NCBI GenBank assembly: GCA_963965975.1
Contig: OZ014411.1
Span: 6,681,001 to 6,745,000, forward strand
Direction of reading: 5' to 3'
DNA: 64,000 nt
Origin: Xestospongia bergquistia
Lineage: Eukaryota > Porifera > Demospongiae > Haplosclerida > Petrosiidae
In this document: positions 1 through 64,000 of the stretch, in pieces
Numbering within the stretch: the first letter of the stretch is position 1
How the letters are laid out: every line of letters begins with the position of its first letter
The notes under the pieces: model-generated
Told to the model about the DNA's origin: nothing
Databases searched by the model: none
What the model saw: only the letters and a program-made list of their open reading frames with translations
Program-made: the position numbers and the translations under genes

Positions 1-610
1 ACATTAAATTTATTTATTTATTTAATATACTTCCTAATAACTTTGCAAAAGTGATTTGCAAACACAAAAAAGAACATACTAGATAAGTTTAAGAGTTCTA
101 TAGTAAGAAATTTGACAATAGTTAATAATCTAGTATTATCAATTAATATAAATAAAGATTGCTCTAGTGTCATTAATAAAACCATGTGCCAAACACATGT
201 ACACTTGATAGGTAATGATAAAAGGACATCAAAGTAATATTTTGATAAGCTAAAGCATAGATGACTTCTATCTTGTCTTTTTACAGAATTGAGTAACATC
301 AATGAAATTTCAAAAAAGAATTATACGACCTCTAATACATGTGGTATGAGATTGGGTTAACTCTCAATGTTTGTAACAAAGTTTTCAAGTAACATAGCTA
401 CAAGTCATGTACCTAAAACAAATAGGGAAAATATTTTGATAGCAGAGAGATATATTATCATAAAATTTAAAATGGATCCAAAAGATGTGGACGCAGCTTT
501 AATGTATTATCATATCACACCTTAAAATAAAAAAGAGTATATGTTCTAAAGTGTCTATGAAGTCAACCCGCTCTGTAGTTTCACATGTAAAGTTTGCATT
601 CTTAGGATGA
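1..610. other. AT-rich intergenic stretch, no gene seen
   Basis: Low-complexity A/T-rich sequence. The short open frames here lack recognisable motifs, splice context or composition shift, and I see no inverted repeat boundary. Nothing is supported. Confidence 0.5.
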
Positions 611-637
611 GTTGTACATAGGCGGCAGAAATGGAGA

Positions 638-653
638 GGGGGGGGGGGGGGGG
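638..653. repeat. Poly-G tract (16 G)
   Basis: A run of 16 G in an otherwise AT-rich context. It sits inside a GC-rich patch (about 611-1078) whose ends look loosely inverted: a purine-rich G-run side on the left, and a C-run followed by CCTCCACCC on the right. This hints at an old non-autonomous element. A similar C/G-rich patch occurs at 9916-10115. Around 790-855 there is an exon-like stretch ending in a good donor (TCTAG/GTAAGT), but no partner exon was found. Confidence 0.6.
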
Positions 654-1102
654 CACTGTGGCCCTCCCTCAAAGCTTACTTGAGGCTTGTGTCTCCCTTT
701 GAGCAGGGCAGTATTCCACCATTTTGTGGACGTGGTCGATTGATGTTTACATCAATAAAGTTACACCATGTTTACATGTGGGACAGGAAGAATGTCAGAG
801 CCGCTTGATTGTTTCAGAACTCGAAGATATCAGCCAGAGCCTGGCACTTCTAGGTAAGTTTATTGTTTTTGTTAATTTCACTATTATAGTTTCTGTACAA
901 ATGTACAAGTCTTGCAATTCTGGGCACCATAGTATTTTTTTTCTCTTGTGTACTTTAGTTTTTTTAATAAAGCTCGGTATTCTTTTAAAAATCAAGTCAT
1001 GATGAATTTGTTCAGGTTTGCATCAACAATTAGTTGCGCCCCCTCCCCCCTTTCCCAATGAACTTCCTCCACCCATGTTATATACAATGAATAACAGATA
1101 GT

Positions 1103-1225
1103 GCTGGGACAATATATCGATATTATAATATATCAATATGTTTACAAGTTGATATCTGCATCAATACTGTTTACATTGATATCAATACATTGATTCTGCA
1201 ATATTGCGCATGCACACTAATCTTT
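1103..1225 (+). mobile_element. 5' end of an older BED-finger hAT element (split by a later insertion)
   Basis: The sequence starts with a GTGCTGGGACAATATATCG-type terminus, rich in ATATCGATA-like words, as at the ends of many ZBED-type hAT elements. It breaks off exactly at the left end of the hAT element at 1226. The sequence after that element's right end (3774 onward) carries a BED zinc finger on the same strand. I therefore infer one older hAT copy interrupted by a younger one. No matching 3' terminus was found. Confidence 0.45.
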
Positions 1226-3767
1226 CAGAGCCTCCAAGCGTACGGATTTATCCGTATTTTGTATGGAACTGCGCTATAAAATATGGAAACAACGATGCAG
1301 TATATGGAAATTATGGGAAATGGCTGACAATGGTGGGGCAGCACAGGCCAGCGGTCCCTCTCCCAGCGTCAGCGATGGCCTGGAGAGTATGGACTCTGAG
1401 TTTCACAAGTGAGCACAAGGAATCTAGTAGTAGCTATGTGAGTGCTAGTAGAGAACTTCGACCGCTGCCTCCGAAGAGGGGAAAACTCGGGACTGGGAAA
1501 CTCAAGTCAAGCTAGCAGTTGCCCCCTTATATCACTTCCAGTTCTAAGGGAACCAGATTCGCCTTTTGCAAGGTGTGTACGAGTAACTTTTGTATTGCCC
1601 ACGGAGGTTTCAATGACATCAAGCGTCATGTAAATGGGCCAGCACATAAACGTAAGCTAACAGAGATGGGGCAGACTGAGCGCATAGACAGCTGCTTCAC
1701 AGCCAACAAAACGCATGCCAAGAGAGTCACCTCGGCTGAACTAATCATGTCACAATTTATTGTCGCGCATAACATCCCTTTCCAGGCTATTGATCATCTT
1801 ACTGATTTGTTTAAGGCCATGTTTCCTGACTCTAAGATAAGCACACAAAAACAAAGGCAATAATCTGTGACGCGCTCGATCCCTATCTAAAATTGCCAGT
1901 CTTAGAGACTGTGAGAGCTGCTCCCTGTAGAAAAATAACACTTTCTACAGATTGACTTAATGTATTGTTGTGTATGTGTCTTATCATAACCACAAATATT
2001 AATTAACTCTGTGTGTTATTATAGTGTGTTCTTAGAATGTTCTAGAAGGTTCTGGTGTATTATCTTTGCTATATAAGTTTTGATTTGTGTACTCTCTTGC
2101 TGCTCAATCCTTTGAATTGTTAATATTATACTCATTTGAATCTTCAGTAAAACTCTCAACACTCCCTTCAACCTTTTGTGTGATGAGTCCAATGAGAGAG
2201 GAGATCAGGTGAAGCTACTAACTATACTCATTCGCTTATATGACCCCACTGGTGGTAGAGTGGTCACGCATCATCTTGACACAGTAGGAATAGTGGACTT
2301 AAGTGCTGAAGGTATCTTTACTGCATTAAAATCAGTCTTAGAAGTACACCAGCTTCCAATCTCGAATCTAAGACACATGCAATGTAATGAAAGGCAAGAA
2401 GAATGGTGTGATTGCTAAATTACGTGAATTATAGCCTCGCATCATGGACATAGATTGCATTTGTCATTTGGTAAGCTTTTGTGTCAAAACAGCCACCAAA
2501 CAACTCCCACTGAAGATCGATGAGTTGTTGGTAGATATTTACTACCATTTCCGGTTTAGTGCTAAAGGATAGCTGCACTGCAAGATTATGCAGACTTCTG
2601 TACAATTGAGTATAAGTCTATCCTGAAGCATTGTGAAACAAGGTGGCTCTCACTCAGACAATTCATTCAGCGTACATTGCACATGTGGGAACCCCTCTGC
2701 TTCTATTTTCAGAGCCATTGTGATGTTGAAAAGCCTGGCAAGGTTAGAATTATTAATACCATCCTTCAGCAACCACAGACTAAGTTGTGGTTTTGGTTCT
2801 TGTTGAATACATTGGCAGTTTTTAACAAATTTAATATATATTTCCAAACATCATCTACGTCTACTATACACAAGCTCCAGGGAGAGAGTGAGAGGCTCCT
2901 TAAAATTGTTCTTTCTTTTTTCATCAAGCCTTGCATTATAATTGACAATTCATCTGATCTTACAAGAGTTGATTACTTGAGTGAATACAATATCCTTTCC
3001 CATGAAGATGTGTTTATTGGAGATGATACTGCTGCTCTACTGTTACACCTGCAGGAGAATGAGAGAGAAATTGTTGGTAGCTTTTACAAGCAAGTTATCA
3101 AATTTTATCAAGCTTTTGTCAAGAAACAACTGAAGTCGTTCAATTTTCAGTCTCCAGTCCTGCACACATTATCTTTCCTAGACCCCATAAAAGTACAAAA
3201 CTGCCTCTATCCACATTTGATCTGATCGAAAATTCAATGACTGTCTCATTTGATAAGCAGCAAACAAAACTAGAGCGTCAGGATTTTGTTAGTGATGGAA
3301 ATGTAGTCCCTTCTAATGACGAAAAGGCTGTTGACTACTGGTACAGAATTTTGCAAATGCGATCACCCATGGGAGAACAATTGTATCAAAACCTTGCCAC
3401 ACTAGCTCTTCAACTACTCTCAATACCTGCTTCAAATGCAGACAGTGAAAGGGTGTTTAGTTTAGTCCGTAGAATAAAGACTGATTTTCGGTCATCGCTT
3501 CAGACAGAAACTGTCTCAGCTCTTATTGGATATCATTTTAACAAGACGTGTCATTGCTGCGAACAATCATCATTTGAAGACTCACTACTATCAAAGGCAA
3601 AATCATGCACTAATGAGAGAAACATCTCCTATAAATCTTAACATTCAATATTTTTTGTATATCATTGTTCATCGTTGTCTAAGAAATTTATACTGAAATA
3701 TGATAGAAAAATACTGATACAGATAAAAATTGATACTGAAAGAGTCTCACTCAACTTGGAGGCTCTG
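1226..3767 (+). mobile_element. hAT transposon with 6-bp target site duplication
   Basis: Terminal inverted repeats CAGAGCCTCCAAG (1226) and CTTGGAGGCTCTG (ending 3767) are directly flanked by ATCTTT on both sides (1220-1225 and 3768-3773). Inside, in plus orientation, are pieces of one hAT transposase. Most hAT elements make 8-bp duplications, but subgroups with 5 or 6 bp are known. The related copy at 11161-11654 also has a 6-bp duplication, which makes the length credible. About 1960-2170 appears to be a foreign insert within the transposase frame: it begins TGTATTG, holds a TATA-like GCTATATAAG, and could be a small solo LTR. Confidence 0.85.
1519..3641 (+). pseudogene. hAT-family transposase, broken
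   Basis: The first piece (1519-1863) has a zinc-finger-like C-x2-C...H...H segment (residues about 17-45, motif FCKVCTSNFC then HVNGPAHKRK). The second (from about 2173) has the conserved CDESNERGDQVKLL block of the RNase-H-like core. The third (2677-3225) covers the helical insertion. The last (3237-3641) is the hAT C-terminal dimerisation domain, with NADSERVFSLVRRIKTDFR. The pieces lie in different frames, with an in-frame stop near 1861, an inserted non-coding segment at about 1960-2170, a frameshift near 2385 and a stop at 3223, so no functional protein is made. The family inserts DNA by cut-and-paste. The order and spacing fit one decayed gene filling the element. Confidence 0.85.
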
Positions 3768-3773
3768 ATCTTT

Positions 3774-4260
3774 GGCAAAGTAAAAATAGATATTAAAGGT
3801 AGTGCTAAAAATAGCCAAACACATGGTCGAAAGAGATGGCACATGGAACAATAGCAGCTGTGAGTAGTGAGAGAATTGAAAAGAATAAGAGAGGTTACAG
3901 TAAGTTATGGGACTATTTCGGTTTTTAGTAGATTTCGATAAAAAAAGTTGTTTGTAACACATGTAAGGTTGTATCACTGTACGCTGGCAATACGACAAAT
4001 TTAGCAACACATCTGGAACGACATCATCCATCTGAGTTTTCAATTTACCTAAAGGATCCTGGCAAGTCAACAAATTCAGGAGCTACGAAACAAGTGTCAC
4101 TTGAGGCCAGTATCATTCAATCACAATGTCAATGCCATGTAAAAGCTAGATCTTCTCAACTTCCCTTGCCTTGGTCATACACTTGATATACATGCTGTAT
4201 CGAAGATGTTGACCAGTGTAAGAAGACTAGTCAACCATTTTCATAAATCTACAAAATCTA
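3774..4260 (+). pseudogene. BED-type zinc finger of the older hAT, decayed
   Basis: Translating across frames gives KLWDYFGF (about 3903), then C-x2-C (CNTCK, about 3956), then NTTNLATHLERHHPSEF (about 3990-4042). This is the usual BED-finger layout (W..F, C..C, H..H) of ZBED/hAT transposases. Stops and a frameshift interrupt it. It lies immediately 3' of the younger hAT and probably continues the element that begins at 1103. The N-terminal DNA-binding finger is the only part recognisable. Confidence 0.6.
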
Positions 4261-4328
4261 CTTATAAGTTAGTAGAGAAACAGCAGTTATTAAATATAGA
4301 CGACTGATTGATTAGCCCAAGCAAAGTA

Positions 4329-4896
4329 CAATAGATGCCGGTTAATTGGGACTCAGTTAGTAGGGATTTCCAGTTAAATGGGATAGATCGCAAGAAAAGA
4401 ATTTTTCCTGTATAAATTTCACCTTTTAAACAGGACGATCATTGAAAAAAATATTATGGTACAAACCAGACTTGACTGGTTTGTACCATAATACCATGTA
4501 TCTGGTGCTAACTGTTAGTAGCCTAGGTGAGAACAGGTGAAAATGGCGAAGTGAAGAAATTTGTCTTTGTCAGAAAATGTCAAGGAGTCCCAATTGCCTG
4601 GTACAATGCAAATTGAAAGCATGATTTATCAACAAGCATCAGCAGCCAAGAAACAGACAACACTAGATTGATATTTTTTTGTAAAATTAATTGCTACCTA
4701 CAGTTATTATGATCTTTTAATAATGCTTAATTAATTTTATTAATTATTATTAGCTGTAACCAGAAGCTGACCCTGAGCATATATACATATGTTGTGTTTA
4801 CATTTAAAATATATAAAATATTATCAAGGGCTATCAGTTGGTTAAAGGGGACATTTTCCCTTCTCCCATGGCATCCCAATTAACCCGTGTCTACTG
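4329..4896 (+). mobile_element. pogo/Tigger-like non-autonomous element
   Basis: Ends are CAATAGATGCCGGTTAATTG (left) and the inverse of CAGTAGACACGGGTTAATTG (right). TA dinucleotides flank both (4327-4328 and 4897-4898), as expected for the Tc1/mariner/pogo superfamily. Near 4640-4675 a short frame reads AAKKQTTLD, a stop, then YFF. This matches the C-terminal PCNA-binding (PIP-box) tail seen in pogo/Tigger transposases, so the element looks like an internal-deletion derivative of an autonomous pogo. A related fragment lies at 14993-15606. Confidence 0.75.
4452..4493. repeat. Perfect hairpin, 18-bp arms, 6-nt loop
   Basis: TATTATGGTACAAACCAG at 4452-4469 is exactly complementary to 4476-4493, separated by ACTTGA. 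It lies inside the pogo-like element. A degraded version of one arm recurs at about 15110-15140 in the second pogo fragment, so the hairpin belongs to the element family. Confidence 0.85.
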
Positions 4897-4899
4897 TAT

Positions 4900-5170
4900 A
4901 CCAGTACATTTGGTGAGGTACCAGTTGGTGAGAGAGATTGACAAAAAACAGCATTTATTACACCATTTGGACTATATTAGTTTAAAGTGACACTATTTGC
5001 CTTGCACAGTGCCCAAGTGACATTCCAACTAATGATGGAATACCTTGTTGATGACTAATTGCCGAGCGCCTTAGCACGAGGCAAATAATCATGTGCTGCA
5101 TCTCGCAGATAGTTTGTATGTATGCATGTATATGTCACGCTTGAGAATGCAATTATTTCAGCGCAACGCG
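4900..5170. other. No gene seen
   Basis: Ordinary AT-rich DNA becoming more GC-rich after about 5040. No coding signal or element boundary was identified. Confidence 0.4.
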
Positions 5171-5558
5171 CTAACGTATGCTCACGTGCTTCAGTGTAAC
5201 GCTTAGGAATGTTACTGCACTAGCTCCACGACCTTTTACTGCAATCTCAACTCGTAACTCAGAACTCTTGTGGCTCTTTGTCCACGGCCCAATCGCTTGC
5301 GCAATCTATGCGTTCTCGCTTTCGCTTCCTTGCATTATTTTTTCCCGTTCTTCTCCCCGGGCAGAACTAAAGACCTCCAATAGCTTGCATTGCGCGCGTT
5401 GTGGACGTCTTCACGCAACAAGCATTTTCGATGGAACCACTCCAATACCTAGCATTGCGCACGTTTTGGACGTCTTCACGCAACCTAAGGGCTTTCGACA
5501 GAACCACAAACACGAGCCTTGCATGCCCATGAGCTCCCTGGGCAGAATTCAGGACTTC
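5171..5558. repeat. GC-richer block with a 65-bp tandem repeat
   Basis: The words GCATTGCGCGCGTT (5387) and GCATTGCGCACGTT (5452), each followed by a GGACGTCTTCACGCAAC segment, mark two copies of a roughly 65-bp unit. A CTCCCCGGGCAGAA-like word at about 5355 recurs as CTCCCTGGGCAGAA at about 5536. Base composition differs from the surroundings. A 138-codon open frame crosses the block but shows no domain, and I do not call it a gene. The Tc1/mariner-like element that follows was inserted into this repeat. Confidence 0.55.
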
Positions 5559-5560
5559 TA

Positions 5561-6342
5561 TACTCTGTCCGAGTTGAGAAAAGCCCCTTATTAAAATAAA
5601 GGTGTTTTATGCATGGAATGTAAGGTGAGGTATTTCCTCGCCTGTTAGCACTGAAGTACGTGTTAAGTGTATTCATTATTTGTTCACGTGGATGTCATGC
5701 GAACACACCACGTTTTTTCTCGTGCTTGTAAACATGCCAAGTGGAAAAAGATTGCGATCACAAACAAAGGAGGTTGCTGTGAATGTCTATGAATATTTCG
5801 AGGAACTTGGCAGGCGCAAACGGACTGAAGGATCTCTGAAACGAACCTGTGATGCCACAGGACTTTCACGTTCCAGTATCAATCTGACAGTTCTGATGAC
5901 GAATAATTTTAGACATTTTTAGTTTTCCTTTTTTGTCAAAAGGTTTTTTTCAAAACCATGGTGGCTTTATAGCTGCCCAAAATCGCAAAAGACGATACCT
6001 GGTTATTATTTTAATAGTAATAATTGATACAAAGGCATTTATTCGTATAATTAGAATTGTAATTTTGACTTGCCACGTGATAGTCGGCTGACTTTTCGAG
6101 GTGAAAATCGATTTTTGTTATCTGCTCGAAGGTGTGCAATTTCAAGTATGCGAAAGGTATGCCATTCAAAATGTATGGAGTTTTATAGTTTGGTACTTTC
6201 TCGTAGCGCTAGAGAGCCAAATTTTATATATAAAATGCGCGTTTGCAAGCTGAATCGATTGGTGCAAGTCCCATGTGGATAGCACGTAAAACGGCAAAGT
6301 TATTCACACGTCTGGGTGGCTTTTCTCAACTCGGACAGAGTA
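5561..6342 (+). mobile_element. Tc1/mariner-like (IS630-type) deletion derivative
   Basis: Terminal inverted repeats start TACTCTGTCCGAGTTGAGAA and agree for about 25 bp at both ends. TA flanks each end (5559-5560 and 6343-6344). Inside, from ATG at 5734, a short frame gives about 50 residues rich in basic and helix-forming residues ending GLSRSSIN. This resembles the N-terminal helix-turn-helix of Tc1/IS630-type transposases, where the frame normally continues into the DDE core. Here it decays at once, so the element is non-autonomous. Confidence 0.75.
5734..5890 (+). pseudogene. N-terminal helix-turn-helix of a transposase, truncated
   Basis: Starting MPSGKRLRSQTKEVAVNVYE, about 50 residues fold plausibly into two or three helices (YEYFEELGRRK, then TCDATGLSRSSIN as the recognition helix region). 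Family knowledge: this layout opens many IS630/Tc1-type transposases and binds the terminal repeats. The remaining 30 residues are unrelated, and no DDE motifs follow before the right end of the element. Confidence 0.5.
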
Positions 6343-6399
6343 TAATTATCCCCTGCACGTGCGCGGGTGAATACGCACATGTTAACACAGTGCAAAAAT

Positions 6400-6900
6400 G
6401 GAGGAACTTATTGATGAGGATGGCAAAGAGAGAGCTTGACGTTTGACAACACTTAGAAAGAGAAAACAACGGGAAAAAGAGAGAATAGAGAGCAGGCCAA
6501 AGAGGGTTGAGACCCAGGAACAAAGGTAGTGTATACTCCAGTTTAAACTCATTAACTCTAATTAATGCACGTGTAGAGAAAATAGATTACAAGATATGCG
6601 AGAACGTACAAAGAAGAAAAGAAGTGAAGAGTCAGAGGAACATAGGTGTGCGTTTTAAGCCTTCCTTATACTTAAACAAATTATAGCACAACTTTTAGGA
6701 AGGAAAGACTACATAACATGAGCCAACGTGCTGGAGAGAGAGGAGTACAGGAATCTGAGGAACAGATGTTTGTGTCTATTCTTCCATCTTGCATTACTTG
6801 GCCAAATTCTGGCCATTTTCAGGAAGGAAAGGCTACATAACATGAGCCAACGTGCTGGAGAGAGACAAGTACAGGAATCTGAGGAACAGAGGTTTGTACA
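6400..6900 (+). pseudogene. Tandemly repeated Arg/Glu-rich mini-exons (possible Helitron-type protein N-terminus)
   Basis: Four related blocks at about 6460-6527, 6577-6644, 6700-6771 and 6825-6890 each encode about 23 residues of the form RLxxMxERxxxxRxxESEEQR. The last reads ERLHNMSQRAGERQVQESEE. Blocks two to four are preceded by AG acceptors, and blocks one, two and four are followed by GT, so they look like duplicated short exons. The third has lost its donor (CAG/AT). Similar Arg/Glu-rich repeats precede helicase domains in Helitron-like proteins; that link is from memory and weak. No start, partner exon or helicase motif is seen nearby. Confidence 0.45.
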
Positions 6901-7079
6901 ACCTATGCACTTTCACAGACGATCCTGAAATGGCACTGTTGCTATTATTCTCCAGCTTTGCATGGAATCATGTGTGCTTTCTTCCCTGGCCCAGTTATTT
7001 TAACAGAAAGATAAAAATAATATCTGCATACAAAAATGTATGCAATTCACTGCGCGAGGCTCTACACTGTGTATACGTA

Positions 7080-7646
7080 TGTCTAGTAATACTTTTGCAA
7101 CAGCTTATCTGGATGATTTAATTGTCTTCAGGGTGTTGGAAGACCATCTTGTTCATTTGACAGATATTTTCAATTGTTTGGAAGGAGCAGGACTAACAGC
7201 AAAACTGAGCAAGTGCCAGTTTGCTATGCATCAATGTATTTGTTTAGGACATTTTATGGGCAATGGTCATGTTAATGCTAAGCTATTAAGGTGGAGGCAG
7301 TACAAACCTTTCCAAAGCCAACTCTAAAACTGGTGATGAAAAAGCCTTTCTAGATCTCACAGGATATTACTGTAAATTTATCCCTGGGTATGCCACTTTC
7401 TCAGCAGTATCATCAGATCTTACAAGAAAGTCTGTTCTTAATAGTCATATGGAACCCTGATTGTGGGAAAGCTTTATTGAGTTAAAGTGTGTGTTGTGTT
7501 CTTCTCCCATATATTGGAGACCAAATTTTTTACAAATATTTATTTTGCAAACCAATGCTCATGATTGTGGAATATTGAAGAGCCAAGATGTTCTTACAAA
7601 TAGTTATTTTGCAAACTGATGCTTGTGATTGTGGAATGGTGCAGTT
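7080..7646 (+). pseudogene. Ty3/gypsy reverse transcriptase, C-terminal part, broken
   Basis: The frame 7083-7327 contains TAYLDDLIVF, carrying the YLDD catalytic box, then HLTDIFNCLEGAGLTAKLSK and a degraded YLGH motif. After a frame change, 7330-7640 reads AFLDLTGYYCKFIPGYATFS and then FILQTNAHDCG, the start of the RNase H domain. A roughly 65-bp piece of that last part is repeated. This is the standard order of a gypsy pol, which copies retrotransposon RNA into DNA. It is cut at 7650 by a Harbinger-like element and resumes at 8531. Everything upstream (gag, protease, 5' LTR) is missing. Confidence 0.8.
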
Positions 7647-7649
7647 TTA

Positions 7650-8527
7650 AGCTAAAGCTCAACATACACTAGGCAACTTTTTGCTAGCAAAAAGTTGCCT
7701 AGTGCTACATGATCTAAGCAACTGCCAGCAACATGTTGCCACAAGTTGAACAGCTTTCAACTTCTGGCAAAATGTTGCCAGTCAACTTCAAAGGTTACCA
7801 TGGAAATGGATTGGCATGTGATAATATTTACTAAAAGAAGGTGTGTCTTTCTAAAAAAAATGGCAAAGGAAGCTCACGAAAACAAAATTACTGGAAAAAG
7901 CTATTGCATACATGGAGAAGGAAAGTGATTGTGAACAAAAGGAAAAGGATGATGATATTTTCAGGAAATTTGTTGCTTCTGAACTAAGATCAATTTGTGA
8001 CACTATCACAAACGTATGAAAAAGTGGAAAATTCATTCTGTTCTTTGTGGTATCGATTCAAGCTGCTCTAATGCTACACAGGCTCCACCTCAGGCTGCTC
8101 CATGGTTTCCTTCATTCCAATATCCAGTCCCTGGAAATTCAATGCAGTTTAGATATGGCTCGAATTCACCATCATATTCTGTTCAAAATTATGAATCTAG
8201 TAACAAGAAAGTGTTTGTAACTTATTTCACCACCTAATTGCAGTTCTCTTAGAAGCTGGTGATAAGCTCCTTGTGCAGGATGATTTCTAATCCAATCTCT
8301 GACCCATATCCTCCTGTTTCTCCTCTTCCTTCTCCTTCTTGCAAAAATAATGTACAGTACAACTGCAGCTGCAGCTAAAGTTCGCGCTGCCATTTTATTT
8401 ATCAAACTAATAAATTACTTGGCAACAAGTTGTAACAAGTTGCTACAGTGTATGTTGGTTTGGCAATAAGCAATTTGTTGCTAGCAACTTTTTGAAACAA
8501 CTTGTTGCCTCTAGTATATCATATGCT
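7650..8527. mobile_element. PIF/Harbinger-type non-autonomous element
   Basis: Both ends abut TTAA (7647-7650 and 8527-8530), consistent with the TTA/TAA duplication of PIF/Harbinger. The ends carry related inverted sequence (ACTAGGCAAC...TTGCTAGCAA on the left, and its inverse near 8465-8515). Two coding remnants face each other. On the plus strand (about 7918-8200) is an acidic/Lys-rich region with DIFRKFVASELRSICD, like the Myb/MADF-side accessory protein. On the minus strand (8172-8405) is an Arg-rich stretch followed by WVRDWIRNHPAQGAYHQLLR, like the N-terminus of a HARBI1-type transposase. The middle of both genes is gone. Confidence 0.7.
8172..8405 (-). pseudogene. Harbinger transposase N-terminus, truncated
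   Basis: About 77 codons: a short hydrophobic stretch (residues 8-21), then ARRRRKRRNRR and IWVRDWIRNHPAQGAYHQLL. The RR-W-V-x-P/D-W-I...G-AYH-xLL-xEL pattern is characteristic of HARBI1-like DDE transposases, just before their helix-turn-helix. No DDE domain follows. It lies inside the element at 7650-8527 and faces the accessory-protein remnant, as in intact Harbinger elements where the two genes are separate. Confidence 0.65.
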
Positions 8528-8530
8528 TAA

Positions 8531-8794
8531 GAAGATGAAAATGACGACAACCATCTGATTGCATACTTATTAATTTAGATTATTAAGTTATTGTTATACA
8601 GACTGACCATTGGCCCTTAGAATGACTAGATCAGTTGAAAGAAAATAAAACATGACTTGATTGACTCGATGGAATTTGTCACTACTATCTTACAATTTTA
8701 TAGTGAAATATCATTCTGGCTCTAAAAATAGTAATGCAGACATTTAGTAGAGGATCACTACAAACTAGTTTGTTGCTAGAGTAGGAGGAAGGAG
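8531..8794 (+). pseudogene. Ty3/gypsy RNase H fragment and polypurine tract
   Basis: Continuing from 7646 after the Harbinger insertion, the translation gives DENDDNHLIAYLL, then IQTDHWPLE-LDQLKENKT and a degraded SGSKNSNAD. These are the RNase H signatures of gypsy pol (TDHxxLEWL, GxxNxxAD). Several in-frame stops are present. An AGGAGGAAGGAG polypurine tract directly precedes the LTR at 8795. There is no integrase domain before the LTR, so the 3' part of pol is deleted. Confidence 0.75.
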
Positions 8795-9125
8795 TGTGAT
8801 AGACCCATTGATATATTAGGTATATAATTATATGATAATTATTTAGTGTTGTTTTGATTTAGGATTAGTTTATTATGTAGTTATTTATAGTATTATTGTT
8901 TGGTGTACATTTTAAATATTTTGTTAATAGATGTTACTTAACCTTGATTATTGAAGAGAAATAAGTTTTGCTTGTGTTAATATGTATTTCTTAGCATTAA
9001 GTTTCTCTGGTGTTATTTTTTCATTTACACTTATTCCATGTCTTGTGTCCTCTGTTTTTGTTTAATAAAATAGTCTTTCGATAATTTTAAACATTATCCC
9101 GACCTATTCTATGCTATCCTTTACA
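8795..9125 (+). repeat. Gypsy 3' LTR
   Basis: Begins TGTGATAGACCC directly after the polypurine tract and ends near CTATCCTTTACA, giving TG...CA-type termini over about 331 bp. It contains AATAAA at about 9063 as a likely polyadenylation signal. The 5' LTR is not in the window, so the end points are inferred from structure and not from a paired copy. Confidence 0.6.
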
Positions 9126-11160
9126 GTTCATAAGCAAGAAATTTCTTTTTAAGAACAAGCCAATGGTAAGTCATATTCATCCATAAACTATCTTGCTGGT
9201 TGCAGAAAAAACATGTGTCAACAAGTATTGTTTTGTCAAGTACCTCTATTGATAACAAGCTAAGAGTCCTAACATACAATGCAGGGAGGCAACTTTCAGC
9301 AAAAAAAGCTTTCTCAATGTAATTGTGGGCAACTGATCTAAATATCTAGCAAAGGAAATGAGACAAACTCCTGTCATTTCACACAAAAGGACAAGTAATC
9401 AATGATCATCAATGCTACTCCACACATTAGCACCATTCCAGATTTCAATAACCAGAAGCTTCATCATTTTTTATGTGAATAAAGCAATATAGCACATGCT
9501 CATTAACTTATGCTGTACAGTGGAGTCTCATAAAACAGACATGTCTAAAGTAAATTCTGGTTAAAATGAACACTTATTTATGATCCCTCTAGAGCCTCCA
9601 TAGAAACTTGTGTAATGTAAATTTTCACTATTACTATGAACGTTTAAATCAAATTTCTGCTCCACTCAGGCTCACCCCACTAAGGAAGAAAAATGCTATG
9701 GTGTTAGATTTGTATAAAATATTAAGCTTAAATATCAAGAAAGAGTCTCTTTTGTCCAGCACAAACGCTAGACTCAGACTTATCATTCGAGACATAGACC
9801 TACCTGGTGAAATTCAATACACTATGATAGATTATAGGTCTTGGATCAATGTCTTTGAATTTAAAAAAAGAAGAAAAAGCAAAGGCTTAATGAGACAAAC
9901 ACTTATTTAGCTAAAATTAGTGGTGGAGTAACCTATGGGGCACGTGCCCCCGTAGCAATTGGGTATCTACCATATTCATTGTATATGTATTTACATATAC
10001 AACAAATTGTAAGCGAAAAGCAAATACACTCCTCAGCTTTCGGGGGGACTGTGTTCCCAGACCCCTCATTTGGTGCCCTCTCCCAAATTCAAATATGTTC
10101 CTCCACCCCTGGCTAGAATGACAACCTTTTGCTCTACTCAATGACAAAGGGTGAGAAGGAGAAAGATCTTTAGTCAAGCCAATGTATTAAGTCTATTGAA
10201 GAGTGGTGTTGGAATCTAAATGTGAAGATGAGAAGGTGTGCTGATAGTATGAGCTCTTTCAACAGTTATATAAATAAATGTGTTGTCGATAACACAGAAT
10301 ATATGGCTATAATATACAACTGTTATCAATCTTTTTTCCTTCCTACTCTAACAACCCTGCTTCAGCTATATAATCTTGAAATTTATTACACAATTGTTGT
10401 AGGCGGCCAGTTTCTATTGGACTCTTGTAACAGATAAGAACATATTCTGCACATATGCATTTAGTATATGTTGTAGCAATAGATGCTGTGTTTCTGCATT
10501 CTTGGTAGGCACTGTCCAATTGTAAGAGAAGCCAAATACTATGAACCTTTTTAAAAAACCTTACAGCCAACACATCAAGTGAATGCATACAAATCAAAAC
10601 TACAAATAAATATAAAAAATCAAGCAATTTTCCCAATTTCTCTAGTTTTAATGACACAGCAAATATGTGTAATATTTATCTAATGTAACAGTCAAAATAT
10701 TTTGCTATGCAGTTTGAAGAAAAGAGTGACCAAGGCAAACATTTAAATTTAAAACAAAATAAGAAAGTAACAAAGTAAAACAAGATAAAAATGTAAAAAA
10801 TCAAAGATTTAAATAGCAAAATGAAACTTAAAATATTTGTCAGGAGGAGAATTCTCAGGCTCAGGAAAAGAAAGAGGAGAATTGTCAACACAACTCAGTT
10901 GGGTACTCCTTGCATGATTTAAGACTAAATTATTGACAAGTTTGGCTTCAATTTTTTAGTTTATCTGTCCTGATCTTGGGAAAAGTAACCTTAAGTGTAA
11001 TTGCTGTAGCTAATCAGTGGGTATGTACTTTTTAAGTTGATACTTGTAGTTGAATTTAATTCGCATTAATACATCAATATATATAAACTGGATAAAATGG
11101 TCGTAATTAGGTTACAGGTCTATTGTACAATTGTTTCGCAGATTTCAAAGCTCATGATTG
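9126..11160. other. Intergenic, scattered repeat scraps
   Basis: At about 9519 a CAGTGGAGTCTCATAAAACA word resembles a pogo terminus, but no partner end was found. A C/G-rich inverted patch at 9916-10115 (AGTGGTGGAGTAACC on the left, CCTCCACCCCTGG on the right) is probably an old MITE. A 100-codon open frame at 9608-9910 matches nothing I recognise. No supported gene. Confidence 0.4.
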
Positions 11161-11654
11161 CATAGCTACCAAGCGTACGGATTTGTCTGTATTGTGCCAT
11201 AAAATACGGTATACGGAAATTACAGAGTAGAATACGGATTGGGTCACATTTTCCAGCCTAAGCATGGATGACGTTAGTGCAGTTGCAGTTGGCATTGTGA
11301 ACCAGCAACAGCAGCAAGAAGCCACAACAATTTGTCCTTCTGACACATCCGAATCATTTACAAACCTAGAGAACGAGTCTACCAGCAGTTCCTCTTCTTG
11401 TTCACTTCGGCCCCCAGCTAAAAAGGCTAGAGGCTATCATCACTCAGTGACTCTCTACTAGCTAAGGCAAAGTCATGCACAAATGAAAGTAATCTTTCCT
11501 ATAAATTTAATGTATAATCTCTTTTTCAATGTATGCTAATTTTGAAAAATATTGGTGTGATATTCTTGGAAAAAATATACTGAAATGCAGTAATAAAATA
11601 CTGAAATTCAAGAAAATGCATACTGAATAGGTTTCGTGAAACTTGGTAGCTATG
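11161..11654 (+). mobile_element. Internal-deletion derivative of the hAT at 1226-3767
   Basis: TIRs CATAGCTACCAAG and its inverse are flanked by TGATTG on both sides (11155-11160 and 11655-11660), a 6-bp target duplication as in the 2.5-kb copy. The subterminal words GCGTACGGATTTGTCTGTATT (left) and the stretch after 11465 match the larger copy (its 1240 and 3590 regions). A remnant frame at 11264-11461 begins with a Gln-rich, Ser-rich N-terminus and jumps straight to the 3' end, so the transposase core is deleted. Confidence 0.85.
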
Positions 11655-11694
11655 TGATTGACTGTAATCAATTCAACACAGGTTAAATCATTAA

Positions 11695-12316
11695 CCTCGC
11701 TGTGTGTGGGCGCATAGCGAGGGTTACTGTAGTCTGTCAGTGTGTGTGTCTGTTACCCAGGCAAATGGCTTTGAACTGCTTTAACTCGGCAAACACGGCA
11801 CTGGTAGCCACCAAACTATAGTGGAGGGTAGCAAAACTTCTGTAATTCTTAAGAATACTGCCAAAAGGAGCGTGAAATGAACAAAAAGCTTTAAAAGTCT
11901 GAAAAACCTTTGAAAAAAAGCACAGCTTTCAGTGAAGACTCGAAAATTCAATAAAAACCTCCTGCATACAGCTTATGACATTTTCTAACTTTATAAAGTG
12001 AGAATTTTAGCCAAAATACTTCTTTGGAAAGTTACGACAGTTTTACTAACTTTTGGCAGTTATCTTTGTCGATACATTGAGCACGAACTAAAAATACTAG
12101 CACCATAGCTGTCATTGGAGAATCACTAACTTTTACTAAGAAGTTGGAAAGCATTGGACCTTTTGTCAATTAGAGTGCAAAGTACCCAGTAGACGCACTA
12201 AAAGGCAAAGCTTTTCCCTTTTGATTGAAGAGAAATGGTGAGTCATCAATAATCATCTTGGGCATCACGTGAGATTACGTCGCTTAAAAAAAAAGCTGGA
12301 TAAGACTGCAGCGAGG
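11695..12316. mobile_element. TTAA-flanked MITE
   Basis: CCTCGCTG at the left and CAGCGAGG at the right are both bounded by TTAA (11691-11694 and 12317-12320). The left end also contains an internal AGCGAGG (about 11716), able to form a small terminal hairpin. A TTAA target fits piggyBac or Kolobok; there is no coding sequence to decide between them. Length is 622 bp. Confidence 0.65.
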
Positions 12317-12730
12317 TTAAGCACTTTAGTGCATTTTATTGTTTCAATTAATGTATATGCTGCCTTGTATGTGTTGTGAGTTTGCAAGCAAAAATGTAAT
12401 ATGATTAGAGAACACTCTCTACACAATAGTAATAACAATTTTCACTACTAAATCTAGAAATATTTATTTCATAACAAGCATATTAATTGCCTGTAATTAC
12501 AAATAAAGTAACACTTACCACCTTATCTTTCCATCAATCTAGCTTGTAACATATCCAGATACATCCTAGTAAAGAAAAGTCAATTATTAGAAGAGTATCA
12601 AATAGTCATAATTATAAAAATTGTCCAAGACTATTTCAAGGCACTGGAGCTGAAACATTGCAATACTACTATATAATAAAAACCCTTTGTTGTGATGAAC
12701 TCTCAGACATACCATAACAAATAAGTGGGT

Positions 12731-12897
12731 TGTGGTCAACTATCTGTCTGTCACATGATTGTGTAATAAATAACCTCTGGTTGGCCTCCTTGTTTATTAT
12801 AAAAGCACATGCTACTGTGGTCAATTATCTGTCTGTCACATGATTGTATAATAAATAACCTCTGGTTGGCTTTGTTTATTATAAAAGCACATGCTAC
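12731..12897 (+). repeat. 85-bp tandem duplication ending in a TATA-like box
   Basis: Two units (12731-12815 and 12816-12897) share TATCTGTCTGTCACATGATT and end TTATTATAAAAGCACATGCT. The TATAAAAG word is a good TATA-box match, duplicated with the unit. What it would drive is unclear. Confidence 0.7.
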
Positions 12898-13230
12898 TGA
12901 GCCAGACTATAGTCTAGCACATTACATCAACTTGGGTTTATCAAGACTTCTGGCATTTAGTTTAGAAATTTAAATTTGAGAACACAGAGCATTTGATTAT
13001 TACTACTTACAAATTGTTAACAAATATATCTTTCTTATTGCAAGCTGACAAAAAGCTGCAACTCTCTTTTTAGACTTTTTAAATGTCTAACAAAGATCCT
13101 TTGTCAACCACAATGACTTCATTAACCTTTACAATAACTACACTGGTTAACACCAATGTAAACATTAATTAGTAGTAACAGGTATGGGTGTTGAGGTCAC
13201 TACACTTTATTGGAGCCATATATAACATAT

Positions 13231-13262
<32 letters not shown>
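13231..13262. repeat. (TA)n microsatellite
   Basis: An uninterrupted TA run with one T-T interruption. Similar runs occur at 24129-24159, 37189-37217, 37236-37273, 38079-38127 and 44285-44320; the last two are in introns of the mosaic gene. Confidence 0.8.
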
Positions 13263-13263
<1 letters not shown>

Positions 13264-13600
13264 TGTACTACGTACTCTAATATCTATGGTTCACAGCAGT
13301 AATGCTATGCCTCGGATAATAGTAAAATGAATCAAAGTTTGCGGCGGCTGGTGTACGTACTGTTCATCTAAAAGTGAAAAAGAAAGTATCAAACATAAAG
13401 TAATAAGTAAATTTGTACTTGCAATATAATAGGATAACAGATAATACGAAATGGAGTTTAATGGTACTTACAAAAATAGGAGACGCCACAGATATAAACT
13501 CGTGAATCCAACATAAAGCGCGCATGCTCACACAATCCTTTTAACCACATCCTTTTAACATGTGCACTAGGGAACAGCTTGGCACCAGGGGAGGATCCAA

Positions 13601-14990
13601 GGGTGGGCCAGTCCCACCGAAACACATTGATAAGACTACTCGGTGTTTCCAATTAGCAAAACATGAGTTCAGCTTCGTATACCTGTATTTTTTCTCGGAT
13701 TCACAGCTATGTTATCTTGAATATTAAAGTTTTAATTAAGTGTTGTTTACAATAAAACACGCTAGTGAATAGACATGTACTACAATTTCTGGCTCTGCCA
13801 ATATTAACTTAATAGAAAAGAATACGAGTGCAAATAGAAGTGCTTTCACGCCTGGGTCCATGAATGAATACAATAGTACTTCAGTTGATGATAATATTTC
13901 AATTCTCCTTTAAGTGGCTAATCAAGATGCTTCTGAACGGTTTCTACTGTTTACCATCTCTTTTCACAAAATGCTATCCTCATATAACTTTAATTTATCT
14001 CAAAACTTCACATGATGTCAAATAAAACAAACAACATGTGCTTATACTTACAATGTATAGTCTTGCAGCCATGATTGTTGACAAAATACTAGTCTAGTAT
14101 TTTATGATATGCAGGCCACCATGCATAGGTGTATGAACATACTCCACAACACATTTGGCATCACAAATCAAGAAATTATTGTCAATAACAACTTGGTTCA
14201 TAATGTACTAGTATAATAAAAAAAATAATGAAGTAATAATTTGTTAATAGTTGATAATTTGAGTCACATGACAGTCAAATGTCATACTAAGATATAAAGT
14301 TACATACTCCTGTATGTTCTAGTTCATCTCAAATTTAATGTTATGTACCACTTGAAATAAGTACCAAGCCAAGAATATCAATACCGAGTCACATAACTGC
14401 ATTCCTAAAGAAAAAAACAAACAAATAAACACGAAAATGTTTCATTCATATTACCAACACAGTACAACTATTAATGTGATAATAATATAATAAATACAAT
14501 ATATTATGAAACACTTAAATAACTAGGAATATGTGGTGGATACACAGGGTTAGGTGATAGGCTGTAACAACAACTGAAACTTTTATCTCTTAGTCTGTCC
14601 ATGGATAAAATAAACTTTAACATTTGTAATGTATACCTAGCTTCTAACTTAGTCTTTGATCTTATTCACCTTCACATTACTCTATACATCTCATACATAT
14701 CCTCTAATTGTTTTAAATATGTCTGCATTTTTCTTTCTTTAAGTTTATTGTGTTGCGCTAAACATAGAATAAACATTTTTACTGTGAACATAACTGGTCA
14801 CATGCTTTTGCATACCTGTATTTGGGGTTCTGATAAAGCAATTATCATATCACTAAGCATGACTGAACCATATATATATACAATGTATAAAGAGTGAGAT
14901 TTGCGGCACTGTTCAGATTAGTTAACCTCATGCAAGGCACTCAGCAATAAGGTAGCTAAAATATTTGACAATTTGATATAAATTTTTTTC
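13601..14990. other. No gene seen
   Basis: AT-rich DNA with short unconvincing open frames (the longest about 98 codons at 14601-14897, hydrophobic and without motifs). A GGGAGGATCCAAGGGTGGGCC patch near 13,588-13,612 may be an element end. Confidence 0.4.
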
Positions 14991-14992
14991 TT

Positions 14993-15606
14993 AGATGCCA
15001 GTTAATGGGATTTCCGGTTAAACAGGATAGATTGTAAAAAATAGATTTTTCCTATACAAATTTCACCTTTTAAATGGAATGCTAAGCCGGTTAATTGGGA
15101 CGAAATATCATGGTACAAACCGCCAGATTTGACTGGTTTTGACCACATGCTAAGTGCTAGTACAAATGTAGAAACAGATTTGGCTGAAGAAGACAACTCC
15201 ACAACTTTAGAGGGTAACGAAAGTTGTAATAATGAACAGTGCAACATTGATGATGGAGATTATGAATATGTGCCTGATCCTAATTATAAGGGAGAACCAT
15301 ATCATTCTTTGCCTTGCAAATATTTAAGAGGGTCATCACACACTCCATCTGGGTGGGCAAGAAAGTACATCTATACTATAACACGCAGCAAAAACAAAGG
15401 AAAGCATTCAAGTTTGATAACTAAAATGTTATTGTCATTTATTTGATTATGTAATTTCAATTAATCACTTGGATTTATTTATTGCTAAAAAGAGCTGTCC
15501 CTGACAAATTGAAGGAAGGAGCTGTTCCAAACTGCCTACTTATGATGACTGAGAATGGGTGGATAAATAAGGAACTCTATCTTTTGTGGTTCAAATACAA
15601 TTCAAT
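14993..15606 (+). mobile_element. Second pogo-like element fragment with DDE remnant
   Basis: The left end (TAGATGCCAGTTAATGGGAT, then CCGGTTAAACAGG, and again CCGGTTAATTGGGAC near 15090) matches the subterminal sequence of the 4329-4896 element. At 15493-15606 a frame reads VPDKLKEGAVPNCLLMMTEN-GWINKELYLLWFK, the segment between the first and second catalytic acids of pogo/Tigger transposases. An open frame of 105 codons at 15129-15446, rich in Asp/Glu/Asn and containing YEYVPDPNYKGEPYHSLP, lies between them and is unrecognised. Confidence 0.55.
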
Positions 15607-16560
15607 TTTGAAAAATAATTGCAGTTTTAGTAAATAATACAATTCAAGTTAAGTGTCTCATAATAGCCATGCCTACCCAATTTATTAACAACGTGACTTT
15701 ACTATTATGTTGCAAGAATTCGTGAACTCTCTAACAGCATCGCAAAGAAAAGAGATTTTGGCTAGAGTGTCTGTTATTCATTCCTTAACTGTAGAATTAT
15801 AACATGCATTACAGACAATATTTGCTACTGTTTTAAGTTTTTGGACCACTAATATATATATAATTCAGAAATAATCAGACATCACAAGTAAAATGTGTAC
15901 TAGAAGACATTTTATATTATCAATACATAGAACAAGGAGAGCTCCTTCAAAGTAAACTTCCTTGAATAAAGAAAATGTTAAGCAAAGCACACAAGGTATG
16001 CCTGTAGTTGTCTGGCAACAAAGTAATTTTCTTGGGATAAACCGTTGTAAAATTGATAAAATAGACTTTGGTGAATGACATCTTCCACATACTACACTAT
16101 ACCCCTTAATTAAAATATTGGAGGGATAAAAGTTTGCTGAATGAAGTGTCATTCATTAGATTCAGTAATATTTTCTTCCTCCAAAATTACCTGCTATACA
16201 GTACCTTATAACTTAATGAATGAAATATATACAAGCAAAAAACAAGATCAGGTTAACTGTGTAAAAACACAAAAGAGAAGGTAAAAAAATTGTTGCTTGG
16301 ATTTCACTATAAAGAAAAAAGTTGTAAATTTTGTAATAAAATATAGTTGATAAGAAGTCAAATGTCATAGTATATACCATCACCAGTTAGTAGGTCATCA
16401 AGTCTACTTCCAAAGATGTCTTACTATACAAACTAATATTAGAGATCAAAAGAACAATGTGCATAAGATTAGGCTCTTCAACTGGATTAATACCATTATA
16501 AAGAGAAATCATACATTTCTGACAAGAATTACCAACAAATACAATATGTATGCATGCTGA
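15607..16560. other. No gene seen
   Basis: AT-rich sequence with no motif-bearing frame. A minus-strand frame of 95 codons at 15865-16152 has no recognisable domain. Confidence 0.4.
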
Positions 16561-16599
16561 TGAAACAAAGACAATAGAAGAGGGCTTTCTAGATGTGGG

Positions 16600-17041
16600 T
16601 CCTTTAAGAAACTTCATTAATAAAAGGATCCTAACAAGTTAAAAGTATTTGCTAGTGTTTTACTACATTCTGAATATGAAAGCATCACAATTTAGAAAAG
16701 AGTGTAAATATGTATGTTGATGAAAAGGAGACATTAGAGGGATCATTCGTACATTGGCCAAGTTTAAATTAACTCATTCAGATCACTCCCTAAATGGAGA
16801 TCCTTTGAGAAAATTAGTAACAAAAGATCCTAACAAGTTAAAAGTATTTGCTAGTGTTTTATTACATTCTGAAAAAATAGTGATGTCAATTTGAATGCAT
16901 GAAAATTCAGGGAAGAGTGTACAATATCCATGTTGATGAAAAGGAGACATTAGAGGGCTCGCTAAATGGTGATCCTTTCAGAAATTAATAACAAGATCCT
17001 AACAAGTTAAAAGTATTTGCTAGTGTTTTACTACATTCTGA
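16600..17041 (+). repeat. Three imperfect tandem units, about 170-200 bp
   Basis: The core GATCCTAACAAGTTAAAAGT followed by ATTTGCTAGTGTTTTA recurs at about 16626, 16826 and 16994. Each unit also shares a GTTGATGAAAAGGAGACATT word. In one frame the core reads DPNKLKVFASVLLHS, conserved in all three, so the unit may once have been coding (repeated exon). No start or splice pattern was established. Confidence 0.65.
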
Positions 17042-18390
17042 AGTTAAATGTAGAAAAAAAGTGGCGAAGATTGACTTAATGGGTAATATGTCAATCAAGT
17101 ACTATAATTTTCATGATTTTCACGAAAGTTGTACAGTAAACATTGCAGGGACACATGTAAATGCTTTTACAGTTACAGGAAAAATTATAAGAAACCTCAA
17201 AATTTATAATAAAATTGAATTATCCATAACAGACTTATGCAAAGCAAAAAAGGTAATAATTTTGTTACTAGCATCTTTGTGTAGATTATTACTTGGAAGA
17301 AAACATACATACCTACAACTCAACTTGCTGCTATATTTGGGATTACTCTTAAAATACTATTCATACAGTAATTACAAATAATTAAATCAAAAGAACTTTT
17401 CTTTGATAATTGCAGTAGCTATTGCTTTAAGACATCATTACTAATACTTCAATGTAAAAATGAATTCATACATAAAATGACAAAGAGAAGGGAGGGCACA
17501 TAAACACCATTAAAATCAAAGTCAATGGGAAACAAAATATCAAACATGCCGAGATGCAAAACACCAAAGCTTTGCACACGCAGCATTCCACCCACGCAAC
17601 ACGTACTGGAATGCAGGATGTTTTGAACTTTGTACCTTAGCAGTTAGTATAAATAGAGCTTCTGCTTTTAATTTTTTTCATTATTTAAGCCATTGATGAA
17701 GATAGTTGCTCTGACTATTGAAATGTTCGGTGTAAATTTTTTATTTTTGTTTGGTGAAAACTTTCAATATGAATACTGTCAACATAAAATTTATTGTGTT
17801 TAGATGAGATACTTTGTTTACTGGAGTATTAGTTATAAAATACAGAAACCAGTGAAATACCAGTAACAGCACTGGTTAGTGAGAGTTTCAGTTGACCAAA
17901 AAACTGCAATATTGAATTTATTTACTTTTAATAACAGTAATGATTACTTTTTAAAAAAATCAGATAACCATAGAAAGGTTAACAAAAAAAAGATAACTTA
18001 AAAAATAGCATACAAAGTGGGAGAGACTGACCAATGGCCGTGATAGCAATATTTCATTCCATAGCACTTCTTTTGTTCAAATTATGGCAATATGTTGTGT
18101 GCATGTGAATGTAACTACAGCATACCAGTATATTACTGAAATGTTAGCTACGGTTAACTATGGTAGTGTGAATTAGCCTTAAGTATGCAATTGATGAAAT
18201 GGCAAAAGCTGCTGGACATGAGGTAGTACGTTTTCCACCATACCATTGTGAACTATCATTAACATGTACCTTGCATGGAAATGTTTCTTATTCTTCTATT
18301 ACTTGTCATGTTCTTTTAAAGGTCTGAAAGGAAGTACAACATTAGAATCCAATTGAGCTATGTTGGTTGCAAGTGAAGAGATACAATACT
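17042..18390. other. Mostly unexplained; one Penelope-like tail motif
   Basis: A 106-codon frame at 17061-17381 is unrecognised. At about 17685-17740 a TTGATGAAG-hairpin-GAAATGTTC motif occurs that is also found just after the Penelope-like fragment at about 21650. It may be the 3' tail of another such element. Confidence 0.4.
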
Positions 18391-18392
18391 AT

Positions 18393-18515
18393 ATCTTATT
18401 ATGAATATTCCGAAAAATTGAGACTTTCAAAATAACTCAAGAGTCAGTCAACTTTGACAGATTCAACTGTCCTTTTCACAATGGTTTAATACAATAACAA
18501 ATGTTTGTGGCTGTA
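18393..18515 (+). repeat. Direct repeat, copy 1 (partner 19661-19785)
   Basis: Both copies share CTTATTATGAATATTCCGAA-type sequence, then AAATTGAGACTTT, GTCAGTCAACTTTG and AACAAATGTTTGTGGCTG-like words over about 120 bp. They bracket the CaRF-like and integrase remnants, so they may be pieces of one decayed retroelement or of a duplication. Confidence 0.65.
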
Positions 18516-18559
18516 CATTAAAAAACTGATTACAAAAATGCCAAAATTAATACTCTCAT

Positions 18560-19035
18560 AGGAAAGCAAAATCTTCTGGCAACACAGAATTGAAGGACAA
18601 ACAGTGGAGTTCAACAACACGCCTTTTGCTATACAAGACATCCGAAGGTTAGACTGCCAGTTTGGAGCCCACTACTACAACCAGAAACAGAGTGCTCAAT
18701 CAAGTCAAGTGTGCGTGCTTACAGGGTACACATAAAATAGGTTGCAAAGCTCACATTGTTGTTCACTCTCTAGTCCTGTTTACTGATGATTATCACAAAT
18801 ACAGATGAAGAGAAGAGAAGAACAGACTGTCAACAAGAGCCCTGAAAGAACTGAAACAGACAAACTGAAACAGACAAAAATACAAAATCTTCGTCAAGCT
18901 CTTAAACAAAAGGTGAAATGTAAATCAGGTTAATAAATACCACCTACTGTTGCCTACTGAACAAGACCATCATAATTTTCACCCAATTCATGGACCTGCA
19001 TCATATGCTCAACGAATACATCCAAATAATAATTA
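18560..19035 (+). pseudogene. Decayed transposon protein resembling the CaRF-type (ALS2CR8) domain
   Basis: Across frames I read KIFWQHRIEGQTVEFNNTPF, RRLDCQFGAHYYNQK, KIGCKAHIVVHSLVLF and, further on, LLLPTEQDHHNFHPIHGPAS. The spaced C/H residues and the KIGC-x-AHI block followed by LPxxxxHHxHPxxGxA are a pattern I associate with transposon-encoded proteins related to calcium-responsive transcription factor domains. Stops and frameshifts are frequent. Assignment is from memory and tentative; a search with the pieces would settle it. Confidence 0.4.
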
Positions 19036-19184
19036 TTATAATAATTATGTAATTATGATGATAAACACATTATGTATATATATATATAAACTGCAAAGCC
19101 TCTCAACAAAATAAACATAAGATCAGTCCATCAGTTTAGTACTTCTGATTCTTTTCATAACAAATTAAATATATTTGGAATAAC

Positions 19185-19640
19185 TGAGGAAATAGTCAAG
19201 GAACAAGGAAGCAACTTTATCTCACAGTTGCTGGTACTGGGTTACTTCATATACAAGTAATCAGGATAAGGCCCATACCATCTTGAATTTGGAGAACTCA
19301 TCCTATTCAAAAACAAAACACAAGACCATAATGAAACAGAAATCATCCTCCAATTGATGGGTTGGTAGAACGTTTTAATCAAACATTAAAGTGTATGCTA
19401 TGAAAGGTGGTGACTGACAAAAGAAAGGATGGCACAAGTTCATCCCATACTTGCTGTTTGTATGCTGAGAAGTAACACTTTTAAAAATAAATTAGTATTT
19501 GTATTTTGTCATATTTAAATACATTTTTAAAGTATTTGTATTTCAAAAGTAGTCACGGATCAAGGAAGCAACTTTACATCACAGTTGCTGAGTTGTATAG
19601 GTTACTTAATATCTAAGCAATCAGGACAAAGCTCATAACA
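19185..19640 (+). pseudogene. Ty3/gypsy integrase fragments, two copies
   Basis: The first piece reads EQGSNFISQLL (about 19199) and, after a damaged stretch, DGLVERFNQTLKCML (about 19356-19400). The second, from about 19551, reads VVTDQGSNFTSQLLS. TDxGSxFTS and DGxVERFNxTLK are signatures of the retroviral-type integrase core. The two overlapping copies show local duplication after insertion. No LTR is recognisable. Confidence 0.7.
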
Positions 19641-19789
19641 TCCTCCAATACCATATCTTATGAATATTCCGAAAAATTGAGACTTTTAAAATAACTCGAG
19701 AATCAGTCAACTTTGAGACAGATTCAGTTGTCCTTTTCACAATGAAAGAATTAGTTTAAGTACAATAACGAATGTTTGTGGCTGCAGCA

Positions 19790-20759
19790 AGGAAACAGAC
19801 AGTGTAATTTGCCACATTGGATACGGTAGGCTTGTTGTGTTATTATTGTTTTGTTATTTGATGTTTATCATATATATTATAGGGATTACAATTGAAAAAA
19901 AGACAATGAAGTTTGGTTAATATCTCATATGGAACATCAACAAAGTGTCTTTATTGACTGAGTCAGACAAACAAAAAAAGGTTTACAAAATTTCAGGACA
20001 AACATATACTAAAGTCAGTCTAGTTGACAATGTATGATTTTATAATTACAATATAGGTATTTGATTAAGACATTGCTTGAAAGAGTTCCAGAAACAAGTT
20101 AAATATCCTGTACAAGAAACCACAGCATTAGATCATCAACTGGTCCTAATCATTAAGTTGATGAAAGCCTTGTACACCAGAGTAATGGTAGCTATGTCAT
20201 GATAATTTCTGAAGATACGTTTTAAATAGCCACAAAGTAGTTTAATTATAAGAGAAACATGCTAAAAGTAACAATATAATGCACATTATTCCACTGTATT
20301 ATTATTAGTCCATATTACTATAGTCTTCATTGTATTATGTTTATGAATGCTGGTGTTTATGAATTAAAAGTATCAGTAGTCAAAGAGTACTACAATACAA
20401 AATAAATTAATTTCCAATTAAGTGTACTGACAGCTAGTCAGCAGATTAACTCATCTCATAAAGTAAACAACAAGCAGGTTTTGTCTTTTAAGACAATCTT
20501 TTCTCTGAACTATTGCTAACCAGTCTACGCAACGAGCTTGAAAATTACTTACTGATTCTTATGTGAGTAAGAAATGTATGTCCATTAGTGGACACTGAAT
20601 TATTAGAAATTTGGAAGAGTGACCTTCAAACATGAAGAACTTGCAAGATAGGTTCAAGAGTCAAAACAATATAATACCAACTTATAACTATAAATTTGAG
20701 ACAAAGACAATAAAATAATCTTTAACAATAGTTTTGACAATAACTCTTCCCACTTTGTC
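19790..20759. other. No gene seen
   Basis: AT-rich, no coding signal found. Confidence 0.4.
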
Positions 20760-21605
20760 AACATCATCTCTCAAATCCACCTAGAGGATAATGACTTATT
20801 GGTCAGTTTTGATGTCAAAAGCCTGTTTACCAGGGTTCCTATCAATGATGCTCTTATCATCATAAAAGACAGATTGCTTTCGGACTCAGAACTAGAAAAC
20901 AGAACCACCATGAGTCCACATCAAATCTGCAGTCTAGTGGAACTATGCTTAAAGTCTACCTTCTTTAGCTATGAGGATGTTATATATTAACAAACAGATG
21001 GCACAGCTATGGGATCCCCACTATCACCTTCATGGAAGACTTTGAAAACACAGCCATTGCTACATTCCACTTACAACCTAAAATTTGGAAGAGATATGTA
21101 AATAACACCTTCGTCATTTGGCCACACAACAACTCCTTACAGGAATTCCTGTCCCATATCAATGGTCTACATGATAGAATCAAGTTCACCATAGAGATTG
21201 AGAACAACAACTCTATTGCCTTCTTAGATGTACTTGTTTCTAAAAACAATTGTAGACTGACTACAACTGTTTACAGGAAACCTACAAATACCTCAGGAAC
21301 AGGGCCCTCAATGTTTGCTCAGAAGGAAACCTCCCATCTAAGCTAGACAGATTATACAATGTCTTCAGAGCAAATGGATATCTATCAAGTCGAATAAACA
21401 ACAGCCTTAAACCATCAAAGCTCAAGAGAAATGAAGATGTTTCCACCCCTCCCTGCGACCCTTTAACAAAGACAGACAGGAAGAGAACCCTAGTTCATCC
21501 TTGTGTCAGATGCCTCAGTGAGGACATTGGGAAAGCCTATCGCCACCTCAACATCATAACAGCTTTTACCTCAAAAAATACACTCAGAAGGTCCTTGTCA
21601 TGCAT
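20760..21605 (+). pseudogene. Penelope-like element reverse transcriptase, inactive
   Basis: Motifs in order: LLVSFDVKSLFTRVPINDAL (block A, from 20799), a stop in place of the residue before QTDGTAMGSPLSP (block B, about 20995-21030), a frameshift, MEDFENTAI, then RYVNNTFVIW (block C, about 21090), IKFTIEIENNNSIAFLDVLV and VYRKPTNT. The catalytic Y-x-D-D is YVNN, so both metal-binding aspartates are lost. From about 21486 the frame gives VHPCVRCLSEDIGKAYRHLN, the linker typical before the GIY-YIG nuclease, which is absent. Penelope elements prime reverse transcription at nicked DNA; this copy cannot. Confidence 0.85.
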
Positions 21606-21639
21606 TTGCTATATAAGTGACTGTTTTCTTGCCACTGTT

Positions 21640-21695
21640 TCTTAACAGCTGATGAAGGCCTTTGGCTGAAATGTTCTGTTAACTTTTTTCAGAAT
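21640..21695 (+). other. Structured RNA-like motif after the Penelope fragment
   Basis: TTAACAG and CTGTTAA (7 bp, complementary) enclose CTGATGAA, a GGCC-TTT-GGCT hairpin and GAAATGTT. The same plan (TTTA..CC / GG..TAAA around TTGATGAAG, an ATAGT...ACTAT hairpin, GAAATGTTC) is seen at about 17685-17740. CTGATGA and GAAA are also the conserved boxes of hammerhead ribozymes, which are known in Penelope-like elements, but I could not place a cleavage site. Confidence 0.45.
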
Positions 21696-21924
21696 TCTGT
21701 CACATTCATATAGCTCAATTAATTTCTATATTTAAAATATGAATAACGTGATAAACAAAATTCCTACTTCATTACAACTGTCGTGTTAATGTCTTTAATG
21801 TGAGAAAAAGGATTGCTCAATATTTGGGCTAACTTGGTTACAAATTCTTCACTGAAGAAGAGAGACTGTCTAACATTTGAGGGTTATAAAACAAACAGAC
21901 CCTGGGATGAGGTGCTGATGGCTG

Positions 21925-22727
21925 ATAATATCGATAGTGAATATATCACAATAGTCTTTTAGCTATCATGATACGATAGCGTTTTATTAACTATTGTGAT
22001 AGTAAACATGTGTATGTATTGAGCATGCACATTGCACAATCACGAGGAACCACATGTCCCGGGCATTATTATGACAGCTGGTATTTTAAATCTTCAAAGT
22101 AAATGGCAACTCAAGAGCTACTGCCGATAGAAGGAAGTAAAAGCCAAGTGTGGAAACACTTTGGCTTCCCAGCTAAGGATGGAGAAATAATTGCAAAGAA
22201 GAAGGACAGAAAAAATTGTCACTTGTAAACTTTGCTTTAAAAAATCAAGTTTTCTGAAAATACTACTAGCCTTCGATTCCACTTGAAAGAACACCATAGA
22301 AGTGCTTAAGAATCCCTCCTATCTGCTGATGACAAGAGCTCCAAACAGTCTAAAGTACATCTCAGTCTACAATTTTGCAAGCTATGAATGCTACACAAAA
22401 AATTCTTATGGAATAGGTTTACAAGATACTGTGTGCTATTTTATAGCTAAAGATTTACAACCATTTGATACTGTTGACGATAACACAACACCTTTTACAT
22501 ACCATTGAGCCTAAATACGAACCACCATCAAGAAAACCTTTAACTACAAAATATCTTCCTCAATTGTTTGATGGTGTGACAGCCAAAGTTAAGAAAGAAC
22601 TCTCTAGCTCATCATCATTTGTACTGAAGACCGATCTGTGGACTTCACGAGCAAATCATGCCTATACAGGAGTTACAGTCCACTACATCAATAACGCTTT
22701 TGGTATAAAGCATCATTTTTGCTAGTT
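21925..22727 (+). pseudogene. ZBED-type hAT transposase, 5' part, decayed
   Basis: From ATG at 22103 the translation, across stops and frameshifts, gives SQVWKHFGFPAKDGEI, then TTSLRFHLKEHHRS (BED finger), then VCYFIAKDLQPFDTVDD, EPKYEPPSRKPLTTKYLPQL, FVLKTDLWTSRANHAYTGVT and VHYIN. That is the standard N-to-C order of BED-finger hAT transposases as far as the first catalytic Asp (the TDLWTS block). The rest is missing. Upstream, ATATCGATAG-like words (from about 21930) look like the element's 5' end. Confidence 0.8.
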
Positions 22728-22777
22728 GCAAATGAGTTTATTCATACAATAAATGTTGTGCCATGTTTTCCACGTAA

Positions 22778-23382
22778 AGCCTGATTCACAATATGATGCA
22801 AAGCCTTGTATCACATCGTGTGCGACACATTCCATGAATTGTGAACATAAAACGTGTCTCATCGCGACACAACGCGATATGACACAGGAATAGATTCGAG
22901 TTCTGTTCTTGCGTCGATTTTGCGGTTGACGTGCTAGATATAGGCAGAGGGCATAGGTGGAGTGATACATGTGTAATATCAATATGGACAAGAAGCTGAT
23001 TGAAGCAGTAAAGAACTACATAAGTCTTTGAGATGTGTCATCCAAGTCCTGTAAGGATGCTTGATGTAAGGAAAATGCGTGGAAAGAGGTCACCGAAGAG
23101 GTAAGTCATTATAGTATTGTGAACTTGGGATAAGGTTGGTACTTACTTAGGTTGGAGAATTGACGTCTGAAAAATGTTCCAAGCGTTGGAAAAGCTCCAA
23201 CAATTTGTCTTCACTACAACTATAACCATCCATTTTTGTTACGTGTGCAACAATTGGAGAAATTAGGGCAGAGTTCAAACATAATAACACTACATTGTGA
23301 ACCAAAGAACATATGTCTCGGATCCTGCTGTGCAACGCTCGCGACGTGACACAAGGCTTTGCGTCACGTTGTGAATCAGCCT
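22778..23382 (+). mobile_element. Harbinger-like MITE carrying a MADF-domain exon
   Basis: Inverted ends AGCCTGATTCACAA and TTGTGAATCAGCCT are flanked by TAA (22775-22777 and 23383-23385). The TIR similarity extends through GCAAAGCCTTGT. At about 22984-23102 a plus-strand frame reads MDKKLIEAVKNYI, a damaged W, DVSSKSCKDA and ENAWKEVTEEV, then a GTAAGT donor. The next exon (about 23160) gives TSEKCSKRWKS. This is the MADF domain of the accessory DNA-binding protein of Harbinger elements; no transposase remains. Confidence 0.75.
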
Positions 23383-23646
23383 TAATAACCCTAGACATAT
23401 GAGCTACATGTGATATAGGTAAATGTAAAAAAATACAAGAATATATTTTGAAAAATTCGATCACCACCTAGCTTTTGATATAGGGTAATTTCAAAACCAC
23501 AATGACCAAGATAATGCAAATTATAACCCGCATCATCTAAAAAGAGAAAATCTCAAATTTGTTGAACTTTCAGATATAAAACCAAATAAATGTTCATATT
23601 TTTGGATGATTCATTGTAAAGTTGTATTGTTGTTGTTTCAAGAGTC

Positions 23647-23750
23647 CAAATGAAAATGAGCCTGCACAGAGTAACCACCAAGGAGTATAGAATGTAATCA
23701 TTATTAATTTATTAACATATAAGATGGTGGCTATTTGTTGTTATAAGCTC
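23647..23750 (+). repeat. Direct repeat, copy 1 (partner 24385-24495)
   Basis: Shares GAGCCTGCACAGAGTAACCA-type sequence and TTAATTTATTAACATATAAG with 24385-24495, about 105 bp with scattered differences. No coding content; probably a dispersed repeat. Confidence 0.65.
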
Positions 23751-24109
23751 TTGTTACTTACTAGCTTTCCGCTAGTTTCTATTAGAGTTATAAGTCCTTC
23801 TGATTTGTTATCCCAGTCTAACACTCAAGGTATTTTTACCTTTTGGCTCCCCATTAGTTGGCAGAATCATTGTGTCTCCTCTGGTCAACCAAAGATTCTC
23901 ACCTAAGACCAAGCATGCTCATCCCTCTACCTGCGCCTCTCATACTGACTCTTCTCTGTCTCTAAATTAAGATCAGAGATTTCACACCTCAAAGCTCGTG
24001 TTACCAGACTTGAGAAATCTTGCTCTTCCAAATCTCAAACCCTAGTCAGCTTCTCCCAATCATCAACTTCTTGTTCCTTCAAATCTTCTGTAAGATTTGC
24101 TTTTAAAAA

Positions 24110-24125
24110 GCTATAACAAGTTTAA

Positions 24126-24161
<36 letters not shown>

Positions 24162-24340
24162 CCACTTGTTCACTTTTGATACATTATTCTGACCTTTGAA
24201 ACTAACATAATTTAGATTATTTGTTAACATTTCATTAGGACAAAACCTTTTGATGTGAGCAATATCCATATCCATCGATTATAACCGCTGACAAAGATGA
24301 TGACTTACTCATCAATGACAATGTTTTCAGATATACAACT
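24110..24340 (+). repeat. Dispersed repeat (partner 28680-28900)
   Basis: Both copies contain AAAAAGCTATA-CAAG-TTAAGG, then CCTTTGAAACTAACATAATT and GACAAAACC...GATGTG.GCAATATCCATA. The 24-kb copy has a (TA)n expansion at 24129-24159. It may be part of the duplication around 27.6-29.4 kb or an independent element. Confidence 0.65.
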
Positions 24341-24511
24341 ACACCACAATTTTAATGTATTGGTGTGTGAAACTTTGCAAGAGTGCAAATGAAAAAGAGC
24401 CAGCACAGAGTAACCACTGAGGTATATAATGAATGAATGTAACCATTGTTAATTTATTAACATATAAGATAGTGGCTGTTTGTTCTTATAATTCATAGAG
24501 GGGCAAATAAA

Positions 24512-24736
24512 GTGAAGACTTTTTCAAAGGCCTTTAAGTCTTGGTTTGCATTGTTCTACATCTATAACCTTGAGTACCCAAAGGAGATCAAAGAGGTTGC
24601 TAGTTTTGTTCAGGAATTTATATTTTCACTTGCATCTCAAGGAAAGAAAAGTGCAACATATTTATCTGTAACAACTGGGATTAAAAAATTCACTGATTGG
24701 TTGGTTACTTTGATTACCTCATTTGTTGATATCTAA
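24512..24736 (+). CDS. Short unrecognised open frame
   Basis: 74 codons with a helical, hydrophobic pattern (FKSWFALFYIYNLEYPKEIK then FVQEFIFSLASQGKKSATYL). The YP-x-E...F-x-Q pattern reminds me of helical segments in invertebrate transposon-encoded proteins, but I cannot name a family. No start context or splice partner; probably a fragment. Confidence 0.25.
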   Translation: MKTFSKAFKSWFALFYIYNLEYPKEIKEVASFVQEFIFSLASQGKKSATYLSVTTGIKKFTDWLVTLITSFVDI

Positions 24737-25019
24737 AGTAAAAATCACTTCTTGAACTTTCAGATCTTTCTATTGGGTAAAATTATAGTAATAACATCAG
24801 TTAATGCTACATTAAACGTGTTCATTTAACAATACCGTTTTCTTTAAAATAACATGAAACAATAGCTTGAAATAACTTTTCTTTCTGGGTTAAAATTACT
24901 ATCATTAAAAGTCTTGATTCTACCTCATAAAAATTAATGTTGAAATAACTTTTCTGGGGTGGTCGGTCAGCTCAATTTCAATTGTTTCAACAAAAAAAGG
25001 TTAAATTAATCAATCATTT

Positions 25020-26460
25020 TTGCAGTGTACGGACAGGGTTTCAGGTCGTGTTCCCTTTGGGAAAAGAAGTGGTCCAGTATCTTTCTGATGAGGAGGAAAA
25101 TGAACTGATTCAATATTAACTGATTGATTCAATATGTCCTTACTCGTAAAGGTATAACAGACATTCATGTAAGTAATGATTGGTGGGAAGGTTTTAAAAA
25201 ACGACACCCGAGCTTGTTTTATGAAAACCTGAACCACTCTATCAAGCTTGTGCTTACTGGACTAAACAAGAGATCTTAGTAAGATACTTCCAAGAATTAG
25301 AGTCAACTTTGCTTAACAATGATATTATGAATTGTCCATCATTAATATTTAATATGGATGAGAGTGGGTTTCCATATCATACCAAGTCCCTACAAATTGT
25401 ATGTAAGCAAGGTCAGTAGCACCCAAGTGCTATCTCTTTGGGCAACAAGTCACAGATTACAGTTCTAGCTTGCTGCAATGCAGCTGGTTATGCTGTTCCT
25501 CCACTTGCACCAGCTAGTCGACCACTTTTACTTGTACTAGATGGTCACTCATCACACTTAATCCTACCACCATTGGGAGGGCAGCTGAGGAGAAAGTTAT
25601 ATTGTTTTGCCTTCCTCCTAACACCACTCACAAAACACAGCCACTAGACAAGGGGTGTTTTGGTCCTCTCAAGGGATACTGGAGGGAAGAATGCCACAAT
25701 TACCTTGCAGCGAATAGAGGAAAGGTTATTACTTGTTTTCAGTTTTCTGAGTTATTTGGGAGAGCCTGGAAGAATGGGATGACGATGAAAAACATCATTG
25801 AGGGATTTAAGACAACAGGAATATATATCCTTTCAACCCAGATGACTTAATGCCTGAAAAGCCACCATCTCCCTCTTCAATGTGTGAAAGAACTGGTTTA
25901 AAATATATTCTACTCTTTAGCCCAGCCATATCAAGACACCAAAGAGCATATAGATCATAACTTGATTATCCAGATTCAACTCTAGAGTTACCATCCTCAA
26001 ATTCACTAATTTCTGACTCACCCCTCCTCATTTACCACCCATAGACTCACAGCTTTCTCATTTACCACCACCTCTTCCAATTCACTTCACCAAAGAAGAA
26101 TGTATTTGTTTTTAAAGAAGAAAAGATGAGGGTTATGACCTCTCTGGTGATAAGAGATACCAGTTATGACTGAAGCAGCATATTTGTCACTCCATTCCAT
26201 TGACAGAGGACTTGTCAAGTGAGTCTTCCATCCACCTTCCCCGTGCTTCAGCAATGTCAACTCTTTTGTTGCAAGAAATCAAACTACCAAAGATGAATCA
26301 AATACATCAGCCTGGGTTTTAACTAGTGCTCAAAATCTGAGATTATTAGAAGAAATAGAAGGAAGAGGATTTGAAAGCTAAAGAAAAACGAAGTTAGAAA
26401 GAGAAGAAAAAACAAAAAGCTCTCTCTGGAAAAAGTAAGAATCAACTTGTGTAAATACAG
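25020..26460 (+). pseudogene. pogo/Tigger transposase, internally deleted
   Basis: About 25130-25215 gives VLTRKGITDIHVSNDWWEGF, KKRHPSL (CENP-B-type second DNA-binding domain). LIFNMDESGFP at about 25345 holds the first catalytic Asp. GNKSQITVLACCNAAGYAVP (25440) then jumps directly to RPLLLVLDGHSSH (25525-25560, second Asp), missing the residues normally between them. The next frame reads FCLPPNTTHKTQPLDKGCFG (third Asp), PLKGYWREECHNYL and AMTM-like KNGMTMKNIIEGFKTTGIY. This is the DDD layout of pogo. Several frameshifts and stops make it inactive. A Lys/Glu-rich tail follows to about 26440. Confidence 0.85.
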
Positions 26461-26472
26461 TTGGTACATGTA

Positions 26473-26760
26473 GGTTGTACTCTTCACTCAGATAATGGTG
26501 GTACTCTTTGTTCGGATAATGGACGTCTCTCCAAAGTCACTAGTGGTAAGTTAGAAACTCATTCAACTTGTATTAATACAGTTAGTAGGTTGTACTCTTC
26601 GCACAGGTAATGGTGGTACTCTTAGCTCAGATAATGGTCATACTGGATGTCTCTCTAAAATCACTAGTGGTAGATTAAAGAAACTCATTCAGCCTGTGTT
26701 AATACAGTCAGTAGGTTGTACTCTTCGCTCAGATAATGGTGGTACTGGACATCTTCAGGT
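26473..26760 (+). repeat. 2.5 imperfect tandem units, about 115-125 bp
   Basis: GGTTGTACTCTTC-C-CAG starts units at 26473, 26588 and 26713. Each contains AATGGTGGTACT and a TCTCC/TAAA.TCACTAGTGGTA word. In one frame it reads VGCTLRSDNGGT. It overlaps the start of the 114-codon frame below. Confidence 0.7.
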
Positions 26761-27040
26761 TAGCAGAATGCACATGAGCGTGTTCGATCATCGATGGTAT
26801 ACGATCACTCGTGGCTTAGTCTATTTACTTAATTATGTTATTCATGAAGCTGCAACTGCACTTGACCCAAGAGTGAAGCTCTCATTTGCTGATCAGCACA
26901 GAGAAGGTAAGGTGTTTGTATTTCCTTCACGTGATGTTAAGCTACCCATTAAATCTCTTTTACCTCCTGACCCTCAACCTATCCCAGTAACCACCTCTAA
27001 CCATAATGCAGTTATTTCTGAAGTTCAACCACCTATATAG
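26696..27040 (+). CDS. Unrecognised open frame, 114 codons
   Basis: The first 20 residues come from the tandem repeat. The rest includes AATALDPRVKLSFADQHREG, VFVFPSRDVKLPIKSLLPPD and PQPIPV. The Pro-rich tail ends at a stop at 27038. No start support, no homologous family recalled. It could be a 3' exon of a lost transposon gene. Confidence 0.25.
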   Translation: MLIQSVGCTLRSDNGGTGHLQVSRMHMSVFDHRWYTITRGLVYLLNYVIHEAATALDPRVKLSFADQHREGKVFVFPSRDVKLPIKSLLPPDPQPIPVTTSNHNAVISEVQPPI

Positions 27041-27215
27041 TAAATAGCCCAAATTACAACACTTTTGTAGTATTTGGTCAGACTACCTTACTCTGTAATC
27101 GTTAACCCACTTATTAAAGGAGGGGTAGCATAGCAGTGCTCACGTGATCTATTAATTAAATCTTTTAGTATATCTTTAGATTCACCTCGTGCTGGATTGG
27201 TGTTTGCATTGACAC

Positions 27216-27251
27216 TTATTTAGTATATTATTATAATAATATACTAAATAA
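27216..27251. repeat. Perfect 36-bp palindrome, no loop
   Basis: TTATTTAGTATATTATTA (27216-27233) is exactly followed by its reverse complement. Loop-free AT palindromes are fragile sites and often mark the centre of a MITE or a double-strand-break repair product. Confidence 0.85.
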
Positions 27252-27579
27252 TTATATATTATTAAATAATCATTATAATAGTTAATAAATGTCGTTTACA
27301 AGTTGTTAGACTTTGCTGTGATAAGAAAAGTAACTGTTTCGAATTGTACAAAGATTGGATTATGTCATTACGTTAGTAACAGGCACTAGGTCCACTACTA
27401 GCAAGAAAAAACTTTAAGCTCAATATCTTTTGGTGATAAACGTGTCTTGGATAAAATTGAGTTCGCTACTTATGAGATGTCTATTCCAAATAAGGCAAGC
27501 TTGTTAGATGCAAAAAACATTGACTACATTTAGATAGACTTATTTACACAATCTTTTTATGTTTCTTGTATGCAAAGGA

Positions 27580-29372
27580 TTAACGTGTAAAGTACTGTCT
27601 TCTATGCGCTATGAGTCAGCAAGTAAAAATGCAACACAATTAAAGAACACTAGAGGTATGAATTCTTATACATGCACTGTTATTTGTATACAAAAGTATT
27701 GACTATTTCAGTACTAAATCAATAATACACAGTGATTAAAATTATTTTATAACAAGCATATTAATAATACTTACCAGTTGAGCTTCATAATGTTTCCACG
27801 TCTATGTCTGATGAGAAGTCATCTGGTTTGAAAGACATCTAACTACATCCTAGTAAAGGAAAAAATGTCAATTATTTGGAAGATCAAACAATATTATAAT
27901 TATAAAAATTGTTCAAAGATTATATGATTATATTACTGTTGCTACAAGGAACTGCTGCTAAGTTTCACAAAAAATTCAGTTCTTGTCAGCTTACTAAGAA
28001 AAAAATTATTCAACATTCATTTATAGAATATATTCAAATTGAGGGCTCTAATGGAAATAATGTGTCCTAAAACAGAATAGTTGGCTGAAGCTATAAAAAT
28101 GGTGAAAATTTCATGTGAATTCTTTAAGGCTACTAAGCTTAGATGAGGATTTAAGAACCTTCTCTGTTTTTCTATATTTTACAAGAGCTCAAGTTAAGAA
28201 TATTAGTTACTGAATAGTCACTCCTATATGTCAGTCAGTCAATTTATCATTGTCATTTAGAAGCAATCATTAGCTAAGACATGCTTATTACACTCACATA
28301 GCAACAGAACAAGCTTATTTTTAGTGCTAGGATAAGTAATCTAATTGTAACTTAGCAACAATATCATAAGATGTAATTTATTTTATATGGATATAATATG
28401 TATACATGCAGCTATCTAAAATATCTTTAACTTTGACATCCCAAAAAAATGAAAATAGTTTTCATATTCAAATGTAACTATCCAATTTGATTTCCCTGAC
28501 ATTTATAGCTCTTGAAAAGCAATAATAGCTTGTGTTTTGACAATAAAAATGTGAGTACTCTTGACTTTTTAGAAGTGGATGATAGCCATAAATAAGATGA
28601 CAATAAAGAAACACTTATAACTTCTGACTTTAGGAGTTTCTTGCTCTAACTTAGTAGGTTGTACAGTATGTTGATATTTTAAAAAGCTATAGCAAGATTA
28701 AGGAGATATATAAACAGTTGTTCACTAAAAAATTTTTAAACCTTTGAAACTAACATAATTTAGATTATTTGTTAACATTTCATTAAGACAAAACCCTTCG
28801 ATGTGGGCAATATCCATACCCATTACATATGATTATAGCTAACAATGATGAATTATTCATCAACCACATTTCATATGCACCACTGATAAATAACTTATCA
28901 GAAAAAACACTTTAATGAGCTTCTGTCAGACAAGGCTATAAGTGGATTGTGGTCTAAATAAGTTATAATCTTCCTTGTCATGTGCTAGTGTGACCTCTCT
29001 GTGTGGCCATAGTCACTATATTAAGTACACAATGTCCTCAGATTCAGACTAAAAATATTATTTTAAAAACACTACAAAGTACTATCAGCTAGGCTTATTA
29101 GGGTGTACACAAGGGTTTTGTGGCTATGTTTTAAATTTTAAATTCATGAAGGAAAAGGATTTGATTGCTAAATTTTAATAATTTTACTGCATCATCAAAT
29201 ACCTACAAGCCTAATAAAAAGTTACAAGCAGTTGAAGTAAAGTCCAGCAGTCCAATCCAATCCACTGTTAATAGACTCCTAGGAACCTAACATCTTACTT
29301 TTTAACTACAATATCCTTAACAAGGTTAACACTTATATAAGTATTAATTAGTGCTAAGGTGACTGGACTGTG
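27580..29372. repeat. Segmental duplication, copy 2, left part
   Basis: Collinear with 12,350-13,215. Shared words include AAAAATG.AA.A.GATTA, ACAAGCATATTAAT, ACATCCTAGTAAAG, AATTATAAAAATTGT, and near the right edge GGTTAACAC...ATTAATTAGT. Copy 2 has extra sequence (28,000-28,900) including a dispersed repeat. It ends at the foldback element, which was inserted into this copy only. Confidence 0.6.
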
Positions 29373-29451
29373 GGGTCCTTCTTGGTGTAACTTGCCTATG
29401 ATGACATCAATGATGACATCGTATGACATCATAGGGTTAATAATGGTAGTG
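29373..29451 (+). repeat. Left terminal inverted repeat, 79 bp
   Basis: Starts GGGTCCTTCTTGG and contains three spaced ATGACATC words plus AGGGTTAATAATGGTAGTG. It matches the inverse of 36406-36484. The repeated TGACATCA motif is itself near-palindromic and is a plausible transposase-binding site (inference). Confidence 0.85.
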
Positions 29452-29472
29452 TGATGGGATTGTAAATAATAC

Positions 29473-31777
29473 TGGTATTGCAAGTAATACTGGTATTTTA
29501 GGTAATACTGGTATTCTAGGTAACACAGGTATTGTAGGTAATGCAGGTATTGTAGGTAATATTGGTATTCTAGGTAATACTGGTATTCTAGGTAATACTG
29601 GTATTCTAGGTAACACAGGTATTGTAGGTAATGCAGGTATTGTAGGTAATATTGGTATTCTAGGTAATACTGGTATTCTAGGTAATACTGGTATTCTAGG
29701 TAATACAGGTATTGTAGGTAATACTGGTATTGTTGGTAATACAGGTATTGTAGGTAATATTGGTATTGTAGGTAATACTGGTATTGTGGGTAATACTGGT
29801 ATTCTAGGTAATACTGGCATTCTAGGTACTATTGGTATTGCAGGTAATACAGGTATTGTAGGTAATACTGGTATTCTAGGTAATACTGGTATTGTAGGTA
29901 ATATTGGTATTGTAGGTAATACTGGTATTGTGGGTAATACTGGTATTCTAGGTAAGGCTGGCATTCTAGGTAATACTAGTATTCTAGGTAATACAGGTAT
30001 TGTAGGTAATACAGGTAATACTGGTATTGTAGGTAATACTGGTAATACTGGTAAAGTAGGTAATACTGGTATTGTAGGTAATATAGGTATTCTAGGTAAT
30101 ACAGGTATTGTAGGTAATACTGGTATTCTAGGTAATACAGGTATTCTAGGCAATACTAGTATTGTAGGTAAAAATGGTATTGTAGGTATTCTAGGTAATA
30201 CTAGTATTGTTGGTATTATAGGTAATACTGGTATTGTGGGTAATACTGGTATTGTAGGTAATACTGGTATTGTAGGTAATACTGGTATTCTAGGTAATAC
30301 TGGTATTGTAGGTAATACTGGTAATACTGGTATTATAGGTAATACTGGTATTATAGGTAATACTAGTATTATACGTAATACAGGTATTGTAGGTAATACT
30401 GGTATTGTGGGTAATACTGGTATTGTATGTAATACTGGTATTGTGGGTAATACTGGTATTCTAGGTAATACAGGTATTGTAGGTAATACTGGTATTGTGG
30501 GTAATACTGGTATTGTAGGTAATACTGGTATTGTGGGTAATACTGGTATTCTAGGTAATACAGGTATTGTTGGTAATACTGGTATTTGGGTAATACTGGT
30601 ATTGTTGGTAATACTGGTATTGTAGGTAATACTGGTAATACTGGTATTGTAGGTAATACTGGTATTGTTGGTAATACTGGTATTGTAGGTAATATTGGTA
30701 TTGTGGGTAATACTGGTATTCTGGGTAATACAGGTATTGTAGGCAATATTGGTATTGTAGGTAATACTGGTATTGTAGGTAATACTGGTAATACTGGTAT
30801 TGTAGGTAATACTGGTATTGTGGGTAATACAGGTATTGTAGGTAATACTGGTATTGTGGGTAATACTGGTATTCTAGGTAATACTGGTATTGTTGGTAAT
30901 ACTGGTATTCTAGGTAATACTGGTATTGTGGGTAATACTGGTATTGTGGGTAATACTGGTATTGTTGGTAATACTGGTATTCTAGGTAATACTGGTATTG
31001 TTGGTATTGTAGGTAGTACTGGTATTGTGGGTAATACTGGTATTGTAGGTAATACTGGTATTGTGGGTAATACTGGTATTCTAGGTAATACAGGTATTGT
31101 AGGTAATACTGGTATTCTAGGTAATACTGGTATTCTAGGTAATACTGGTATTGTGGGTAATACTAGTATTGTTGGTAATACTGGTATTGTAAGTAATACT
31201 GGTAATACTGGTATTATAGGTAATACTGGTATTCTAGGTAATACTAGTATTATAGGTAATACAGGTATTGTAGGTAATACTGGTATTGTGGGTAATACTG
31301 GTATTGTATGTAATACTGGTATTATAGGTAATACTGGTATTCTAGGTAATACAGGTATTGTAGGTAATACTGGTATTGTGGGTAATACTGGTATTGTAGG
31401 TAATACTGGTATTGTGGGTAATACTGGTATTCTAGGTAATACAGGTATTGTTGGTAATACTGGTATTGTGGGTAATACTGGTATTGTAGGTAATACTGGT
31501 ATTGTAGGTAATACAGGTATTGTAGGTAATACTGGTAATACTGGTATTGTAGGTAATACTGGTATTGTTGGTAATACTGGTATTGTTGGTAATATTGGTA
31601 TTGTGGGTAATACTGGTATTCTACGTAATACAGGTATTGTAGGTAATATTGGTATTGTAGGTAATATTGGTATTGTAGGTAATATTGGTATTGTAGGTAA
31701 TACTGGTAATGTAGGTAATACTGGTAATGTAGGTAATACTGGTATTGTAGGTAATACTGGTATTGTAGGTAATACTT
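29473..31777 (+). repeat. Left minisatellite arm, 18-bp unit
   Basis: Roughly 128 unit-equivalents of GGTAATACTGGTATTGTA, with variants at the last codon (GTA, CTA, GTG, GTT, ATA) and occasional ACA for ACT. Extra 9-bp half units (GGTAATACT) occur, for example at 30010-30060, 30310, 30630 and 31200. Because 18 is a multiple of three and the unit has no stop in most frames, long open frames arise on both strands (GNTGIV plus strand; LPTIPV minus strand). These are by-products of the repeat, not evidence of a protein. Confidence 0.95.
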
Positions 31778-31911
31778 GTAAGTCAATAAGTGATAACAAC
31801 ATTTGGTATTTTATATACTCTCTTCGCAGTAATAATAATAGAATAATACTGTCTACTATGTAATATGTTTGATTATGTTGATTACATTAGAACTGAAATT
31901 AATGCAATGGT

Positions 31912-33460
31912 CTATATATACATATTGATTTTTCTTAATGTTTTTTTTATTATTATTTTATTTGTGTTCCAATCAAGTTGATTTTTGCACAGCCTTTGGA
32001 AGGTAGCTAGATTTTTTTGGTGCATGACGAGAAATTTACTTATGTCCTTTTCATTTTTCTGACTTAGAGGTAATGCAGGACTGGACACTATTGTTGATGC
32101 TAAAATTTGTCTATATAATAGTGACATGTTTTCTGGAGTAGGTTCTATTGCTTCTTCCTCACAGTAAACTAGTACATTTTCCTGAACAAAATACTCCATG
32201 ATAGTTAATGGTCCTGCTGATAAATGTTCCTGCTTACCATCTGCAAATTCAATACTACTGAGGTGACGAAACATTTGCCATTCATGCTTCCTCCTTTTGT
32301 GTTGTTGGACTTCATGTACTACTCTTTTCCAAGTTTGTTACCACAGTTCTTGCAACGACAATATTCAGAACAAGCTCTTTTGCTTTTCAAGCAAGCACAA
32401 CAGATGACTGTTGTATACTTACACTTTATTTCTTAGCAATGGGGTTTGTCTTCTTTGTCATTTTTTCCACAGCTACATGTCAGATGCACCTTTGGAGTCT
32501 GATCACCTTTACTCTTAATGAGTACCCCATCATAATGCCCAGAGCCATACTGTGTAATGCTACCATAATTGGCATAGAAATTGTCTGTGTGCATGGTGAT
32601 ATACAGAAAACTGGATGGCATTCAATGGATGAAAATACTATTATGGTAGTTTGAAGAGCATTTGATAATGCCAAAATCATTGTGTCTGCTAGGTCCCTGT
32701 AGTAGAATCCAGAGGCTAGAAACTTGGAAGCTTCTTGCTGAATGTCCACACTAGGCACGAAGTCTTGATAGTAACAATAATTCTCAGTCACTCAGCTACA
32801 GCAAGATATCTAAGTTCAGTTGCTATGGCTTGCATATTCATTGATAGATCAATTCCACATGATAGCAGAAACTGTTTTCACATGTTGGGTTTGTACTGAT
32901 GGTGATCAGACCAAAAGCCACAGCTGTAAAACAGCAATTGCCATCTCCTTCAATTTCAGCAAATGCCTTTTTGACATAGCCCGTGTTACACACTGTACTG
33001 CATGAAATACGTCTAACTTCACAATTGTGTCATTTCCAAATATTAACTTCAGCTTGGATCGAATAAGACAACAGTTGTCAACGTATATTGTCAAATGGCT
33101 ATCTTCAGAAACTTTGGTTCTTTCTTTTAGACTACACAATAGCGATTACACTTCATCAATTGAGGTTGAGTTGGTAAATTGCCAAGTTACAACTTCACCT
33201 TCTTCATTCAACACTATAAACACACTGCCATACTGGGTGACCCACCTTCCATCAGGTCGTAAATATCCAATATTTGATGCCACCTTAAATGTGTGGTCTA
33301 AACAGATGCTTTTTCTTATGGATAAATTGATCACGCATATGTGCAGAATAAATGTCTTCATTTTGTTAAAAGTGTATAATGAAACATTGTGCAATAATGT
33401 CATTAGATGGAAATGGTTGTGCAATGGAAGAAACAGAGGTTGAGGCAGTGAGGGAATCAA
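31912..33460 (-). pseudogene. Transposase-like gene with OTU-protease and Cys-cluster motifs, damaged
   Basis: In order along the minus strand: ICLDHTFKVASNIGYL (about 33,300; first Asp of a DDE-like core) running into GRWVTQYGSVFIVLN; after a frame change TIYVDNCC (about 33,080; second Asp), then VKLDVFHAVQCV; then, after an apparent internal deletion, EIEGDGNCCFTAVAFGL (about 32,900-32,965), the catalytic-Cys motif of OTU proteases; LADTMILALSNALQTTIIVF; after another frame change QYGSGHYDG (catalytic His); CSCGKNDKEDKPHC; and past a stop CCACLKSKRACSEYCRCKNC, a CXC-like cysteine cluster. The third acidic residue of the core is missing. The layout resembles transposon-encoded proteins of cnidarians and sponges. 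This copy looks dead. Confidence 0.7.
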
Positions 33461-33708
33461 TTTCTGATTGTGTCAATTATTTACCAATGCAGCTGCAGTC
33501 TTTTACCAATTTGACAATTAGTTCAGCAGCATACTCTTCTCGTAGGCTCTGAATATGTTGAGCAATTGCTTTTATCAATTGTTCATAGTATAAACCTTCA
33601 CTTATATTAAGCTACTTGCTAATAAATATACCATTCCTACTTCAATACAAACGTAACAATAATAAAATAACCATTTAGCACTATTAACTAAAGTACAAGT
33701 ATTTCTTA

Positions 33709-36402
33709 CAATACCAGCATTATGTACAATACCAGTATTACCTACAATACCAGTATTACCCACAATACCAATATTACCTATAATACCAGTATTACCTAGA
33801 ATACCAGTATTACCTAGAATACCAGTATTACCTATAATACCTGTGTTACCTAGAATACCAGTATTACCTACAATACCAGTATTACCTACAATACTGTATT
33901 ACCTATAATACCAATATTACCTACAATACCTGTATTACCTATAATACCAGTATTACCTATAATACCAATATTACCTACAATACCTGTATTACCTATAATA
34001 CCTGTATTACCTAGAATACCAGTATTACCTAGAATACCAGTATTACCTATAATACCTGTATTACCTAGAATACCAGTATTACCTACAATACCAGTATTAC
34101 CTACAATACCTGTATTACCTACAATACCTGTATTACCTACAATACCTGTATTACCTATAATACCAATATTACCTACAATACCAGTATTACCTATAATACC
34201 AATATTACCTACAATACCTGTATTACCTACATAACCTGTATTACCTATAATACCAGTATTACCTACAATACCTGTATTACCTGGAATACCAGTATTACCT
34301 ACAATACCATTATTACCTATAATACCAGTATTACCTACAATACCTGTATTACCTATAATACCAGTATTACCTACAATACCTGTATTACCTGGAATACCAG
34401 TATTACCTACAATACCATTATTACCTATAATACCAGTATTACCTACAATACCAGTATTACCTACAATACCAGTATTACCTAGAAGACCAGTATTACCCAC
34501 AATACCTGTATTACCTAGAATACCAGTATTACCTACAATACCTGTATTACCTAGAATACCAGTATTACCTACAATACCAATATTACCTAGAATACCTGTA
34601 TTACCTAAAATACCTATATTACCTACAATACCAGTTTTACCTACAATACTTGTATTACCTAGAATACCAGTATTACCTATAATACCAGTATTACCTACAA
34701 TACCAATATTACCTAGAATACCTGTATTACCTAGAATACCTGTATTACCTAGAATACCAGTATTACCTACAATACCAGTTTTACCAACAATACCAGCATT
34801 ACCTACAATACCTGTATTACCTAGAATAGCAGTATTACCTACAATACCTGTATTACCTAGAATACCAGTATTACCTACAATACCAGTATTACCTACAATA
34901 CCTGTATTATCTAGAATACCAATATTACATACAATACCAGCATTACCTACAATACCTGTATTACCTAGAATACCAGTATTACTTACAATACCTGTATTAC
35001 CTGGAATACTAGTATTACCTACAATACCATTATTAACTATAATACCAGTATTACCTACAATACCATTATTACCTAAAATACCAGTATTACCTACGATACC
35101 TTTATTACCTAGAATACCAGTATTACCTACAATACCATTATTACCTATAATACCAGTATTACCTATAATACCTGTATTACCTAGAATACCAGTATTACCT
35201 ACAATACCATTATTACCTAGAATACCAGTATTACCTAAAATACCTGTATTACCTAGAATACCAGTATTACCCACAATACCAATATTACCTAGAATACCAG
35301 TATTACCTACAATACCTTTATTACCTATAATACCAGTATTACCTACAATACCTGTATTACCTAGAATACCAGTATTACCTACAATACCTGTATTACCTAG
35401 AATACCTGTATTACCTACAATACCAATATTACCTACAATACCAGTATTACCTACAATACCTGTATTACGTAGAATACCAGTATTACCCACAATACCAATA
35501 TTACCTAGAATACCAGTATTACCTAGAATACCAGTATTACCCACAATACCAGTATTACCCACAATACCTGTATTACCTAGAATACCAGTATTACCTACAA
35601 TACCTGTATTACCTAGAATACCAGTATTACCTACAATACCAGTATTACCTACAATACCAGTATTACCTACAATACAAGCATTACCTACTATACCTGTATT
35701 ACCTAGAATACCAGTATTACCTAGAATACCAGTATTACCTACAATACCAGTATTACCTAGAATACCTGTATTATCTACAATACCAGTTTTACCTATAATA
35801 CCTGTATTACCTAGAATACCAGTATTACCTATAATACCAATATTACCTACAATACCAATATTACCTACAATACCAGTATTACCTACAATACCAGTATTAC
35901 CCACAATACAAGCATTACCTACAATACCTGTATTACCTAGAATAACAGTATTACCTACAATATCATTATTTCCTACAATACCAGTATTACCTAGAATACC
36001 TGTATTACCTAGAATACCTGTATTACCTACAATACCAATATTACTTACAATACCAGTGTTACCTACAATACCAGTATTACCTTGAATACCAGTATTACCT
36101 ACAATACCAGTATTACCTAGAATACCCAGTATTACCTTGAATACCAGTATTACCTACAATACCAGTATTACCTAGAATACCAGTATTACCTTGAATACCA
36201 GTATTACCTAGAATACCAGTATTACCTACAATACCTGTATTACCTACAATACCTGTATTACCTTGAATACCAGTATTACCCTAGAATACTAGTATTACCT
36301 AGAATACCAGTATTACCTACAATACCAGTATTACCTACAATACCTGTATTACCTATAATACCATTATTACCTTTAATACCAGTATTACCTACAATACCTG
36401 TA
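33709..36402 (-). repeat. Right minisatellite arm, 18-bp unit, inverse orientation
   Basis: About 150 unit-equivalents of the reverse complement of the left-arm unit (TACAATACCAGTATTACC). Some variants are specific to this arm: CCATTATTACC and CCTTTATTACC, a CCTTGAATACC cluster at 36,080-36,260, and single-base slips that break phase at about 33,893, 36,126 and 36,280. A 672-codon minus-strand frame runs through most of it; as in the left arm, I treat this as repeat-derived. Confidence 0.95.
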
Positions 36403-36405
36403 TCT

Positions 36406-36484
36406 CACTACCATTATTAACCCTATGATGTCATAATATGTCATCAATGATGTCATCATAGGCAAGTTACACCAAGAACCACCC
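36406..36484 (-). repeat. Right terminal inverted repeat, 79 bp
   Basis: Inverse of 29373-29451. It ends ...CCAAGAACCACCC at 36484, directly followed by the target duplicate GGACTGTG at 36485-36492. The outermost GGGT is conserved and the next two bases differ between the ends (CC against GG). Confidence 0.85.
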
Positions 36485-36840
36485 GGACTGTGTCGAGGTC
36501 ACTACTCTTAGTTAGTTAACTAGCAAAAACGCTATAAGTCTATGTACCTCGATTAACAGTAATAAAGTCCAAGTTTTCGGCTGGCGTATGGTTTGTCTAA
36601 AGGTAAGAAAGAAATGTCTCAAACACGAATCAGTAAGTATATTTGTAACTTATAATAATATATAGAAAAACAGATAATATAAAATAGTTTTAGGAAAAAT
36701 ACTTACTAATACAAGAGAAGAGCAGTGAACCCATAAATCATGACATCTGGCCATCTGCTAGCATGCGGTTCTAGTATTCGAAGTGCGCATGCTCACAACT
36801 TTAAACCACACCTTAACATTTAATACTACAATGCAACTGG
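36485..36840. repeat. Segmental duplication, copy 2, right part
   Basis: Matches 13,195-13,600: GAGGTCACTAC, the (G)GTATGG..TGTCTAAAGGTAAGA block, AACAGATAATA.AAA, and GCGCATGCTCACA. On the minus strand it shows the same exon-donor arrangement (TTAGTAAGTATT near 36,703) and an acceptor near 36,600 (CTTACCTTTAG). No protein-coding frame is conserved between the copies. Confidence 0.6.
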
Positions 36841-36849
36841 TACAGTGTG

Positions 36850-37184
36850 TTGCTAGGTGAATGGTATCCATAGCACACACATATTTTCTCAAATCATTAA
36901 TAAATGAGAATACAAACATTATCGCTGAAGTAAGCTTTCACATTTTTGTGAAAAAAAAGTGAAAGCTAAGGATGGACAGCACAGGCATGATACCACATGT
37001 ATATTGTGTTTTTATCTTTCTATGGATCAAAAGATAAGTCACTTTCCTGGTCGTTGGGCTGTCTCCTGTCTTTCTTCCAACAATACCAATCTTAAGACTG
37101 CCTACTGTCTGATTTCATTTTATATTTCAGTTTTATTGTGTTATAATTCTTTTATTCTAATTTCACATTTAATGTAATAAATAG

Positions 37185-37220
<36 letters not shown>

Positions 37221-37233
37221 CTTAGATATTTCA

Positions 37234-37278
<45 letters not shown>

Positions 37279-37600
37279 TATAAATATATAGTTATTATAA
37301 TTTTTGATGAATTCATTTGTCTTCATGCAAATATCTAGCAAGGTTAACACACTATTTTACCAAATAATGCAAATTAAAAATAATAAATATATTTCTTATA
37401 AGAAATATATTTATTTTCATAAGAATTTCCTAAATCACTAATTTCATACATTTATGATGATTTTCTTATTGGAGTTAGTACATAAGAATTTAAATTTTTG
37501 GATATATTGTATTGTCACACATGTTATAAATATAAAATGTAGCACAGTAAAATTTGTTAATAATCATGTTCTTTGACCATTAAAAAGTGGTCACTTAGTT
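36850..37600. other. No gene seen; AT microsatellites and a 34-bp palindrome
   Basis: (TA)n at 37189-37217 and 37236-37273. A perfect loop-free palindrome is at 37382-37415 (AATAAATATATTTCTTA plus its inverse). If the mosaic gene upstream has further 3' exons they should lie here, but none is recognisable. Confidence 0.5.
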
Positions 37601-37602
37601 AC

Positions 37603-37659
37603 CATTTAGGCCAGACCCTAAGCCAGACTCTGAGTCTAATCCTGATCCAGATCCAAAGA
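37603..37659 (-). CDS. Gly/Ser linker exon (last recognisable exon)
   Basis: 19 codons, SG-rich: FGSGSGLDSESGLGSGLNG pattern, phase 1 at both ends, acceptor TTTTCTAG and donor G/GTAACT. If the donor is not used the frame stops two codons later (N, stop), so this could be the C-terminus. Sister exons of exactly 57 nt lie at 39211-39267, 42166-42222 (with a GC donor), 42960-43016 and 43784-43840. Confidence 0.6.
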
Positions 37660-38077
37660 CTAGAAAATTGATGTATACACATTAAATAAAGTAATACAAC
37701 AAATTATATATTATTAAAAGTCAAAAATCTATTTAAAATTTTGATTAATGTATTCTGATTTTGTCTTACCAAGTGAATCAGTTGGAGTACGTGAAACTAT
37801 AGGAGAGGCAAGAAAATTAGGATAACAATCAATATCAACTACATCACTACAACAATTGTTCATAGTGTTCATTTACCTTGAGTAGCAGTTGGTGTACTTA
37901 TAACTATAGAACCACTCGAAAAAGATGAAAAACTTGCCAGAAGATCTTTACTGCTTGTAGAAAGGTATGGAGTTTTAAATTCTATATCTACACAAAAATG
38001 GAAATTAAATTGACAATTACTATATATCATGTTAACATCATATCAGCATGTACTACTTTACACAGGAACTGTTAAAA

Positions 38078-38131
<54 letters not shown>

Positions 38132-41100
38132 ATTAGCAACAAGTTGATTAATTTTAACTAGACTAAAGTGTGACTACCACAAAATGTAATCTTAAAAGCA
38201 AACATAAAAGAAATGATTTTGAGATGACATGCAATGCAAAAGCAAATGAAAAATTAAGAAATATATTTTATTTCAAAACAACTCCCTTCATCAGTAATTT
38301 TAATAATGATTTAAGTTTATGATTTTCTTATTGGAGTTGTACAAACATACACATGTACATGAAATAAAGAAATACATCAAATTATAAATTGTTTACAAGT
38401 AAAAATTTACAAATGTATGACTGATGACTGTATGAGTTTCTGATTTTGCCTTACCAAGTGTATCAGTTGGAGTAGGTGAAACTATAGAAGAGGAAGGAGA
38501 AGCAAGATGACAACCAATATCAGCTACATCACTACAACAATCATTCCAAGAATGACAATATTGATCACAAAAGCATCCATAATTGCTACAAGTTGGTGAA
38601 AAAGACCTTTCACAACAACCAGAATTGCTGAGATTAAGGGCCAAACATGAACCTGTAATTAATAAATATGAACAATTTATTAATTTAATTCATAATGCTC
38701 ATTTACCTTGAAATACATTTGTTGTAGGTGTAACTATAGGATTACTTGAAGAAAAAGAAAAACTTTCTGAAAGATGTATACTACTTGTTAAAGAGTATGA
38801 AGTTTTAATTTTTGTGTCTATACAAAAATGATAATATTGATATCATGATAGAGATATGTTGATTATGAGCATCACATCTTTATACATGTCAGAATTAATA
38901 ATAAAACTAATTAATTTTGACTAGACTAAAATATCGCTACCATAATATATGATCTTAACAGGAAATGTAAAAGAAATGATTTTGAGATGACATGTAGTGC
39001 AAAAGCTAATCAAAAATAGGAAAGAGATTTATTTCTTAAGAATTTCATATATCACTAATTTTATACATTTATGATGATATGTTATTGGAGAAGAATTTAA
39101 CCTGTTGGATACATTGTATTGCCACCCATGTTTATAAATATAAAATGTAGCACAGTGAAATTTGTTAATAATCATGTTCTTTGACCATTAAAAAGTGGTC
39201 ACTTAATTACCATTTAGGCCAGACCCTAAGCCAGACTCTGAGTCTAATCCTGATCCATATTCAGAGACTGGAAAAGTGATGCATACAAATGAAATAAAGA
39301 AAAGCAGCAAATTATATATTATTTAAAGTAAAAAAGCTATTGAAAACGTTGACTAATATATTCTGACTTTGTCTTACCAAGTGTATCAGTTAGAGCAGGT
39401 GACACTATAGGAGAGGAAGAAGAAGCAGGATAACAACTAATATTTGAAAAGTCACTACAGCAATCGTTAAAAATGTGACAGTTTTGATCACAATAGCATC
39501 CATTATTTGAAGAATTAGTAATAAAACTAATTATTAATAATTATAACTAGACTAAAACGTGACTACAACACAAGTATAAGTGAATAATTTAGAGATGGCA
39601 CACAATACAAAAGCAACTAAAAAGTTAGTAAATAAATTAAACTCAGATCATAAGAATTATCTACATCAGTAATTTTAATAATGATTTAAGTTAAAATGAC
39701 TTTGGTATTGAAGTTTGTAGGATGTATAAGAATACACATTAAATAAAGAAATCATATATTGTTTAAACTTAACAATAAAAAAATTGTAACTAGTGTATTA
39801 CATGAGCTTCTGATTTTTTCTTACCAAATTTATCAGTTGGAATAGGTGAAACAATAGGAGAGGAAGAAGAAGCAGGATAACAACCCATATCTAATAAATC
39901 ACTACAACAATCATTAAAGTTGTGACAGTTTTGATCACAAAAGCATCCATTATTTGTACAAGGTGGTGATAGGGACCATATACAACATCCAGAATAGCTA
40001 AGATTAAGTGCCAAACATGAGCCTAAAATTAACATGTGATGAACAGGTTATTAATTTCATTTATAGTGATCATTTACCATTTGTAACAATTGATGTAGGT
40101 GTAACTATAGGACTGCTTAAAGAGGATGAAAAAATTACTGGAAGATGAGTACTACTTCTCAAAGGGTATGGTGCTTTAAATGCTATATCTATATAAAAAT
40201 GATAATATTGATATCATAAAAGAAAAAAACAGATCATAAGCATCACATCAGTAACTACTTTATACACAAGCATTTATGAAAAAATCTTGAGACATGTCAG
40301 AGTTAGCAATAAAACTAATTAGTTTTGATTTGACTAAACTCTGACTATCACAGCATATGATCTTAACAGCAAATATAAGAAAAATGATTTGAGATGACAT
40401 GCAATGCAAAAGTAACCTACAAAATTAGTAAATAAATGTCTTTGATAAAAATACACATGAAAGAAATAAAGAAATCATATATTGTTTAAACTTAATAATA
40501 AAAAAAATTGTAACTAGTGTATTACATGAGCTTCTGATTTTTTCTTACCAAATTTATCAGTTGGAATAGGTGAAACAATAGGAGAGGAAGAAGAAGCAGG
40601 ATAACAACCCATATCTAATAAATCACTACAACAATCATTAAAGTTGTGACAGTTTTGATCACAAAAGCATCCATTATTTGTACAAGGTGGTGATAGGGAC
40701 CATATACAACATCCAGAATAGCTAAGATTAAGTGCCAAACATGAGCCTAAAATTAACATGATATGAACGGTTATTAATTTCATTTATAGTGATCATTTAC
40801 CATTTGTAACAGTTGATGTAGGTGTAACTATAGGACTGCTTAAAGAAGATGAAAAAATTACTGGAAGATGAGTACTACTTCTCAAAGGGTATGGTGCTTT
40901 AAATGCTATGTCTATATAAAAATGATAATATTGATATCATAAAAGAGAAAAACAGATCATAAGCATCACATCAGTAACTACATATATTATTACTTTATAC
41001 ACAAGCAGTTATGAAAAAATCTTGAGACATGTTAAAGTTAGCAATAAAACTAATTAGTTTTGATTTGACTAAACTCTGACTACCACAGTATATTATCTTA

Positions 41101-44100
41101 ACAGCAAATATAAGAAAAATGATTTGAGATGACATGCAATGCAAAAGTAACTACAAAATTAGTAAATAAATTTCTTTAAGAGGAATTGTCTACATCAGTA
41201 GTTTTAATAATGATTTAAGTTAAAATGACTCTGGTATTGAAGTTTGTAGGATGTATAAGAATACACATTAAATAAAGAAATCATATATTGTTTAAACTTA
41301 ACAAATAAAAAAATTGTAACTAGTGTATTACATGAGCTTCTGATTTTTTCTTACCAAATTTATCAGTTGGAATAGGTGAAACAATAGGAGAGGAAGAAGA
41401 AGCAGGATAACAACCCATATCTAATAAATCACTACAACAATCATTAAAGTTGTGACAGTTTTGATCACAAAAGCATCCATTATTTTTACAAGGTGGTGAT
41501 AGGGACCATATACAACATCCAGAATAGCTAAGATTAAGTGCCAAACATGAGCCTAAAATTAACATGATATGAACAGGTTATTAATTTCATTTATAGTGAT
41601 CATTTACCATTTGTAACAGTTGATGTAGGTGTAACTATAGGACTGCTTAAAGAGGATGAAAAAATTACTGGAAGATGAGTACTACTTCTCAAAGGGTATG
41701 GTGCTTTAAATGCTATGTCTATATAAAATGATAATATTGATATCATAAAAGAGAAAAACAGATCATAAGCATCACATCAGTAACTACATATATTATTACT
41801 TTATACACAAGCAGTTATGAATAAAAATTTTACACGTCAGAATGAGTAATTAAACTAATTAATTTTGACTAGACTGAAATCTGACTATCACAATTTAAGA
41901 TGTAATCTAAAAAGCAAACATGAAAAAAATGATTTTGAAATGACATGCAATGCAAATAAAAAAAAATACAAAATCAATTTATTTCATTTGAATTTCATAC
42001 ATAAACAATTTTATACATTTATGATGATATGTTATTGGAGTTAGTACATAATAATGTAAATTGTTGGATACATTGTATTGCCATACATGTTTTGTAAGTA
42101 TAAAATGTGGTACAGTAAAATTTGTTAATAATAAATACTTTGATCATTTAAAAGTAGTTGCTTGCCATTAAAGCCAGACCCTAAGCCAGACTCTGAGTCT
42201 AATCCTGATCCAGATCCAAAAACTAGAAAATTGACGTATACACATTAAATAAAGAAACATAGCAAATTATATATTATTTAAAGTAAAAAGTCTATTTTAA
42301 ACTTTGATTAATGTATTCTGATTTTGTCTTACTAAGTGAATCAGTTGGAGTAGGTGAAACTATAGGAGAGGCAGGAAAATTAGGATAACAATCATTATCA
42401 GCTACAACAGTACAATAATTGTTCATAGTATTCATTTACCATGAGTAATAATTGGTGTAAGTATATCTATTGAATCCCTTGAAGAAGATGAGAAACTTGT
42501 TGGAATATGTGTACTACTTGTCAAAGGGTATGAAGTTTTAAATTCTGTATCTAGAAAAATATGGTAGTATAGATATCGTGTTAGAGAAAACTAATAAATA
42601 GCATCAAATCAGTAACTACATATGCTACTACTTTATACATGAACAGTTATAAAAGTTTTTAGACATGTCAGAATGAGCAATAAAACTAATTAATTTTGAC
42701 TAGACTAAAGTCTGACTATTAAAGCAAACACAAGAGAAATGATTTTAAGATGATGTGCAATTTAAAAGCAAATAAAAAATTATGAAATAAATTTTATTTC
42801 ATAAGATTTTATCAGTAATTTTATGTTTATTATGTTCTTGTGCATGGGAATATACATTGTTGAATACATTGTTCTGTTATTCATGCTTATAAGTATAAAA
42901 TGTGGTAGAACAAAATTTCTTAATAATGTATATTTGACCATTAAATAATAGTCACTTACCATTTAGATTAAACCCTAAACCAGATTCTGAGAGTAATCCT
43001 GACCCAGATCCAAATTCTGGATAAAATTGTGCATACATATGAAATAAAAAGTAGACCACATTTTATATTGCGTAAAGTTAAAAGTTATCAAAAACTTTGA
43101 TTAATATATTTTGATTTTGACTTACCAAGTGTATCAGTTGGAGTTGGTGAAACTATAGAAGAGGAAGGAGAAGCAGGATGACAACCAATATCAGCTACAT
43201 CACTACAACAATCATTCCAAAAATGACAATATTGATCACAATAGCATCCATAATTGCTACAAGTAAGTGAAAAAGACCTTTCACAACAACCAAAATTGCT
43301 GAGATTAAGGGCCAAACATGAGCCTATAATTAATAAAATATGAACAATTTATTAATTTAATTCATAATGCTCATTTACCTTGAAATACATTTGTTGTAGG
43401 TGTAACTATAGGATTACTTGAAGAAAAAGAAAAACTTTCTGAAAGATGTATACTACTTGTCAAAGAGTATGAAGTTTTAATTTTTGTGTCTATACAAAAA
43501 TGATAATATTGATATCATGATAGAGATATGTTGATTATGAGCATCACATCTTTATACATGTCAGAATTAATAATAAAACTAATTAATTTTGACTAGATTA
43601 AAACATCACTACCATAATATATGATCTTAACAGGAAATGTAAAAGAAATGATATGTTATTGGAGAAGAACGTAAATTTTTGGATATATTGTATTGCCACA
43701 CATGTTTATAAATATAAAATGTAGCACAGTAAAATTTGTTAATAATCATGTTCTTTGACCATTAAAAGTGGTCACTTAATTACCATTTAGGCCAGACCCT
43801 AAGCCAGACTCTGAGTCTAATTCTGATCCAGATCCAAAGACTAGAAAAGTGCATGCACATGAAATAAATTAAATTATATGTTATATTATATAATATTATA
43901 TATTATTAAATTATATATTATTTAATGTCAAAAGCTATATAAAACTTTGACTAATATATTCTGATTTTGTCTTACCAATTGAATCAGTTGGAGTAGGGGT
44001 AACTATAGGAGAGGCAGGAAAATTAGGATAACAATCAATATCAACTCCAACACTACAACAATTGTTCATAGTGTTCATTTACCTTGAGTAACAGTTGGTG

Positions 44101-44283
44101 TACTTGTAACTATAGAACTACTCGAAAAAGATGAAAAACTTGGCAGAAGATCTTTACTGCTTGTAGAAAGGTATGGAGTTTTAAATTCTATATCTACACA
44201 AAAATGGAAATTAAATTGACAATTACCATATATCATGTTAACATCATATCAGTATGTACTACTTTACACAGGAACTGTTAAAA

Positions 44284-44322
<39 letters not shown>

Positions 44323-47300
44323 AATTAGCAACAAGTTGATTAATTTTAACTAGACTAAAATGTGACTACCACAAAATGTAATCTTAAAAGCAAACATAAA
44401 AGGAATGATTTTGAGATGACATGCAATGCAAACGCAAATGAAAAATTAGGAAATAAGTTTTATTTCAAAACAATTTCCTACACCAGTAATTGTAATAATG
44501 ATTTATATATATAACAATTGTTCATAATGTTCATTTACCTTGAGTAACAGTTAGTGTAAGTATATCCATAGGACCACTTGAAGATGAAAACATTGCTGAA
44601 AGATGAGTACTACTTGCCAAATGGTACGGAGTTTTAAAAACTGTGTCTATATGAAAATGATAATAAAGATATGCTGATCATGAAAACCACATCAGTAACT
44701 ACATATGCTACTACTATATAAAATGAACTGTTATGAAAAATGTATATACATGTCAGAATTAGTAATAAAACTAATTAAGTTTGATTAGACTAAAGTGTGA
44801 CTACCACAATATATGATCTTAACAGAAAATATAAGAGTAATGATTTTGAGACGACATGCAGTGGAAAAGCAAATAAAAATATAAGAAGAAAAATATTTAT
44901 TTCATAAAAATTCCCTTTGTCAATAATTTAAATAACAATTAATAAGATTATGATTTTGTTATCATAAATGTACAATGGTAATGTACAAGAAATTCATTAA
45001 GAGTCCAAAATTGATTTTTATTTCCATAACAACCACAACATATCAGTAATTCACATTGACCTGAACAGGTGTTAAAAAGAAAATGAGAAAATCTACCTTT
45101 AATTAATCCAACTCTTAAGAGGTAGATGGCAAGTAGCTAGAAATTTAATAACATTATAGTTACTTGTACAAACTTTGCAAATTGCATCTAGCCTATATTT
45201 ATAAAGTGAAATCATTATTGATTATAAAATAATTACCATTGCTTCTTGGAACATTAATTGGATTTAACTTCATGCCACCAACATAACTGTACCCTGCATA
45301 CATTGTCCAGCCATAGATAGAGACAAACAATTTACCATTTGGGTTAGGATGTGCTATTGTATTGGTACCACTAAAACTTGTTGAATAGCCATATCCATAG
45401 ATAGAACCATCTGAAGCATATATCAGAACCCATGGTGGATTGATAAGATTACTGTTGATCAACAAACTCTTGTTAAAATAAGAATCATTTGGTATAACTA
45501 CACTGTAATAACTAGTACTACACGACTGAAATGCAGAGAACTGGGTGGAGTGTTCATATTGTTCTATTGGTGGCACTGTGTTAAGGGAAGGGTCACCATA
45601 GTTGCCACCAGCATATTGTGTACTAACACCAATTTGAGCAACATAGATTGGTTGATTAGAGACAATACTACAATATACTTTGTTAGCTGTGTAAAACCAA
45701 TTGGTATTGTTTTCATCAAGTTTGAGATGTTCTGATGTGTAATGTGTACCACATGTTTTGACTGCATTTGTTTTATTGCTAGTAGCAATCACTTTATAAC
45801 TTTGTCCATTGCTTCGATCCATGTGAAGTGGTAATAGAAATGTCTTTCCCCATGTTATTGTTGGTGTCAGTTGTGTAACAATAGGGTCAGCATCAAAAGT
45901 CCCAGCCGGAACTCTGGCAGCTTCATGTCCACTGATAATTGTAAGTGGACTGTCAGATATAATTTTGGTTCCAGTAAGATCAACATGAGGCTTAGAAACA
46001 AATAATGTCTGAAGTGAATGAAGAACAAAATTGAAGGTGTTTCCAGCTGAAACAATTACATTAACAGCAGCACTGTCTTGAGGATCTGATGGAACAGTAA
46101 TGTCATTGTTTGGAATGATAGTCACATTACTGTTATTAAGGCAACCAATAATCATGAACTGACTTGTCTGATCACTCCAACCAAATGTAGACACAACATA
46201 GTATGTGTATTGAGTTGTTGGTTGTTTATGACATGGTAGTGCTAGATAAGACATGAAATCTGACTGAGTACGGTAGCTCCATGCAATAACTGATATTGGC
46301 TTTGTGTCTAGAGAGTAAACTTTAAGACCCTTTCTCCTCCAGAAATAAGTATGATCTAACACTTCATAACTTGCTGGTACAGCAACTTTATCAGGGTTGT
46401 GATAACTAGTTTTACCAATATATGAAAATTTGTTATCAAATGATGTGACTTTGAAAGTAACAGGAGATGTTTTCATCGTATGAACATACAATGTACGTAC
46501 AGTAGATCTAAATACATGGTTATAGAATCCCACAAAGAACTCACTACTATATGTGTTGAGGTCATTCTGTGGGTCTATAAGGAAGAACATAACATTTAAA
46601 TAATTATATTAAAGAAGACTTGATTTATTAATATCAGTTAGCATGAGCTGAACAAAATGTAGTTAAAGTATTAAAATTCTTAAAAATAAAGTAAGTGAAG
46701 TGACGGCTTAGTCCATTAAAGAAACACAATATAAGATGATAGTTGATAAGTGAATAACTTGTATTCTAAACTAAAATGACAATGTTGAAATGACAAGTGA
46801 TAAAAACATATTAAACAAGCCCAAAGTAGGAATTGTAACAAGGATATCTTATAGTAGCCATAGCAATAAGGTTATAATGCATATTTGTTGCAATAGTTGC
46901 AGATGAATTTGAGGCAAACAGTCCAACAAGAAGTCTAAAGTAAAAGGCTATTCAACTAGACCAAAAATTAGATTTTGTTACTAGGAAATGGTTGCATCAC
47001 ATTGCCATTAGAATTGTGCTCACAACATAGCTAGCACAACGTATATTCAAATATAATTATTGTACTCAGGTACTTTTGTGTGGCTACTATGCAAAACATG
47101 CATCAACATGTCTTGATCTACACAAATATAGTACCTTTTACAGTACAGGATCCTGTTTAAAGGTATACAAATTACAATAAAAGTGATTTTTAAATTTTCC
47201 TTGCTGTTTCAAAACTTACTACATTGTTCTGTCACATTAGTATTGTTAATCATAAAGTTTCCTTGACATTGTCCACAGTTGTCAAGTACACATTTTGCAT

Positions 47301-50300
47301 CAGGAAAATTAGAACATGTTTGATAATTACATGGATTAATAGGACAATATAACAGGGGCTTATCAGGAGGACATGAACCTATTATAAATAAGTAATGAAC
47401 GTTCTTTTAATAATTATCAATACATACTGCAACTGTTTGTGACATTGTGACCAGAAATGTTAAAGAAATGAGCTGAACATTGACCACAACTTGATGGTAC
47501 ACATATAGCATCAGGTATGTTTGGACATTGTGCTATGTCACATGGATTGTCTAGACATTGTACATGTTGAATGTCACTTTTACACTTTCCACCTGTCATA
47601 AAAAGTATCATATTGAAATAATGTTTTCATAATTATTATAATTTTTATCAAGTGTTTTTAACCAAATACATATAACAAGTCTAGAATACTAAAATACTTA
47701 CGACACTGTTGTAGACAGTTATGTAAAGTTTCAAAGTTGTTTTGGTTACCGTTACAACCACCATATGTGAATTGCTGGCATCTACCCACAGCATGGTTAT
47801 AATACCATCGAGGAACATTGTTAGTACATGGACCACTAACTGGTATTAACGAACACAAGTCTACAGAAAATGCAATGAAATTGAATTGATAAGTTATAAA
47901 TAATTATTAATTGTTAATATTTCTGTATAAATTTGTAAATGGCATAATCATAGCTGTGTTTTGGTGAAAGAAATAATTATTGCATGTAAAATTATTACCA
48001 TAGCTTCTTTGAATGTTAATTGGATTTAACTTCATCCCTCCAACATAACTGTACCCTGCATTAGTTGTCCATCCATAGATAGAGACAAACAATTTACCAT
48101 TTGGGTTAGGATGTGCTACTGTATTAGTACCACTAAAAGATGTTGAATACCCATATCCATAGATAGAGCCACCTGAACCATATATTACAACCCATGGTGG
48201 ATTGGTAAGATTACCATTGATCAATAAACTCTGGTTAAAGTAAGCATCATTTGGTACAACCACACTGTAATAACTAGTACCAATTAAAAGCAATGAAGAG
48301 AACTGGGTGGAGTGTTCATATTGTTCTATTGGTGGCACTGTGTTAAGGGAAGGGTCACCAAAATTGCAACCAGCATATTGTGTACTAACACCAATTTGGG
48401 CAACATAAATCGGTTGATCAGAAATAATACTACAATATACATTATTGGTTGTGTAAAACCAGTTTGTGTTGTTTTCATCAAATTTGATACGTTCTGATCT
48501 GTAATTTGTACTACAGGTTTTGACTGCATTTGTTTCATTGTTAGTAGCAATCACTTTGTAACTTTGTCCATTGCTTCGACCCATGTGTGGTGGTAATAGA
48601 AATGTCTTTCCCCATGTTATTGTTGGTGTCAGTTGTGTAACAATAGGGTCAGCATCAAAAGTCCCAGCAGGAACTCTGGCAGCTTCATGTCCACTGATAA
48701 TTGTAAGTGGACTATCAGATATAATTTTGGTTCCAGTAAGATCAACATGAGGCTTAGAAACAAATAATGTCTGAAGTGAATGAAGAACAAAATTGAAGGA
48801 ATTTCCAGCTGAAACAATAATATTAACAGCAGCAGTGCTTTGAGGATCTGATGGAACAGTAATGTCATTGTTTGGAATGATAGTCACATTACTGTTATTA
48901 AGGCAACCAATAATCATGAACTGACTTGTCTGATCACTCCAACCAAATGTAGACACAACATAGTATGTGTATTGAGTTGTTGGTTGTTTATGACATGGTA
49001 GTGCTAGATAAGACATGAAATCTGCTTCACTACGGTAGCTCCGTGCAATCACTGATATTGGCTCTGTGTCTAGAGAGTAAACTTTAAGACCCTTTCTCCT
49101 CCAGGAATAGGTATGATCTAACACTTCATAACTTGCTGGTACAGCAACTTTATCAGGGTTATGATAACTAGTTGTACCAATATATGAAAATTTGTTATCA
49201 AGTGATGTGACTTTGAAAGTAACAGGAGATGTTTTCATCGTATAAACATATAATGTATGCTTTTTAGAGTCATGTACATGCTCATGGAATCCCACAAAGA
49301 ACTCACTACTGTATGTACTGAGGTTATTTTGTGGCTCTATAAGGAAGAACATAACATTTAAATATATAGAAAAAGTGTAATTATAAAGATCAATTCTGAT
49401 GAGCTGAACTTACAATATGAAGTGCAGGGATGTTCTAATGGTAATTTATTATGTAATTAATTACAAGTTTGAAATATTGGGAATTGTAGCGAAAAATATA
49501 TTTTATTTTTCAATGAAATTGTAACAGTAATTGAATTCTTTGTCAAACAATGTAATTAAAAATATAATTACTTCAATTACTAAAACTTATAATAAAACTA
49601 ACTGCATGGATACTTTGGCAGTCATTAGCTTATTGAACTATGAAGTGTTACAAGAAGCAGCTGAAGTGATACATGTGCTTTTATTCTCACCTTTGAAATA
49701 ATAGCATTTCTAATAAATGATATAAGTTGTTATATTGTTGGTAATTGTATAATTCATTAAAAATTAATTAGGAATTTTTGTACTAATGGCAATTGTTATG
49801 GTAATAGTAATTGTTGGTGACAACAATGGTAATGAGATAATCATAAAGAAATAGTAATTGTAATTATTACAGAATAAAGTAATTAACAATATACTTGATG
49901 TAGTGATGTATCATACTTTTAAATAAGTAAAGGAATGTAAGTATAGCAATATCTTACTTCATTAAAGAAAACGTAATATAAGATTATAGTAGGGATGGTT
50001 ATAGTAATATTATTTTATATAAAAGAACAATGTATACCAGTAAATACAATTTTAAAAAATTATTAAATGTAAGAATAAAGCATCTTAAACTAGTCCAAAG
50101 TAGGAATGGTAGTGTGGACATACCTCCATAATTGGCACAATACATTATTACTATGTGTTTAATACCTAGAGATATCCATGTTGTCCTTCTTATATATTAT
50201 GGGCTTGTTTGAGTTGTTGGTACTGTTATCTCTATATTTAATGAAATATTATAGAAACTTTTATCTACTAGTTTGTGTAAGTTTTATTTTAATTATATAA

Positions 50301-52806
50301 TAGCTAAACCTGTTTCTTGGATAGTAGAAGACAAGACAAGTCTATTTCCTTTAAGAAACAACAACAATAATGATTACTAAAGAAGAAACTCAAATTGACA
50401 TCATTTAATAGAAGCATCATGGTAAAATATTTTTTCATGACTTCTGTTATTACTCATGAACATAGTTACAATTCCTTAATTCAAAGCAAATATAATGGTG
50501 TCTCCAAGGGAGGCTACTTCCAAGTTCTGTAAAATTAATACATTGGTCAGTTGAAGCTCAAGAAAAGAGAGTTTTAAAAGCAGAATAAGTCATGTAAAGT
50601 GTCAAAAGGCTTTTATTTTTTTGCGGAACAAACAAAAGTAAGGTACACATTATGTAATCCTACAGTACTATCACTTGTCTGGTTATTGTATGCAATGTTA
50701 ATAAAAACATTAATATATCTATATATGTTTTGTGTTTTACTTCCACTAGTTGTTTCTCTAAATTCTATATTCAGAAAGAAATATTGTATTTGTTTATAAA
50801 CCTTCAATTGATAAAACATTAACTGTTATATTGGATGGTGAACCAGTTTGAAGTAGTCTATATATACTAGAAGTGGTACTTGTGATATCTTTGAAAAATC
50901 ATCCATTAAAATGCCAGCTGTTCATGCAACTGGTATATAGTAGTGTAGTCATTTCATTAACGTGGTATAATGTTAATGAATTGAACATATACCAAGTGAA
51001 ACTATAACTATTTCAATTTCACCATTAATGAAGCTTGTTGTAAGTTAAGTGACTTTTCAAGCTTGCTATGCAAACTAGGAGCAGGGGAATTTTCTATGAA
51101 TATACCAAATCTTGAGATATATATAATAAAATGTGACAATATACAGAATATGATATTGAGTCTGATATCTTTCATAACTAAGTTAAAGCCTGTTTACAGA
51201 TAGATACTATACATGTTCTGAATATAACATCTCTATTTCTGCAAATTTTGCCAATTGTTAAATCTTTGGAGATCAAAGAAGAGGACTTATCTGCTATTCT
51301 ACAATTAAGTATCAAATGATCCTAATGGATGGAATCTTAATAATATTAAGAGTAATAATAAACTAAGTATTAAGAGTCAGATCCAATAAAAAATAAAATT
51401 GAAGATGAATTCAAACAACAGCAGTCTTTCCAAGATTCCTCTCTACTAGATTATATTGGTGGATAACAAATTGATCTAAGTTCCCCACATTGCTAAAGCT
51501 GATAAAAAATATTTAGTTATTTTGGTGACATCTATCCCAGTGAAACGTGTCTTTTTGGTAGCTAGACTTGTGGTACTGGTAACAAGATTACAAGCTAGCG
51601 TTATACCCAACAATGTGGATACATTTGTTTTGAACAAGGAGAATATGTATAACTTGTTCATAATTTTGCAATTAACCTTTAAGCTTTTGATAACACTTGC
51701 TGTCAAGTATACAATTAACACTTCACTAATTGAATAGTAAAAAAACTAACTAGCCCTGCATTGCAATAAGTATGACTGACTACACACAATGACAGCCACC
51801 ACACATAACTTTGAGCTAATGCTTAATGACTTTGTCTCCTCATCACACAACTGCTATGGCATGGGCACCTGTTTCTGTCCTTGATTTGTCTCCTTTTATG
51901 ATACATCTAATTATTAAATAGCCTCATGCAGTTGTAGCACACTGTACCTGGAAAACAACAGCTTCGAACCGTATCAACACAACCACAACGATAACAAGAC
52001 TTTGACACTGTCCTTTTTCTCTGAATTATACAGGCTACTCTGATTGTGCTGGTACTACTTTATCTTGAAACTACAACTATTCCTGATTATCTCTACAGGC
52101 TGACACTTTTATTGAAGAATGTCAAATGTCTTTTTGAGTGTAAGATCTGACTCAAAATATATTCTATGTTTCTATTAATCATAGAAGAAATGAGCATGTA
52201 CTATTTCATTTTGGATCTCCTTGAAGTCAAAAGAATGCCAATTTGCCTTATAATTAGGTCAACTATCTACATTGCTATCAAATCAACTTGTTTATGAGGA
52301 CAAGAGTGGAACTTAAAAGTTTGTATGGTAATATCAGTATCAATAATTATTATTTCTATTAATGTAACAACATGATATAGTCACCCCTAGTTTTAACCAT
52401 AACTCTCATATGAGATGTGAGTTTTAGTGCCTATCTTATAGTTGCTGTGTTACCTCTGTACTTACCAAAAGTGTTTCTAGTAGTAGGTAAGCTAGTTTCT
52501 ACAAGACAAGCTTGAACTTTTGTTATGCCCTCACTTTTTAATATATATCATTTTATAATTAAAATAAGAGTTGGGCATGTCCCTATTTAAATTATAGTAT
52601 TATTAGTATTGTATCGAAATATTATAGAAATCATATCCTTTCAAAATCTGTTGCATCATCCATCAATACAATTAAGGATACACTTGCTTCAAAGATAAAA
52701 AGTCCTCCCTAATGTAAATTAACCACATTGTAAAGCTGAATTACTACACACATAGACACAGACACAGACACACAGACACAGACACAGACACAGACACACC
52801 ACACAC

Positions 52807-52861
<55 letters not shown>

Positions 52862-53571
52862 ATATATACCTTTGAGAAGATCTTTCAAAGTTTGAAGGAG
52901 TTGACGTGTAACAAATTGTGTAGCATTTGATATCCAACCATCCACGGAAGACAAGAAACTATCAGCTACCTCCTTAGTACAGTTAGTTGTTATTTGAAGA
53001 ACCTATATGTAGTGATATGTTATCTTCAATGATTATAGATATTGTTGTTTAATTTTCAAACCTGTTGAAACGCATGTTCATTCCAGAAATCACTAAAGCC
53101 AAAACTTTCAAAGGCAAGGCAATTCAAATTAGTGTTACTCAAAAGAATATTAGTACAGAATCCATTGTCAGTATAACAAGAATGATTACTATTGAAAGCA
53201 ATTGTTTGCAATTGACTGCATGTTCCATTTGAGTTGTAGACAGTGCTGTTCAAAACAACTTTCATAAGGCAACGTTTCACTTCATCAACCCAAGCATAAC
53301 CCTATATGGCATTAGTAAAAAATAATATAGAAAAACACTAAATCCATACAGGAGTTGTAAAGCAACTTTGGTTATTCATGAAATGGCGGCAGTGTCTGTC
53401 ACCATAGGCAAGAGGATATCCATTAGTACCACATTGAAATCTTGGCTCTACACACTGAGTGTAGAAGTCACAGTTACCGGCATTGGCTAGAGCTTTACAG
53501 TCCTGAGCCTTGGCAGTAACTGTCAGATACAGCACCAGTGGAAACACGAGTAGCGCCATGCTGTAATGCAA
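37603..53571 (-). CDS. Large mosaic secreted-protein gene (IgGFc-Kunitz-IgGFc-SMB repeats)
   Basis: I chain the minus-strand exons from a signal peptide at 53,571 to a Gly/Ser linker at 37,603. Exons 1-3 encode the N-terminal domain. Then come IgGFc (446 codons), Kunitz (53), two Cys-rich modules (55 and 53), a second IgGFc (446), and alternating Ser/Thr linkers (36-37), SMB domains (66) and short linkers (19). Exon 3 ends in phase 1, and every later module exon starts and ends in phase 1 and is divisible by three, so all junctions are compatible. The complete set gives about 2,000 residues. It would be extracellular; role in adhesion, mucus or defence is inference. The 3' end is unknown, and the 3.5-kb intron joining exon 3 to the first IgGFc exon is the least certain junction, so two genes remain possible. 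Confidence 0.7.
37770..37860 (-). pseudogene. Truncated SMB pseudo-exon
   Basis: Encodes the C-terminal half of the SMB domain only (NNCCSDVVDIDCYPNF then PIVSRTPTDSL) with an intact GTAAG donor, but no acceptor: it lies about 20-30 nt after the donor of the preceding Ser/Thr exon, too close for a separate intron. Same defect at 42333-42425 and 43976-44065. Probably skipped in the mRNA. Confidence 0.6.
37877..44646 (-). CDS. Nine Ser/Thr-rich linker exons
   Basis: Exons at 37877-37987, 38707-38817, 40078-40188, 40801-40911, 41608-41718, 42440-42550, 43379-43489, 44083-44193 (each 111 nt) and 44539-44646 (108 nt). All are phase 1. Each encodes a D-x-x-F/I-K-T-x-Y start followed by Ser/Thr-rich sequence (for example SSTHLP then SSSLSSPIVT) ending TxTxVTQ or similar. 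They resemble O-glycosylated mucin-type spacers between SMB domains. Each precedes a complete or truncated SMB exon, or (the 44539 exon) the next linker. Confidence 0.7.
38455..38652 (-). CDS. Somatomedin-B-like exon, copy 1
   Basis: 66 codons, phase 1-1. Cysteine pattern SGCC-x6-C-x4-C-x-CD-x2-C-x4-DCC-x6-C: the CFCDQYC...NDCCSD core is the SMB signature (CxCDxxC, DCC). In vitronectin the SMB domain binds PAI-1 and uPAR; here only the fold is supported. An extra N-terminal Cys (SCLALN) precedes the core. A Ser/Pro tail ends the exon. Confidence 0.8.
39378..39513 (-). pseudogene. 5'-truncated SMB exon
   Basis: Retains NNGCYCDQNCHIFNDCCSD and the tail to the donor, but the first 20 or so residues and the acceptor are gone; AT-rich intron-like DNA replaces them. 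Possibly silent, or spliced from a cryptic site. Confidence 0.55.
39825..40022 (-). CDS. Somatomedin-B-like exon, copy 2
   Basis: 198 nt, phase 1-1. Core CIWSLSPPCTNNGCFCDQNC, then HNFNDCCSDLLDMGC. The protein is identical to copy 3 (40549-40746), and flanking introns are also alike, so the duplication is recent. Confidence 0.8.
40549..40746 (-). CDS. Somatomedin-B-like exon, copy 3
   Basis: Same protein sequence as copy 2. The copies are spaced 724 bp apart, and 806 bp separates this one from copy 4. The Ser/Thr exon and introns are copied with it, showing unit-wise tandem duplication. Confidence 0.8.
41355..41552 (-). CDS. Somatomedin-B-like exon, copy 4
   Basis: Differs from copies 2 and 3 by one residue (CKNNG in place of CTNNG). 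All SMB cysteines present; acceptor TTTTAG/GC and donor G/GTAAG conserved. Confidence 0.8.
43126..43323 (-). CDS. Somatomedin-B-like exon, copy 5
   Basis: 198 nt, phase 1-1. Core CSNYGCYCDQYCHFWNDCCS, then DVADIGC. It is closest to copy 1, and the flanking linker exons and introns are also closest to those of copy 1, which suggests a block duplication between the 37.6-39.3 kb and 42.1-44.3 kb sections. Confidence 0.8.
45237..46574 (-). CDS. IgGFc-binding-type domain exon, copy 2
   Basis: A single 1,338-nt exon (446 codons), acceptor TTATAG/AC, donor ATG/GTAATT, phase 1-1. It opens DPQNDLNTYSSEFFVGFYNH and includes SDSPLTIISGHEAARVP and TWGKTFLLPLH, conserved in both copies and typical of the IgGFc_binding N-terminal family (as in FCGBP and bacterial/metazoan surface proteins). 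The apparent upstream Met belongs to the intron's pyrimidine tract. Likely beta-rich, extracellular; the ligand is unknown. It is about 85-90 percent like copy 1 by eye. Confidence 0.85.
47220..47378 (-). CDS. Short Cys-rich module B
   Basis: 53 codons, phase 1-1. Pattern C-P-x7-C-P-x3-C-x4-C-x4-DAxC-x4-CGQC-x10-NVTxxC. It is homologous to module A by cysteine spacing and the shared PDAxCV, CGQC and NVT elements. I do not recognise a named family. Confidence 0.65.
47428..47592 (-). CDS. Short Cys-rich module A
   Basis: 55 codons, phase 1-1. Reads GGKCKSD...CLDNPCDIAQC, PDAICVPSSCGQC and SGHNVTNSC. The CGQC and NxT near the end recur in module B, so the two arose by exon duplication. The NVT sequon suggests N-glycosylation. 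Confidence 0.65.
47702..47860 (-). CDS. Kunitz (BPTI) domain exon
   Basis: 53 codons, phase 1-1. Cysteine spacing is C-x8-C-x15-C-x7-C-x12-C-x3-C, exactly that of Kunitz domains, with GPC, FTYGGCNGNQNNF and CLQQC landmarks. The P1 position after the second Cys is Thr (GPCT), not Lys/Arg, so trypsin inhibition is unlikely; elastase-like or non-inhibitory function is possible. It sits between the first IgGFc domain and the short Cys modules. Confidence 0.9.
47999..49336 (-). CDS. IgGFc-binding-type domain exon, copy 1
   Basis: 446 codons in one exon of exactly the same length as copy 2, phase 1-1. Opens EPQNNLSTYSSEFFVGFHEH after acceptor TTATAG/AG. Conserved landmarks match copy 2; differences cluster in the C-terminal third (CSTNYRSERIKFDEN region, and around the SLLLIGTSYYSVVVPND segment). 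Four or more Cys are shared. It is the first IgGFc domain in the predicted protein. Confidence 0.85.
49337..51379. other. Large intron or intergenic DNA, no exon seen
   Basis: AT-rich, no minus-strand exon with matching phase found. It contains short plus-strand open frames without support. Confidence 0.4.
51380..51660 (+). pseudogene. hAT C-terminal dimerisation domain, decayed
   Basis: The plus-strand frame gives QSFQDSSLLDYIGG, stop, QIDLSSPHIAKADKKYLVIL, VTSIPVKRVFLVARLVVLVT and NVDTFVLNKEN. This is the hAT C-terminal block (PxIAKxAKKYL, SVPSERVFS, NVDxLVFLNKN) with substitutions at key positions. It lies on the strand opposite to the mosaic gene, in its longest intron. Confidence 0.7.
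51661..52740. other. No gene seen
   Basis: Rest of the long intron or spacer; no motif found. Confidence 0.4.
52757..52855. repeat. (CA)n microsatellite beside a splice donor
   Basis: CACA/GACA repeats, almost uninterrupted CA from 52797. On the minus strand (TG)n begins about 12 nt after the donor of exon 3 (AAAG/GTATATATACTG). Long TG tracts next to donors can affect splicing (known for CFTR exon 9, there on the acceptor side). Confidence 0.9.
52870..53002 (-). CDS. Mosaic gene exon 3
   Basis: 44 codons plus one base: VLQITTNCTKEVADSFLSSV, then DGWISNATQFV and a helical tail to LLK. Acceptor ATATAG/GTT, donor AAAG/GTATAT. It ends in phase 1, matching the first base needed by the IgGFc exon at 49336 (G + AG gives Glu). 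One Cys and two sequons (NCT, NAT). Confidence 0.65.
53062..53301 (-). CDS. Mosaic gene exon 2
   Basis: 80 codons: GYAWVDEVKRCLMKVVLNST, then C...FNSNHSCYTDNGFCTNIL and AFESFGFSDFW. Acceptor ATATAG/GG and donor CAG/GTTTGA frame an exact phase-0 exon. It continues the cysteine-rich domain begun in exon 1. Confidence 0.7.
53350..53571 (-). CDS. Mosaic gene exon 1: signal peptide and Cys-rich N-terminus
   Basis: 74 codons. Residues 1-22 form a signal peptide (MALLVFPLVLYLTVTAKA core, likely cut near KA/QD; the second Met at position 5 is an alternative start). Then DCKALANAGNCDFYTQCVEP, FQCGTNGYPLAYGDRHC and SCFTTP. Joined to exon 2 (CFTTP-GYAWVDEVKRC) it gives a C..GxCxFYxxC..CGxxGYPxxYGxxHC..G..WV..CL pattern. 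I recall it from stanniocalcin-like secreted proteins of invertebrates and protists; the family name is tentative. Confidence 0.7.
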
Positions 53572-53592
53572 TGCTGTTTGTCAGTTGCAAAA

Positions 53593-53602
53593 CTTTAAAT
53601 AG
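53593..53602 (-). promoter_or_regulatory. Possible TATA box of the mosaic gene
   Basis: On the minus strand CTATTTAAAG lies about 22-31 nt upstream of the ATG at 53571. This is close for a gene with a 5' UTR, so the start could be the internal ATG or the leader very short. Weak evidence. Confidence 0.3.
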
Positions 53603-55140
53603 TTAATCTACGCCCACTCGCTTAATACGAGAAAGATATTGTGTTTGAGGCACTTTTCACTCACTAATCAAAGGTATGACTGTGAAGACAAAGTGTAGTT
53701 CTATCGACAGTAGTCCTTGGATCTATTATAAGCGCGGGGCAGTAACTAATTCTTGCATTTTCTGCTTTGACTAGGATCCACCATCATGCCCGCCACAATG
53801 GACTAAAGTCATTAGAAGCCCTTTTTGGTATTAATTGATTGGTCATCTGAGCTGGGTATTAACAGTATTTAAAATTGTGAAATACGTTAAAATTTTGTAT
53901 GTTGTCAATGAAAAATTTGACTAAAATATGATTTGCACTCTTAACAGAGGCTAATTATGGTTGCATAGTCACTCACATAATCTTGCTGTTGTGAAATAAA
54001 TATGTGACTCAATAGACATGTGTATCTTGTCATGTTACTAGCTGCACTATATGATATATATAGTGTTGTTTTGTTATTGCTATAAATTTTATTAAAGGGT
54101 CTATAATATTAATATACTGTAACTAAAGGTAATCAAAAAACTAACAGTTATTTAAAGGATGACTCAATTTTACTATAAAATATTATTCACAATCAATTAT
54201 TTTAAATTGTAATAAATCAACTTTTATCTTTAGGATTGTGAGGTATTTCAAAAACCAACATAACCCCTGTAATGCTACCTCACTTGATATTATAGCATTA
54301 ATTTATAGGTAGTAGTTACGTGTTTGTAAATGAAAAGCACGTTTAATGTAGTATGTTGTCATTGTCAATATAATTTATGTGTATTGTCTTGATACTAATA
54401 CTATTACTAATAAAAAACCAAAGTTAATACTAAAGCCACATTTTTTGCAAAAATACCAATACTGATATTCATTGGAAAGCCATTACCAAAAACTATAACT
54501 ACAGCTAAAATTAATAAATATCACATCATGCCACTTATTGCAAAGACTATTAAGACTGTACTCTACTGAGCCTATAAATGTATCACTGTTAAAATGAGTA
54601 TTTATTTAAGCATTGATAATCATATCAGCAGATCATGACTGTCATAACTACTATGTGATAAGAACAAAGCAACACTGCAAATTTTTTTGTATGAGTAGTT
54701 TAGAGTCTATGATGTCTACATGTAATAAAGTGGTGTATATTTTAGTATTTACAATACAGAAATATATTTTAGTGTCATCCATTTATACACTGTTATATAT
54801 ACAAGGGAGTGCACATCTGTCACAGCTTTACTCATGATTTCACATATAACAGTTATGACAAGAGTCTATTGTGACTGCTATAAATTGTAACAACATTGGT
54901 GACAACAATCAATCAGTGATGAGTTCCTTCTTGACAGTTAACTCAGGTTTATATAATACATTATATAGATCTCTGACCATAATACATATATATTGATGAT
55001 AATTGTATATATTAATTTTCATGTACAGTCTGAATTTGTAACTACACTACTGTGTATGGTTAATAGTACATCCTAAAGTGACTACTATTGAACAATACAT
55101 AAATTATGCACTAAAGAGGAAGAATTTGATGTAACTGTAC
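53603..55140. other. No gene seen
   Basis: Spacer upstream of the mosaic gene; AT-rich, no motif-bearing frame on either strand. Confidence 0.45.
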
Positions 55141-55350
55141 ATCACATATTATGTAGTTCACTTTATTTGCATGCAGCCAAAATGTAAGATTGTTGAAATT
55201 CTTAATAAACTTCAGACTAGTCTTTCATCTAATATTATGTTGGCACATTTATATACAGTATATGGAGACACTCCATTACATGAAATGCAATCGAACAGTA
55301 AAACCATGGTTTTTGAAGTGTTAATATATTCTGGTCCAGATCATAAATAG
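55141..55350 (+). pseudogene. Ankyrin-repeat remnant 1
   Basis: A 69-codon frame reads VVHFICMQPKCKIVEILNKL and later YGDTPLHEMQSNSKTMVFEV then LIYSGPDHK. The G-x-TPLH...V..LI..G-x-D pattern is the ankyrin repeat. No start or continuation; stop at 55348. Confidence 0.6.
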
Positions 55351-56323
55351 AAGGGACCTCTACCCCAAAAAAGATTAACTTACATAATGATTACTGCATA
55401 ACTAATAGTACTATACACCTTATACAGTATGATAATAAATATTGCATCCAATCACTAAGTCCCAATTAACTGAATTTAATTCATGAAACACACAATGTTC
55501 AACATAATTGTATTATTTTTCAAGTGTGCAATATGGAGGTGACAAAAACTAGAATAGACAGCATTAGTATGATCACATGATGATGACGAAAAATGGAAAC
55601 AAATTATTAAAAAATTCATTATCATAGCTCTTTTGATCTTAAATTCATACCAGTGAAAGTAGATAGCTTCAGGAGGACAACTGAATGACTTTCTGCAGCT
55701 TTCCTTGCATAAGCATCATTGTTTTTTAAGATTTTGATAATAGTAACTGACAATTGAATGATAAGTTAGGTTTAAAATGCAGAGACACTTTATCTGGCTT
55801 TTCAGTTTTTATATCAGAATGTTTTAATCTCTCACTTATAGAGTTCTGCAGCTGGGTGTCACTATCATATTGCAGTTGGCACTTGGTCTATAAACATAGT
55901 AATGCATCTACAAACACAACAATAGATCTATAAGCACAGCAGTGGATGCTTCTTTAAACTATACTCTGTTTGGTTTAACTTTGCCAAGTGATCTTTAATT
56001 ATAACTTCATAATACTGCTTATGCTAAATACTGGTCTCAGTATTCAAGATGAACTACATGTGACATGAAATTCAGACATGACGATAGTTGATAAGTTATA
56101 TTTTTTGTCACACATTGGACTGTTTCCTTATTAGTAACATATGAGTCAAGTCTTACATGTACAAGATGAACTACATGTAGACAATGTAGAATTATAGTAT
56201 ATTATATCATGACAATTAAAATGGACAATTAAACACAATATATTTTGTAAGGTCTCTATTTGTATTGTTAGTGTAGTATGTCAGTAGTCTAATTTGACAG
56301 TTAATAGCTTGTTTGATACAATA

Positions 56324-56418
56324 GGATGGATGGGTAGCTCTTCATTATGCAACTTATGAAGGACATACAGACATCGTTAAAATATTTGTCAACCATAACA
56401 CCAATATCAATCTGAGTT
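56324..56418 (+). pseudogene. Ankyrin-repeat remnant 2
   Basis: DGWVALHYATYEGHTDIVKI then FVNHNTNINL, one nearly canonical 33-residue ankyrin repeat (DGxTALHxAxxxGHxxIVKxL) followed by a stop. It lies about 1 kb after remnant 1 on the same strand, so both may derive from one lost ankyrin gene. Confidence 0.65.
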
Positions 56419-56806
56419 GAGCTGCCTCTCATAACTTCAATATTATCACTTTATTCAGTATCATTGACAGTACATTGAGTAGCAGAGTAGTTAATTGTCC
56501 ATAACTTCATTCTTGAAGATGTGGTGATTTGTAGTGTAGGGTCAGGAGTTCTTGCACCAAGCTACGCATATGAATGATACTAAACAACATGACAACATTC
56601 AACAAGGAATAGCACAATCATAAATATCTAAAATTACTTTGGATTTAACTCTAGGAGTAGATGACACTATGAAATCCAGTAAAATTGTATTTTTTAATTA
56701 TTGAACATCATAATTATGAATTATGATATGTATGGCCAAAATCACGTGCATGATTAGTCTTATTTTCTTTAATAACTGCAAGGCGAGGTCTCTTAACAAG
56801 GAAATT

Positions 56807-59800
56807 ATGGCGTCTGCTATTGTTGATCTCTGTCATGCAGCTTCTAAAGTGACCTCTTCTGCATTACTTGACTCAAATCCCTTACAACATGTTAATGCCT
56901 GCTTTCATGTTGTTGATTCAACTATAAAAAGACGTGATGGTATTATTGAAATAGTTCAGAGCAGGATGCTTCAGGAACTCGTGGCTTGTGTTCAGAGCTT
57001 ACAAATAAACCTAATTTCAGGTCAGAAAATAAAGTTTACCAATGTTAAGTGTAATGTATTTGATATTGTTTAGGCTGTTCACAGGTTGACACCGATGAGT
57101 TGTTGTACTGGTACTACAGTTGTCTAAATTCCTGCTATGCTTGCTTTACATATCTGAGAACTTCAAAACTTTCAGTACCTGACTTAATATATTATGAGAC
57201 TTTATTGAATGTTACTGCTACATCTCTAAAAACTCTTTATAGGAAAAAAACTGAAGCCAATGTGAGTTGTTACTAAATGATCCTTATATCCACATGAGAC
57301 CTGTAGGAATGATAAAACAATTATTACCACAACATTAGGGTTAATTAATTTTCATTATGGTGTGTCTCTTAATTGAATGTAACTATACAGTGGCTAATAA
57401 TAATTAGAAAAAAAGAATGCACCTGATTATCATTTTATTGAGATTTTTTGATGCCAAAGAATTGGTTTTCTAAAAGGCAAGCAAAGACAAAATCATTATC
57501 TATAGTGATAACATTATTAATAGATTAACAATATTAAAAAAATGTTAAATAGGATATATTGGATGTCAAAAAGTGGACAGGCCATCTCCTGACTTGCCTG
57601 AGCAGGTGCTTGACCTGTTTTAGACCCAGTATAAGATGAAGATTGCCCTGATAGAGATGAAACTATAATCTGGATATTAGACTACTTAATCTAATCTGTC
57701 TAATTAAGTCCTGCTATATATAACCTATGATCTTACTATTAAAATAGTTTGATTTTTTTCTTTAGATCTTGCTGGCTCTCCTGCTTCGCATAGTATACAT
57801 TAGCCAAAAGCAGTTACCTCCTGACTTGTCACTTGTTGATGCATTAGTCCCTTTCTTTCAACATCAAGACTACTGTGTTCAAGTTGCCTCCAGAAATGCT
57901 GCCCACTTCTTCATACAAATCATTCCTACATCACAGTGGCAACCATTTGTTCTAACACGTAAAAATCTCCATGACATTCTCTATGTCATTGCTCAATCTA
58001 AGCCAAGTGTTTGCGACTCTTTACAGCTATTGTTGGCATATGGAATCTTGCCTGTCAATTGTAAATTATATCTGGAAGAAGGCATCTTCCTCTATGCTAT
58101 TGCTATTGCTTATAAGAGTTGCGATATTCAAGAAAAAGAAATGGCTTTTGTTCTAATGCAAAAAATGGTTGAAACAATGATGACCATAGGAAACAAGAAA
58201 AGTGAAACTGAGAAAGCTAATAATATTAACACCTCTTCAACACCTACACTTCATGTTGATTCTGCACAGCAACCAGAACCCAGTAAATTGACACATCTTC
58301 TGGATACATTATGTGAACAAATTATCTGCTTTAAGAATGTTATATCTCATAATGCAGTTGACAATGGAAGGAAAGAATTTCAATGTGTTCAGAAGACTCT
58401 CACTCAGTTAGAATTTTTTTCTATGCCTCAACTATCGAATGAACTCTTGTCATCTTTAGCTACTTCAGTTTTAAACATTTTAATAACCATTACAGAAGGT
58501 AAATTTGCTTATGCTCTCCGTCTTTCTATATCATTGTCAAAACTTGTCAAACTTTGCCATTTGACATGTAATTAAATACATATATGTAAGCAGAAGCACA
58601 ACATGAAAGAGAAAGGAGCATAAAGTCTCATGGATACTTAAAATATGGATTCCTTATGTTTTATATAATCAGTCACCTTACTGTTTCTAGACACAGTAAA
58701 CTATGACTTTATGACAATATTTCATTCTAATATAGATACCTAGTAATTATGTTACAAGCATACTTTTAGCTTTGCAGTGCATCAAAATAAACTTATCATA
58801 CCCTGTTTGCTGTATTTCTTAACTCTTGTTGCTAACTGTTACTTACATGACCAGGTTTGTTGATGTAAAAAACTTTTGTAGTAATTGGGCAGTAATTAAG
58901 TGGTAATTCATAAAACCACCAAAGTCAATTTCAGCTTGTTCATGACAAATACATGTTCATAGTGTAATGAAGTTAAGGCATTTTAATTAATTCTGTGGAT
59001 CTTTTTTTCTTCTATTTGTTGTATTCAGGGCTTTTAGTTAACATTATATTGTAATCCACTACTTTAATTGAGAAAACAGCCCAATTGTGACTACATTAAA
59101 GAAAGTACTCTTATGTCTCTGTGACTTCTGTTAAATTACTTTGAAAAAGTACTGTTATTTACATAAGTTTCTCTAGTGTTGACTAAGTGGTGAGATATAT
59201 TATAATAAATACAAGTTTCTAGATATAAAGGCATTTTTAGGACTTTTTCACTGATCTAGAGCTTACGATTATCCTATAAAAGCATATAGCCTGCATTCTA
59301 ATATACTGCTAAGAAATCATTTTTATAGTCTTGACCTTCAATTTTGTTACAGTAAAATACTTAACATTTATGATATAATTATTCTAATTAAAATCAAAAC
59401 TTTTCTTAACATTTCCATACAGTAATGTCATCTGTTAAAATTATTGAATTTATAGTGTATCTATTTTGTCGGTGTGCCTGGAGTTATCATTTATTAGTTT
59501 CTTCCTAACTCCACTTACTTACATTTCTATCTCTTCTCCATAAAATTCCTTATAGCTAGTATACAAGTCACTCTTCTTTTCTTTGTTTAGCACTGACAAC
59601 TGTACAAGAAAACCATCTTTTTAAATGGCTTAACTATATTTTTAAGAAAGTATGGATGCTACTTAAATCATTGGAGAGTTGTAGTGAACAAGCAATGATT
59701 CTGTCTTTAGAAGATATTAATCATTTCATTGATAATATGCTACAGGCTATTTATACATGCAGTCTTGTAGATAGAGGCATGGTTAATCAGGTAAGTACAA

Positions 59801-62322
59801 AAACATTTTTTATAATTAAAGTAATCATTTAATTAAAAATTGAAGAAATCAGGTTACTTCAAATTCTCTGAGCTACTTGCACAAATATATTATCAAACAC
59901 ATTCATGATGACTATATAAATAATTATGTATGATTGAGAGTGCTGTTATGAGAATTAAGTGGCAAAGAAATGGGACATGATTCCTTGTTTTAGCAGTCCT
60001 ATTACAAACATAGAGTAGTATAGTACAATGTTTTGAGTTACAAATGGACTTTTAACCTTTTGTTTTTGTTTTATAAATTAGACCACTGTGATGACAATCT
60101 GTTATTGCCTGAGAGCTTTGGAGGAAATTTTATTTGGTGACATCTCACTTGAGCTTAACTTGCAAAAGTTACCTTTGTTGAATATCAGAAAAGCACTTTT
60201 AGATAGTGGCATAATGACCCTAAGTCCATTGAGAGAGAGAAGTCAGATAATCCTCTGTCACCTTGTTACTGAAGGAGAAATTGAATTGTTACATGAACTT
60301 TGTATTAGTAAAGATGTTTTGGCTGAACGTGTCAAAGACTGTTCTCAATTGTCTAAAATTAAAGATATAACAGTAGCCTTAGAAAAGTTTAAAATTTTTT
60401 CTAAAGTATCAGAAAATCGTGCTAGGATCAGACAGTTAGGTCTCCTGGATGTTTTAAAAACATTTTATGAAGAGTATCCTGATTCTCAAGTGGAGTCTTT
60501 AGCTGCTGAATTGGTTTGTCTTTTATTATCTGATCCACCAGATATCACAGTAGAAAAACAAAATTTTGATGGTAAGCTATTTGGTATGTGCTAAATACAT
60601 TTCTATAAAATTTTTCATTATACAGAGTTTGAGATGTCAGAATATCATCTTAATGCAATGCATGAGTTTGTAAAAAGTCTTGCTTATGCTGTTCCTGCTA
60701 AAAACTTGGATGTGTATAGCCATGCACAAAGCCTGTATTCTGTCATGACAGTTGCTAATAGTGAAGATACTGACGATGCAGATTTTGTAGAAAACCAATT
60801 TGATCTTCCTCTGCTATGCGCTTTTGTTGCTAAACACTTAAAAGAACTTATCTGTATTTATGGGGAGATGAATAGACCAGTGTTAGAGTCACACATTGTG
60901 GTTCAAGTTTCTTCAATTTTAAATTCTTATCTGCCTCAGTTTGTTAGCATTTTGCTTAAAATAAGGAAGGCACATGCTTCTACTCAATCACAAGGTTAGC
61001 TGATAAATTACAAGTTTTTGATTATGATATAAACCATTTACAGACAAATTCATTGATGGTTTGGTGTCTTTAACTTTTTCTTGCATGGAGAACTGGTCAA
61101 GAATGGGTTCAGGTGTACAAGAGGCTCTTGTGAAATATGGAGGATGTCATTTACTTCTCAATGAGTTATATAATGCGACATTTCAACAGGTAAACATATA
61201 CACAACTGTATTATGGTAGTATCGATTGACAAAATAAAGTAAAGGAACTTCTGTATATCTTTTGTATATATTCACTGATGATGCATTGTAATTTCTTTTC
61301 CAACAGATTTTGAAGAATGGTGTTGCTATTCTGATTTCTCTTTACCATATCATTCTAAACTCGGAGTTTACCAATCATTTTCAAGTTGTGCTAACAGACA
61401 AGCTCTTGCAGCACTTCCTCTCAATGGAAGATGTTCGAGTTAGATGTCTTGCAAAGCTTATTTTGAGTTGTTTGCATGTATTTCTTCCCCACATTGAGAT
61501 GACACAATTCTTCTTACAAACTGATGAAGCAGAATTGGTGGTAACATGTTTGAAGAACTCAACTCACATATTTGAAGGTTTAAGCTTTCTTGAGCTTGTT
61601 GCTACAGTTGAAAACCTCACTCTTTGTGGAAATAATTTGAAGATTTTTGCTGACACTGAAGTTGTTCTCACTCTTGTAGATTTAGCACAAACCAAAACTG
61701 GACCAACCCAAAGCCATGCTCTTTGTGCTTTAATGAACTTGTGCCTACTAGATAGAAGCATGTCAAATAATTCTGTAATTTCATTACTTCAGTCAATGCC
61801 ACATTTTTTGCAATTTATTGAAAATTCAGATCTAACAATGTTTACAGGACTTCAATGTTTGTTTAAACCTCATGATGAACCAGGTAAATTATCACATGTT
61901 AAAAAGTGTACTATTTTTACATTAAAATAGCATGTTGTCCAGTATAAAATACCCAAGCATGTTACTTAGTGTTTTGCACAGGAAAGTTATAGTGTATTTC
62001 TTGCAAATGGTAAAATTGTGTTTATATAAAATGAGAAATATCAAATAAGCATAATATATTATTGTATGTAGAAGTTTGATTGCAAGTTTCATTTGTAATT
62101 AGCTAGGAGACGCAGTGTTAATAGTGTGTTTACCATATAAGGGTATTTTTATGTATATTGTTTCTTTTAGGTCTTGAAATTATAATGATGCTCTATAATC
62201 TGAAACGGTATGAAGATTGTCAAAAGCTTTGTGAGAGTTTAAAGCCTACTGATGATTCTGACATTGTGTTGTTGTATAAAGCCAAGAGTATGTACTATCA
62301 GTACAACAAAAACTTTCACTAG
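56807..62322 (+). CDS. Nine-exon gene for an all-helical HEAT/ARM-like protein, 1,022 residues
   Basis: Exons: 56807-57020, 57074-57261, 57766-58498, 59591-59790, 60082-60571, 60626-60994, 61044-61189, 61307-61883 and 62171-62322. All junctions are GT-AG and keep one frame to TAG at 62320. Introns are 53, 504, 1092, 291, 54, 49, 117 and 287 nt. The protein is Leu-rich with repeated helical pairs (ILALLLRIVYISQKQL; LVDLAQTKTGPTQSHALCAL, MNLCLLD) and no signal peptide, membrane span or catalytic motif. The last exon (GLEIIMMLYNLKRYEDCQKL, CESL) looks TPR/helical. The size and fold recall meiosis inhibitor protein 1 (MEI1), but I cannot confirm this by motif. A short Ser/Thr/Asn segment after about residue 278 is probably a loop. 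Confidence 0.8.
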
Positions 62323-62688
62323 ACAAAAAGCCAACTATCCTGAAAATTTGGCTTATTGGAAATGAACAGGATAGTTAAGCTTGAGGTATCCTGAAGTTTT
62401 ACTGTACCTATCCTTGATGCAGTATATGTCATATTTTGGTCAACTAATGATATCAGAAATAATTTGTCACCTATAATGTGTCAAATCTGTCACCTATTAG
62501 TAGCTGTAGGATAATGGATAGATAGATCACATTTGGTTAATATATAGATCATGAGGTATGAATATTATTGAATTTAATTTATTACATTAATTAATGCTAA
62601 GTTGTGCTATAGTAATAATACATGAAAATTTTGTCTGAGCACAAGTGTGAAAAATACATTATTATTTAAGAGAACAAAGATTTCTTCA

Positions 62689-63743
62689 CTCTATAAGAGG
62701 TATAAGTTGTAGCAACCATTCGTCATTGATACAGATCTTTGAATATGAACAACACTGCTTTATTAAGTGAATAGGAACAAAACAATAATAACTTGGATGT
62801 TCAAATTTGTCAGCACACCAGATCTGCACAGGCTTACCTATCCTACCAAATTGTTGATGGGGGAGATACCACAAACAAACAGCTATTGGTAAGTTTGAAA
62901 CCTCATCTCCAACACTGAAAGAAACAGAACCAAAGTGATGTATCTTTACAGGACGAAAGCTACTGTTGCATTCTAATTGGTTATACAAAGGAGTAGGAAA
63001 TGGTCCAAAGATCGTTTCTCTGATGCTCATATGAGTTTTCCAAATTTCTCCATCATAAACATCAGTTAAGTTTGTACTGTCTTGACGATTAATCCACTGT
63101 CTACATAAGTCGATAAAACCAGGACGTAGAAGCATTTGCTGTATATACATTTTCAAAGGGTAATAGCAGTAAACTTTTAATGGGTAGTAAATACACTTGC
63201 CAGATGAAAAACAAACAGACTTCAACAAAGCAGAACCACATGGTTGACGAAATCTCTTTATAGGATGGTTAGGAAATTGATCGTTTAAGCACCTGCAGTT
63301 CCCTTGTGAAAGTGAACATGAGACATGTTCATGGACAGTAAGACATTCTGGACAAACAAAATAAGATGAAACATTCGACTTGTATTGGTGAACAGTTATT
63401 TTTTTAGCCATATATAATGAAGTTGGAAACTTGTTAAAATGTGAGTTGAATGTTGAATACTTTGCCATAATTGTGAATACTTTCGACATAAACTTAATCA
63501 ATTCATCAATGGCATTCTCAGGAATGTAATGTTTTCCTTGAAGCCTAAGAAGAAACAATACAATCCAAGTAGCTAAAGCAGCAGCCTCAGTAACAAGTTC
63601 ATTTGAATTATGCTCAGGTGGTGTTGGTTGTGAAGGAGCATTGTTGATCTCTTGTTCAATGTCACTGTCATAATCTTCAATATTCTCCCAATGCTCCTCT
63701 GTAAAAACAAATTTTCTTGCAAAAGATAATATTAGAATTCACC
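62689..63743 (-). CDS. CACTA/tnp2-like transposase, exon 2, catalytic core deleted
   Basis: Exon from 63698 (acceptor TTTACAG/AG) to a stop at 62686. It opens EEHWENIEDYDSDIEQEINN and continues into FPTSLYMAKK, FVCPECLTVHEH, FPNHPIKRFRQPCG, YYPLKVYCYYPLKMYIQQML, LRPGFIDLCRQWINR and DVYDGEIWK, the N-terminal half of tnp2/Transposase_21-type proteins of invertebrates. It should then enter the DDE core, but after about residue 225 it goes straight to a C-terminal module (FIPVxxI-like CFVPIHLIKQCCSYSK) and stops. So the frame is intact but the core is missing: a deletion derivative that may still express a DNA-binding protein. Confidence 0.7.
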
Positions 63744-63977
63744 TTTCATAATGGAATCAATTCCTTGTGTTTCCTTATGATTCTCTACACTCACAATCCA
63801 ACTATCATCACAAAAGTAAAGTCTCCTGTGCTTTCTGTACGTTTTGATAGTGACATCCTTCTTACAATGAGGGCAGCACATAGTACATGAAGGAGAAGAA
63901 AACTTTGTCTGGACAGAACTTATTTTCACGCATTGAAAGTAACGCCTACTTGCTCCACCCACAAACGTTGAGCACAT
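63743..63977 (-). CDS. CACTA/tnp2-like transposase, exon 1 (zinc finger), 5' end uncertain
   Basis: Ends MKG at a GTGAAT donor (63743), phase 1, matching exon 2 (intron of 44 nt, 63699-63742). It contains MCCPHCKKDVTIKTYRKHRR, a C-x2-C...H-x3-4-H-type finger that usually opens these transposases, so translation may start at the Met just before CCPHC (about 63874) and not at 63977. The element's outer end is beyond or near the window edge. Confidence 0.6.
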
Positions 63978-64000
63978 GCTTCGATAGTAAGTGTGAACTG

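Follow-up and report, generated by a model that had tools for sequence, protein, structure and literature searches.

The window, by which we mean the whole stretch of 64,000 nucleotides that was analysed, very probably holds an internally deleted copy of a foldback-type, cut-and-paste family of DNA transposons, with arms, transposase and mechanism as proposed below. This best explanation is carried by the borders of the element, its 8-bp duplication, the empty sites of three related copies, arms whose repeat is almost restricted to the family, and gene remnants that lie almost only inside the elements.

The element, its family and its insertion sites

The element occupies positions 29373-36484 (7112 bp), starts with GGGT and ends with ACCC; the coordinates given in the initial annotation are exact. 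On both sides it is bordered by GGACTGTG, an exact match at 29365..29372 (left) and 36485..36492 (right), which is the 8-bp target-site duplication (TSD) that had been claimed. The left terminal inverted repeat (TIR; 29373..29450, plus strand, delimited by TIR alignment) is of the GGGTCC type and is called here the CC end, and the right TIR (36405..36484, minus strand) is of the GGGTGG type, the GG end; they differ by 5 mismatches in the first 78 aligned positions. Between them, the 2.3- and 2.7-kb minisatellite arms were recovered as two TRF arrays in opposite orientation. The left arm, as delimited by TRF and unit parsing (29455..31780, plus strand), has about 132 units of 18 bp with the consensus GGTATTGTAGGTAATACT (18 bp x 132.3, score 3129), and the right arm (33682..36403, minus strand), inverted with respect to the left one, has about 151 units of the 18-bp repeat (18 bp x 151.2, score 4019). 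Without gaps, the arms are 81% complementary across 1337 nt, and a hairpin of more than 2 kb would be possible as an imperfect duplex alone. The Rfam scan of the window gave no family at its gathering score. Elsewhere in the window, on the minus strand, there are two similar long frames (45199-46608 and 47907-49409), the former with an IgGFc_binding match (E 2.9e-43) and the latter alike by eye, as well as a 350-aa frame (62686-63738) that lacks Pfam matches at E<=0.1 and in which a cysteine cluster was noticed by eye.

The search of the genome with an 87-bp TIR query showed at least 42 matches (40 of 44 candidates scored); the 87-bp stretch at the left TIR also has an identical copy at C4:8989207. 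Thirteen of the 42 matches fall in six two-armed elements, namely the one in the window, L031 (contig C8), L032 (C12), L033 (C4), and L034 and L035 (both C6), with lengths from 3621 to 8284 bp. All six carry inverted arms of short tandem repeats, and five have exact 8-bp TSDs that differ in sequence (GGACTGTG, AGATTTAA, GCTATTCA, TTATTACT and CAACAAAC); L035 has no TSD at its borders. The foldback family proposed in the initial annotation is thus represented by five further two-armed copies, and the search for TIR copies with 8-bp duplications that it had suggested had the predicted outcome.

Concerning the 29 TIR matches outside the six elements, long regions around 15 were examined (L036-L050), and clusters of at least two array units were present in 11 of these. 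Both ends are present in L045, whose flanks CCATTTTG and CGATTTTG are alike at 7 of 8 positions. In L038, L039, L040, L042, L043 and L046 the same 18 bp precede the TIR, with one base changed in L042; therefore, these six copies probably derive from a single insertion that was multiplied inside another repeat. A centre-less remnant was observed in L047 (8966-9393), where 16 forward units are directly followed by 5 reverse units and then by the TIR.

To search for empty sites, the flanks of the elements in the window and in L031-L034 were joined with one copy of the TSD. Genome paralogues running through the insertion junction were found for L033, L034 and L032, and eight were inspected (the four that were listed for L033, two out of many for L034 and two out of five for L032). 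In all eight the sequence was continuous through the TSD, whose letters were identical in six and showed one change in two; identity ranged from 89 to 98%, some alignments including the right flank in part only. For the window and L031, the search of the genome with the joined flanks matched their own two flanks alone and no empty site. The insertion of L032, L033 and L034 is therefore supported by empty sites. Together with the 8-bp TSDs, these sites point to past mobility of the family; its current activity is putative, the fullest copy of the gene being split.

Structure, possible role and change of the arms

The arms are nearly private to this element family in this genome. An array 36-mer, allowing up to 3 mismatches, gave 672 + 775 = 1447 genome matches, and 607 + 665 = 1272 of them lie inside the six elements; the reversed 36-mer control pattern gave 0 genome matches. 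Parsing of the 12 arms yielded 1539 complete units, partial units being skipped. There are between 28 and 193 parsed units per arm, with lengths that differ between ends and between copies and reach 3.5 kb in the longest arm.

The unit GGTATTnTnGGTAATAnn is a 9-bp repeat formed by GGTAWT plus a spacer. In every one of the 12 arms, departures from the consensus amount to 0.6-2.7% in the GGTAWT cores and to 14-22% in the spacers. A frequency of 2% of the units is attained by 8 of the 18 variants possible in spacers and by 1 of the 36 possible in cores (Fisher p 0.0006, calculated on variants seen at least once, with spacer positions picked after inspection of the data and frequent variants that may be few and ancient). 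Regarding the rare unit types (n=147), 89 are one step from a common type, and the remaining 58, which are farther, were excluded; 34 of the 89 one-step changes fall in spacers against one third expected (p 0.37). Since the rare variants are even and the frequent ones are uneven, mutation looks even and spread does not, and the case for GGTAWT therefore depends on which variants spread. The conservation of the core fits a constraint on GGTAWT as a putative binding motif.

The strongest competing explanation, to which we give somewhat less than an even chance, regards the arms as passive by-products with no role in transposition: a minisatellite of 18 bp would have arisen near the TIR, been expanded by slippage and been copied to the opposite end. 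The even placement of the rare variants agrees with it, and so does the range of arm sizes, as L033, which has the shortest arms, also shows an exact TSD; the difference between cores and spacers, repeated in each of the 12 arms, and its Fisher value argue against it. More tentatively, and with rather low confidence, we propose that the arms may be selected arrays presenting GGTAWT every 9 bp to an OTU/CXC clade of IS256/Mutator transposases, and at the same time a recombination device in which inverted arms swap blocks and invert the gene. If this is true, the clade is an undescribed one within the IS256/Mutator lineage with OTU deubiquitinase and CXC domains built in, and block swaps and gene inversion occur repeatedly between fixed, asymmetric ends.

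The arms also carry long open frames (755 aa). Protein-coding arms were rejected, as in the GIVGNT frame the third codon positions are conserved like the rest of the core (0-2.0%). The protein search with the 755-aa frame gave at least 101 matches (7996 candidates), all but one with the collagen repeat PF01391; we read them as low-complexity matches, uninformative on arms in other species. On the other hand, the comparison of the inner TIR edge with the unit, TAGGGTTAATAATGGTA against TAGGTAATACTGGTA, gave p of about 0.06 with dinucleotide shuffles and 0.03-0.04 with plain shuffles, which is only suggestive of a minisatellite seeded from the inner edge of the TIR.

The end markers are asymmetric in all six elements, with GGGTCC at one end and GGGTGG (once GGGCGG) at the other, and arms can be compared by side. 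Among L031-L034, all six pairs of GG arms share four-unit runs at a level reached by 0 of 200 shuffles, and one of the six pairs of CC arms (L032-L034) does so above shuffles. The CC arm of L033 is closer to the GG arms of L032 and L031 than to other CC arms, and that of L032 has a slight likeness to the GG arm of L034 (0.09). For both arms of the window, both arms of L035 and the CC arm of L031, sharing with any other arm is at most 3% of four-unit runs, a minority of these pairs being reported individually against shuffles. Therefore, inheritance of the arms follows the side and their turnover is rapid, while the centres of the elements remain 94-99% alike.

Opposite arms within the same element have 28% (L033) and 31% (L034) of four-unit runs in common (0 of 500 shuffles each), with exact common blocks of 204 bp and 470 bp in L033 and L034; as read from the order of units, this is arm-to-arm copying. 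Such sharing was not visible in the other four of the six elements (window, L031, L032 and L035).

In addition, the gene has its 5' end toward the CC end in L031-L034, but in the window and L035 this 5' end points toward the GG end. The alignment of the centres contains 31 sites that separate the window and L035 from L031-L034; therefore, one inversion on the window/L035 branch would explain the flip, for which recombination between the inverted arms is the simplest cause. Conversion that swapped the terminal markers is a possible alternative.

According to the mechanism that we favour, the transposase would be supplied in trans to the deleted copies and would recognise the TIR and probably also the GGTAWT motifs every 9 bp in the arms. 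The enzyme would then excise the element and insert it at a cut staggered by 8 bp. In the intervals between transpositions, slippage or unequal exchange would quickly alter the arms. As each arm is an inverted repeat of the other, the two would also recombine within the element, where blocks may be copied from arm to arm and the centre may invert.

Transposase remnants, their superfamily and the assembly of the arms

The initial annotation placed a gene between the arms. There is transposase sequence there (31957..33596, minus strand), but in the form of a broken remnant with stops, which protein comparison resolves into seven pieces aligned with P0001, a relative of 960 aa, at its residues 138-351 and 622-958. 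Residues 1-137 and 352-621 are missing, and thereby the invariant E437. Judged from these losses, the copy in the window is non-autonomous and internally deleted. When P0001 was compared with the genome, ignoring introns, 25 matches were obtained, of which 23 fall within the six elements and two overlap each other and correspond to one decayed distant relative (G000:C1:11838639-11839329, 31-32% identical). No intact copy was seen; the fullest one, in L031, is broken into two frames, of 235 and 718 aa. The five others have lost about 0.8 kb in a common deletion, which takes away residues 352-621 approximately and E437 with them. The centres of L032-L034 measure 1581-1583 bp and are about 99% identical to each other; at both of their edges the 3' edge of the gene is present, which gives an inverted repeat (92-94% identical in 95 columns). 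Over the 435 codons common to the six copies, two-state changes were 55 nonsynonymous and 20 synonymous (random expectation, 0.759 nonsynonymous), that is, with no sign of purifying selection, which is expected because the copies would be moved in trans. We found 61 protein relatives of the transposase; none was confirmed in viral or prokaryotic contigs, and the PHROGs search gave none.

The placement of the OTU, CXC and DDE parts is based on the predicted fold and on conserved residues. The model of P0001 (residues 11-476) matched ISCth4 in Foldseek with E 5.2e-07, and integrases and Mos1 with E 0.047 or worse. ISCth4 (PDB 6xgx, 6xg8), of the IS256 family of bacterial insertion sequences, is 13% identical to the model, and it is not known to have OTU or CXC-like parts or minisatellite arms, all of which belong to the family described here. 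NCBIfam gave weak IS256 matches in 4 of 19 relatives, P0001 not among them, and also ISLre2 (2 members, 0.0034) and IS481 (1 member, 0.023). In the same 19 relatives, the Pfam Mutator/MULE families had no match at E<=1, for which the family may be too divergent, and the transposase-type matches were of ISL3 alone (HTH_Tnp_ISL3, 2 members, best 0.024; DDE_Tnp_ISL3, 1 member, 0.13). The profile search of PDB sequences showed no transposase at E<=1, and the only PDB hit of the L031 frame in phmmer was an RNase HI (E 0.37). The CXC-like stretch, mostly of low confidence in the model, was recognised by its cysteine pattern and weak Pfam matches. From the fold and the conserved residues we infer a DDE transposase of the IS256/Mutator lineage that also contains a CXC-like cysteine-rich motif and, at its C-terminus, an OTU cysteine-protease domain. 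Drosophila FB, the known example given in the initial annotation, is not necessarily the nearest relative, and the transposase points to the IS256/Mutator lineage.

TSDs in the IS256/Mutator superfamily are of 8-11 bp. The 8-bp TSDs of the family fit this range and the KDZ/Zisupton size alike, and do not match the 7 bp of Galileo. We consider it improbable that the transposase belongs to another superfamily with 8-bp duplications (hAT, P or KDZ/Zisupton). Such duplications are common to these superfamilies, including the 8 bp given for Zisupton (PMC12730594), and at the sequence level the catalytic part matches known families weakly; against this stand the ISCth4 fold match, far better than those of integrases and Mos1, and the IS256 profile matches. 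The 21 Pfam families listed for the 19 relatives include neither hAT, P-element nor KDZ, nor the C-terminal dimerisation domain of hAT; we do not take this, or the absence of a superfamily from the fold list, as exclusion. That dimerisation domain was detected in a separate hAT remnant of the window (3081-3641, plus strand; Dimer_Tnp_hAT, E 1.5e-11).

Finally, it is very improbable that the arms are an assembly artefact, a single array duplicated in inverted orientation: long tandem arrays are difficult to assemble, but in the assembled sequence the two arms of the window differ in unit order and have no four-unit run in common (the longest common run has three units; shuffle mean 0.005), so that neither was copied from the other, the six two-armed loci have their own flanks and arm lengths, and three of them have empty sites.

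The family among known foldback systems

The origin and upkeep of tandem-repeat arms in foldback elements is an unsettled question, for which the papers on Tetris and Galileo put forward additional binding sites for the transposase and recombination between TIRs (PMC4079207, PMC3573991). Here, a single genome contains six copies with gene remnants inside, asymmetric end markers and a readable order of units; therefore, the inheritance and change of arms, arm-to-arm copying, inversion of the centre and constraint on the motif can be read from sequence and tested. The family thus offers a good natural system in which the emergence and change of foldback transposons can be tested. If the placement is true, an IS256-like transposase that combines OTU and CXC-like parts adds a case of connection between DNA transposition and ubiquitin. 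In the titles and abstract openings of the publications among the matches listed, there was no Mutator-lineage transposase with OTU and CXC and no foldback element of a sponge.

Tm1 is a Mutator/Foldback family of root-knot nematodes placed in the IS256/Mutator lineage (PMC3169594). Like the present family, it has composite TIRs made mostly of short tandem repeats in variable number (13-15 bp in Tm1), asymmetric terminal motifs, TSDs (mostly 8-10 bp in Tm1), and a Mutator-type transposase in some copies, many others being non-autonomous. The differences are the 18-bp repeats, the arms of up to 3.5 kb and the OTU and CXC-like parts of the transposase family found here. The FLYWCH zinc finger and MULE domain, given as features of the Phantom transposase in the same text (PMC3169594), are not listed by Pfam for our 19 relatives.

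Galileo, a foldback-like element of the P superfamily in Drosophila, is described (PMC3573991) with several of the same features: the two TIRs change length independently through internal tandem repeats, the TIR is extended by recruited internal sequence (compare the centre edges of L032-L034), there are recombinant copies, and extra transposase binding sites in the repeats have been proposed. However, the transposase of Galileo is of the P type, its TSD is 7 bp long and its repeats measure about 210 bp, whereas here the fold is IS256-like and the sizes are 8 bp and 18 bp. For Tetris of Drosophila virilis, the authors suggest membership in the IS256/Mutator lineage, and PMC4079207 presents a foldback element with tandem repeats inside long TIRs and TSDs of 8-10 bp. 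Tetris repeats are of about 220 bp, no transposase was found, and the repeats also occur in satellite arrays; in our family, in contrast, 1272 of 1447 array matches are confined to six elements.

OTU domains in transposons are reported for Ginger1 and Helitrons (PMC2836005). Ginger1 resembles the present family in joining a DDE transposase to a C-terminal protease, either OTU or Ulp1 in Ginger1, but its catalytic domain is like that of Gypsy integrases, whereas the fold match here is ISCth4 (PMC2836005). By its structure, then, the family is a foldback element, and by its predicted transposase it would be nearest to the IS256/Mutator lineage.
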